In this document: positions 1 to 38,916 of the stretch, one piece after another
Layout: every line of letters begins with the position of its first letter
How positions within the stretch are numbered: the stretch's first letter is position 1
Origin: Clostridia bacterium
GTDB lineage: Bacteria; Bacillota; Clostridia; Lachnospirales; Anaerotignaceae
Assembly: GCA_022651385.1 (NCBI GenBank)
Contig: JALCQR010000015.1
Coordinates: forward strand, 1 to 38,916
Direction of reading: 5' to 3'
Length of the DNA: 38,916 bases
Made by a program: the position numbers and the translations under genes
Notes under the pieces: model-generated
The model's database searches: none
What the model was told of the DNA's origin: nothing
The model's input: only the letters and a program-made list of their open reading frames with translations

Positions 1-88
1 TTTGATGAGTTACCGAGAAGCGTTCGTACTGCCCGACGCCGAATTTGCCCGATTACCCGAAAACCGCAGTATTACTGGGCTTTCGCGG
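1..88. other. G+C-rich edge DNA downstream of rlmD, possible end of an integrated element
   Basis: No gene is visible in these 88 bases. They are clearly richer in G+C (repeated CCCGA/GCCGA-like words) than the AT-rich DNA that follows, and the change starts inside the last codons of the neighbouring methyltransferase gene. The 3' end of rum-type methyltransferase genes is a known integration site for integrative conjugative elements in streptococci, so this may be the outer edge of such an element. The window ends before an integrase or any other mobile gene could be seen. Confidence 0.4.
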
Positions 89-1462
89 CTATTTTCCTTC
101 GACCCTTGACATCAATACTACCGTCTCGACGTGTGTGCTAAAACAAAATTGGTCAACGGGCTGAATCTTACTGATTGTATAGCTGTCTTCACACAATATT
201 TTCAAATCTCTTGAAAGAGTAGCAGGATCGCATGAAACATACACAACTTTTTTGGGTTTCATTTTAAGGATTGTGTTAATAACTTCGATATCACAGCCCT
301 TTCTTGGAGGGTCGACAACAATTACATCAGCTTTAAAGCCTTTTTTATATATTTCTGGAACAACTTCCTCTGACGCTCCGCATATAAACTCAGCGTTTTG
401 TATATTATTAATTTGCGCGTTCTTTTTTGCATCCTCTATAGCCTGCGGCACAATCTCAACTCCAATTACCATTTTTGCTTTCTGAGCCAAAAAAAGTGAT
501 ATTGTGCCAATGCCGCAGTATAAATCCAAGACATTTTCATTGCCGTTAAGCCCCGCATAATTTAAGGCTGTTTCATAAAGAACTTTTGTCTGAACAGGAT
601 TTACCTGATAAAAACTGTGGATGGAAATATTAAATTTAACATCTCCTATATAGTCTGTTACATAATCTCTACCCCAAATAACGATGTTTTTTTTGCCTAA
701 AATAACGTTCGTTTTTTTTGTATTAATATTTAATACTATACCTTTAAGACCTTCAATTTGTCCGAGATTTTCAATAAGTTTCTTTGCCTTTGGAAGGCTC
801 TTTCCATTTATAACGATACAAACAAGAATTTCATCTGTGTAAAAGCCAATTCTTGTCATTACATGCCTTATAAGTCCGTTTCCCGTTTCTTCATTATAAG
901 CGGAAATATTTTCTGTTTGTATAAAATTTCTAATAATTTCTATTATTTTTCTATTTGCCCTATGCTGTATAATACAGTTATTGTTGTCTATAATTTCGTG
1001 GCTGTGCCCGACATAAAATCCAATTCTTAATCCGTCTTTATATTCTCCCACAGGATATTGAGCTTTATTTCTATAGTTATACGGATTTTCCATGCCGATA
1101 CATTTTTTAACATCTGGATTATTGAATTTGCCAATACGTGTAAGTGCATCATATACTTTTTTTGTCTTAAAGTCAATTTGGGCGCTATATTTCAAATGTT
1201 GAAGCGTACAGCCTCCGCATCTTTTCGCAACTTGACAAAGCGGTTCAATTCTACTTTTTGAAGGAGTTAATATTTCAAGTGCTTTCCCATATGCAAAATG
1301 TTTTTTTACTTTAATAATTTTTACTTTTACTTTTTCACCGGGAAGAACATTTTTTACAAAAACTGTGAATTCATCAATTTTTCCTATACCCTCCCCGTCA
1401 TTCCCTATATCATTAATCTCAATAAAATAATCCTTGTTTTTTTCAACAGGACAAATACTCAT
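89..1462 (-). CDS. rlmD: 23S rRNA (uracil-5-)-methyltransferase, RlmD/RlmCD (RumA) family
   Basis: Transfers a methyl group from S-adenosylmethionine to C5 of a uridine in 23S rRNA. The 457-residue protein has an N-terminal TRAM-type RNA-binding domain (about 8-65), the iron-sulfur cysteines C76, C82, C85 (in RCGGCTLQHL) and C163, a SAM-binding loop VLDLYCGIGT, the VVDPPRKG motif and the catalytic Cys411 in YVSCDPATL. Gram-positive members often modify two sites (RlmCD), so the exact target is open. The start is supported by GAGGAAA upstream of ATG, just after the stop of the preceding nuclease gene, which suggests a shared operon with yhaM. The codons from about residue 443 (HVETVVLM onward) are G+C-rich, unlike the rest of the gene; the C-terminus may have been rewritten by an integrated element. 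Confidence 0.9.
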   Translation of the reverse strand: MSICPVEKNKDYFIEINDIGNDGEGIGKIDEFTVFVKNVLPGEKVKVKIIKVKKHFAYGKALEILTPSKSRIEPLCQVAKRCGGCTLQHLKYSAQIDFKTKKVYDALTRIGKFNNPDVKKCIGMENPYNYRNKAQYPVGEYKDGLRIGFYVGHSHEIIDNNNCIIQHRANRKIIEIIRNFIQTENISAYNEETGNGLIRHVMTRIGFYTDEILVCIVINGKSLPKAKKLIENLGQIEGLKGIVLNINTKKTNVILGKKNIVIWGRDYVTDYIGDVKFNISIHSFYQVNPVQTKVLYETALNYAGLNGNENVLDLYCGIGTISLFLAQKAKMVIGVEIVPQAIEDAKKNAQINNIQNAEFICGASEEVVPEIYKKGFKADVIVVDPPRKGCDIEVINTILKMKPKKVVYVSCDPATLSRDLKILCEDSYTISKIQPVDQFCFSTHVETVVLMSRVEGK

Positions 1463-1471
1463 CGTGTTTCC

Positions 1472-2032
1472 TCATTTCTCACAAAATTCGCATACAGTTC
1501 CCCTGCATATGCAATATCTGCATTTTGCATAATCATAGCTGTTATTGATTGGTTTTCCGTTAAGCATTTCACGCATCACATTTATCTTTTTCTCAAGTTC
1601 TCGTCTCAAAGCCTTAGTATTTCTTATATCAAACATGTAATCTTTATATATAAGCCTGCCGAATTTTGGTCTTATTTTGTATTCTTCTTCAGTTATGGCA
1701 AAATAGGCCGCAAGCTGCATTAAATCTCCCTCATGCGGAAAGCTTTCGTTTTTTATACACCCGCTTTTGATTTCCACAGGCACTATATGATTTGAGTAAT
1801 TGCTTTCAAATATAAAATCAGGTTTGCCCTGTATATCAAGTTTTTCACATTTAAGTATTGTACTGTATTCAATATCTTCCTGCTTCTTTTTTGGCCTTGC
1901 ATCGGAATAAATGACGTGAAAATGTTTCATGTCAAAATTCGAATGTCTTTTTGTAATATTTTTTGGCGCAATAATACGTATTATAAAAATTAAGGCCAAA
2001 AGGAAAGCAGCAAAAATGTAAAATTTATCCAA
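1472..2032 (-). CDS. Membrane-anchored Cas4/RecB-like PD-(D/E)XK protein, C-terminal half
   Basis: This 186-residue protein begins with a membrane segment (about 4-21) and continues with the catalytic core expected of a Cas4/Dna2-type nuclease: D72 in GKPDFIFE (motif II), E87-x-K89 in VPVEIKSG (motif III), a QxxxY motif at Q106-Y110, and C-terminal cysteines C171, C174, C176, C181 and C184 that could ligate an iron-sulfur cluster. It lacks the N-terminal cysteine and motif-I histidine of the family; both are present in the gene just upstream, with which it overlaps by 8 bp. The start is TTG with AAGGA nine bases before it, lying inside the upstream gene, so translational coupling is likely. 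The two proteins may form one active site at the membrane. It sits between yhaM and rlmD in one operon. Nuclease activity is inferred from motifs only. Confidence 0.72.
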   Translation of the reverse strand: MDKFYIFAAFLLALIFIIRIIAPKNITKRHSNFDMKHFHVIYSDARPKKKQEDIEYSTILKCEKLDIQGKPDFIFESNYSNHIVPVEIKSGCIKNESFPHEGDLMQLAAYFAITEEEYKIRPKFGRLIYKDYMFDIRNTKALRRELEKKINVMREMLNGKPINNSYDYAKCRYCICRGTVCEFCEK

Positions 2033-2327
2033 AATATTTCATCCTTATATATACACCTATTGCAATAAGCAAAATAATAAATAAAATCAAAGCTATTTTT
2101 TTAACTTTAAGCCATCTGTTAAATTTAACACGGCTGTGAAATTCGCTTCCCTTTTTAAAATTGCTTAGTCTGCTGTCGGTAAGTCCAAGCTCACTGTTAA
2201 GCTCTTTTTTCATTAATGACAGTTCTTTTCTTCCATATACGCGTTCATAGTACCATTGATACGGACAATAGCAAAATTTGTTTATCTCGTTTGCTGTAAC
2301 GGTATGTTTCTTATCTTTTATTTCCAT
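2025..2327 (-). CDS. Small membrane protein with Cas4-like N-terminal motifs, partner of the next gene
   Basis: The 100-residue protein has a cysteine/aromatic motif at 18-31 (FCYCPYQWYYERVY; C19 and C21), as seen at the N-terminus of Cas4 and related nucleases, then H64 in GSEFHSRV resembling the motif-I histidine, then a single membrane segment (about 76-93). Motif II, motif III and the distal cysteines are missing, but follow in the overlapping downstream gene, whose product starts with its own membrane segment. Together the pair would form a hairpin through the membrane with both nuclease parts in the cytoplasm. The ATG lies 5 bp after the yhaM stop and has only a weak ribosome-binding site, suggesting coupling to yhaM. 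Alone, the protein would not be recognised as an enzyme; the assignment depends on the pair. Confidence 0.65.
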   Translation of the reverse strand: MEIKDKKHTVTANEINKFCYCPYQWYYERVYGRKELSLMKKELNSELGLTDSRLSNFKKGSEFHSRVKFNRWLKVKKIALILFIILLIAIGVYIRMKYFG

Positions 2328-2332
2328 AATAA

Positions 2333-3298
2333 TTAAAATTCAGTTTTTCTTATATTTCTTTGAAGCATTTTGCTGTATCCTACCCATCTTCCGCTTGTAT
2401 TATTTGTATCAATTATTTCTTCTATAGCTTTTACTTTAGCATCCATATTATCGGCACAGTGCAAAATAAAGGCCTCAATGGTTTTAGGCAGCTCAGGCGA
2501 GCCATATTCATATTCTCCGTGATGAGAAAGTATACAATGCTTTATAAGAGATTCAAGTTCTTTTGGAAATCCATCAATTTTCGACGCTGCGTCATGAATC
2601 ATTTCGGCCCCTATTACAATATGTCCGAGCAACTGGCCATCGTCTGTATATTCATTCACAGGGAATTTTGAAAGTTCGTAAATTTTGCCGATATCATGAA
2701 GCATAGCACAGCAAATAAGCAAATCCCTGTTTACTCTTTTATATCTTCCGCTCATAAAATCGCATATTTCAGTTACTGAAAGTGTGTGTTCAAGAAGTCC
2801 CCCAAGGTAACCGTGATGTAAGGTTCTTGCCGCCGAATGGCTTTTTATATTTGCCGCAACAATTTTATCATCTTTAAATATACTTATAAGCAGCTGTTTT
2901 ATATATTTATTGCTTATGGTATCAATATACCCAATAAGTTTTTTATACATATCGTCGGTATTTTTTTCAGTACTTGGAATATAATCCATAGGATCATATT
3001 CTCCCTCAAGACTCTTGCGTATTTTTCTGATATTTATCTGAGGCTCGTTATTATAAATAAGAACAGTTCCGTCAACTTTTATAAAATCGTTTTCATCAAA
3101 ACTTTTAATTTCATTGTTAAGATCCCAGACTTTTCCGTCAAGCATTCCTGTCTTATCCTGAAGTTTTAAAGAATAATAGCTTTTGCCGGCTCTTGATTTC
3201 AAAACTTGTTTTGATTTACAGAGATAGTGGCCTACGACATTTTCGCCTTCTCTTAATTCATTTATGTATCTCAATTTGCTACACCGCTTTCTTTTCAT
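2333..3298 (-). CDS. yhaM: 3'-5' exoribonuclease YhaM family (OB-fold plus HD domain)
   Basis: YhaM trims RNA, and in some reports single-stranded DNA, from the 3' end. The 321-residue length is close to the Bacillus protein. An N-terminal OB-fold (about 18-95, with LKLQDKTG and KVWD) precedes a metal-dependent HD phosphohydrolase domain: H171 in LLEHTLSV, H201-D202 in AMLHDIGK, H259-H260 in LSHHGEYE and D283 in HCADNMDA. It heads an operon with the two nuclease-like genes and rlmD. A strong promoter ends only about 10 bp before the ATG, so the transcript may begin almost at the start codon; either the mRNA is nearly leaderless or translation starts slightly inside, for example at codon 9 (TTG). 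Confidence 0.9.
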   Translation of the reverse strand: MKRKRCSKLRYINELREGENVVGHYLCKSKQVLKSRAGKSYYSLKLQDKTGMLDGKVWDLNNEIKSFDENDFIKVDGTVLIYNNEPQINIRKIRKSLEGEYDPMDYIPSTEKNTDDMYKKLIGYIDTISNKYIKQLLISIFKDDKIVAANIKSHSAARTLHHGYLGGLLEHTLSVTEICDFMSGRYKRVNRDLLICCAMLHDIGKIYELSKFPVNEYTDDGQLLGHIVIGAEMIHDAASKIDGFPKELESLIKHCILSHHGEYEYGSPELPKTIEAFILHCADNMDAKVKAIEEIIDTNNTSGRWVGYSKMLQRNIRKTEF

Positions 3299-3307
3299 TT
3301 ATGCACT

Positions 3308-3336
3308 ATTATACTATATTAATCAGCTTTTCTCAA
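3308..3336 (-). promoter_or_regulatory. Sigma-A-type promoter of yhaM
   Basis: On the minus strand TTGAGA, a 17-bp spacer, then a perfect TATAAT. The predicted transcription start falls about 3 bases before the yhaM ATG at 3298, leaving no room for a ribosome-binding site. Confidence 0.7.
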
Positions 3337-3345
3337 ATAAATATA

Positions 3346-3374
3346 CAAAAAAATCCGCCTGTCTATACAGGCGG
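3346..3374 (-). terminator. Rho-independent terminator of panB
   Basis: A perfect 8-bp stem (CCGCCTGT / ACAGGCGG) with a 4-base loop is followed on the minus strand by a run of seven T. It lies 48 bp past the panB stop codon. Confidence 0.88.
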
Positions 3375-3421
3375 AAACGGTCTGCCAAAAAAGTCATCTT
3401 AATGTTACAATGAACTTACAA

Positions 3422-4243
3422 TTATTCGAGACCTTCAACTTTTGTGTTATATGAATATTCAGTCGTTGGGAATTTTTCTTCAACAATATCTTTATGATAC
3501 TCATTAAAAGCTTCAAGCATTTCCGGTCCAAGGTTTGCATATTTCTTCGCAAATTTTGGAACCCAGTCATAAAATCCGAGCATATCATGCATAATAAGTG
3601 CCTGCATTTCACATCCAGGGCCGGCACCGATACCAACTACAGGAATATTGATATTATCTCTTATATATTTGCTTACAGTAGCAGGAACACCTTCAATCAT
3701 CAGCATAAAAGCTCCTGCTTCTTCAATTGCCTTTGCATCTCTAAGAAGCATATTGGCTGCGTCCATACTCTTTCCCTGTACCTTGAATCCGCCCATATTT
3801 GAAGAAATCTGAGGTGTAAGCCCTATATGCCCGCATACAGGAACGCCAGCTTCAACTATTGCCTTCACTGCTGCTGCTGAACGAACACCGCCTTCAAGCT
3901 TAATTGCATCTGCTCCGAATTCAGTCATAAATCTTGTTGCGTTATGAATTGCCTGCTGAATGCTTTCATTGTATGAACCAAAAGGCATATCACCGATAAT
4001 AAATGTAGTAGGAGCACCTCTCCTTACAGCTTTGCCATGATGGATAATGTCATCAACTGTTACGCCTACCGTTCCATCATATCCAAGCATAGTCATGCCA
4101 AGAGAATCGCCGACAAGAATCATTTCAATATCACTTTTTTCTACAATTGTTGCCGATGTATAATCGTAGCAAGTGATAAATGCAACTTTTCTTCCGTTTG
4201 TTTTTAACGCTCTGATTTCAGGTACTGTAATTTTTTTTGCCAT
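3422..4243 (-). CDS. panB: 3-methyl-2-oxobutanoate hydroxymethyltransferase
   Basis: PanB is the first committed step of pantothenate synthesis: it adds a hydroxymethyl group from methylenetetrahydrofolate to 2-ketoisovalerate, giving ketopantoate. Family motifs are complete: ITCYDYTSA, the metal-binding VGDSLGM, IGDMPFGSY, KLEGG, CGHIGLTPQ and GIGAGPGC. The second ATG (4243; 273 residues) is preferred because GAGGAG touches the first ATG at 4252 but lies nine bases before the second. The gene stands alone between its own perfect promoter and a terminator; panC and panD are not in the window. Its substrate is also that of the oxidoreductase encoded just upstream, and a GntR regulator lies between them. 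Confidence 0.95.
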   Translation of the reverse strand: MAKKITVPEIRALKTNGRKVAFITCYDYTSATIVEKSDIEMILVGDSLGMTMLGYDGTVGVTVDDIIHHGKAVRRGAPTTFIIGDMPFGSYNESIQQAIHNATRFMTEFGADAIKLEGGVRSAAAVKAIVEAGVPVCGHIGLTPQISSNMGGFKVQGKSMDAANMLLRDAKAIEEAGAFMLMIEGVPATVSKYIRDNINIPVVGIGAGPGCEMQALIMHDMLGFYDWVPKFAKKYANLGPEMLEAFNEYHKDIVEEKFPTTEYSYNTKVEGLE

Positions 4244-4324
4244 AAATTCCATCTCCTCATTAAAATAGCACTATAGACATACTATATTACATTTGACTGT
4301 ATATTATTAATACATATTTATCCT

Positions 4325-4343
4325 GCACATACAAAATATGTGC
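4325..4343. promoter_or_regulatory. 19-bp palindrome at the panB transcription start, candidate operator
   Basis: GCACATA and TATGTGC are perfect inverted arms separated by 5 bases, beginning four bases after the -10 box of the panB promoter. The position is ideal for a repressor or for a 5' hairpin. The neighbouring GntR protein is a natural candidate ligand, but nothing in the sequence proves it. Confidence 0.5.
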
Positions 4344-4346
4344 TAT

Positions 4347-4375
4347 ATTATAATGTAGGCTTAACGTTATGTCAA
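4347..4375 (-). promoter_or_regulatory. Perfect-consensus sigma-A promoter of panB
   Basis: TTGACA, a 17-bp spacer and TATAAT on the minus strand, matching the housekeeping consensus at all twelve positions. The leader to the panB ATG is about 100 bases. Confidence 0.88.
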
Positions 4376-4417
4376 TATGTTGTTCAACTTTTTTTAGTTG
4401 TCCGGCATCGTTAAATC

Positions 4418-4440
4418 AAAAACAAAATTACAGTAATTTT
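4418..4440 (-). terminator. Weak AT-only hairpin after the GntR gene
   Basis: AAAATTA / TAATTTT with a 3-base loop, followed on the minus strand by GTTTTTG. The stem has no G-C pairs, so termination would be weak. Confidence 0.3.
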
Positions 4441-4479
4441 ATAAAATTATTATTTTTATTTTAACATTTTCTATGACAG

Positions 4480-5166
4480 TTATTCATCAATGTTCACGGA
4501 ATTTTCCATTATTCTCATTGCATGCAGTATGTGAAGCCGCATTGCATTCATAGCACCTTCGGCATCTCTTTGTTTCATAAAGTCCATTATAAGCCTGTGA
4601 TCGCGAATTGTTTCATGTCTCAGAGCTTCATTTTTATCCGTGGCCTCAACTGCAATATATATTGCCTGAAACAAAATCGGCACTATTTGATTCATATACT
4701 TATTATGAGTGGCCTTGGCTATTGCCTTATGAAAGTCCTGTTCTATTTTTGTTCTTTCAGTATTTGCGAGCAATTTCTGTTCCAATATTTTTCCAAGTTC
4801 AATAATATGACTGAATTCAGTATCTGTAGCTCTTTGAGTTGCAAGAAAAGCTGCCTCAGGTTCGATAATTATACGCATTTCATATAAATCTTTTATGTCT
4901 ACTGAGTTTTGCGCCATGGATGATATGTCTGTATCTTCAACGACATCGGTTTTTTCTCTTACAAATGTGCCTTTGCCGCGTTTTATTTCAAGTACGCCGT
5001 TTGTTGTAAGTATTCTGATTGCTTCTCTCAATGTTGCACGGTTAATGTTTAATTCTTTTGAAAAATCATTTTCATTTGGCAGCTTGTCCCCATGCTTAAA
5101 ACGTTTCTCTACGTTTATCATAGAAAGAATATCATCCGCAATCATTTCAGACAGCGCTTTTGCCAT
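4480..5166 (-). CDS. GntR-family transcriptional regulator, FadR subfamily
   Basis: A 228-residue regulator with an N-terminal winged helix-turn-helix (about 1-70; GDKLPNENDFSKELNINR, then ATLREAIRIL and KRGKGTFV) and a C-terminal FCD ligand-binding domain, where metal/effector residues such as RMIIEPEAA and the histidines of FHKAIAKATHNKYM can be seen. FadR-type regulators usually respond to organic acids. A GTG at 5175 is possible, but it lies inside GAGGTGA, which is the ribosome-binding site for the ATG at 5166. It has its own promoter and sits between the oxidoreductase operon and panB; a role in 2-oxoacid or branched-chain metabolism is inferred from position only. Confidence 0.85.
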   Translation of the reverse strand: MAKALSEMIADDILSMINVEKRFKHGDKLPNENDFSKELNINRATLREAIRILTTNGVLEIKRGKGTFVREKTDVVEDTDISSMAQNSVDIKDLYEMRIIIEPEAAFLATQRATDTEFSHIIELGKILEQKLLANTERTKIEQDFHKAIAKATHNKYMNQIVPILFQAIYIAVEATDKNEALRHETIRDHRLIMDFMKQRDAEGAMNAMRLHILHAMRIMENSVNIDE

Positions 5167-5184
5167 AACTATCACCTCATTTTT

Positions 5185-5212
5185 ATTTTAACACAAATTG
5201 CTATATTATCAA
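5185..5212 (-). promoter_or_regulatory. Promoter of the GntR gene
   Basis: TTGATA, 16-bp spacer, TAAAAT on the minus strand, each hexamer matching consensus at five of six positions. Confidence 0.6.
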
Positions 5213-5275
5213 CAATAAAAATTAAGAGACCTATTGAATATTGAAAATAATTTAACAAAAAATCTATTTTTTAAG

Positions 5276-5307
5276 TAAAAAAGTGCAGGACAAAAATGCC
5301 CTGCACT
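5276..5307 (-). terminator. Terminator of the 2-oxoacid oxidoreductase operon
   Basis: An 8-bp perfect stem (AGTGCAGG / CCTGCACT) with a 10-base loop and a six-T tail on the minus strand, 19 bp beyond the gamma-subunit stop. Confidence 0.9.
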
Positions 5308-5325
5308 AAATAAAAAACAATTTCT

Positions 5326-5889
5326 TTACATCTGAGCTTTAGCACATTCCATACCTTTTTCGAATGCAACTTTGTTTCCAGGAATAAATTTAGCTTTGCT
5401 TACACCAAATACATGTTCAAAAGCTCCGCCTGAAGCAAAAATGCTTTCAGCCTTGACTATCGGAAGAACTCCAAGTATTGCTCCAAGCATAATAATATTA
5501 ATCATTCGGGGATTGCCAAGTTCATTTGCAATATCATTTGCCGGAATATAATAAGCCTTAACACCAGGCATTTCTACTTTTTCACTGATTATGCTTGAGT
5601 TTACAAATACGATACCATTTTTGGCTGTCTCAGGGACAAATTTATGAAATGAAGGAAGATTCATTACAACGTTAACAGATATATTCTGGCTAACGATAGG
5701 GCTTGCAATCGGCTCATCTGAAACTATTACAGAACAGTTTGCAGTACCGCCACGCATTTCAGGGCCATAAGACGGAACCCATGATACTTCTTTGCCTTCA
5801 TCCATACCGGCATAAACGATGAGCTTACCAAGAGCCATAACGCCCTGTCCGCCGAAGCCAGAGCAGCTCATTCTATATGTTTCTCCCAT
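5326..5889 (-). CDS. 2-oxoacid:ferredoxin oxidoreductase, gamma subunit
   Basis: Gamma subunit (187 residues) of a four-gene oxidoreductase that oxidatively decarboxylates 2-oxoacids to acyl-CoA and reduces ferredoxin. The N-terminal glycine loop CSGFGGQGVMALGK and the SYGPEMRGGTANC segment are typical of the family. It starts 1 bp after the beta-subunit stop and is the last gene of the operon, followed by a strong terminator. Substrate assignment rests on the alpha subunit. Confidence 0.9.
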   Translation of the reverse strand: MGETYRMSCSGFGGQGVMALGKLIVYAGMDEGKEVSWVPSYGPEMRGGTANCSVIVSDEPIASPIVSQNISVNVVMNLPSFHKFVPETAKNGIVFVNSSIISEKVEMPGVKAYYIPANDIANELGNPRMINIIMLGAILGVLPIVKAESIFASGGAFEHVFGVSKAKFIPGNKVAFEKGMECAKAQM

Positions 5890-5890
5890 A

Positions 5891-6640
5891 TCATTTGCCC
5901 TCCTTTATATCTTTATATACTCCAAGAGGATAGTACGGAATCATATCTGTCTTAACAAATTCCATAGCTTTTACTGCTGTTTTGCCCCAGTTTGTAGGAC
6001 AGCTTGATACTACTTCAACAAGCGAGAATCCAAGTTTTTCTTTTTGATACTGAAGCGCTTTTTTGATTGCTGCTTTTGCTCTGATTACATGAGCAGGTGA
6101 ATCAACAGCAACTCTTTCGATATAAGCAGGGCCTGTAAGTGTTGCAAGAAGTTCGCAGATACGTATAGGATTACCGTTTAACTTAGGATCACGTCCTGAC
6201 TGAGATGTAGTGGATTTCATACCCGGAAGTGTTGTAGGAGCCATCTGACCGCCAGTCATACCGTAAATACCGTTATTAATAAATACTGTTGTAAATTTTT
6301 CGCCTCTTGCTGCTGCATGTATTATTTCAGCCATACCTATTGAAGCAAGATCGCCGTCGCCCTGATATGTAATAACAGTTTTGTCCGGATGCGTTCTTTT
6401 AATGCCTGTAGCTGTTGCCGGAGCACGTCCGTGAGCACAGTGAATTGAATCGTATACAAAATAATTTGGAATAAATACGGCGCAGCCAACAGGTGCGCAT
6501 ATAATTGTGTTGTTTGTGTCACCCATTTCGTCAACACATTCTGCAATAAGTCTATGAACTATACCATGACCGCATCCAGGACAGTAATGGAATTTCTTGT
6601 CTGTAAGGCCATTAGGTTTTTTAAATAAGGTAGTAGGCAT
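5891..6640 (-). CDS. 2-oxoacid:ferredoxin oxidoreductase, beta subunit (TPP-binding)
   Basis: The 249-residue beta subunit binds thiamine diphosphate and is where the 2-oxoacid is decarboxylated. Visible motifs are the N-terminal CPGCGHG, the Mg/TPP-binding motif starting at GDGDLASIGMAE, and NNGIYGMTGGQMAPTT. The ATG overlaps the alpha-subunit stop (TAATG), with its ribosome-binding site GGAGGTG lying in the last alpha codons, so the two subunits are translationally coupled. Confidence 0.92.
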   Translation of the reverse strand: MPTTLFKKPNGLTDKKFHYCPGCGHGIVHRLIAECVDEMGDTNNTIICAPVGCAVFIPNYFVYDSIHCAHGRAPATATGIKRTHPDKTVITYQGDGDLASIGMAEIIHAAARGEKFTTVFINNGIYGMTGGQMAPTTLPGMKSTTSQSGRDPKLNGNPIRICELLATLTGPAYIERVAVDSPAHVIRAKAAIKKALQYQKEKLGFSLVEVVSSCPTNWGKTAVKAMEFVKTDMIPYYPLGVYKDIKEGK

Positions 6641-7698
6641 TATTTAGCACCTCCTATTATTTTTTCAGTTGCTTCAACAACTTCTTCAGGTGAAGGAATC
6701 ATACCGCCGCATCTTCCGAAGAATTTAACTTTGTTCTTGTCATTTACTGCAAGAGCTACATCAGGAACCATCTGTCCCATGTTCATTTCGATATCAATAA
6801 AAAGTTTTATGTTCTTGTTCTGGAAAGGCACCTGTGGGAATGGCCATAATGTCTGTGGTCTTATAAGGCCAATCTTTATACCCTTTTCTCTGAGAGTCTT
6901 AATAGCTGTTTTGCAAATTCTTGAAGATGAGCCGTAAGCAACAAATGCATACTCTGCATCGTCCATCATGTATTCTTCATATCTTACTTCCTCTTTTTCA
7001 ATTACTTCGTATTTTTCTTTGAAGAATCTGCGGTTTTTCTTTTCGCACATAGGTGCGTCCATAACAATACCTTCAATTAAGTGAGGATTTCCGTTTCCAT
7101 ATCCCATTGCCCATTCGCTTTTTGGTGTATGTTCTCTCTTTTTAACAGGAACATCAAAATCCACAGGCTCCATCATCTGACCTATAAGACCATCCTCAAG
7201 AACAATAACAGGTGTTCTGTAAACATCAGCTATTTCAAACGCTTCTTTTATGAAATTAACTGCTTCCTGAATTGAAGCAGGAGCAAGTACAGGTATATGA
7301 TAATCACCGTTAGCGCCGCCTCTTGTAGCCTGATTGTAATCCTGCTGTGATGGCTGAATTGTACCGAGAGCTGGGCCTCCACGTGCAACTGAGTTTATTA
7401 CACAAGGAATTTCACCAAATACGCAATATCCTATGCCTTCCTGTTTAAGGGCAATTCCCGGTGAAGAAGAAGATGTCATACATCTTGCACCTGACCCGCC
7501 TGCGCCATAAAGCATATTAATAGCGGCAACTTCTGATTCAGACTGAATAAAAGTGCCACCAGCCAAAGGTAATTCTCTTGATAAATATTCCGGTACTTCA
7601 TTCTGCGGAGTTATAGGGTAGCCTGCAAAGAATTTGCATCCAGCCTGAATAGCAGCTTTACCTACAGCTTCGTTTCCTTTCATAAGAACTTTTGCCAT
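6640..7698 (-). CDS. vorB: 2-oxoacid:ferredoxin oxidoreductase, alpha subunit (VorB-like)
   Basis: Alpha subunit, 352 residues, containing the pyrimidine-binding and transketolase C-terminal-like domains: GCKFFAGYPITPQNEV, FIQSESEVAAINM, TSSSSPGIALKQEG and the C-terminal AYGSSSRICKTAI. Length and motifs best fit the 2-ketoisovalerate (VorB) branch, but 2-oxoglutarate enzymes (KorA) are very similar, so the substrate is uncertain. The ATG at 7698 is chosen because GGGGAGG lies eight bases before it; the reading frame runs 33 bases further upstream into the ferredoxin gene. Branched-chain oxidoreductases conserve energy during amino-acid fermentation and can also run in reverse. Confidence 0.88.
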   Translation of the reverse strand: MAKVLMKGNEAVGKAAIQAGCKFFAGYPITPQNEVPEYLSRELPLAGGTFIQSESEVAAINMLYGAGGSGARCMTSSSSPGIALKQEGIGYCVFGEIPCVINSVARGGPALGTIQPSQQDYNQATRGGANGDYHIPVLAPASIQEAVNFIKEAFEIADVYRTPVIVLEDGLIGQMMEPVDFDVPVKKREHTPKSEWAMGYGNGNPHLIEGIVMDAPMCEKKNRRFFKEKYEVIEKEEVRYEEYMMDDAEYAFVAYGSSSRICKTAIKTLREKGIKIGLIRPQTLWPFPQVPFQNKNIKLFIDIEMNMGQMVPDVALAVNDKNKVKFFGRCGGMIPSPEEVVEATEKIIGGAK

Positions 7699-7714
7699 TC
7701 TTATTCCTCCCCTC

Positions 7715-7933
7715 TTAATCGTTTTTCTCAATCGTGATTACACAATCTGGACACATTCTTGCACAGCTTTGGCATCCGATACATGATTCAATATCTGTCA
7801 TCGTAGCCGGTGTGTAGCCCGAATCATTTGTGACTTCCATATTGAGCTTAATCAGATTCTTCGGGCAGGCTGTTACGCATAAGCCGCAAGCTTTGCATAA
7901 CGCCTCGTTGAAAGTAACATTAAACTTTGCCAT
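7715..7933 (-). CDS. 2-oxoacid:ferredoxin oxidoreductase, delta subunit (2x[4Fe-4S] ferredoxin)
   Basis: A 72-residue ferredoxin-like subunit with two full CxxCxxCxxxC(P) clusters, CKACGLCVTACPK and CIGCQSCARMCPD, which carry electrons from the active site to free ferredoxin. The ATG at 7933 follows GGGAGGTG by eight bases; the reading frame upstream of it is not needed. It lies between the ATPase gene and the alpha subunit in the operon. Confidence 0.92.
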   Translation of the reverse strand: MAKFNVTFNEALCKACGLCVTACPKNLIKLNMEVTNDSGYTPATMTDIESCIGCQSCARMCPDCVITIEKND

Positions 7934-7959
7934 TAAAAAAAGCACCTCCCTGATTATTC

Positions 7960-8646
7960 TTACATCCAAGATTCACGCATATAGTACTTTAATGGTATAA
8001 CATCACCTGAAAGCTGTTTCTTAATATCAGGTGTCATATCCTCTACAACTTCTTCCACATAAGTGGTATATTTTATAGGGACATTGGTTTTTAGGCTTAC
8101 TTCTCTTAAAATCTTATCGCCATAAAGCAATGTTTCTGCCTTGGTTTCTCTGACAAGATTTGTGTTGTTTACAAAGCCTGTAACCTTGAGTCCCGAAGTG
8201 TATTCAATACTTGATTTTTGTTCAATAATATGTGGCACATCACAAGTATCCGGGCGAAAAACATTGACAACCATAAATAAGTCCGTCTCCTCCGGATTAA
8301 CATACTCTACAAATTTTTTAAGCACGACTGTCCCTACGTCATTTCCTCCCAAATCAATTACATATTCGTAGTTTTTGTCTATAAACGGAATCCTCATTTC
8401 CGCAGGTATGGCAGGAACATCGGCATATTCATTTATAGATGAACCGATAAGTTCTATACCCATTTTTTTAAGTTCTTCTTTTTTTTCTCTTGACCTAAAG
8501 TACACGTTTACTATATCCATGTCGGAAATTGCAACGTTTTTGTCGGTAAGTTTTCTAAGCTCAGCCACATAATTCAAAGCAAACTCAGTTTTGCCGCTTC
8601 CATAATGGCCACAAATTATCCTCACTCTTTTGTCATCCAAATACAT
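7960..8646 (-). CDS. P-loop ATPase of unknown function, first gene of the oxidoreductase operon
   Basis: A 228-residue cytoplasmic protein with an N-terminal Walker A motif, ICGHYGSGKTEFALNYV (about 10-26), a switch-like DMDIVNVYFRSRE and a Walker B/DxxG-like VIDLGGNDVG. The arrangement recalls the SIMIBI (MinD/CooC/CobB-like) class of ATPases, some of which insert metals or mature metalloenzymes, but no lysine-rich deviant P-loop is present. The start at 8646 follows GGGAGG by eight bases. It ends 26 bp before the ferredoxin subunit, so it is cotranscribed with the oxidoreductase. A maturation, cluster-loading or regulatory role for that enzyme is an inference from context; I do not know a characterised homologue. 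Confidence 0.7.
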   Translation of the reverse strand: MYLDDKRVRIICGHYGSGKTEFALNYVAELRKLTDKNVAISDMDIVNVYFRSREKKEELKKMGIELIGSSINEYADVPAIPAEMRIPFIDKNYEYVIDLGGNDVGTVVLKKFVEYVNPEETDLFMVVNVFRPDTCDVPHIIEQKSSIEYTSGLKVTGFVNNTNLVRETKAETLLYGDKILREVSLKTNVPIKYTTYVEEVVEDMTPDIKKQLSGDVIPLKYYMRESWM

Positions 8647-8716
8647 AGTTGTTGCCTCCCAACGAAACAAACATAATAACTCACTTAAACATATGATTTA
8701 TACTAAGCATGATTTC

Positions 8717-8744
8717 ATTATACACCAAAAAACATTTCTTTCAA
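8717..8744 (-). promoter_or_regulatory. Promoter of the ATPase-oxidoreductase operon
   Basis: TTGAAA, 16-bp spacer, perfect TATAAT on the minus strand, giving a leader of about 60 bases before the ATPase ATG at 8646. Confidence 0.75.
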
Positions 8745-9082
8745 TACCATTATTGTATTTTTTCAAACACAAATCATGTGTACCGCAAAAAATACAATCA
8801 TAATTTAGTATTTATATATTAAACTCGAAAAAAATATGTACATTTTTTATATTACAGTAGATTTTTACAGAAAATTAGTATGTATAATCAACAAATGATA
8901 TGATTTTTAGAATTGATAGTATCTTCCATATTTTATGGTGCTTTCTGATATGCAGAACAAAATTTAAAATTTATTTCATTATAATAAGCATATATAACTG
9001 TGCTTTTATTCATGCACTGAACAAACACATATGTAATTAAGAAATAATTTAAGCAAATTATATGCTTATATTAACATATAAA

Positions 9083-9118
9083 TAAAAAAGCAGACACAGC
9101 GTTTCGGCCATGTCTACT
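9083..9118 (-). terminator. Terminator of glnN
   Basis: On the minus strand an 11-bp stem with a few G-U pairs (AGTAGACATGG / CTGTGTCTGCT) and an 8-base loop is followed by TTTTTTATTT, 44 bp past the glnN stop. Confidence 0.85.
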
Positions 9119-9161
9119 TATTAGTATTACAGATTCATTGTATAAGAACTGTTTTATTTTA

Positions 9162-11264
9162 TTAAACGTTGAAAAGAATGTCACCATATGTTGGGAATGG
9201 CCAATATTCTTCATCAACAAGCATTTCAAGATCGTCGGCAGCTTTTCTTGCTTTATTCATAGCAACAAATACATTATTCTTAAATGCATTAGCTTTATCC
9301 TTCAAATCATCAATAGTTTCAGCATTATCAAGAGAAGATTTAATCTCCTTAAATCCATCATTAAGAGCATTGTTTTCCTTAGTAATGCTGTTAAGAAGTT
9401 CTGTTTCAACTGATGCGTCGGCGCCTACGGCATTAAGTGAAGCAATTGCGTCAGCAAGACTCTTTGCATAAGCAATAACAGCTGGTTTAATCTGTTTTGC
9501 AATCATGTCAAGCATTGTTTTTGCTTCAATAGTAAGCTTATTTATATAATCCTCGTATTTGATTTCTGCTCTTGACTCAACTTCTGCCTTTGTAAGAACA
9601 CCATGTTCAGAAAACATCTTAACTGTCTTTGGCATTGTGTAATAAGGGATAGCGTCAACCATTGATTTAAGGTTTGGAAGGCCTCTCTTTTCAGCTTCGG
9701 CAATCCATTCATCTGAATAACCGTTGCCGTTAAATATTACTTTCTTATGTTCTTTAACTGTCTTCTGCATAAGAGCTGCAAGAGCCGAATCAAAGTCATC
9801 TGCACCTTCAAGCTCATCCGCAAAATCTTTAAGTGCATCTGCAACTATTGTGTTAAGTACAAAGTTAGGTCCTGCAATTGAAGCTGATGAAGGAACCATT
9901 CTAAACTCAAATTTGTTGCCTGTAAAAGCAAAAGGTGATGTTCTGTTTCTGTCTGTAGCGTCTTTTTTGATTCTTGGAAGAGTGTTTACACCAATTGACA
10001 TGTTCTCGCCCTTTTTGCTGTTTGTAAGGTTTCCTGCTTCAATCTGTTTAAGAATATCTTCAAGCTGTTCACCAAGAAAAACAGATACAATTGCAGGAGG
10101 TGCTTCCTGAGCGCCGAGTCTGTGTTCATTGCCCGGGTTAGAAGCTGAAAGTCTTAAAAGAGGAGCATATTCGTCAACTGCCTTAATTACTGCTAAAAGG
10201 AAAGTAAGGAACAATTTATTCTTATGCGGCTCTTTTCCAGGGTCGAGAAGGTTTTGGCCGCCATCTGTCGCGATTGACCAGTTGTTATGCTTTCCTGAAC
10301 CATTAACGCCGGCAAATGGTTTTTCATGAAGGAGACATACAAGACCATGTCTTGGAGCAAGCTTTTTCATATATTCCATAATAAGCTGGTTGTGGTCGGT
10401 TGCAACATTTGTGTCATCATAAATAGGGGCAAGCTCATGCTGTGACGGAGCAACTTCGTTATGCTCTGTTTTTGCTGAAATACCAAGTTTCCAACACTCT
10501 ATATCAAGATCATGCATGAAACATGCGATTTTTTCTTTAATTGTACCAAAATAATGGTCATCAAGCTGCTGGCCTTTTGGAGGGACTGCTCCGAAAAGCG
10601 TTCTGCCTGTGAAAATAAGGTCTTTTCTCTGGTCGTATAAATCCTTGTCGATAAGGAAATATTCCTGCTCAGGTCCGACAGAAGTTGTAACCTTTTTTGT
10701 TTCCGTATCACCGAAAAGTCTTAATATTCTTAAAGCCTGAGTATTGATTGCCTGCATAGAACGAAGGAGAGGTGTTTTCTTGTCGAGAGCTTCGCCAGTA
10801 TATGAGCAGAAAGCTGTCGGAATGCAAAGTGTAACTCCGGAAGCATCTTCTTTAAGAAATGCAGGTGATGTGCAGTCCCAAACAGAATAACCTCTTGCTT
10901 CAAATGTACCTCTGAGTCCGCCGGATGGAAATGAAGATGCATCAGGCTCACCTTTAATAAGTTCTTTGCCTGAAAATTCCATTATTGCTTTGCCGTCTTT
11001 AGTAGGTGAAATAAAAGCGTCATGCTTTTCAGCTGTTATTCCGGTCATTGGCTGGAACCAATGTGTATAATGAGTTGCTCCTCTCTCAATTGCCCAATCC
11101 TTCATGGCATTTGCAATAACTTCTGCTACTTCAGGTTTGAGTTCATCACCGTTTTGAATTGTATCTTTGAACTCTTTGTAAATCTTTTTTGGAAGCCTTT
11201 CGCGCATTACAGCATCGTTAAATACATTCATGCCGTAAATCTCAGGTATTGATATCTTTTCCAT
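9162..11264 (-). CDS. glnN: Glutamine synthetase, type III
   Basis: Makes glutamine from glutamate, ammonia and ATP. At 700 residues it is the large GSIII type found in Bacteroides and many Clostridia, not the 440-470-residue GSI. Active-site stretches are intact: [20 protein letters not shown] (metal and glutamate binding), [27 protein letters not shown] and [20 protein letters not shown]. The [11 protein letters not shown] start at 11264 is preceded by AGAAAGGG about ten bases upstream; the frame is open nine codons further. It is monocistronic, with its own promoter, a leader containing a hairpin with a T-rich tail, and a strong terminator. Nitrogen control through the leader is plausible but unproven. 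Confidence 0.95.
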
Positions 11265-11320
11265 ATTTTCACAACCCTTTCTATATATCATATTTTATAT
11301 ATATCTTGTTTCACGACTAT

Positions 11321-11363
11321 AAAAATATATAAGGCGCCCCCATCAATAAATGAGAACGCCCTT
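11321..11363 (-). promoter_or_regulatory. Hairpin with T-rich tail in the glnN leader, candidate attenuator
   Basis: The minus-strand RNA folds from AAGGGCGTTCTCA to TGGGGGCGCCTT with one bulge and several G-U pairs, then runs into ATATATTTTTATAG. It lies after the predicted glnN promoter and about 60 bases before the start codon, so it could terminate or regulate glnN transcription. It could instead be the terminator of the dehydrogenase gene upstream, which has no other one. Confidence 0.5.
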
Positions 11364-11393
11364 GTTCAAGTCATGATTTACTTTACTTATCTA

Positions 11394-11422
11394 TTGATAC
11401 CATGTTTTTAGAAAAAAATCAA
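11394..11422 (-). promoter_or_regulatory. Candidate promoter of glnN
   Basis: TTGATT, 17-bp spacer, TATCAA on the minus strand. The -10 box matches four of six positions. It would give a leader of about 120 bases containing the hairpin. Confidence 0.45.
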
Positions 11423-11473
11423 GTATTATTTTATGTTTTTTTATTTTTTTTACATGACTTACGTAATCATACC

Positions 11474-12406
11474 TTATATTAGATTATGAAGCGGGCTGCC
11501 GTCTCTGAACGATTTTAGATTGCCTGCTATCATTTTGGCCATTCTTTCGTTGTTAGCCTCAGAATTAAAACTGTTGTGCGGAGAGTACCAGAAATTCTCA
11601 AGCTTCCATAAAGGACTTTTTGGATTGAGAGGTTCTTTTTCGAAAACATCTACCGCAGCTCCGAAAAGATTTCCGGAAGATAGCGACTCATAAAGAGCCG
11701 TTTCGTCAAGCAATGCACCCCTTCCTACGTTTATTAAAACAGCCCCTGACTTGATTTTATTAAACATGTCTCTGTCAAAAAGATGATATGTATTTTTTTC
11801 AAGAGGAACACATAATACAATAATATCAAAATCACCTATTTTAAATTCGAGGTTTTCAATAGGAAAACAACTTTTAAAGTTTTCTTTTTGCCTGCCTGTT
11901 TTGCTAAATCCGATACACTCTACTCCGAATGCGGAAAGCCTTTTTGCCGTTTCTTTTCCAATTCCGCCTGTACCAATAATTGCGGCACTGCGGCCATAAA
12001 GTTCATATAGGTCAAATCTTTTTTCCCAAGCATGTCTCCTTTGCTCATCTTCAAATGTTCTTACGCGCTTATACATTTCAAGTATACGCATAGTCACAAA
12101 TTCTGATATGGGAATGTCAAAAATACCTCTGGCGTTTGTGTATAGTATTCCTCTTTTTTTAAGCTCGTCAATAGGCTGAACATCTGTTCCGACCATTGAT
12201 GTGCATACAAGTTTTAAATTTCTGAAACCGTTTAAATCATTGTGCCTTAGCATGTCAAGCTGTACAAGTACGTCACATCCAAGCTCATCATAATTAAGCG
12301 GAACTTTTTCATTTTCATGATAAAAAACGCGATATCCAAGCTTTTCCGCTTCGTCACGTATAATGGAGCTTCCTTTTATTTTTTTTGAAACTACAACGGT
12401 AAGCAA
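11474..12406 (-). CDS. NAD-dependent D-2-hydroxyacid dehydrogenase family protein
   Basis: A 310-residue oxidoreductase of the D-isomer-specific family that interconverts 2-oxoacids and D-2-hydroxyacids. The Rossmann motif AAIIGTGGIGKETAKRL is central. The catalytic Arg is in INVGRGALLDE, the Glu in DVFEKEPLNP and the His in WYSPHNSFNS, so it should be active. The substrate cannot be told; phosphoglycerate, hydroxypyruvate or lactate-type activities are all possible. Start is TTG at 12406 with AAAGGA ten bases upstream; a stop codon lies only three codons further up, so no earlier start exists. It has an extended -10 promoter and appears monocistronic. Confidence 0.85.
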   Translation of the reverse strand: MLTVVVSKKIKGSSIIRDEAEKLGYRVFYHENEKVPLNYDELGCDVLVQLDMLRHNDLNGFRNLKLVCTSMVGTDVQPIDELKKRGILYTNARGIFDIPISEFVTMRILEMYKRVRTFEDEQRRHAWEKRFDLYELYGRSAAIIGTGGIGKETAKRLSAFGVECIGFSKTGRQKENFKSCFPIENLEFKIGDFDIIVLCVPLEKNTYHLFDRDMFNKIKSGAVLINVGRGALLDETALYESLSSGNLFGAAVDVFEKEPLNPKSPLWKLENFWYSPHNSFNSEANNERMAKMIAGNLKSFRDGSPLHNLI

Positions 12407-12439
12407 AACAACTCAATCCTTTCCAAAATATAAACATAA

Positions 12440-12448
12440 ATTATATCA
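12440..12448 (-). promoter_or_regulatory. Extended -10 promoter of the D-2-hydroxyacid dehydrogenase gene
   Basis: TGATATAAT on the minus strand is a TGnTATAAT extended -10 element; no good -35 box is visible. The leader would be about 27 bases. Confidence 0.5.
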
Positions 12449-12498
12449 TAACTTTCTAAAACCCTTGTATACTATAATTTTACTTATCTTTTTATATA

Positions 12499-13731
12499 TT
12501 AAACTCTTTTTCTAAGCATGTCATACTTGCACACAGGTTTATCAAACTTTATTTTAATTATCTGCTTTGGATGAGGAGCTGAATCAATACTTATTCCGTT
12601 TTCATTCCACATTTTTTCTACTTTCATTTTCCAGCTTTCGCCCTTTGCCGGCATAACCTCTATTTCATCGCCGACTTCAAACTTATTTCTCTGCATAACT
12701 GTGGCAATTTTGTCTCTCTCATCGTAATCTTCAACCATGCCTATGAAATCATAATTTCTAATGTATGAATTATTTGTATAAACTTGGTCATTGCCCGTCG
12801 GTTTTCCAAAATAAAATCCCGTTGTAAAATTTCTGTGACTTGACTTTGAAACTTCTTTCATATAATAGTCTTTCATGCTCTCATATTTCTGCGGATTATT
12901 TATACAGTCGTCTATTGCCTGTCTGTATGCCTTTACTACTGAGCCTACATAAAAAGAGGTTTTCATACGTCCCTCTATCTTAAAGCTTTGTATTCCAGCG
13001 TCTATAAGCTCCGGTATATAATCTATCATGCAAAGGTCCTTAGAGTTAAATATATATGTGCCCCTATCATTTTCAATTACCGGCATATATTCCCCAGGAC
13101 GCGTCTCTTCCGTAAGATAATATTTCCACCTGCACGGGTGAGCACATTCTCCGTGATTTGAGTCTCTGCCAGTCAAATAATTGCTTAGCAAGCATCTGCC
13201 GGAATATGAAATACACATAGCACCGTGTACGAAAGCTTCAATATCCATATCGGAAGGTATATTTTTTCTGATTTCCTTAATTTCGGCAAGCGAAAGCTCT
13301 CTTGCTGCCACAATTCTTCTTGCTCCAAGCTTGTACCACATATTTGCACTTTTATAGTTTGTGTTGTTTGCCTGAGTGGAAACATGTATTTCCATATCAG
13401 GTACAGCTTCTTTGGCCACAGAAAAAACACCCAAGTCGGAAATTAGCAAGGCATCGGCTCCAAATTCCTGAACTTTTTTAAAATACTCCGCCATTCCCTC
13501 AAAATCATTATTATGAGCATAAATATTTGCCGTTACGTAAACCTTTGCTCCGTGTGAGTGGGCAAATTCTATGCCTTCTTTCATTGTTTCATCATCAAAG
13601 TTTTTTGCTTTTGCACGAAGGCCGTAAGCCTCCCCGCCTATATAAACAGCGTCAGCGCCATATAATACGGCAATCTTTAATTTTTCAATATCACCCGCCG
13701 GCGCCAGCAATTCTATTCTTTTGTCAATCAT
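12499..13731 (-). CDS. trhP: Peptidase U32 family tRNA uridine 5-hydroxylation protein (TrhP-like)
   Basis: TrhP-type U32 proteins hydroxylate uridine 34 of certain tRNAs using prephenate, giving 5-hydroxyuridine. The 410-residue protein shows the family landmarks: ELLAPAGDIEKLKIA near the N-terminus, GADAVYIGG, the Cys-rich segment MCISYSGRCLLSNYLTGRD followed by HGECAHPCRWKYYL (probable cluster-binding cysteines), and SFKIEGRMK. In Bacillus two such genes (yrrN, yrrO) follow yrrM; here only one, resembling yrrO, is present. It overlaps the upstream trmR by a few bases, and the second start codon (ATG 13731) has GGGAG nine bases away, so the first (GTG 13734) is less likely. It is the last gene of the mltG-trmR-trhP operon. 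Confidence 0.85.
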   Translation of the reverse strand: MIDKRIELLAPAGDIEKLKIAVLYGADAVYIGGEAYGLRAKAKNFDDETMKEGIEFAHSHGAKVYVTANIYAHNNDFEGMAEYFKKVQEFGADALLISDLGVFSVAKEAVPDMEIHVSTQANNTNYKSANMWYKLGARRIVAARELSLAEIKEIRKNIPSDMDIEAFVHGAMCISYSGRCLLSNYLTGRDSNHGECAHPCRWKYYLTEETRPGEYMPVIENDRGTYIFNSKDLCMIDYIPELIDAGIQSFKIEGRMKTSFYVGSVVKAYRQAIDDCINNPQKYESMKDYYMKEVSKSSHRNFTTGFYFGKPTGNDQVYTNNSYIRNYDFIGMVEDYDERDKIATVMQRNKFEVGDEIEVMPAKGESWKMKVEKMWNENGISIDSAPHPKQIIKIKFDKPVCKYDMLRKRV

Positions 13732-14410
13732 CACTGAATTCTCCCTCTGTAGGTATATACTCTTTAGTTTTGCAGCTTAAAACAACTCCGTCACCTATAG
13801 GAATTATAGATGATTCAAGACAGTCGAGATGGGATATATCCCAAAGAAAATTACGCATTCTTTTGTGTATTGTGCGCTGCCTTCTCGGAAGTTCAAATCT
13901 TGATTTTGCTATTGTACCTGCCTGAAGCACATCGTCGGCAATAAGTATTCCCCCTATAGGTAGAAGTCTTAAAATATGCGGCAAAAACTGAATATACTGT
14001 CCTTTGGCGGCGTCAAGAAACACAACATCATATGGTCCCGTAAGCTTTGGAAGCACATTCGCCGCGTCATCTTCAATTAAATTTATAGTATCTTCAAGAT
14101 GCATTCTTTTTATATTCACTCTTGCGTCATTAAGCATAACTTCATATCTGTCAATTGTTGTTATGTGTCCTCCCGGCTTAATATAGCGCGACATAAGTCC
14201 GGCCGAAAAAGCAACCGCCGTGCCTATTTCCAGTATTTCTTTTGGTCTTTTTATTGAAAGTACCGTACTCAAAAATCTTGCAACCTCGTGAGGCACAATA
14301 GGAATTTGTTTTTCTTCCGCTTCAGTTTGTATGTCGCCCAAAATACCGTCATATTTAGGCTGAATCAGTCTTAAATATTTGCTTAAGTAATCATCTGTTA
14401 CATAGTTCAT
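13724..14410 (-). CDS. trmR: tRNA 5-hydroxyuridine methyltransferase TrmR (O-methyltransferase family)
   Basis: TrmR (Bacillus YrrM) methylates the 5-hydroxyuridine made by TrhP to 5-methoxyuridine at tRNA position 34. The protein belongs to the class I SAM-dependent O-methyltransferases: EILEIGTAVAFSAGLMSRYI (motif I), ITTIDRYEVM (acidic residue after beta-2), YDVVFLDAAKGQY and ILIADDVLQAG (metal-binding DD). The ATG at 14410 is used because GGAGAG lies five bases before it, giving 228 residues; the frame runs further up into mltG. Location between mltG and trhP matches yrrL-yrrM-yrrN-yrrO in Bacillus, which strongly supports the assignment over a generic catechol-type methyltransferase. Confidence 0.85.
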   Translation of the reverse strand: MNYVTDDYLSKYLRLIQPKYDGILGDIQTEAEEKQIPIVPHEVARFLSTVLSIKRPKEILEIGTAVAFSAGLMSRYIKPGGHITTIDRYEVMLNDARVNIKRMHLEDTINLIEDDAANVLPKLTGPYDVVFLDAAKGQYIQFLPHILRLLPIGGILIADDVLQAGTIAKSRFELPRRQRTIHKRMRNFLWDISHLDCLESSIIPIGDGVVLSCKTKEYIPTEGEFSDD

Positions 14411-14426
14411 ATAATCTCTCCAAACT

Positions 14427-15563
14427 TTAATCTGCCGACTTTTTATACGTGTCCTTTGCAGCAAGAAAATCATCATAGCTTGAGGTAAAAACATGTTCTC
14501 CGCTGCCCTTTTTCTTCAATACGTAGTAAATATAGTCATTATTGTCGGGATTTACGGCTGCCTTCAGTGATGCCTCACCGGGACAGCATATAGGTCCCGG
14601 AGGAAGCCCGGTATTTTTATAGGTATTGTATGGAGAATCCACATCAAGGTCATTATATGTCACTTCTTCATTTCTGCTTTGCAGAGCGTATTGAACTGTG
14701 GAGTCTATTTGAAGTTTCATGCCTTTTGAAAGCCTGTTATAAATTACTTCGGCAGCAATTGGACGCTCAGAATCCACTTGTATCTCAGATTCAACTATAG
14801 ACGCAATAGTTACAAGCTCATCGGATGTATATTTGCTTTTAGCATTTTCAAGTATATTAGAATATTCAATATTAAATCTGTCAAGAAAAGTTTCTATTAC
14901 TTTATGTGCATCCATATCTTTATTAAACTCATATGTTGCAGGAAAAAGGTAACCCTCAAGACGGTAGCTCCTGTCATTTCCTACATCTTTTAGAAAATCG
15001 TAGTCAAATGTACCGTTATTCATTTCATTTATAAAGCTGTCTGCACTTACTATGCCTTTCTCCTCAAGCAGCTCAGCTATTTGTTTGGCGGTATAGCCTT
15101 CCGGAACAGTTACCTTTATAACACCGTTTTGTGCTTCATCACTTGTAAGTATGTCCATTATTTCATCATTTTTCATGCCTTCGGCAAGATTGTATGTTCC
15201 TTTAACATATTCGCCGTCATATCTTTTATATCTGCTTTGAAAGCGAAAAAACAGAGTGCTTTTAATAAGTCCGTTCTTTTTAAGTATTTCAGCAATATCT
15301 TTAGTGGAAGAATCCTCAGGTATTGTTACTGTTACCTCATTGCCGTATTTTTCTTTTTTGTCTAAATTTTGAGTGTAATTTTTAGCGTTGTTAAATGCAA
15401 ATTTGTATGATTCTACAGCAACAAAGCATATAAATAAAAACACCAAAACAGAAAAAAGTGTTAGTTTAACACCTTTTTGCTTTCTTCGTTTTCTTCTTTT
15501 ATGCACGTTTTTAATATGCACTTTTTTCACCAACTTTTCTAAATATTTGTTCCTATTATACAA
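14427..15563 (-). CDS. mltG: Endolytic murein transglycosylase MltG (YceG-like)
   Basis: MltG cleaves nascent glycan strands at the outer face of the membrane and helps set their length. The protein has a very basic cytoplasmic N-terminus (about 1-32), one membrane helix (about 33-52), a LysM-like region (VTVTIPEDSSTKDIAEILKK) and the catalytic YceG domain with YRLEGYLFPATY, IASIVESEIQ (catalytic Glu), LQIDSTVQYAL and NTGLPPGPI. The TTG at 15563 is the longest start but has no ribosome-binding site, and a perfect TATAAT lies in the codons just after it, so the true start is probably downstream, for example GTG at 15530. It heads the operon with trmR 16 bp downstream. Confidence 0.9.
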   Translation of the reverse strand: MYNRNKYLEKLVKKVHIKNVHKRRKRRKQKGVKLTLFSVLVFLFICFVAVESYKFAFNNAKNYTQNLDKKEKYGNEVTVTIPEDSSTKDIAEILKKNGLIKSTLFFRFQSRYKRYDGEYVKGTYNLAEGMKNDEIMDILTSDEAQNGVIKVTVPEGYTAKQIAELLEEKGIVSADSFINEMNNGTFDYDFLKDVGNDRSYRLEGYLFPATYEFNKDMDAHKVIETFLDRFNIEYSNILENAKSKYTSDELVTIASIVESEIQVDSERPIAAEVIYNRLSKGMKLQIDSTVQYALQSRNEEVTYNDLDVDSPYNTYKNTGLPPGPICCPGEASLKAAVNPDNNDYIYYVLKKKGSGEHVFTSSYDDFLAAKDTYKKSAD

Positions 15564-15583
15564 TTTAATCTATTGATATACAA
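15555..15583 (-). promoter_or_regulatory. Promoter of the mltG-trmR-trhP operon
   Basis: TTGTAT, 17-bp spacer, perfect TATAAT on the minus strand. The -10 box overlaps the first codons of the longest mltG reading frame, which argues for a start further inside. Confidence 0.6.
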
Positions 15584-15786
15584 GATATTAATTATTTAAG
15601 AGTTTATGACATTTTGCCTGCTTTCATAAAACAGCAAACATAAATCAGAAAATATTAATAAAATAATAATATTTGTTCACAAAATCATCACCTTAATAAC
15701 ATGTTTTTTTCACGTTTTGTAATTATCATGTGTCTTGTAGTTGAATATCACTAACCCCTAAGATATTCATAATACATCCTTCCTCA

Positions 15787-15833
15787 CGGCATATTTAATA
15801 TGCCGAAAAGCGTACCAACCCCGGTACGCTTTT
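15787..15833 (-). terminator. Two adjacent hairpins ending the M23 peptidase gene
   Basis: The nearer hairpin (15806-15833) is a perfect 11-bp inverted repeat, AAAAGCGTACC / GGTACGCTTTT, with a 6-base loop; the T run makes it a terminator in either direction. The second (15787-15805) is CGGCATAT / ATATGCCG with a 3-base loop and no T tail. The rest of this 290-bp gap, 15584-15786, shows nothing else recognisable. Confidence 0.8.
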
Positions 15834-15854
15834 TCAGTATAAAAAAAGCGGCTT

Positions 15855-16676
15855 TTAATTTTCAAAGTCGTTTTCCTTATAAAAATCCATAGGATTCTCA
15901 GCAGTCCCGTTTTTATAAATACCAAAATGAAGATGAGGACCTGTTGAGTCTCCGGTGTTGCCGGAATATGCTATAAGCTGCCCCGCTTTTACTTTTTCAC
16001 CATCTTTTACACAGCTTTTGTTTAGATGCCCGTAAAGAGTTTCATAGCCGTCGTCCGACTCTATTTTTATCTCATTTCCATAGCTTTTGCTGTAACCCGA
16101 AAATTCCACTGTGCCGCTTCTTGCCGCGTATACGTCTGTATTTTCATCTGCCGCAATATCAATTCCCTCATGAAACTGAGTATTTTCAGATGTAGGGTTT
16201 TCTCTTTCTCCGAAAAACGACGTAATTATTCCCTTCAGCGGGATATACCACAAATCGGTATTCACACTTTGTTTTGAGATATTTTTGTCTTCATTGTCTT
16301 CATTGTTTTCAATGTTTGAATTTTTCGAATTTTTGTTATCAGTTTTTGTAATGTTATATGTTTTTTTATCTGTAATATTTGCTTTTTTACTTTTTACGTT
16401 TTTAATTTTTTCTACTATTGTTACTATTTCATTTTTTATGTACTGTGCTTGTTTTTCCGACATATCCGTACTTATAGCATTTTTAATTTCAGCGCTGACA
16501 TATTGTATTGATTTTATATGAGATATAACCAAAAGTATTCCTATTAAAATTACGCAAACACATAATTGGAAGGCAATGCGTTTAGACATTTTATTTTCAG
16601 ACGCATACATTTTTTGATATCTTCTGGAAGGCTTTCTGTGGGGAATACGTTTATTTTTTTTAATCTCACTTTCCAT
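15855..16676 (-). CDS. Membrane-anchored M23 family metallopeptidase
   Basis: A 273-residue cell-wall hydrolase or scaffold. It has a basic cytoplasmic N-terminus (1-34), one membrane helix (about 35-52), a Lys/Asn-rich linker (about 90-138) and an extracellular LytM/M23 domain (about 145-265). The zinc and catalytic residues are intact: H169 and D173 in FHEGIDIA, H217 in LYGHL, and H248/H250 in GPHLHFGIY, so it should cut peptidoglycan cross-bridges. The ATG at 16676 follows AGAGGTG by six bases. It is monocistronic. SpoIIQ has a similar layout, and a sporulation role cannot be excluded, but nothing in the sequence specifically identifies it. Confidence 0.85.
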   Translation of the reverse strand: MESEIKKNKRIPHRKPSRRYQKMYASENKMSKRIAFQLCVCVILIGILLVISHIKSIQYVSAEIKNAISTDMSEKQAQYIKNEIVTIVEKIKNVKSKKANITDKKTYNITKTDNKNSKNSNIENNEDNEDKNISKQSVNTDLWYIPLKGIITSFFGERENPTSENTQFHEGIDIAADENTDVYAARSGTVEFSGYSKSYGNEIKIESDDGYETLYGHLNKSCVKDGEKVKAGQLIAYSGNTGDSTGPHLHFGIYKNGTAENPMDFYKENDFEN

Positions 16677-16781
16677 AATGAACACCTCTTTGTACAAGAA
16701 TATTCATCAGGAAAATAAATATGAAAAAAAGTGCCTATTTTTATAAACCAAACAATACTTATTTAAAAAAATTCCAACTTA

Positions 16782-16810
16782 AAAAATAACGGCAGTGTAA
16801 AACACTGCTG
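16782..16810 (-). terminator. Terminator of the unknown 139-residue gene
   Basis: CAGTGT / ACACTG stem with a 3-base loop, extendable at the base, followed on the minus strand by TTATTTTTTAAG; 24 bp past the stop codon at 16835. Confidence 0.8.
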
Positions 16811-16834
16811 TGATAGTAAACAAAAATTATTTAT

Positions 16835-17254
16835 TTACTGCAGAGCACTGTCAAACATTATAAGAAGTTCAAGCACACTCCTGAATTTTTTTTCCTGACC
16901 ATTTTTTAGCCATGATACTTTGCCCTGCCAGCTTGAGTTTTGACAAAAAACAATTCTAACTGAAAATGTTTCTAAAATTCCATTTTTTATACTTTTATAT
17001 TTTTTGGGGTGTAAATCTAATTTAATCGGAGAATTGAACATACGAGTTTCCAAAAACGGCATTGGGTAATCCATTTTAGTTAAAATGTCAGACATAGATA
17101 GAATAAATTCCATAGTACTTTTAAAATAAACAACACCATCTAAAAACTCATTATATAATCTTCCGTTAAGAATTTTGCCGTTATATGAGTCAATGCAAAT
17201 TATCGATGTATGATATTTATTCTTATATCTATTTTTGTGCTTATATTGTTGCAA
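16835..17254 (-). CDS. Conserved-looking hypothetical protein, 139 residues
   Basis: I do not recognise this protein. It is soluble, with a basic N-terminus rich in Lys, Arg and Tyr, a middle segment with GVVYFKSTMEFILSMSDI, and a C-terminal WQGKVSWLKNGQEKKFRSVL followed by ELLIMFDSALQ. The last part looks like a beta hairpin followed by a helix; short clostridial proteins ending in a similar FRSxLELL pattern exist but have no known role. The start is TTG with TAGGA six bases upstream. It is monocistronic, with a terminator, and its long upstream region carries several inverted repeats that could be operator or leader structure. Confidence 0.65.
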   Translation of the reverse strand: MQQYKHKNRYKNKYHTSIICIDSYNGKILNGRLYNEFLDGVVYFKSTMEFILSMSDILTKMDYPMPFLETRMFNSPIKLDLHPKKYKSIKNGILETFSVRIVFCQNSSWQGKVSWLKNGQEKKFRSVLELLIMFDSALQ

Positions 17255-17302
17255 AACAAATCCTACCTTTCTATATTACTTGAAATAATTATAACTTTTT
17301 TG

Positions 17303-17321
17303 TGTAACATAAAGCGTTACA
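17303..17321. promoter_or_regulatory. 19-bp dyad TGTAAC-n7-GTTACA, candidate operator
   Basis: The arms are perfect 6-bp inverted repeats located about 50 bases before the start codon of the unknown 139-residue gene and downstream of its likely promoter. The shape suits a dimeric repressor, or the hairpin of an RNA leader. No cognate regulator is identified. Confidence 0.4.
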
Positions 17322-17567
17322 AATTCAAATTATATATTCAATTGCCAAAAAATAGCAGATTTTCCATTTATATCTAACAAATAAGCATTTCTTCTTATTC
17401 TAAATGCATAGCTATTCTTCCTAAAAATTTCATTTGTAACATTTTGTTAATTTATACAGTATACCATATTTATTATGATTAAGGCAATTTATAATACTTA
17501 TTCAAGTCACACTTAAAATCAGTCTTAAAAAAATTGATTTTTAAATTATTTAGTACATGCAGAACGC

Positions 17568-17601
17568 AAAAAAATAACTGCCTGTGTTAAACCGGACAGC
17601 T
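17568..17601 (-). terminator. Terminator of spoVAA-spoVAB
   Basis: A 7-bp stem with G-U pairs (AGCTGTC / GGCAGTT) and a seven-T tail on the minus strand, ten bases past the spoVAB stop. Confidence 0.7.
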
Positions 17602-17610
17602 ATTTTAAAC

Positions 17611-18039
17611 TTATAACTTATAAAAATTCGGCAGGCAAAAATATAATATTGAACCAAGTGCCTTACCGATAGCAATTGCCGCAATAAAAATGCTTATGCC
17701 GTTTTTTATTCTGGCTCTTCTCATAAATACCGGCATTACATCCAAAACTTCGGCAATAGATACTGCAACACATCCTACAAACATTCCTACAAAAAAACTT
17801 GGTACACATGCAAAAATACCGATATCTATATGATAATCAAAAACCAGTTTAAGTGTTCCGCATATTCCGCCAAGGATAATTGCGGTTTCATAAATTTTGA
17901 TATTCTTTTGGGTAAGCGTTCTTATCGCCATTCGTGGCACTACACCTATTACAGCTATAAAGGCAAAGATACCTGCGGCAATAATCATACCTGACGAAAA
18001 AGCCAAAAATATCAAAACAACATATTTAATGATTGTCAT
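17611..18039 (-). CDS. spoVAB: Stage V sporulation protein AB
   Basis: SpoVAB is a small inner-membrane protein of the dipicolinic-acid (Ca-DPA) uptake machinery of the developing spore. The 142-residue protein matches the usual length and has about four membrane helices; family-like stretches are GMIIAAGIFAFIAVIGVVPR, GGICGTLK and FVGMFVGCVAVSIAEVLDVM. Its ATG overlaps the spoVAA stop in an ATGA, so the two are translationally coupled. A terminator follows directly, so spoVAC, spoVAD and spoVAE are not part of this transcript. Confidence 0.9.
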   Translation of the reverse strand: MTIIKYVVLIFLAFSSGMIIAAGIFAFIAVIGVVPRMAIRTLTQKNIKIYETAIILGGICGTLKLVFDYHIDIGIFACVPSFFVGMFVGCVAVSIAEVLDVMPVFMRRARIKNGISIFIAAIAIGKALGSILYFCLPNFYKL

Positions 18040-18650
18040 TTTCCCTTCTCCTTTTTTGAAGCTGTGTCAAGCTGATTTTTAATTACCTCATCTTCATAAG
18101 TAGTCATTTGAACTTCAATAGGAGTAGGATCTTCCGTAATCTTCTTTTTCCCAATATGGTTAAAAAAGACTGTTATTCCAACGGCAAGCCCAATTGAATA
18201 TGGTATTTCCAAAATACCTTTGCTGTGCTGAGTTGTATTAAAAAACGTATTGTAATACCCATCAAATATCTGCGGCAACTGAGCATCTGAATGAAAACTC
18301 ATTATTGCGGTTGCGGTACCGAAAAACAGTATTAAGGCAACAAAAACGGTACTAATAATTATCATACCTTTACTGTTTTTCTTGTGTTCTTTTTTATATT
18401 CAATCAGCACTTCCTTTTCACCTGTATTATTTATCTTCGCGTCAGGGAAAACAGCTGTGATTGCCTTTACAATATCAAGAAACGATATGCTGAACACATT
18501 TGTTCCGTTGTCCGGAACAGTAAAAATTTGTATACCATTTATTTTTTCCGCCGATGTGCCGTGGCAGTATACACTCGCTATGTCTTTAATAAAAATAAGT
18601 TTCCTGCCCTCAGCAAGGTATTTCTTTTTTGGCTCTATATAAATATCCAT
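18036..18650 (-). CDS. spoVAA: Stage V sporulation protein AA
   Basis: SpoVAA works with SpoVAB in the SpoVA complex of the forespore inner membrane. The 204-residue protein has an N-terminal soluble domain (about 1-95, MDIYIEPKKKYL and ISFLDIVKAI) followed by two membrane segments (about 102-125 and 150-170) and a charged tail. The ATG at 18650 is preceded by AAAGGATG seven bases away; the frame runs nine codons further up without need. It leads the two-gene operon. In Bacillus the gene is transcribed by sigma G; I could not find a convincing sigma G promoter in the 85 bp upstream. Confidence 0.88.
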   Translation of the reverse strand: MDIYIEPKKKYLAEGRKLIFIKDIASVYCHGTSAEKINGIQIFTVPDNGTNVFSISFLDIVKAITAVFPDAKINNTGEKEVLIEYKKEHKKNSKGMIIISTVFVALILFFGTATAIMSFHSDAQLPQIFDGYYNTFFNTTQHSKGILEIPYSIGLAVGITVFFNHIGKKKITEDPTPIEVQMTTYEDEVIKNQLDTASKKEKGK

Positions 18651-18735
18651 AAGCACACATCCTTTATAAAACAGCATTGATTTTTATTTATTCTGTTCCA
18701 AAAAGGATTAAAAAATACAAAAAATACAATGTAAA

Positions 18736-20058
18736 TCAGCGTTTTCCGCGCAGTCTGTCAAGAGATTCCTTAATTTTCTTTTCTACGCCGTTTGTTGTAG
18801 GCTCATAATAAATTGTACCGACAAGCTCGTCAGGCAGATATTGCTGTTTTACATAATGTCCCTCATAATCATGAGCATATTTATAACCATTGCCATGTCC
18901 AAGATTTGAGGCACCGCTGTAATGCGAATCTTTTAAGTGGTCCGGCACAGAGCAAATTTTTTTGTTCCGAACATCATGAAGTGCTTTGTCTATAGCCAAA
19001 TATGACGCATTGCTTTTAGGAGCACATGAAATATATGTTACAGCCTGAGCAAGTATTATTCTGCTTTCCGGCATGCCGATAAAATCCACAGCCTGAGCGG
19101 CGCTTACAGCCACCTGCAGAGCATGAGGGTCTGCGTTTCCCACATCTTCGGAAGCACATATAACAATTCTTCTTGCTATAAATCTTACATCTTCTCCGGC
19201 ATAAATCATTTTAGCCAAATAATACAAAGCCGCATCCGGGTCTGAGCCGCGCATGCTTTTAATAAATGCCGATACCGTATCATAATGGTTGTCTCCGTTT
19301 TTTTCATAATTAAGTGCTCGTTTTTGTATACATTCCTCAGCCGTTTTGATATCAATATTTATTGTTCCGTTTTCGTCTTTGTTTGTTGAAAGTACAGCAA
19401 GCTCAAGAGCATTTAAAGCAGTTCTTGCGTCTCCGTTTGCAGCATCCGCAAGAAAATGTATGGATTTGTCATCTATGTTTATATTTAGATTGCCATAGCC
19501 TTTTTCTTTGTCACTTATAGCACGTTTTAGCAATATCTCAATATCATTTGTATCAAGCTGTTTCAGTTCAAAAATAAGACTTCTGCTTACCAAAGCCTTA
19601 TTCACTTCAAAATATGGGTTTTCAGTTGTGGCGCCGATAAGTATAACTGTGCCGTCTTCAACATCAGGCAGAAGAGCGTCCTGCTGCGATTTATTAAAGC
19701 GGTGAATTTCATCAATAAAAAGTATGGTTCTTTCACCGCTCATTCCAAGACGGTCTTTAGCGTCATTTATTACTTCCTTTATTTCCTTTACTCCAGCCGA
19801 TGTGGCATTTATCTGAACAAAATGGCTTTTTGTCGTATTGGCTATTATATGAGCAAGAGTTGTTTTTCCAGTTCCCGGAGGCCCATAAAAAATTACAGAG
19901 CTTATATTGTCCGCTTTAATAGCTCGAGTAAGCATTTTGCCGTCGCCCATAATGTGCCTTTGGCCTACAAATTCCTCAAGGTTTTCAGGTCTCATCCTTG
20001 ACGCAAGAGGACTCTGTTTTTTTAAGTTTTTATTTCTCATGTATTCAAAAAGGTCCAC
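18736..20058 (-). CDS. rarA: Replication-associated recombination protein RarA (MgsA)
   Basis: RarA is an AAA+ ATPase, related to clamp loaders, acting at stalled replication forks. The 440-residue protein has Walker [15 protein letters not shown], Walker [21 protein letters not shown], sensor [12 protein letters not shown], and the conserved C-terminal domain with [18 protein letters not shown] and [16 protein letters not shown]. The GTG start at 20058 gives [11 protein letters not shown], matching the usual MDLFxYxR N-terminus, and avoids overlap with the phosphatase gene that ends at 20075; an open stretch of 30 codons upstream is ignored. It probably shares a transcript with that gene, 16 bp away. 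Confidence 0.92.
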
Positions 20059-20074
20059 ATATATTCTTCTTTCT

Positions 20075-20920
20075 TTAAATATCAAAATACATTTTAAGCC
20101 CTTCGGCAACTCCGCTGTTATTATTTGATGATACAATAACATCAGCATTTCTTTTTACTCTTTCGTTGGCATTTTCAACAGCTATGCCCTTTTCACATAA
20201 CAAAAGCATATCAATATCATTGTTGTCGTCGCCAAAAGAGACAGTTTCGTTTAAACTAATGCCATACATATCGCATAAAGCTTTAACACCCTTGGCTTTT
20301 CCGGCGCCTATGCTGTTTATAAACATATACCCGTCCCACAAATTATCACGAATTTCAATGCTTTTATCATTAATTTTACTTATTTCAGCTTTAATAATAC
20401 TCATATCCTTACTTTTCGTAGCAAGAACTACTTGGTAAATATCTCCAGAAGTGTTTTTAAGTTCTTCGTAAGTTTTAAAATAACGTATTCCTGCAAAATA
20501 ATTTTTTACTCTTCCGTATATATCATGCCTATGATAAAAGTCGAGAGTTTTGCTTTCATCGTCTGGCAATATTTTACAGTAATTATATCCGTTTGACACT
20601 TCAGTAAATATTTCATATTTTTTACCTATGTCTATAATTGATTCGACAGTTGACTTTTTCATACTTTTTGCAAATATAGGCTTTTGAGATTTTAAGTCAT
20701 AAAGCAGTATTCCGTCTATGCACACTATAGGTACATTTATTCCAAGTTTTTTTGCAATAGGAACAGCCCTTTTTATATTGCGTCCCGTACACAGAGCAAA
20801 AATATAGCCTTTTTGCTGCATTTTAAGTATTGCTTTTCTGTTTTCAGACGTTATTTTACCATTGTCTGTAATGAGAGTGCCGTCTATGTCGCATACTGCC
20901 ATCTTAAAACCTTTATACAT
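20075..20920 (-). CDS. HAD-superfamily hydrolase, Cof type
   Basis: A 281-residue Cof-type phosphatase, probably acting on sugar phosphates or other small phosphoesters in the cytoplasm. The HAD motifs are intact: VCDIDGTLITDNG (motif I, nucleophile Asp), LCTGR (motif II), the conserved lysine region GAGKAKGVKALC and SFGDDNNDIDML (motif IV), with a C2-type cap between. The exact substrate cannot be read from sequence. It precedes rarA by 16 bp and has its own promoter. Confidence 0.88.
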   Translation of the reverse strand: MYKGFKMAVCDIDGTLITDNGKITSENRKAILKMQQKGYIFALCTGRNIKRAVPIAKKLGINVPIVCIDGILLYDLKSQKPIFAKSMKKSTVESIIDIGKKYEIFTEVSNGYNYCKILPDDESKTLDFYHRHDIYGRVKNYFAGIRYFKTYEELKNTSGDIYQVVLATKSKDMSIIKAEISKINDKSIEIRDNLWDGYMFINSIGAGKAKGVKALCDMYGISLNETVSFGDDNNDIDMLLLCEKGIAVENANERVKRNADVIVSSNNNSGVAEGLKMYFDI

Positions 20921-20948
20921 AAATTCTTTCCTTTTTCTTTTTTATAAT

Positions 20949-20977
20949 ATTCTAACATAAAAAAATTTCTATTTCAA
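20949..20977 (-). promoter_or_regulatory. Promoter of the Cof-type hydrolase and rarA
   Basis: TTGAAA, 17-bp spacer, TAGAAT on the minus strand; leader about 20 bases, containing AAAAAGGAAAG as ribosome-binding site. Confidence 0.7.
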
Positions 20978-21007
20978 AAAAACCTCATTCCGTAAAGGAA
21001 AAAGGTT
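20976..21007 (-). terminator. Terminator of the unknown membrane protein gene
   Basis: An 11-bp stem with one mismatch and one G-U pair (AACCTTTTTCC / GGAATGAGGTT), 5-base loop, and a seven-T tail on the minus strand; 9 bp past the stop codon. Confidence 0.85.
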
Positions 21008-21015
21008 AAATTTAT

Positions 21016-21840
21016 TTATTTATTTTGATTTTTAGGCTGTATAATATTGCCTGGATACATCACCAATACATTATCATTATAAAACCTTCTAATATCTACT
21101 TGTCTGTATGAATCTAACGATTGTATATCTGAATATGTAAATGTAAATTCAAAATCAGTACCCTCTTTATTAAAAAGATTTTTATTAAATGTAATAATAA
21201 ACTTTTTTTCATAATTTACAGGTAAAGTAAATTTAATGGCTGTAAAATTATTAATTGTAAAATTTATATCTTTTGCAGCTCCTGCTCCAATGTTTTTAAC
21301 TATATACTCAATAAATACTATTGCTTTTACTGATTTTACTTTTGAATCTACTCCCTCAACTTCTATACCGAGTCCTGAAAGCGGAACTGGACTAGATGCA
21401 ATCCCAAATTTTGTATAGCTCATAAATATTACATCATTTTTTAAAATTGCACATTCCTTTGTTACCGGTTCTGCTTCAAAATATAAACAAGGTGCAATTC
21501 TTTCCTTTCTCTCTCTGTCATTTATTGATTTGGTAAACCTTATTGTCCCAATTAAGGCTACGATTGTAGCAAAAGCACTTACAAGATTTCCATAAAATAA
21601 TAATAAATCTCCAGAATCCCAACAAGTTACATATCCGCAGTTATTTTTATAAGATTCATTTATAAAGATAGCAACTGATGCCAGACATAAAATAACCATA
21701 AAAGCAAAGCCAATATATTTAAATAAAGACAGCATTGTTATATATTTATAACGATATTTTATGTATATTAAAAAAATAACAATGCAAATACAATCTATTA
21801 TAATCCACAATATACTTACCTTACTAAGATTCAATAACAT
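21016..21840 (-). CDS. Hypothetical membrane protein, three helices plus soluble domain
   Basis: I do not recognise this 274-residue protein. Three membrane helices (about 9-28, 40-61 and 78-101) are followed by a basic stretch (TKSINDRERKERIAPCLYFE) and a predicted beta-rich soluble domain (about 115-260) in which IEYIVKNIGAGAAKDINFTI and SDIQSLDSY stand out. The pattern of a membrane anchor with WDSGDLLLFYGNLVSAFATI followed by an arginine-rich linker recalls a broad group of uncharacterised bacterial membrane proteins. The start ATG has GAGGTG only two bases away; TTG two codons later has better spacing and may be the real one. It is monocistronic with its own promoter and terminator. Confidence 0.6.
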   Translation of the reverse strand: MLLNLSKVSILWIIIDCICIVIFLIYIKYRYKYITMLSLFKYIGFAFMVILCLASVAIFINESYKNNCGYVTCWDSGDLLLFYGNLVSAFATIVALIGTIRFTKSINDRERKERIAPCLYFEAEPVTKECAILKNDVIFMSYTKFGIASSPVPLSGLGIEVEGVDSKVKSVKAIVFIEYIVKNIGAGAAKDINFTINNFTAIKFTLPVNYEKKFIITFNKNLFNKEGTDFEFTFTYSDIQSLDSYRQVDIRRFYNDNVLVMYPGNIIQPKNQNK

Positions 21841-21868
21841 CTCACCTCAAAATTTTTTATATGCTTTT

Positions 21869-21896
21869 ATTATATTATCCTTTTACATAAAAACAA
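21869..21896 (-). promoter_or_regulatory. Promoter of the unknown membrane protein gene
   Basis: TTGTTT, 16-bp spacer, perfect TATAAT on the minus strand, about 30 bases before the start codon. Confidence 0.6.
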
Positions 21897-21930
21897 GCAG
21901 CCGCCTTGATTTTGAGAATGATTTTATTAG

Positions 21931-21960
21931 AAAAAGCTATCAGCCAAATATGCTGATAGC
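21931..21960 (-). terminator. Terminator of queA
   Basis: A perfect 9-bp stem (GCTATCAGC / GCTGATAGC) with a 7-base loop and five T on the minus strand, 9 bp past the queA stop. Confidence 0.9.
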
Positions 21961-21969
21961 CTTAAATAC

Positions 21970-23010
21970 TCATTTTTTTAATTCATCTGTGATAAACATA
22001 GCATCTCCAAAACTGAAGAATCTGTATTTTTCTTTTACTGCAACCTCATACGCATGAAGTATGTTTTCCCTTCCGGCAAGAGCAGATACAAGCATTATAA
22101 GTGTCGATTCAGGCAAATGAAAGTTTGTAATAAGGCAGTCAATAGCTTTAAATTTATATCCCGGATATATAAATATTTTTGTCCAGCCGCTTCCCTCATG
22201 AATTACACCGTTTTCGTCAGCAACGGATTCGAGAGTTCTTGTGCTTGTTGTTCCTACGGCAATGATTCTGCCACCGTTTTGCCGTGTCTTATTCATAATG
22301 TCTGCCTGATCTTTTTCTACTATATAATATTCCGAGTGCATTTCATGGTCTTGTATATTGTCCACTTTTACTGGCCTAAATGTGCCAAGACCTACATGCA
22401 AAGTTATATGAACTATGTTTACACCCATTTCCTTGATTTCATTAAGCAGTTCTTTTGTAAAGTGCAGTCCGGCAGTAGGAGCAGCAGCAGAACCGTCATT
22501 TTTTGCATAAACAGTCTGATACATGTCTTTATTTTCAAGTTTATGTGTGATATACGGCGGCAGAGGCATTTCTCCAAGCTCGTTAAGTATATTTTCAAAT
22601 ACTCCGTCGTATGAAAATTTTACTATTCTGTTTCCGCCTTCAACAATATTAATTACCTCGGCTTCTAGCTTTCCGCCTCCAAATACAATTTTGTCTCCTA
22701 TTTTTGCCTTTTTGCCCGGATATGTCAATACTTCCCAAGTATCCAGCTCTTTTCTTACAAGAAGAAGCACTTCAACTCTTGCCCCAGTGTTTTTTCTTTC
22801 ACCAATAAGCCGTGCCGGCATAACCTTTGTATCATTTATAACAAGGCAGTCGCCTTTATTAAGGTAATTTTTTATATCCCTGAATATTTTGTGCTGAATT
22901 TCGCCTGTATTTTTATCAAGTATCATAAGCCTTGATGCCGCCCTGTCCTCAAGCGGATCCTGAGCTATAAGCTCCTTAGGAAGTTCATAATTAAAATCTG
23001 ACGTTTTCAT
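21970..23010 (-). CDS. queA: S-adenosylmethionine:tRNA ribosyltransferase-isomerase
   Basis: QueA transfers and isomerises the ribose of SAM onto 7-aminomethyl-7-deazaguanine in tRNA, giving epoxyqueuosine. The 346-residue protein carries the family hallmarks: [19 protein letters not shown] at the N-terminus, [42 protein letters not shown] and [18 protein letters not shown]. The ATG at 23010 has AGAAGGAG eight bases before it; an open frame continues upstream through the promoter and is not coding. Other queuosine genes (tgt, queG) are absent from the window. A strong promoter and a terminator make it monocistronic. Confidence 0.95.
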
Positions 23011-23036
23011 TTTTACATCTCCTTCTATTTCCAGTA

Positions 23037-23065
23037 ATTTTAACATAATACAAAACATTTGTAAA
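23037..23065 (-). promoter_or_regulatory. Promoter of queA
   Basis: TTTACA, 17-bp spacer, TAAAAT on the minus strand, each hexamer five of six; leader about 20 bases. It is divergent from the proS promoter. Confidence 0.75.
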
Positions 23066-23131
23066 TTTATTTGACATACATTTGTTTTAAATAAAAAATA
23101 AAAGGAAATATGGGAAATATGAATTTTACTG

Positions 23132-23160
23132 TTGTTAATATTAAAAAAATATACTACAAT
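23132..23160 (+). promoter_or_regulatory. Promoter of proS
   Basis: TTGTTA, 17-bp spacer, TACAAT, giving a leader of about 30 bases. A second possible -35 box, a perfect TTGACA, lies at 23071-23076, but its matching -10 (AAAAAT) is poor. Confidence 0.65.
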
Positions 23161-23196
23161 AAAAATTATGTAATCAATTTTGAGAGGAGTTTTAAA

Positions 23197-24636
23197 ATGG
23201 CTAATGATAAAAAAATGGTTGCCGCCATTACAGATATGGAAAAAGATTTTCCACAATGGTATACCGATGTAGTAAAAAAGGCCGACCTTGCCGATTATTC
23301 AAGTGTAAAAGGCTGCATGATAATAAGGCCGTACGGATACGCAATTTGGGAGCTTATACAAAAACAGCTTGACCAGATTTTTAAAGACACTGGACATGAA
23401 AACGTATATATGCCTATGTTTATACCCGAAAGCCTCCTTCAGAAGGAAAAAGACCATATTGAGGGATTTGCGCCTGAGGTTGCTTGGGTAACACAGGGAG
23501 GACTTAACAAGCTTCAGGAAAGGCTTGTTGTACGTCCTACATCGGAAACGCTTTTCTGTGACCATTATAAAAATATTATCCATTCATACAGAGATTTGCC
23601 AAAGCTTTATAACCAATGGTGTTCGGTAGTAAGATGGGAAAAAACAACTCGCCCTTTCTTACGTACAACTGAATTTTTGTGGCAGGAGGGCCATACTGCG
23701 CATGCAACAGCAAAAGAATCGGCAGATGAAACAATAAAAATGCTTAATGTATATGCTGATTTTGCCGAAAACGTATTGGCAATGCCTGTAATCAAAGGCG
23801 AAAAGACAGCAAAAGAACGTTTTGCGGGAGCTAAAAACACGTATACCATTGAAAGTCTTATGCACGACGGAAAAGCTCTCCAAAGCGGTACAAGTCATAA
23901 CTTTGACGATATTTTTGCAAAGGCTTTCGGAATCCAATATACAGATAAAGATAACAAGCTTCAGTATGTTCATCAGACATCATGGGGAGTTACAACGCGC
24001 CTTATAGGCGCAATAATTATGGTACACGGGGATAACAGCGGTCTTGTTCTTCCGCCAAAGATTGCTCCTGTTCAGACAATAATTGTTCCTATTGCTATGC
24101 AGAAAGACGGCGTAGTTGAAAAAGCAAAGGAAATAGAAGAAAGGCTTAAAAAGGCCGGTATCCGTGTTAAATCTGATTTGTCAGATAAATCAGCAGGCTG
24201 GAAATTCAGCGAATATGAAATGAAAGGTGTTCCTGTTCGTCTTGAAATAGGACCAAAAGACATTGAAAAAAATCAGTGCGTATTAAGCAGACGTGACACG
24301 GGTGAAAAGATATCTGTATCTCTTGATACATTTGAGGATGACCTTAAAAAGCTTCTTGACGATATACAAAACAACCTTTTTGAAAAAGCAAAACAGAACC
24401 GTGATTCGAAGACATATACAGCTAAAAATATGGAAGAATTTGAAAAAATAATTAATAAAACACCAGGCTTTATTAAGGCAATGTGGTGCGGCGACCAGGC
24501 TTGTGAAGACAAAATCAAAGAGCTTACCGCCGCTACATCAAGATGTATTCCGTTTGAGCAGGAGGAAATCTCCGATACATGTGTATGCTGCGGAAAAAAA
24601 GCAAAATATATGGTAATTTGGGGCAGAGCATATTAA
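23197..24636 (+). CDS. proS: Prolyl-tRNA synthetase, archaeal/eukaryal-type (short)
   Basis: Charges tRNA-Pro with proline. The 479-residue protein is the short ProRS without the editing insertion typical of most bacteria, a form common in Clostridia. Class II motifs are visible: motif 1 region [18 protein letters not shown], motif 2 [20 protein letters not shown] followed by EGHTAH, and motif 3 in [20 protein letters not shown]. The C-terminus has the zinc-like cysteines CGDQACEDK and [14 protein letters not shown], ending WGRAY as usual. The ATG at 23197 follows GAGAGGAG by seven bases; the frame open upstream is not used. It is one of only two plus-strand genes here. Confidence 0.96.
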
Positions 24637-24643
24637 TTTAAAA

Positions 24644-24686
24644 AAATCCGGTATTTAATGGCATAATGCCAGTAAATCCGGATTTT
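24644..24686. terminator. Bidirectional terminator between proS and the GGDEF gene
   Basis: An outer stem AAATCCGG / CCGGATTT encloses an inner TGGCA / TGCCA hairpin; T runs follow on both strands. It serves proS (plus) and the convergent GGDEF gene (minus), whose stop codon it overlaps. Confidence 0.85.
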
Positions 24687-25593
24687 ATATTTCTTTCTCA
24701 TATATACAAAAGCTGTTTTTCTTTCCAGTTTTTTTTGCCCTGTACAGAGCTTTGTCGGATGAGATATAATATTTGTCAAAGCCTGCTGAATATTTTCCGT
24801 ATGCTATTCCCATAGAAAAACCGCAGTATTTTTTTTCTGTTTTAGTTAATTCCATGTTTTTAAATGAGGCTGAAAATTTATTGTAAAACTCCAGTTTATT
24901 ATATCTTTCATCAATACCCCTGATAAATACTGCAAATTCGTCTCCGCCCATTCTTGCACATATCTCGTTTTTGCTGCAGACATAATTAAGAACATATGCA
25001 ACTTTTTTTATGTAAATATCGCCATATATGTGCCCGAAAGTATCATTATAGTTTTTAAAATCGTTAAGGTCAACCATTATCATTGCAAATTTTTTGTTGT
25101 TGGGCTTTTCAGAAAGAAGGTGGCGTACCATCATTTCAAAAGTTCCTCTATTGTATATTCCAGTAAGAGAATCTTTGGTTGCCGCGTCAAGAATTTTTTC
25201 TTTATCCTCTTTTTGATGTTTCATAAAAATTGTGTTTGATATGTCGGTAGCAAGTATTAAAACCTCAATGCGTTTATTTTCGTCATTATAATATGTTTTT
25301 CCATAGCATATAGCAAAAAATCCAGTACCGTCTTTTCGTTTAACTCTGTGTTCAAGAAAACATGAAAATGAACTTGGATTTAAAAACTTTCTGTATTCAT
25401 CAATAATAGCGGTAACATAATCATCCCAGTCTTCTTCAAATAAAAGATCTTTTTGAGAAAGGCCAAGCATAAATATTTCTTTGCGAGAATATCCAGTCAA
25501 CATACAAAATTTTCTATCAAAACTTATTATTTTAAAAGTTTTAAGGTCGATTCTATATTGTGTATACTCTATTCTGCCTACATTGTGACTCAT
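24685..25593 (-). CDS. PAS-GGDEF diguanylate cyclase
   Basis: Makes the second messenger cyclic di-GMP from two GTP. The 302-residue protein has an N-terminal PAS sensor domain (about 10-120; FCMLTGYSRKEIF, RVKRKDGTGFFAI) and a GGDEF domain (about 140-300) with DSLTGIYNRG, MVDLNDFKNYNDTFGH and an intact active site RMGGDEFAVF at 215-224. The inhibitory I-site RxxD, expected just before the active site, is missing, so product inhibition through it is unlikely. No membrane segment is present, so it is cytoplasmic and its PAS ligand is unknown. Monocistronic, with its own promoter. Confidence 0.92.
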   Translation of the reverse strand: MSHNVGRIEYTQYRIDLKTFKIISFDRKFCMLTGYSRKEIFMLGLSQKDLLFEEDWDDYVTAIIDEYRKFLNPSSFSCFLEHRVKRKDGTGFFAICYGKTYYNDENKRIEVLILATDISNTIFMKHQKEDKEKILDAATKDSLTGIYNRGTFEMMVRHLLSEKPNNKKFAMIMVDLNDFKNYNDTFGHIYGDIYIKKVAYVLNYVCSKNEICARMGGDEFAVFIRGIDERYNKLEFYNKFSASFKNMELTKTEKKYCGFSMGIAYGKYSAGFDKYYISSDKALYRAKKTGKKNSFCIYEKEI

Positions 25594-25627
25594 AATAAGC
25601 GCCCCATATTTTTGTTTTTATATTTTG

Positions 25628-25656
25628 ATTATAAAGCTATTTGTGACATATTTCAA
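25628..25656 (-). promoter_or_regulatory. Promoter of the PAS-GGDEF gene
   Basis: TTGAAA, 17-bp spacer, perfect TATAAT on the minus strand; leader about 30 bases. Confidence 0.75.
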
Positions 25657-25678
25657 CAAAGATATACATATTCTCTTA

Positions 25679-28432
25679 TTATCTAATCTCAATATAGCTT
25701 CCTGAGCGTGTTTTTTTGACTAAAATTTGCCTTTCTATACGATTCTTCAGTTCATTTACATGTGATATAACTCCGATAGTCATGTTTCCATTTGCGACAG
25801 ACAGAAGAGCCGTTATCGCCTTATCAAGAGTTTCATCATCAAGATTTCCGAAACCTTCATCAACAAACATGGATTCTATTTTAATTCCTCCGGCCGTCTG
25901 CTGTATTTCATCTGAAAGACCGAGAGCAAGACAAAGAGAAGCCATAAAGGACTCCCCTCCTGACAGCGTTTTTACACTCCGCAACGTATCGCTGTAGTGG
26001 TCATATACATCAAGGTCAAGACCGGCATTTGTACGTATGTTTTCGCTCGTTTTTTTTCTTCGCAGTTCATATCGTCCGTTTGTCATTGAAATAAAGCGCC
26101 TGTTGGCATGAATCACTATTTTATCAAAGTATGCAGCCTGAACATATGTCTCAAGCTTAATTTTCTCCTTGCCTGCTGCCGTTCCGTTTGCCGTGTTATA
26201 TAAAGGCTGAAGCCATTTAAGTTCATAATCGGATTTTTCAATTTTTTCTTTTATAATACATATTTTGTTATACACTCTATTATTTACGTTTATATTAACT
26301 GCTAAATTGTCTTTAATTGTACTGTGTTTCTCTTTTTCGTCCACAAAATTAGATATTTGTGTTTTTATAATGTCAATATTATCTTCAGGAAGACTTCGAA
26401 TCTGTTTTTTAAGCGTCTCTATCTGAGTTTGACAAATGCTTAACTGCTTTTCAGCCAGTTCTTTTTTCTCAACTATATCGTTAATGGTTTTTTCATATTT
26501 GCTTTTAATATCTGTTTTTTCTTTTATATCATTAAGAATATCATTTATTTTACTATATCCTATTTTTTTAATTTCTTCTTTTATTTGTTCATTTAAACTT
26601 TTATAATACGCCGATTTTGAAGCTGTTTTTTCTGTCAATTCTTTTGTTTTTTTCTCATTGTCAGCCTTTTTTGTTTCAAGCATTTCTATATTTTTTTCTG
26701 CAGAATGGTACTGGGATACATCGTTTTTTAAAGACTGCTCTTTAATATTTGTTTCAGAAAGTATTTGTTTTAGCTCATCTTTTTTATTATTTAATACATG
26801 CTGTATAGAATCAGTTTCAATTTCGGGATAAAGCCTTTTAAAACTATTTTTAATATTTTCTTCAAGCGCCTTCATGCGTCCGGCTTTTTCACCTGATTTT
26901 TGACTTAAATCAGAAGCATCTTTTTCTGCATATTCACATTTTTTTCTTAAACTTTCTATGTTGATTTTATCCGGAGCATCTTTAATCAAAACGGCAATAT
27001 GCGGATGTGTGGTTGAACCGCACACTGGACAAGGCATATCATCCCTTAATTCCTGAGCTATTATTCCGGCCTGCGCATCAAGAAAGATTTTCCTTTTTTG
27101 TTCATATTCGGTAGATATTTCATCCAAAATCAAACTTGCAGACTCGTATTTTTTTCTTATCTTTTTATGCTCACAACGGGCTTTTTTATATTCGTCTATG
27201 TCTTCTTGAATTTTATTTATAGTATTAAGCATAAAGTTAATATCTTTTATTGAATTTTCAATTTTAATTAAATTTGACTGAGAATCTTTAAGCTTTTCTT
27301 TTTTAGATTTTTCAGAGCACAGCTTTTCCACTATGTTCTTTCCTTCCTGTTCCATATAAGAAAGCTGCTTATTTAAAAGTAAATATTCTTTTTCTGCCTG
27401 TTCGGTATTTTTTCTTTTTTCCTCAATTGTCTTAAATCTTTCAGCCTTGCTGTTAAGCAAAGTCACTTCCTCACTAAGTTTTTTTATTTCATCTTCGTGA
27501 AGTTTTGCTCTTTCCAATTCTGTTTTTGATTCATCTAATGATTTTATATTTTCAGTTTTTGTTTTTTCAAGTTTAAAAATATCAGATTTAAGTTTAAGAG
27601 CTTTTTTGATATCATTAAGTTTTATGCTTAAGGTGTTTATTTTTTCTTCAATTTCCGAAATAATTTCGGTGTTTTTTTTAGCTTCCGATTCTTCGCTAAC
27701 TATTTGTTCTTTTAATTTTTCTAATATTATTGAAATGTCACTGAAAGGCCCGCTGTTTTTAATTATTGATTCAAAATCACTGCCCTTTTCAGGCTTGGTT
27801 TCTAAAAACGTATCGGCAAGTTTTGACCTTAAATTTTGGTTTTCATTTTTTGAATTTAGATACTTGTCTTTAATTTTTTCCTGCATAATGTTGAAAATAT
27901 CTGTGGAAAATATTTTTCTCAGTATTTCAGACCTTTCGTTTGTCGGTGCCAAAAGCAGGTTTAAAAATTCACCCTGAGAAATCATCATTGTTTGTGAAAA
28001 CTGTTCTTTTGTAAGTCCAATTATGCTTTCAACAGCAGACGTCACGTTTTTTTGTCCGGTTATTGTTTTTTCCGAAGTTTCAAGGACTGCATCACTTTTT
28101 TCAATGACTTGTGCGTTTCCCCGTTTAGACTTTCTCATATACTCCGGATTTCTTTTAAGTCTGTATTTTTTACCTCTGTATAAAAATTCCAGTTCAACAA
28201 ATGTAGGCACATCAATAGACGCATATCTGCACCTAAACATGTACGGCTCTCTGTATTGTCCGCTTGCCTCGCCGTACAGGGCAAATGTAATTGCGTCAAA
28301 GATAGTTGTTTTGCCTGCCCCCGTGTCACCTGTAATAAGATATAAGCCGCCATCTGAAAACTTTGACATGTTTATTGCCGTTTTATCGGCATACGGTCCA
28401 AAAGCCGAAATTGTAAGATTAATAAGCTTCAT
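25679..28432 (-). CDS. sbcC: Nuclease SbcCD, ATPase subunit SbcC
   Basis: Rad50-like SMC ATPase that works with SbcD to cut hairpins and blocked DNA ends. The 917-residue protein has an N-terminal Walker A (LITGDTGAGKTTIFDAI, about 32-48), long coiled coils on both sides of a zinc hook (CPVCGS, near residue 468), the ABC signature TLSGGESFMASLCLALGL and Walker B SMFVDEGFGNLDDETL near the C-terminus. The start overlaps the sbcD stop as ATGA. It is somewhat shorter than the E. coli protein because of shorter coils, which is common in Clostridia. Confidence 0.95.
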   Translation of the reverse strand: MKLINLTISAFGPYADKTAINMSKFSDGGLYLITGDTGAGKTTIFDAITFALYGEASGQYREPYMFRCRYASIDVPTFVELEFLYRGKKYRLKRNPEYMRKSKRGNAQVIEKSDAVLETSEKTITGQKNVTSAVESIIGLTKEQFSQTMMISQGEFLNLLLAPTNERSEILRKIFSTDIFNIMQEKIKDKYLNSKNENQNLRSKLADTFLETKPEKGSDFESIIKNSGPFSDISIILEKLKEQIVSEESEAKKNTEIISEIEEKINTLSIKLNDIKKALKLKSDIFKLEKTKTENIKSLDESKTELERAKLHEDEIKKLSEEVTLLNSKAERFKTIEEKRKNTEQAEKEYLLLNKQLSYMEQEGKNIVEKLCSEKSKKEKLKDSQSNLIKIENSIKDINFMLNTINKIQEDIDEYKKARCEHKKIRKKYESASLILDEISTEYEQKRKIFLDAQAGIIAQELRDDMPCPVCGSTTHPHIAVLIKDAPDKINIESLRKKCEYAEKDASDLSQKSGEKAGRMKALEENIKNSFKRLYPEIETDSIQHVLNNKKDELKQILSETNIKEQSLKNDVSQYHSAEKNIEMLETKKADNEKKTKELTEKTASKSAYYKSLNEQIKEEIKKIGYSKINDILNDIKEKTDIKSKYEKTINDIVEKKELAEKQLSICQTQIETLKKQIRSLPEDNIDIIKTQISNFVDEKEKHSTIKDNLAVNINVNNRVYNKICIIKEKIEKSDYELKWLQPLYNTANGTAAGKEKIKLETYVQAAYFDKIVIHANRRFISMTNGRYELRRKKTSENIRTNAGLDLDVYDHYSDTLRSVKTLSGGESFMASLCLALGLSDEIQQTAGGIKIESMFVDEGFGNLDDETLDKAITALLSVANGNMTIGVISHVNELKNRIERQILVKKTRSGSYIEIR

Positions 28433-29565
28433 TTTGCGTTTCCCCCAATTCCGTCAATAACATGTTTAATAAATTCAGACTGAGCTTTGTTTAAATCAGT
28501 TCCGTTTTGAAGTTTATAAAAATCATTAAAAATCTCAAATGGTGATTTCATTTCAGAAATGTTTTCAAAATCTGTATCGCAATGTGTTTTGCTTCTTATA
28601 TTGTCATAATCAAACCGCATAATGTTGGGATACACTTCTCTTAAAATCTCATAAGCGTTCGGAATTTCTTCTTCATTTGTCAAAGTTACGTGGAGATAAT
28701 CAAACCTGTTTTTTTCAGTATAGTTTTTCATTGACATAAGTTCATCATATGTACCTTTAATTTCGCGCATATCCCTAATTGGATGAAGCAATATCTTATC
28801 AATTTTAATATTGTTTTTTTCATTAAGCTCAACTATTAATACTCCCTTTTTATGATGTGATTCCGAAAAAGAATACTTAAGCGGTGTACCGCAGTAGCGT
28901 ATATTTTCTTTACTTACAAATTGGGCTCCGTGAATATGTCCGAGAGCAGTATAGTCGAACTTTGAAAATAACGAGCTGTCAATATTATCAAGGCCTCCAA
29001 TACTCACTTCCTCTGAATCACATCTCAAGGCACCAGTTACAAATTGGTGGCACACCAAAACATTTCTTTCAAAAGTATTTATATCAATGCTTTCCAAAAT
29101 TGTATTAATGGCGTCGTTATAGCTTTCAATTTGTGCTTCCGGATAAAACCTCCTAACGACAGCTGGTTTAATAAACGGAAGCAGAAAAAAATTTATATTT
29201 CCGTATTTATCATTTAACTTTACTTTTTTAACTTTACCGTCAAAAACGGGTGAAATGTAAATTTTGTCTTTATCAAGAATGTTTGACGCAAAGGCTATGC
29301 GCTCTGGCGCATCATGATTGCCGCTTATCATTAACACTATTTTACCCTTGTTTGAAAGAGCCGTTAGAAAACTGTCAAAAAGTTCGACTGCTTCAAGCGG
29401 CGGCACACCTCTGTCATATATGTCTCCGGCAATAACAACTGCCTCAACGTCTGTTTCATCAACAATTCCAAGTATTTCAGACAATATTGCTTTTTGGTCG
29501 TCAAGCATAGAAAACTCATTAACTTTCTTTCCGATATGTAAATCAGAAATGTGCATAAATTTCAT
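28429..29565 (-). CDS. sbcD: Nuclease SbcCD, nuclease subunit SbcD
   Basis: Mre11-like manganese phosphoesterase, 378 residues, partner of SbcC in DNA end processing. All metal-binding motifs are present: HISDLHIGK, VIAGDIYDRGVPP, MISGNHDAPER, VCHQFV and TALGHIHGAQ. The C-terminal 100 residues form the capping/SbcC-binding region. Translational coupling to sbcC is shown by the 4-bp ATGA overlap. The gene has a divergent promoter that overlaps the tRNA-Thr promoter. Confidence 0.95.
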   Translation of the reverse strand: MKFMHISDLHIGKKVNEFSMLDDQKAILSEILGIVDETDVEAVVIAGDIYDRGVPPLEAVELFDSFLTALSNKGKIVLMISGNHDAPERIAFASNILDKDKIYISPVFDGKVKKVKLNDKYGNINFFLLPFIKPAVVRRFYPEAQIESYNDAINTILESIDINTFERNVLVCHQFVTGALRCDSEEVSIGGLDNIDSSLFSKFDYTALGHIHGAQFVSKENIRYCGTPLKYSFSESHHKKGVLIVELNEKNNIKIDKILLHPIRDMREIKGTYDELMSMKNYTEKNRFDYLHVTLTNEEEIPNAYEILREVYPNIMRFDYDNIRSKTHCDTDFENISEMKSPFEIFNDFYKLQNGTDLNKAQSEFIKHVIDGIGGNAK

Positions 29566-29579
29566 AACATCATTCCTTT

Positions 29580-29607
29580 ATTTTAGTAAAAATAAAATTA
29601 TTGACAA
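29580..29607 (-). promoter_or_regulatory. Promoter of sbcDC
   Basis: TTGTCA, 16-bp spacer, TAAAAT on the minus strand. Its -35 box occupies the same bases as the -35 box of the divergent tRNA-Thr promoter. Confidence 0.55.
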
Positions 29608-29629
29608 CATGCAATTTTTTATATATAAT
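29601..29629 (+). promoter_or_regulatory. Perfect-consensus promoter of tRNA-Thr
   Basis: TTGACA, 17-bp spacer, TATAAT, matching at every position, about 27 bp before the tRNA. Confidence 0.88.
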
Positions 29630-29656
29630 ATCCCTTGTTGTTTAGATATGTTTTTT

Positions 29657-29729
29657 GCTGTTGTAGCTCAGTTGGTAGAGCACCGCATTGGTAGTGCGGA
29701 GGTCACGGGTCCGAATCCCGTCAACAGCT
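29657..29729 (+). tRNA. tRNA-Thr, anticodon GGT
   Basis: A complete 73-nt cloverleaf: acceptor GCTGTTG / CAACAGC, D arm GCTC / GAGC, anticodon arm CCGCA / TGCGG with loop TTGGTAG (anticodon GGT, reads ACC and ACU), and T arm ACGGG / CCCGT with loop TCCGAAT. The discriminator base is T, and CCA is not encoded, so it is added after transcription. It stands alone with its own promoter and terminator. Confidence 0.96.
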
Positions 29730-29777
29730 TTTTTTGTGTGTATTTTTTTAGTGAACCAAAAAATAATTATAATAATT

Positions 29778-29803
29778 CACCCCCCATTCGGAGGTGTTTT
29801 TTG
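29778..29803 (+). terminator. Terminator of tRNA-Thr
   Basis: A short G-C-rich stem (CACC...GGTG, extendable with one mismatch) followed by six T on the plus strand. Confidence 0.75.
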
Positions 29804-29855
29804 TTGCCTTAAATATTAATAAATGGTACATTCGTGGACCACAATGTTCTAAAAC

Positions 29856-29898
29856 TAAAAAAGGTATGCCATAAACTTATTTAAGTAAGAGCATACCT
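29856..29898 (-). terminator. T-tailed hairpin, second terminator downstream of the surface-protein gene
   Basis: AGGTATGC and GCATACCT are perfect 8-bp arms with a smaller ACTTA/TAAGT hairpin between them; a T run follows on the minus strand. No gene lies between it and the terminator at 29990, so it is a backup or a relic. Confidence 0.55.
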
Positions 29899-29989
29899 GT
29901 AAAATAGTTATTTGTCAACATGTTGATATGCATCATTACCTTAATAATTATTAATCGTATGCTTATACTTTGAATTTATAACATAATGC

Positions 29990-30028
29990 AAAAACTGCCA
30001 TTGACACATTACATCAATGACAGTTTTT
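29990..30028. terminator. Bidirectional terminator after the SLH protein gene
   Basis: A long stem, AAAAACTG plus CATTGA pairing with TCAATG plus CAGTTTTT across one mismatch, 38 bp beyond the stop codon of the minus-strand gene. Confidence 0.82.
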
Positions 30029-30065
30029 CATTTCTAATATTAAGTTTTATATCCTTATATTGCTA

Positions 30066-33000
30066 TCAATCATAGTCATTAACCACCTTCGGCTGTGAAT
30101 CCTCTTGGTGTAATTTTCCAAAGTAATCTGTAAATCCAGTAAACTTTGTATCATAATGGCGATGGAATTTCATCATCATATCACCATTTTTAATAGCCTC
30201 TTTAATCTTGATAGAATCTTCTATGACTGCATTAGGGCAGAAAACATAAGTTGTAAGTTGATTCATACTATCATAGTAATAATAGTCTGTATGATAGAAT
30301 TGACTTCCGAATAGTGATGTCCAAGTTGAACCGCCATCAAATGAGATCTCAAAATCGCCAGGTAGTACATCTTTATAACTACAGTTTGATACAGTAAAGG
30401 ATAACATGTCATTAGTATAATCATAGTCGGCAAACTTATAATCAAAATCTCCTTCTGTCTCAAACCCCTTAGCACTCGCCTTTAAACCATTATCATTAAG
30501 TAGCGATTGAACATCGTAACCTACATTAGTAATAGTTACATCAGACATAGAGATACCATCCTCTAAATTAACACTATCCGGTGTTAAGCCTGTTTCAATG
30601 TAAATTTCATGCTGCCAAATATTTTTTGTTAACAGCTCTGCATTCTTTATTATACCATTTATACTTGCTGTTCCACTATATGTACCACCATTTCCGTTAG
30701 GATACGAATATGAAATCGTTAAATCCTTTAAACTTATGTTGTAGACTGGTTCATCATAGACATCAATATAAATTTTACTTCTATCCGAACTTACTGTAGC
30801 CTCATCTTCAAAGACAGGTGAATCCTCATAATGTAAGACTACTGTCTCAGAATTATATTTTTGGAGTATTTTACTTGTATCTTGTGTAACAAAATCATTT
30901 TCAATATTTCCAAGCTTAATACCTGTGTAATTATTTTCGTCAACTGTATAACCCGATACATGAAGTGTAAACCGAGTAAAGTTATTACCGTCACTGTTCA
31001 CAGTATCCATCTCAACGGAGTCTATAGTTGCGCCTGCGTTTGCACCTGTAAATACAAAATCATCTTTCAAATTCAAATCTGGATTGTCATAATTTTTATA
31101 TACAGCAGGTGAAACAATAAGTCCAACTTCCGTCGTATCTTTTCCTAAATACATATAATTTCTATCAACTGCCCTTTCACAATACATATACACACTGTTA
31201 TCAGAAACTTCTCTAGAATCTTTCGATACATTCATAACGTAAGGTGCATTCAGTGTACCATCTGCATTTTCAACAGCAAAAGCAATATCGACATTTGTAT
31301 CACTTATATTTCCGTTATAGGTAAAGTTAATGCAATACGAGCTGCTGGTTGTACATACCGTATGTGTTTTATTGTCAGTAATATTTATCCAATCCGCATA
31401 CTTAGAACTGTCTACTACAAACTCATTCACAGGACCATGACCCTCTGAAATATCCTTTGCAGTAATAATGTCTTTATTGATATTATAATCCATAATCATA
31501 TAAACACGACATGGATTGCTGTCACTTGCATCTTTTAATGCAAAGGAAATGTTAAACATGTCTCCACAACTTCTGTCTTTGCCTAAATAATCAACCACAG
31601 GAACACTTGCAAAGCCATATTTTGCTAACCTAGCTAATTCATCTGAAACAGTTACAGTACAAGTATCTGTATAACAGTTATCTGCTGTGCCATAAAGTGT
31701 ACCTGTAATTGTTGCTGTGCCTGCTGAATGCGCTGTGATTACACCGTCTGCTGAAACTGTTGCCACCGATTCATCACTTGATGTCCAAGTAATTTCTGGA
31801 TTAGTATCTGAACCTGCTTTTGCAGAAAAAGTTAAAGTATATGCTGGGCATGATGTAGTTTCCATGCTGACTGACTCTTGAGAAATTCTAAAATAGTAGT
31901 CAGAATCATCACTGTAATCTGAAACTATAACAGTACAGGAATCTGTAGAATAACTATCTGTTCTGCCAGAAATTGTTCCTGTTATTACAGTTACACCAAC
32001 TGAATGAACTGTAACTACACCGCCAGTTGAAACTGTTGCCACCGATTCATCACTTGATGTCCAAACAATTTCTGGATTAGTATCTGAACCTGCTTTTGCA
32101 GAATAATTTAAAGTATAAGCAGAGCCTGTTGTAAAGTCAATGTTCAATTTACTCTCAGCAATTCTAAAATAATAGTTACTAGTAGATGAATCATCGGAAG
32201 AATCACTGCTATCTGATGAAGATGAGCCATCCGATGAAGTTGAACCCCCTGAGTTTTGCCCACTTGTTGAATCTGTTCCACCAGCAATATCTTTACCGTT
32301 AATTTCAGTTCCATCTACATTTGAACCAACTTGATAATGATGTACTCTCAAATTTACTATAATATTATTGGCAAAAATATTTAGATCTGTAATATCGCCG
32401 TTTCCATCAAATCCACAGTCACTTGCATTGATTCCAACGTTAACACTTCTAATTGTACCTGATTTTAAATTGATCCGAGTATTGCGTCTATTGATACTTA
32501 CGGCATTGAAACCACCATTTAAACTGATAGCAAATCTAGGTCCATTATCTGAATCTAATACACTTACATCTCCAAAACCATCGCCAGTTAAACCTGACTC
32601 ATCCAAAATTGCAGAACTCTTCAATATTGTTTTCGGTAAATTCGTATCCCCCGTTACAACTATATGAACAGTACTTGACATCTTTTCAATAATAAACTCC
32701 TTTTCACCGATAACATTATTAAAATGAAGCGAATTTTCGCCGCCGCCTTTTACAATAATATCGCCTGCAACATTAACATCTTCAAGTGTAACATCACCTT
32801 CGCCAACTCCCTCAGCGATGTATAAATCTCCATTAATTGTAGCATTTGAAAGTGTTACTCCTGCTTTCGCAATTGTTACGTTACCGTCAAATTCTTTAGA
32901 CATTTTACTGTCATCATTAAGTATATAGCCAAATACTTTTTTAAGTAAAGCAACCGTCTCTGCTCTGGTAATGTTTTTTGAAAGACGAAGTGTTCCGTCT

Positions 33001-33536
33001 GTATAACCAGATAAATAATGTTTCTCAAGTAAATTCTCAGCTGCTTCTTTTGCCCATTCAGCAGTGCTATTGCCATCTTTATATTGAAGAAGCATAGAAT
33101 AGTCATTAGGCCCTTCAAGGGCAAGAAGCTTATTGATAACTACCGAACCCTCAGCTCTGGTAATAGGTTCATTGGGTTTAAAGGTTCCATCCGAATAGCC
33201 TGAGATAAGGCCATTAGCTTTTACCTTATCAACAACATCCGCATACCAATCGTTATTGGAAACATCAGAAAAGCCATTAGATGATGTTGCTTGTAAATCT
33301 ACTACATTGTTGATAAGTGTAACAAATTCAGCTCTAGTAATGGCTTCATCCGGTTTAAATGTGCCATCTGAATAGCCTGATACATATCCACTGTCAATCC
33401 ATGTTTGAATTGCCGTCTGTGCCCAGTGTCCTTCAATATCCGTATTATTAGAACCGAATACAACTGTTGGCATAACCCAAGTCGAAAATGCCAATACTGT
33501 CGACATCACAATCGACAGTCCCCTTTTTAATTTCAT
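30066..33536 (-). CDS. Secreted S-layer-homology protein with beta-helix and Big_2 domains
   Basis: A 1156-residue exported surface protein. Order: signal peptide (about 1-29, hydrophobic core then VVFG); three SLH repeats (about 33-195; ITRAEFVTLINN, ITRAEGSVVINK, ITRAETVALLKK), which bind cell-wall polymers; a repetitive stretch (about 210-410; VTLSNATINGDLYIAEG, VTLEDVNVAGDIIVKGG) typical of a beta-solenoid; a Ser/Asp/Gly linker (about 418-450); two near-identical Ig-like Big_2 domains (about 455-532 and 548-629; WTSSDESVATVS); and a 525-residue C-terminal part I do not recognise, beta-rich with no LPXTG motif. The ATG at 33536 follows AAAGGGGG by seven bases. Neighbouring transposon and gene remnants suggest a variable locus. 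Confidence 0.88.
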   Translation of the reverse strand: MKLKRGLSIVMSTVLAFSTWVMPTVVFGSNNTDIEGHWAQTAIQTWIDSGYVSGYSDGTFKPDEAITRAEFVTLINNVVDLQATSSNGFSDVSNNDWYADVVDKVKANGLISGYSDGTFKPNEPITRAEGSVVINKLLALEGPNDYSMLLQYKDGNSTAEWAKEAAENLLEKHYLSGYTDGTLRLSKNITRAETVALLKKVFGYILNDDSKMSKEFDGNVTIAKAGVTLSNATINGDLYIAEGVGEGDVTLEDVNVAGDIIVKGGGENSLHFNNVIGEKEFIIEKMSSTVHIVVTGDTNLPKTILKSSAILDESGLTGDGFGDVSVLDSDNGPRFAISLNGGFNAVSINRRNTRINLKSGTIRSVNVGINASDCGFDGNGDITDLNIFANNIIVNLRVHHYQVGSNVDGTEINGKDIAGGTDSTSGQNSGGSTSSDGSSSSDSSDSSDDSSTSNYYFRIAESKLNIDFTTGSAYTLNYSAKAGSDTNPEIVWTSSDESVATVSTGGVVTVHSVGVTVITGTISGRTDSYSTDSCTVIVSDYSDDSDYYFRISQESVSMETTSCPAYTLTFSAKAGSDTNPEITWTSSDESVATVSADGVITAHSAGTATITGTLYGTADNCYTDTCTVTVSDELARLAKYGFASVPVVDYLGKDRSCGDMFNISFALKDASDSNPCRVYMIMDYNINKDIITAKDISEGHGPVNEFVVDSSKYADWINITDNKTHTVCTTSSSYCINFTYNGNISDTNVDIAFAVENADGTLNAPYVMNVSKDSREVSDNSVYMYCERAVDRNYMYLGKDTTEVGLIVSPAVYKNYDNPDLNLKDDFVFTGANAGATIDSVEMDTVNSDGNNFTRFTLHVSGYTVDENNYTGIKLGNIENDFVTQDTSKILQKYNSETVVLHYEDSPVFEDEATVSSDRSKIYIDVYDEPVYNISLKDLTISYSYPNGNGGTYSGTASINGIIKNAELLTKNIWQHEIYIETGLTPDSVNLEDGISMSDVTITNVGYDVQSLLNDNGLKASAKGFETEGDFDYKFADYDYTNDMLSFTVSNCSYKDVLPGDFEISFDGGSTWTSLFGSQFYHTDYYYYDSMNQLTTYVFCPNAVIEDSIKIKEAIKNGDMMMKFHRHYDTKFTGFTDYFGKLHQEDSQPKVVNDYD
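31651..32166 (-). repeat. Tandem duplication encoding the two Big_2 domains
   Basis: Two copies of about 240 bp, 31651-31890 and 31927-32166, offset by 276 bp (92 codons). The best-conserved stretch runs from 31753 and again from 32029, where dozens of bases are nearly identical. Similarity at the DNA level suggests recent duplication or gene conversion; a change in repeat number by recombination is possible. Confidence 0.85.
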
Positions 33537-34009
33537 TAAACTACCCCCTTTAATATTAAGAAGCTTCCGACTCACCTCGTGATACAAAAGTATATGCTTT
33601 AGTAAAACAATTTTTATAACGAAAGGCTATAGTCGTTTGCTTTTTTATTGCTTTTTTCATACATCTAATATCAATCAGCTTCTTTCCACCATTACCATAT
33701 CCATGAACTCTTTTACTGTAATTCGCATACAATCTACATTTTCTCTGTTAAACAGCAGATATTCTCCGTCAGTACGAACACTTTGGAACACCGCATCTTC
33801 CTGAAGGGCACCTAATCTTGCTTTTTCAATACAGTAAGCCTGTCATTGCCTGAACACTTCGAATGAAATTATCATATTTGCCCATAGCCCTAGCTTCCTC
33901 TACAAAAGAATATTTTTTCTCTTTTGTAGGATACAAGAAAGTGATTTTTTATACACTACCCTTTTGGATGGTGTTTAACTTCATTATGTTATAATTATTT
34001 TTATGCAAA
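33537..34009. other. Region upstream of the SLH gene with gene remnants
   Basis: Between the SLH gene and the IS remnant no intact gene is visible. The sequence holds a broken reading frame (33675-33948) and an inverted repeat CTACAAAAG / CTTTTGTAG (33900-33929). A possible -10 box for the SLH gene (TATACT, minus strand) lies about 35 bp before its start, without a clear -35. Confidence 0.5.
33675..33948 (-). pseudogene. Frameshifted remnant of an unknown gene
   Basis: Two minus-strand frames join into one plausible protein across a single frameshift near 33838. The upstream part reads SFVEEARAMGKYDNFIRSVQ and the downstream part QAYCIEKARLGALQEDAVFQ, then SVRTDGEYLLFNRENVDCMR and ITVKEFMDMVMVERS before a stop. 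About 90 residues remain and there is no proper start codon. I do not recognise the family; codon use and continuity across the shift indicate a once-coding sequence. It lies between the SLH gene and a transposon remnant, so it may have come with mobile DNA. Confidence 0.55.
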
Positions 34010-34029
34010 TTAGGGCGTGTTTGAAAAAG
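34010..34029. repeat. Terminal inverted repeat of the IS remnant, left
   Basis: Exact 20-base complement of 34229-34248. Confidence 0.9.
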
Positions 34030-34042
34030 ATTTGAGTTTGTA

Positions 34043-34132
34043 TCATTTTACCAAAATACAAATAGAAGCAATTAAAACGAATGAAAAAAACCTAGAAGCC
34101 AACTTGTCATAACGAGTAGCAGCACGCCTAAA
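34043..34132 (-). pseudogene. IS5-family transposase, C-terminal fragment
   Basis: About 29 codons resembling the end of IS427-group transposases (R-x-ATRYDKLA followed by a hydrophobic helix), ending at a natural TGA. It has no start codon and lies in a different frame from the N-terminal fragment. Confidence 0.75.
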
Positions 34133-34141
34133 CAGAGTTCA

Positions 34142-34230
34142 TCATAAGTATATTATCCTAGGCTGGACAACCCTTATTCGTTCCCATTCTTCATCAGTTA
34201 ATTCGTATCTTCGTCTTACACAACTTTTCT
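34142..34230 (-). pseudogene. IS5-family transposase, N-terminal fragment
   Basis: About 28 codons with RRRYELTDEEWERI, the usual opening of these transposases, followed by VVQP and a premature stop where the deletion begins. The reading frame runs on upstream beyond the element, but that part is not transposase. Confidence 0.78.
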
Positions 34231-34248
34231 TTTTCAAACACGCCCTAA
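34229..34248. repeat. Terminal inverted repeat of the IS remnant, right
   Basis: Exact 20-base complement of 34010-34029. Confidence 0.9.
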
Positions 34249-34308
34249 CATCCAGCAAAAACATTATGATTGTATCATTATATTTGTCGTTTTTCAACTC
34301 ATTATATA

Positions 34309-34337
34309 AAAGACCTTGGCAATTAGCCAAGGCCTTT
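34309..34337 (-). terminator. Terminator of the amidohydrolase-YhdT-symporter operon
   Basis: A 12-bp stem (AAAGGCCTTGGC / GCCAAGGTCTTT on the minus strand, one G-U pair) with a 5-base loop and a T-rich tail, 16 bp past the symporter stop. Confidence 0.9.
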
Positions 34338-34352
34338 TAAAATCTTAATTTA

Positions 34353-35870
34353 TTAATATTTTTCAGGGAAGAACAGTCTCCCGACTTTTTCGTCAACAGG
34401 TTTGCCAACATTTGTGCCTATTATGAAGAAAATCAGTGCACATACAATACCGATAATGATGTTGTGGAAAGTGCTTACCTTTATGCCCAAGGCCATAGTT
34501 ATGCAGTAAGCAGCAAGACCGCCTATCATACCCCAAATAGCGCCTGTTGCATTTGCCTTCTTCCAAAAAAGGCCAAGAACCAACGTCCAGAAGAAAGCTG
34601 TCTGCAAACCGCCAAAAGCAAACATATTAATCCAAACAATAATGTCAGGTGGTTTAATAGCCAAACATACTGCAACAATACCCATAATTGCTGTAACAGT
34701 AAGAGAAATTCTTCCGACTTTTTTCTGGTTAATTTCCTCGCCTTTAGCTTCTTTTGAGTGCATATAAATATCTTTTACAATAGCAGATGAACCTGCAATA
34801 AGCAATGAAGAAATAGTTGACATTGTGGCAGCAAGAGGTCCTATAATGGTTATACCTGCCAAAAATGGGTTCATATAGTTAGTTATTAAAGTAGGTATTA
34901 CTGTATCAGTTGAGCCGTTAATTTCAAAAAGTACACCTCTTGATAAAACGCCAAGCATGTGCATGCCAACCATCATAGCGCCAACAACTATAGTTCCGTA
35001 AAGCATTGCGCTATGTACCGATTTCGTATCTTTGTAGCTTAAGCAACGAACATTAGACTGCGGAAGGCCTAAAGTACAAACACCGCAAAGCATCCACTGC
35101 GTAATAAAAAGCTGAACTGGAATAGATGCCACTCCTGAACTTTCAGCCGTAGGGCTTAACATGTTAAATCCCTTTCCAGTAGCTGTAGCTGTTTTTGATA
35201 CCTCGGTAATGGTAGCCATAATTTTGTTTATACCGCCGCCTTTTGATATTATCGCATATCCAAGGCAAAACATACCGATAAGCATTACAACAGCACATGC
35301 GGTATCTGTAATAGCTACGGCGTTAAAACCGCCGACTGTTGTATAAAGCACAACTACAAATGCAAAAAATATAAGTCCGGCCTTGTAGCTTAAACCTGTA
35401 GTTGCTGAAAAAATCTGTGCGCCGCCTATAAACTGGCCAAGCATTGTTGTAGTAAAAAATACTATAATAACAACTGCTGAAATAATTGCAAGCGTGTTAG
35501 ACTGATATCTTTGCCTTATAACATCTACAACAGTTACAGAGTCGGTTCTTCTGCCTATAACCGCCATTTTTTTGCCGAGTACACCAAGAACAATAAATGC
35601 TGCTACAACCTGGGTTGAAGCAAAGTAAACCCAGCCGAAACCCTTTTGCCAAGCAACGCCGGGACCGCTGAGAAATGAACTTACAGAACTGTAAGTAGCA
35701 ACTAACGTCATAGCAAGCACAAAACCGCCGAGGCTTCTGCCGCCAATATAGTAATCCTTGGAATAGTTTTTTGCTCTGGCATCAGCCGAAGTTTTCTGAA
35801 TATAGAAACCTAAACCAAGAAGAATTACAAAAAATACAAATACAGGGCTAAGTCTTAAAAATGCATTCAT
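34353..35870 (-). CDS. panF: Sodium:solute symporter, PanF-like
   Basis: A 505-residue integral membrane transporter of the SSS family with about 13 helices. The motif YYIGGRSLGGFVLAMTLVAT and the following SSVSSFLSGPGVAWQKGFGW closely resemble sodium/pantothenate symporters, and pairing with a YhdT-type gene copies the yhdT-panF arrangement of enterobacteria. Substrate is nevertheless uncertain: in this operon the transporter is encoded with an amidohydrolase, and related SSS members take up other organic acids or amino-acid derivatives. The ATG lies 6 bp after the yhdT stop, with AGGAGATG inside the last yhdT codons. A terminator follows. Confidence 0.82.
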   Translation of the reverse strand: MNAFLRLSPVFVFFVILLGLGFYIQKTSADARAKNYSKDYYIGGRSLGGFVLAMTLVATYSSVSSFLSGPGVAWQKGFGWVYFASTQVVAAFIVLGVLGKKMAVIGRRTDSVTVVDVIRQRYQSNTLAIISAVVIIVFFTTTMLGQFIGGAQIFSATTGLSYKAGLIFFAFVVVLYTTVGGFNAVAITDTACAVVMLIGMFCLGYAIISKGGGINKIMATITEVSKTATATGKGFNMLSPTAESSGVASIPVQLFITQWMLCGVCTLGLPQSNVRCLSYKDTKSVHSAMLYGTIVVGAMMVGMHMLGVLSRGVLFEINGSTDTVIPTLITNYMNPFLAGITIIGPLAATMSTISSLLIAGSSAIVKDIYMHSKEAKGEEINQKKVGRISLTVTAIMGIVAVCLAIKPPDIIVWINMFAFGGLQTAFFWTLVLGLFWKKANATGAIWGMIGGLAAYCITMALGIKVSTFHNIIIGIVCALIFFIIGTNVGKPVDEKVGRLFFPEKY

Positions 35871-35876
35871 TTAACA

Positions 35877-36176
35877 TCATCTCCTATCGTCTTTATTTGA
35901 AACATCCATTATTTTGCCTTCTTCGTTAAGGTCAAAATCCACAAAAACTTTCTTTATAAGAAATATAACTAATGCAATTGCCAAAAACCATGAACCAAAA
36001 CAACTTACCATAAACCATGCAGGCATGCCCAAAATAGTAACCGATGAGCCCACTGCCGCGTAAATCCCAAATCCCGTAACCCACCAAAATACAATTACAA
36101 TTGCCGCGGCAATCCATGTTGCTTTTGCTTCTTTATTCATTTGTATAAATTTCTCTTTGTAACTCATTTTCCGCAT
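35877..36176 (-). CDS. yhdT: YhdT family (DUF997) small membrane protein
   Basis: A 99-residue protein with two membrane helices (about 20-42 and 52-75) and charged ends, matching YhdT in length, the N-terminal basic/EAKATW segment and position directly before a PanF-type symporter. It may act as an accessory subunit of that transporter, but no biochemical role is established. The ATG at 36176 has AGGAGG eight bases before it. It lies 112 bp downstream of the amidohydrolase and 6 bp before the symporter gene. Confidence 0.82.
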   Translation of the reverse strand: MRKMSYKEKFIQMNKEAKATWIAAAIVIVFWWVTGFGIYAAVGSSVTILGMPAWFMVSCFGSWFLAIALVIFLIKKVFVDFDLNEEGKIMDVSNKDDRR

Positions 36177-36288
36177 AAACAGTTCCTCCTTTTCTCCCCA
36201 TTTAAAAAAATCATTTTCCCTTTCTATATAAATAACTACCCCTTGGCAATTATTAATACCATTTTAATTTAAGCTTATGTGTAAATTT

Positions 36289-37935
36289 TTATTTTTCTCT
36301 CTTATAGCAAATTTTACCGTCTATCATTGTATAATCCACTTTGCAGTTTACTATGTCAACAGGATTTATTGCCAAAATATCCTTGTCAAAAACAACTAAG
36401 TCTGCTAGTTTGCCTACTTCTATGCTTCCTTTTATGTCGTCCTCGAAACTTGCGTAAGCACCGTTTATGGTATAACAGCGTATAGCTTCCATCATGGAAA
36501 TTCTTTGACTTGCGCCGCACACTTTGCCTGTTTTCCTGTCTATTCTGTTTACAGCACCGTCAAGTCCGCGTGTAACTTCAGGTGTTGCAGTAGGTGCGTC
36601 ACATCCTATAACCGGCTTTAATCCTGCGTCAAGGTAACTTCTCATTGCAAAGAAATGCTCAATTCTGTCACCATAGTATTTACAGTAATCACTGCCATTA
36701 ATAGTCATAAAATGCGTATTTGAAACAGGTATAATACCCATTTTTGCCATTCTGTTAACTAAATCATCATCAGTTATTGCACAATGTTCAATTCTGTGTC
36801 TGTGTTCTTCCGGCTTGCGCGGATACTTTTTGAGAGCTTTTTCGTAGCCCTCAACCATATATTCCACCGCCAAATCGCCTACCGCGTGGGCTGTTGCCTG
36901 ACAGTCATGGTCATTTATATATTCAATATATTCTGCAGTTTCTTCACGTCCCCATGATAGTATTCCCGGCAATGTCGGGTCATGGCTGTATGGCTGGCGC
37001 GTCGCACAGCTTGGTCCGCTTGTTCCGCCGTCTATCATAAACTTGCATGTTCCGATTCTGAATTTTTCATCACCCAAACCGGTATGAAACCCGTTTTCAA
37101 TAAAACGTTCGTTATCTTTCAAAGAAAATGGTTTTCCAAATATTGAGTGAAGCATCATATATTGACGCGGTTTAAAGCTTCCGTTTCTCGATGCTTTATA
37201 CATAATGCTATATGAAGGCGCATCACATTCCCCGGGGTCATGTATAGATGTTACGCCACATTTAAGTAAAATATCATTGCTTCGTTTAAGTGCATCCCAC
37301 ATTTCATCATCTGTATATTTTACTTTGCTCCACAGATAAAAATTTGTCAAATCCTTTGTCATTCCGTTAAGTTTCCCATTTTCAACCACAACTTCATCTT
37401 TGCCGAACTTTTTAGCATCCTCAGGACTGTTAATTCCGCCGGCGGCAAGTCCTAATGTATTATAAACTCCAATGTGGCCGCATGCACGCATACATTGTAC
37501 AGGATTATCCGGCGCTACTTCATCAAGGTCATCAATGTTTACATGACGTTTTTCCTCAAGTTTATTTTGGTCATATCCCCAAAGCTTAATCCAGCCGCCT
37601 TTTTGAGTATTAGTTACAGCTTTTTTAATAACCTCTTTAATTTCTGCAATTGATTTGCATTTTGGATATGTAATATCAATAATAGCACCGTTCATAAATC
37701 CAGAAAGTATAGGATGAAAGTGACAGTCAATAAATCCGGGAGTAAGTGTCCTGCCTTTTAGGTCAATAATTTTTGTCTTTTCATCTACAATTTTATCTAA
37801 ATCTTCATTCGTGCCGACAAAGACTATTTTGTTTTTCTTTATCCCAACTGCCTGTGCAATTTCATCTTTGTCATTAACCGTTATTACATTTCCGTTTTTA
37901 AATGCAATATCTACATAAGAAAAATCAAAATTCAT
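36289..37935 (-). CDS. Metal-dependent amidohydrolase, YtcJ-like
   Basis: A 548-residue amidohydrolase superfamily protein of the YtcJ/AepA (amidohydrolase_3) type. The metal and catalytic residues are in place: HxH in TPGFIDCHFHPILS, the lysine of CKFMIDGGTSG, histidines in ATAHAVGDLAVEYM and EHRHRIEHCA, and the aspartate of VIGCDAPTATPE. The C-terminus returns to the composite beta domain (GKLADLVVFDKDI). Members hydrolyse N-acylated or cyclic amide compounds; the substrate here is unknown. It has AAAGGAGGG before the ATG and is the first gene of an operon with the transporter pair, suggesting that an amide compound is imported and split. Its own promoter lies about 170 bp upstream; a T-box lies further up. 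Confidence 0.82.
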   Translation of the reverse strand: MNFDFSYVDIAFKNGNVITVNDKDEIAQAVGIKKNKIVFVGTNEDLDKIVDEKTKIIDLKGRTLTPGFIDCHFHPILSGFMNGAIIDITYPKCKSIAEIKEVIKKAVTNTQKGGWIKLWGYDQNKLEEKRHVNIDDLDEVAPDNPVQCMRACGHIGVYNTLGLAAGGINSPEDAKKFGKDEVVVENGKLNGMTKDLTNFYLWSKVKYTDDEMWDALKRSNDILLKCGVTSIHDPGECDAPSYSIMYKASRNGSFKPRQYMMLHSIFGKPFSLKDNERFIENGFHTGLGDEKFRIGTCKFMIDGGTSGPSCATRQPYSHDPTLPGILSWGREETAEYIEYINDHDCQATAHAVGDLAVEYMVEGYEKALKKYPRKPEEHRHRIEHCAITDDDLVNRMAKMGIIPVSNTHFMTINGSDYCKYYGDRIEHFFAMRSYLDAGLKPVIGCDAPTATPEVTRGLDGAVNRIDRKTGKVCGASQRISMMEAIRCYTINGAYASFEDDIKGSIEVGKLADLVVFDKDILAINPVDIVNCKVDYTMIDGKICYKREK

Positions 37936-38383
37936 TTCTTTTTACCCTCCTTTAATATCTATGCATTTTATATGTTTACTACAATATGCACTAAAAATAT
38001 ATGACATTTTTACATATATTGCTTATTGTTATAAATAGATATTAGTATTTTTCAACATTTTTTTGGCATTAAACACATAATTTATGTTACTATTTATTAT
38101 TGCAGTTATTGTATTCTTCATGGTCCTATAAGTCAAGACCTAATTAACGCACTACAGTTCATTTACGATAATTATTGCAAACCTCACTTTCGCTTAAATT
38201 TAGTATCTTTATATTGTTATAATAAATAGTTTATTACCCAATAGTATTATATTCATAGTATAAAGCAGCACATTACACTAAACTAATTAATATATTTTCA
38301 AATAAGTACTTATTTGTTATATTTATTGCTGATTCTGTAAATATTTATTCTTTATTGTTTACTACAAATAATTCCTGGCCAAG
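37936..38383. other. Gene-free spacer between the T-box and the amidohydrolase operon
   Basis: Extremely AT-rich, with no supported open reading frame on either strand. It holds a promoter for the operon (38108-38136) and, just after the likely transcription start, the dyad ACATAA-T-TTATGT (38075-38087), which could be an operator or chance. The spacer may be the remains of a gene once controlled by the T-box. Confidence 0.55.
38108..38136 (-). promoter_or_regulatory. Promoter of the amidohydrolase operon
   Basis: TTGACT, 17-bp spacer, TACAAT on the minus strand, five of six matches in each box, independent of the T-box promoter. Confidence 0.65.
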
Positions 38384-38689
38384 GAAAAATAAAAAAGCCC
38401 TCGTCTTCCGCTTAAGAAGACGAAGGCTTGTAAGCATTCGTGGTACCACTTCAATTTATCCCAAATGGGAACTTTGTCAGATACAGGTGAATAGCCGATA
38501 TCCTGTCACTATAACGGTTGACATCCGATTTAGCCTATTCCGCTACTATAAGCGTTTTCAGCAAATCACTCCAAGGCGAGTTCAATTTCTGTTACCTGAT
38601 ACCTCACACCAAACAGTATCTCTCTGAAAGGATTTAAAAAATTTACTATTCCTCATCACAGTGTTTTAAAAGCTATAAAATTATTGATG
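38384..38689 (-). promoter_or_regulatory. T-box leader, apparent leucine specifier (CTC)
   Basis: T-box RNAs sense uncharged tRNA and allow read-through of a terminator. Read on the minus strand: Stem I with GATGAGGAATAGTAAAT, CAGAGAG and GGTGTGAGG, a specifier region GAACTCGCCTTGGAG whose codon appears to be CTC (38578-38580, Leu), the conserved T-box sequence AAGTGGTACCACG (38439-38451) that pairs with the tRNA end, and a strong terminator (38391-38428). All elements look intact. The codon assignment is by position before the GCCTTGGAG end of Stem I and could be off by a base. The next gene downstream is 450 bp away and is not an aminoacyl-tRNA synthetase. Confidence 0.88.
38391..38428 (-). 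terminator. Regulated terminator of the T-box leader
   Basis: A 13-bp stem with one G-U pair (AGCCTTCGTCTTC / GAAGACGAGGGCT on the minus strand), 7-base loop, then TTTTTTATTTTT. Confidence 0.9.
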
Positions 38690-38695
38690 TGACAA

Positions 38696-38724
38696 ATGGT
38701 AGCACAATGTCATGTGCATGTCAA
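38696..38724 (-). promoter_or_regulatory. Promoter of the T-box leader
   Basis: Perfect TTGACA, 17-bp spacer, TACCAT on the minus strand, placing the transcription start just before Stem I. Confidence 0.7.
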
Positions 38725-38797
38725 TTCTTTTTCCAAAATAAGTATATCAAGAGTTTTAATGGACTTTATTAATTTTTTGAATTGAATATAAAATCAT

Positions 38798-38840
38798 AAC
38801 TACCGGCTTAGCCGGTAGTTTGATTTTGCCCTATAAGGGC
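38798..38840. repeat. Two G+C-rich hairpins at the window edge
   Basis: AACTACCGGC / GCCGGTAGTT is a perfect 10-bp stem with a 3-base loop (38798-38820); GCCCT / AGGGC with a 3-base loop follows (38828-38840). They separate AT-rich chromosome from a G+C-richer tail (38841-38916). Such hairpins occur at the ends of IS200/IS605-type elements, but the first could also be an ordinary terminator for a gene beyond the window. Confidence 0.5.
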
Positions 38841-38916
38841 CTTTTACCAGCAGCACCTAATGGTGCATTGAATATCCGCCAAGTGCACCTATGCCCCAAC
38901 TTGCCGCTTTTTAAGC

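Follow-up and report, generated by a model that had tools for sequence, protein, structure and literature searches.

RecB-like nucleases that hold an iron–sulfur (Fe–S) cluster include the AddAB/AdnAB, Dna2 and Exo5 enzymes, whose fold is predicted to be shared by the gene pair described here. In their structures the nuclease part is one chain, in several of them joined to a helicase, and we know of none with a membrane hairpin. The closest described system is the CRISPR Cas4 nuclease (PF01930/TIGR00372; structures 7mi4, 7mi5, 8d3l, 8d3q, 4ic1 and 4r5q), with which the pair shares the motif I histidine, the aspartate, the ExK and QxxxY motifs and a set of one plus three cysteines, as well as the predicted fold of natural fusions of the two genes. 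It differs from CRISPR Cas4 in consisting of two proteins, in carrying membrane helices in the interval from motif I to motif II, and in that cas1 and cas2 do not adjoin it in the window (the whole 38,916-nucleotide stretch of Clostridia bacterium DNA that was analysed). Soluble Cas4 is described as using one N-terminal and three C-terminal cysteines for its cluster and His, Asp and Glu residues for metal; it cuts single-stranded DNA, for which residues of motif II, motif III and QxxxY are needed (PMC4176176). This set of cysteines and metal ligands is the one that we found divided between two genes, here called A and B.

Cas4 genes outside CRISPR loci, a property shared by the pair, have been catalogued as solo-Cas4 (Hudaiberdiev et al. 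2017, PMC5704561). That paper reports a monophyletic solo-Cas4 group in most Thermoanaerobacteriales and many Chloroflexi. We infer that the Thermoanaerobacteriales members are probably B halves like the one described here. As far as the text of PMC5704561 was available, ‘split’ and ‘truncat’ are absent from the main text and ‘membrane’ occurs once, for another gene; its searched passages make no mention of gene A. Other stand-alone relatives of Cas4 are the Argonaute-associated ACE1 (9iab and 9iac; a structural match with Z scores of 8.2 to 10.1), which going by its structure titles is neither split nor equipped with a membrane helix, and a Cas4-like nuclease of Synechococcus, for which neither ‘membrane’ nor a split was found in the accessible part of PMC10653904.

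Genes A and B lie on the minus strand of the window. Gene A (2025..2327; 100 aa, ATG start) encodes an N-terminal Cas4 half with a predicted C-terminal membrane helix, and gene B (1472..2032; 186 aa, TTG start) a C-terminal Cas4 half with a predicted N-terminal membrane helix. The original prediction, that two overlapping genes divide between them the motif set of a single nuclease, was borne out, since both reading frames and all the residues it named are present. In A, cysteine C21 (2265-2267) and the motif I G60...H64 (histidine at 2136-2138) precede the helix (2046..2099, minus strand; residues 77-94 approximately, ends placed by eye), the nuclease side of which is rich in K/R. In B, the helix (1973..2023, minus strand; residues 4-20 approximately, ends likewise by eye) is followed by D72 of GKPD (1817-1819), E87/K89 of ExK (1766-1774), Q106/Y110 and the cysteines C171/C174/C176/C181. 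The end of A and the start of B overlap by 8 nt in different frames (2025..2032, minus strand), where the two genes are likely to be translationally coupled.

Upstream of A on the same strand lies yhaM (2333..3298), encoding a 3'-5' exonuclease with OB fold and HD domain, and downstream of B lies rlmD (89..1462, minus strand), encoding the 23S rRNA U1939 methyltransferase. Directly ahead of yhaM we noticed a sigma-70-like promoter (3308..3336, minus strand), which is a consensus match only, at 11/12 positions; on the minus strand it ranks first from panB to the start of the window, ahead of 10/12 matches inside yhaM, B and rlmD, and the scan found 29 sites when 19.7 were expected by chance. 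A terminator-like hairpin (3354..3375, minus strand), also a consensus match only, follows panB and separates it from the yhaM genes, in a scan that found 3 when 2.9 were expected. Because of this promoter-like site before yhaM and the terminator-like hairpin after panB, matches that are barely above chance, yhaM, A, B and rlmD likely form one operon. Co-transcription of A and B with yhaM would follow from the gene order and the promoter-like site.

Gene B scored 75.7 bits (E 3.8e-21; cut-off 65) against the NCBIfam model TIGR00372 (cas4), of which it covers positions 31-179 of 180, and 25.9 bits against PF01930 (cut-off 22.7). Matches of A were weak and limited to the N-terminal ends of models, namely PADLOC Cas4d at positions 3-35 and 2-30 (E 0.002-0.003), with a further match to PF12705 (E 0.008) below the cut-off; TIGR00372 did not match A at E values up to 1, and thus not at the family cut-off. 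An HTH_19 identity of A (24.5 bits, cut-off 30.2) was considered and set aside; this match covers residues 33-74, including motif I. The corresponding pair on a Bacillus subtilis plasmid tiles TIGR00372 without overlap, A covering positions 1-44 (E 1.8e-4) and B positions 61-179 (E 6.5e-16), neither of them reaching the 65-bit cut-off. Below 65 bits as well are B from archaea (59.8), Acidobacteriota (56.1) and the plasmid (58.7), and a natural fusion of A and B (L163, 63.5); an archaeal single chain (L123) scored 74.0 bits. Neither A nor B gave a helicase match, so the pair lacks the feature of AddAB/RecBCD-type UvrD helicase-nucleases. The Cas4 residue features (motif I His, Asp, ExK, QxxxY and four Cys) are all present, spread over A and B, and with two genes in the window the single-chain feature is absent. 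We therefore regard the pair as a variant of the Cas4 family.

The two halves occur together. Among 60 relatives searched, A and B were found in the same 26 genomes. Among 295 genomes of the order, B was present in 82 (81 strong matches and one truncated where its contig ends) and A in 83, which are the same 82 and one more with A at a contig end. Two further genomes gave a weak B match and no A; these matches are ordinary single-chain Cas4s of 203 and 227 aa that have their own N-terminal cysteine and lack the helix. After merging of loci that share identical last 140 residues of B, which reduced 196 loci to 94, residues H64, D72, E87, K89, Q106, Y110, C171, C174 and C181 were kept in 94/94. 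G60 was likewise kept in all 94, C21 in 93 (the exception being L215 with its frameshifted A) and C176 in only 87. Frequent occurrence of one half without the other, or loss of catalytic residues in close relatives, had been named as evidence that would count against the original prediction. Neither was seen, and the conservation of the catalytic residues in every nonredundant locus argues against chance.

The distance between the genes varied. Measured from the longest ORF in 93 nonredundant split pairs (the fused L163 is left out of counts of 93), gaps ranged from -79 to +206, the commonest being -4 (15 pairs), -8 (12) and -14 (7). In one genome (G242, a draft assembly with 5% contamination), A follows yhaM and B precedes rlmD on different contigs, with neither gene at a contig end. 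A frameshifted A next to an intact B was observed in two Thermoanaerobacter(ium) assemblies, L101 (upstream of 3986) and L215 (around 2270), and is either sequencing error or decay.

Membrane helices were called from hydropathy, as a 19-residue mean of at least 1.6. By this measure a clear hydrophobic helix is present in A of 91/93 and in B of 83/93 nonredundant split pairs. The remaining 10 B and 2 A proteins fall below the threshold, and one of these A proteins (L164) ends ahead of its helix, which means that not every pair retains the hairpin. In A the nuclease part is followed by the helix and a short tail; in B a short head and the helix come before the nuclease part. Of the two flanks of the helix, the one next to the nuclease part has more K/R residues in 92/93 A and 88/93 B proteins, with means on the nuclease and the other side of 5.3 versus 0.9 for A and 5.2 versus 0.8 for B. 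This bias predicts that both nuclease parts are on the cytoplasmic side, as had been proposed. Joined end to end, A and B would amount to a Cas4 that carries a membrane hairpin after motif I and before motif II. The distance from the motif I histidine to the aspartate is 99 residues in L163, has an implied median of 110 in split pairs and reaches 177-180 in a group of nine single chains from archaea; for soluble Cas4, the residue numbering of PMC4176176 puts it at 29 in Pcal_0546 and 37 in SSO0001.

Single-chain homologues with an inserted membrane hairpin, for which the original prediction had called for a search, exist in nature. L163 (positions 1344-2171 in genome G097) is a natural A-B fusion, a 275-aa ORF with two hydrophobic helices directly after yhaM, and nine archaeal single chains, 321-327 aa as aligned, carry four hydrophobic stretches in the corresponding position. 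An AlphaFold2 model of L163 (80-row alignment; pLDDT 86.8, pTM 0.78) superposed with VIA-align on 7mi5 over 165 residues (Z 15.7, 3.5 Å), the first and last aligned residues being 3 and 275, on 8d3q over 157 residues (Z 14.0, 2.9 Å), and on six Cas4 entries at 2.9-4.3 Å. Foldseek also returned Cas4 chains as best matches, its long alignments having an rmsd of at least 12 Å and its tight ones (2.6 Å) covering about 135 columns, so that a match both tight and full-length was given only by VIA-align, which omits long stretches of low confidence. For L123, an archaeal four-helix chain (24-row alignment; pLDDT 81.1, pTM 0.72), the match to 7mi4 by VIA-align was closer (Z 19.6, 2.1 Å, 167 residues, from 1 to 322). 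After Cas4, the next matches of these two models were Exo5, AdnA, AddB and Dna2 (VIA-align Z 7.1 to 13.8), which we take to be iron-staple nucleases. Because L163 superposes on Cas4 from its third to its last residue, the prediction is that the A-like part and the B-like part together make up a single Cas4 fold, a statement that applies to the natural single-chain relatives.

Co-variation between A and B did not support a contact in a mean-field coupling analysis of the 66 loci that have A, B, YhaM and RlmD. The ten strongest A-B couplings had a mean of 5.6, and those of the controls, each from three random column draws, were 7.0-7.8 for A-YhaM, 6.0-6.9 for A-RlmD, 5.7-6.0 for YhaM-B and 4.9-5.6 for RlmD-B. 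The A-B couplings thus fall short of both controls that involve A, are close to those of YhaM-B and exceed those of RlmD-B by little, at an effective depth of about 50 that is too small to weigh against contact.

We consider it very likely that the A and B halves form one enzyme, and quite likely that this product is an active DNA nuclease. The full reading, in which A and B are a membrane-tethered Fe–S DNA nuclease assembled in trans from two half-subunits, is in our view probable. On the cytoplasmic side of the membrane, the two proteins would come together as a single nuclease with the Cas4 fold. A would give the first cysteine of the Fe–S cluster and the motif I histidine, and B would bring QxxxY, the metal site of Asp, Glu and Lys, and the remaining three cysteines of the cluster. 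The break falls between motif I and motif II, at the site of the inserted membrane hairpin, and because of this position the helices of A and B would lie against each other and so keep the two halves joined. Like soluble Cas4, the assembled product would be expected to depend on metal and to cut the ends of single-stranded DNA.

A scan of GTDB genomes with B of the window gave 79 loci. Named records with pairs include Anaerotignum, Cellulosilyticum, Epulopiscium, Defluviitalea, Thermoanaerobacter and Thermoanaerobacterium, among others. Among 348 Bacillota genomes, strong B matches were found in five beyond the window's own, four of them Thermoanaerobacter(ium)-like and of one family, the fifth being G344; an A match adjoins each, and one of these A genes is frameshifted. 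Of 32 weaker Bacillota matches 24 were read, and these are single-chain proteins, 190-303 aa long, that lack a hydrophobic helix. In the GTDB scan, Thermoplasmatota had both pairs and single chains, and Acidobacteriota one pair. The B-half profile matches 126/194 Thermoplasmatota genomes, which does not imply the membrane form for all of them. The 30 best-scoring Thermoplasmatota loci comprise 25 split forms, all with an A gene upstream, and 5 single chains, a choice that favours split forms and leaves forms of roughly 400 aa outside the 30. Of 149 Acidobacteriota genomes 22 match; the one strong match, which was the one read, is the known pair, and the other 21 have E values of 1e-16 or weaker.

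A split pair is also carried by the 64.7-kb B. subtilis plasmid NRS6107_2 (NZ_OX419568.1; L304:2631-3369), on which A and B are separated by a spacer. Its annotation names A a hypothetical protein and B a Dna2/Cas4 domain protein. Two more B. subtilis plasmid records hold a B that is 99.4% and 95.7% identical, and A was read in one record only. A phage origin was considered and rejected: B of the window had no match in 50,697 phage records, B of the plasmid had none in phage records either, and viral contigs gave no confirmed match with a single-protein query that reaches close relatives only. In a tree of 65 proteins, the 52 split, fused and four-helix rows form one branch separate from 13 Bacillota Cas4s taken to be ordinary (98/99), all of which lack a hydrophobic helix. 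The L163 fusion is placed among the bacterial split rows, which suggests that it arose by later re-fusion.

Three other explanations of the gene pair have to be weighed against assembly in trans. B alone could be the nuclease, as solo-Cas4 is catalogued, with A only an anchor or regulator. The motif II and III residues are in B, which by itself scores above the Cas4 cut-off, and cysteine mutants of Pcal_0546 and SSO1391 are reported to have lost the cluster and stayed active, while SSO0001 was inactivated by cluster loss (PMC4176176). An anchor would, however, have no need of H64, G60 and C21, which A keeps almost without exception; this B never occurs without A among the 295 genomes, and in the models of fused relatives the A-like part is predicted to complete the fold. 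We judge this explanation improbable. The overlap of A and B in different frames and the frameshifted A of L101 and L215 might instead suggest one gene that was broken by a frameshift or a sequencing error, or that is joined by programmed frameshifting. Such an artefact does not fit the co-occurrence, the residue conservation, the location of A and B on different contigs in G242 or the varied gaps of the 93 pairs; the plasmid genes have a spacer between them and archaea have the same split, and we give this explanation almost no weight. Descent from a CRISPR adaptation Cas4 that had moved away from its locus, to which Cas4 as the best family match would point, is hardly more plausible, since the genome of the window has another Cas4 match beside Cas1, Cas1 was not found in some of the pair-bearing genomes tested, and the membrane forms are a separate branch of the tree.

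By eye, no cas1 or cas2 was seen among the ORFs of the window, and the feature of a CRISPR adaptation Cas4 is thus missing. The claim that no CRISPR genes are near holds for the window but not for the whole genome, in which a Cas4 match lies next to Cas1 on another contig (C16:189-1409, near the contig start). An N-terminal Cas4 match lies near the start of a further contig (C17:88-240). In 15 hand-picked pair-bearing genomes, Cas1 was found in 8 and not found in 7, and as far as tested CRISPR is not required for the pair. Elsewhere in the window, translations read by eye show an SbcC-like (917 aa) and an SbcD-like (378 aa) gene at 25679-29565. Two tandem 260-nt copies, 78% alike, lie at 31641-32176 inside a gene for a 1173-aa product that looks like a secreted SLH-type protein (SLH called by eye).

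Among the 92 bacterial loci with at least 300 nt of flank, yhaM adjoins the pair upstream of A in 79 and rlmD lies downstream of B in 70. The association with yhaM noted in the original prediction is therefore common but not obligatory, and yhaM does not adjoin the pair in the examined Thermoanaerobacter(ium) loci, in the archaeal loci or on the plasmid. In Thermoplasmatota, 8/20 loci have the order smc, kleisin-like gene, A, B and TyrRS, and radB-like and fen1-like genes are near the pair in 6 of these 8. Neighbours in these loci were named by Pfam in L323 and by similarity to L323 in the others, and the kleisin name is weak (Rad21_Rec8 or SMC_ScpA, best E 0.002-0.009, in 3/6 homologues, below the cut-off). 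In L323 (439-6648), which shows this order, the kleisin-like gene overlaps A by 28 nt. In seven of the 20 archaeal loci (L311, L313-L316, L320 and L322) the pair lies beside ABCE1, and a release-factor-like gene (eRF1-like/baeRF10) is beside it in 5/20. A Thermoanaerobacter pair (L112) adjoins a polysaccharide deacetylase, and a helicase, a thermonuclease and a primase-like gene are near the pair of plasmid NRS6107_2.

For the cellular role, these neighbours (yhaM, the smc, kleisin-like, RadB-like and FEN1-like genes, and the helicase and primase-like genes) lead us to favour processing or repair of DNA ends near the membrane, to which we give about an even chance. YhaM is reported to be active on single-stranded DNA (PMC5627055), though it is known mainly for RNA. 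Against a repair role, neighbourhoods differ among clades and include ABCE1, release-factor-like and polysaccharide deacetylase genes, and deletion of yhaM in B. subtilis had no mutator effect (PMC5627055). The main rival is control of incoming DNA, with the assembled nuclease as a guard at the membrane that degrades single-stranded ends of plasmid, transforming or phage DNA entering the cell. This would fit a membrane location, the action of Cas4 on single-stranded DNA (PMC4176176), the independence from CRISPR suggested by the genomes in which Cas1 was not found, and the observation that the Cas4-like nuclease of Synechococcus lowers transfer or maintenance of plasmid RSF1010 (PMC10653904). 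On the other hand, yhaM and rlmD as usual neighbours are unlike a defence island, and the archaeal smc-kleisin context and the presence of the pair itself on a B. subtilis plasmid also speak against it; the lack of a phage-record match for B says little either way. Destruction of entering DNA is thus possible, though we hold it doubtful, and a role other than end processing, repair or destruction of incoming DNA seems unlikely.

Returning to the two-chain nuclease, the original prediction knew of no described system with this layout, and we found no description of a membrane-bound or split Cas4 in the open-access papers searched. The pair is apparently a real and undescribed membrane-bound form of the Cas4 family. 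If its assembly is as proposed, an Fe–S nuclease in which both the cluster and the active site are built from two membrane proteins would be unusual. Both archaea and bacteria have this layout, alongside naturally fused single-chain forms. Tentatively, it may represent an ancient membrane-embedded DNA-end nuclease of archaea and bacteria, switched by side-by-side helices that each carry half of the active site and part of the Fe–S cluster, and linking the membrane with chromosome maintenance (SMC-kleisin in some archaea, YhaM in Lachnospirales-type bacteria). Annotation as it stands can miss one half of such an enzyme, as on the plasmid, where B is named and A is hypothetical. The pair would explain part of the solo-Cas4 set, and the role of this group is directly testable, since the B. 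subtilis plasmid and Thermoanaerobacterium are tractable sources of the genes.
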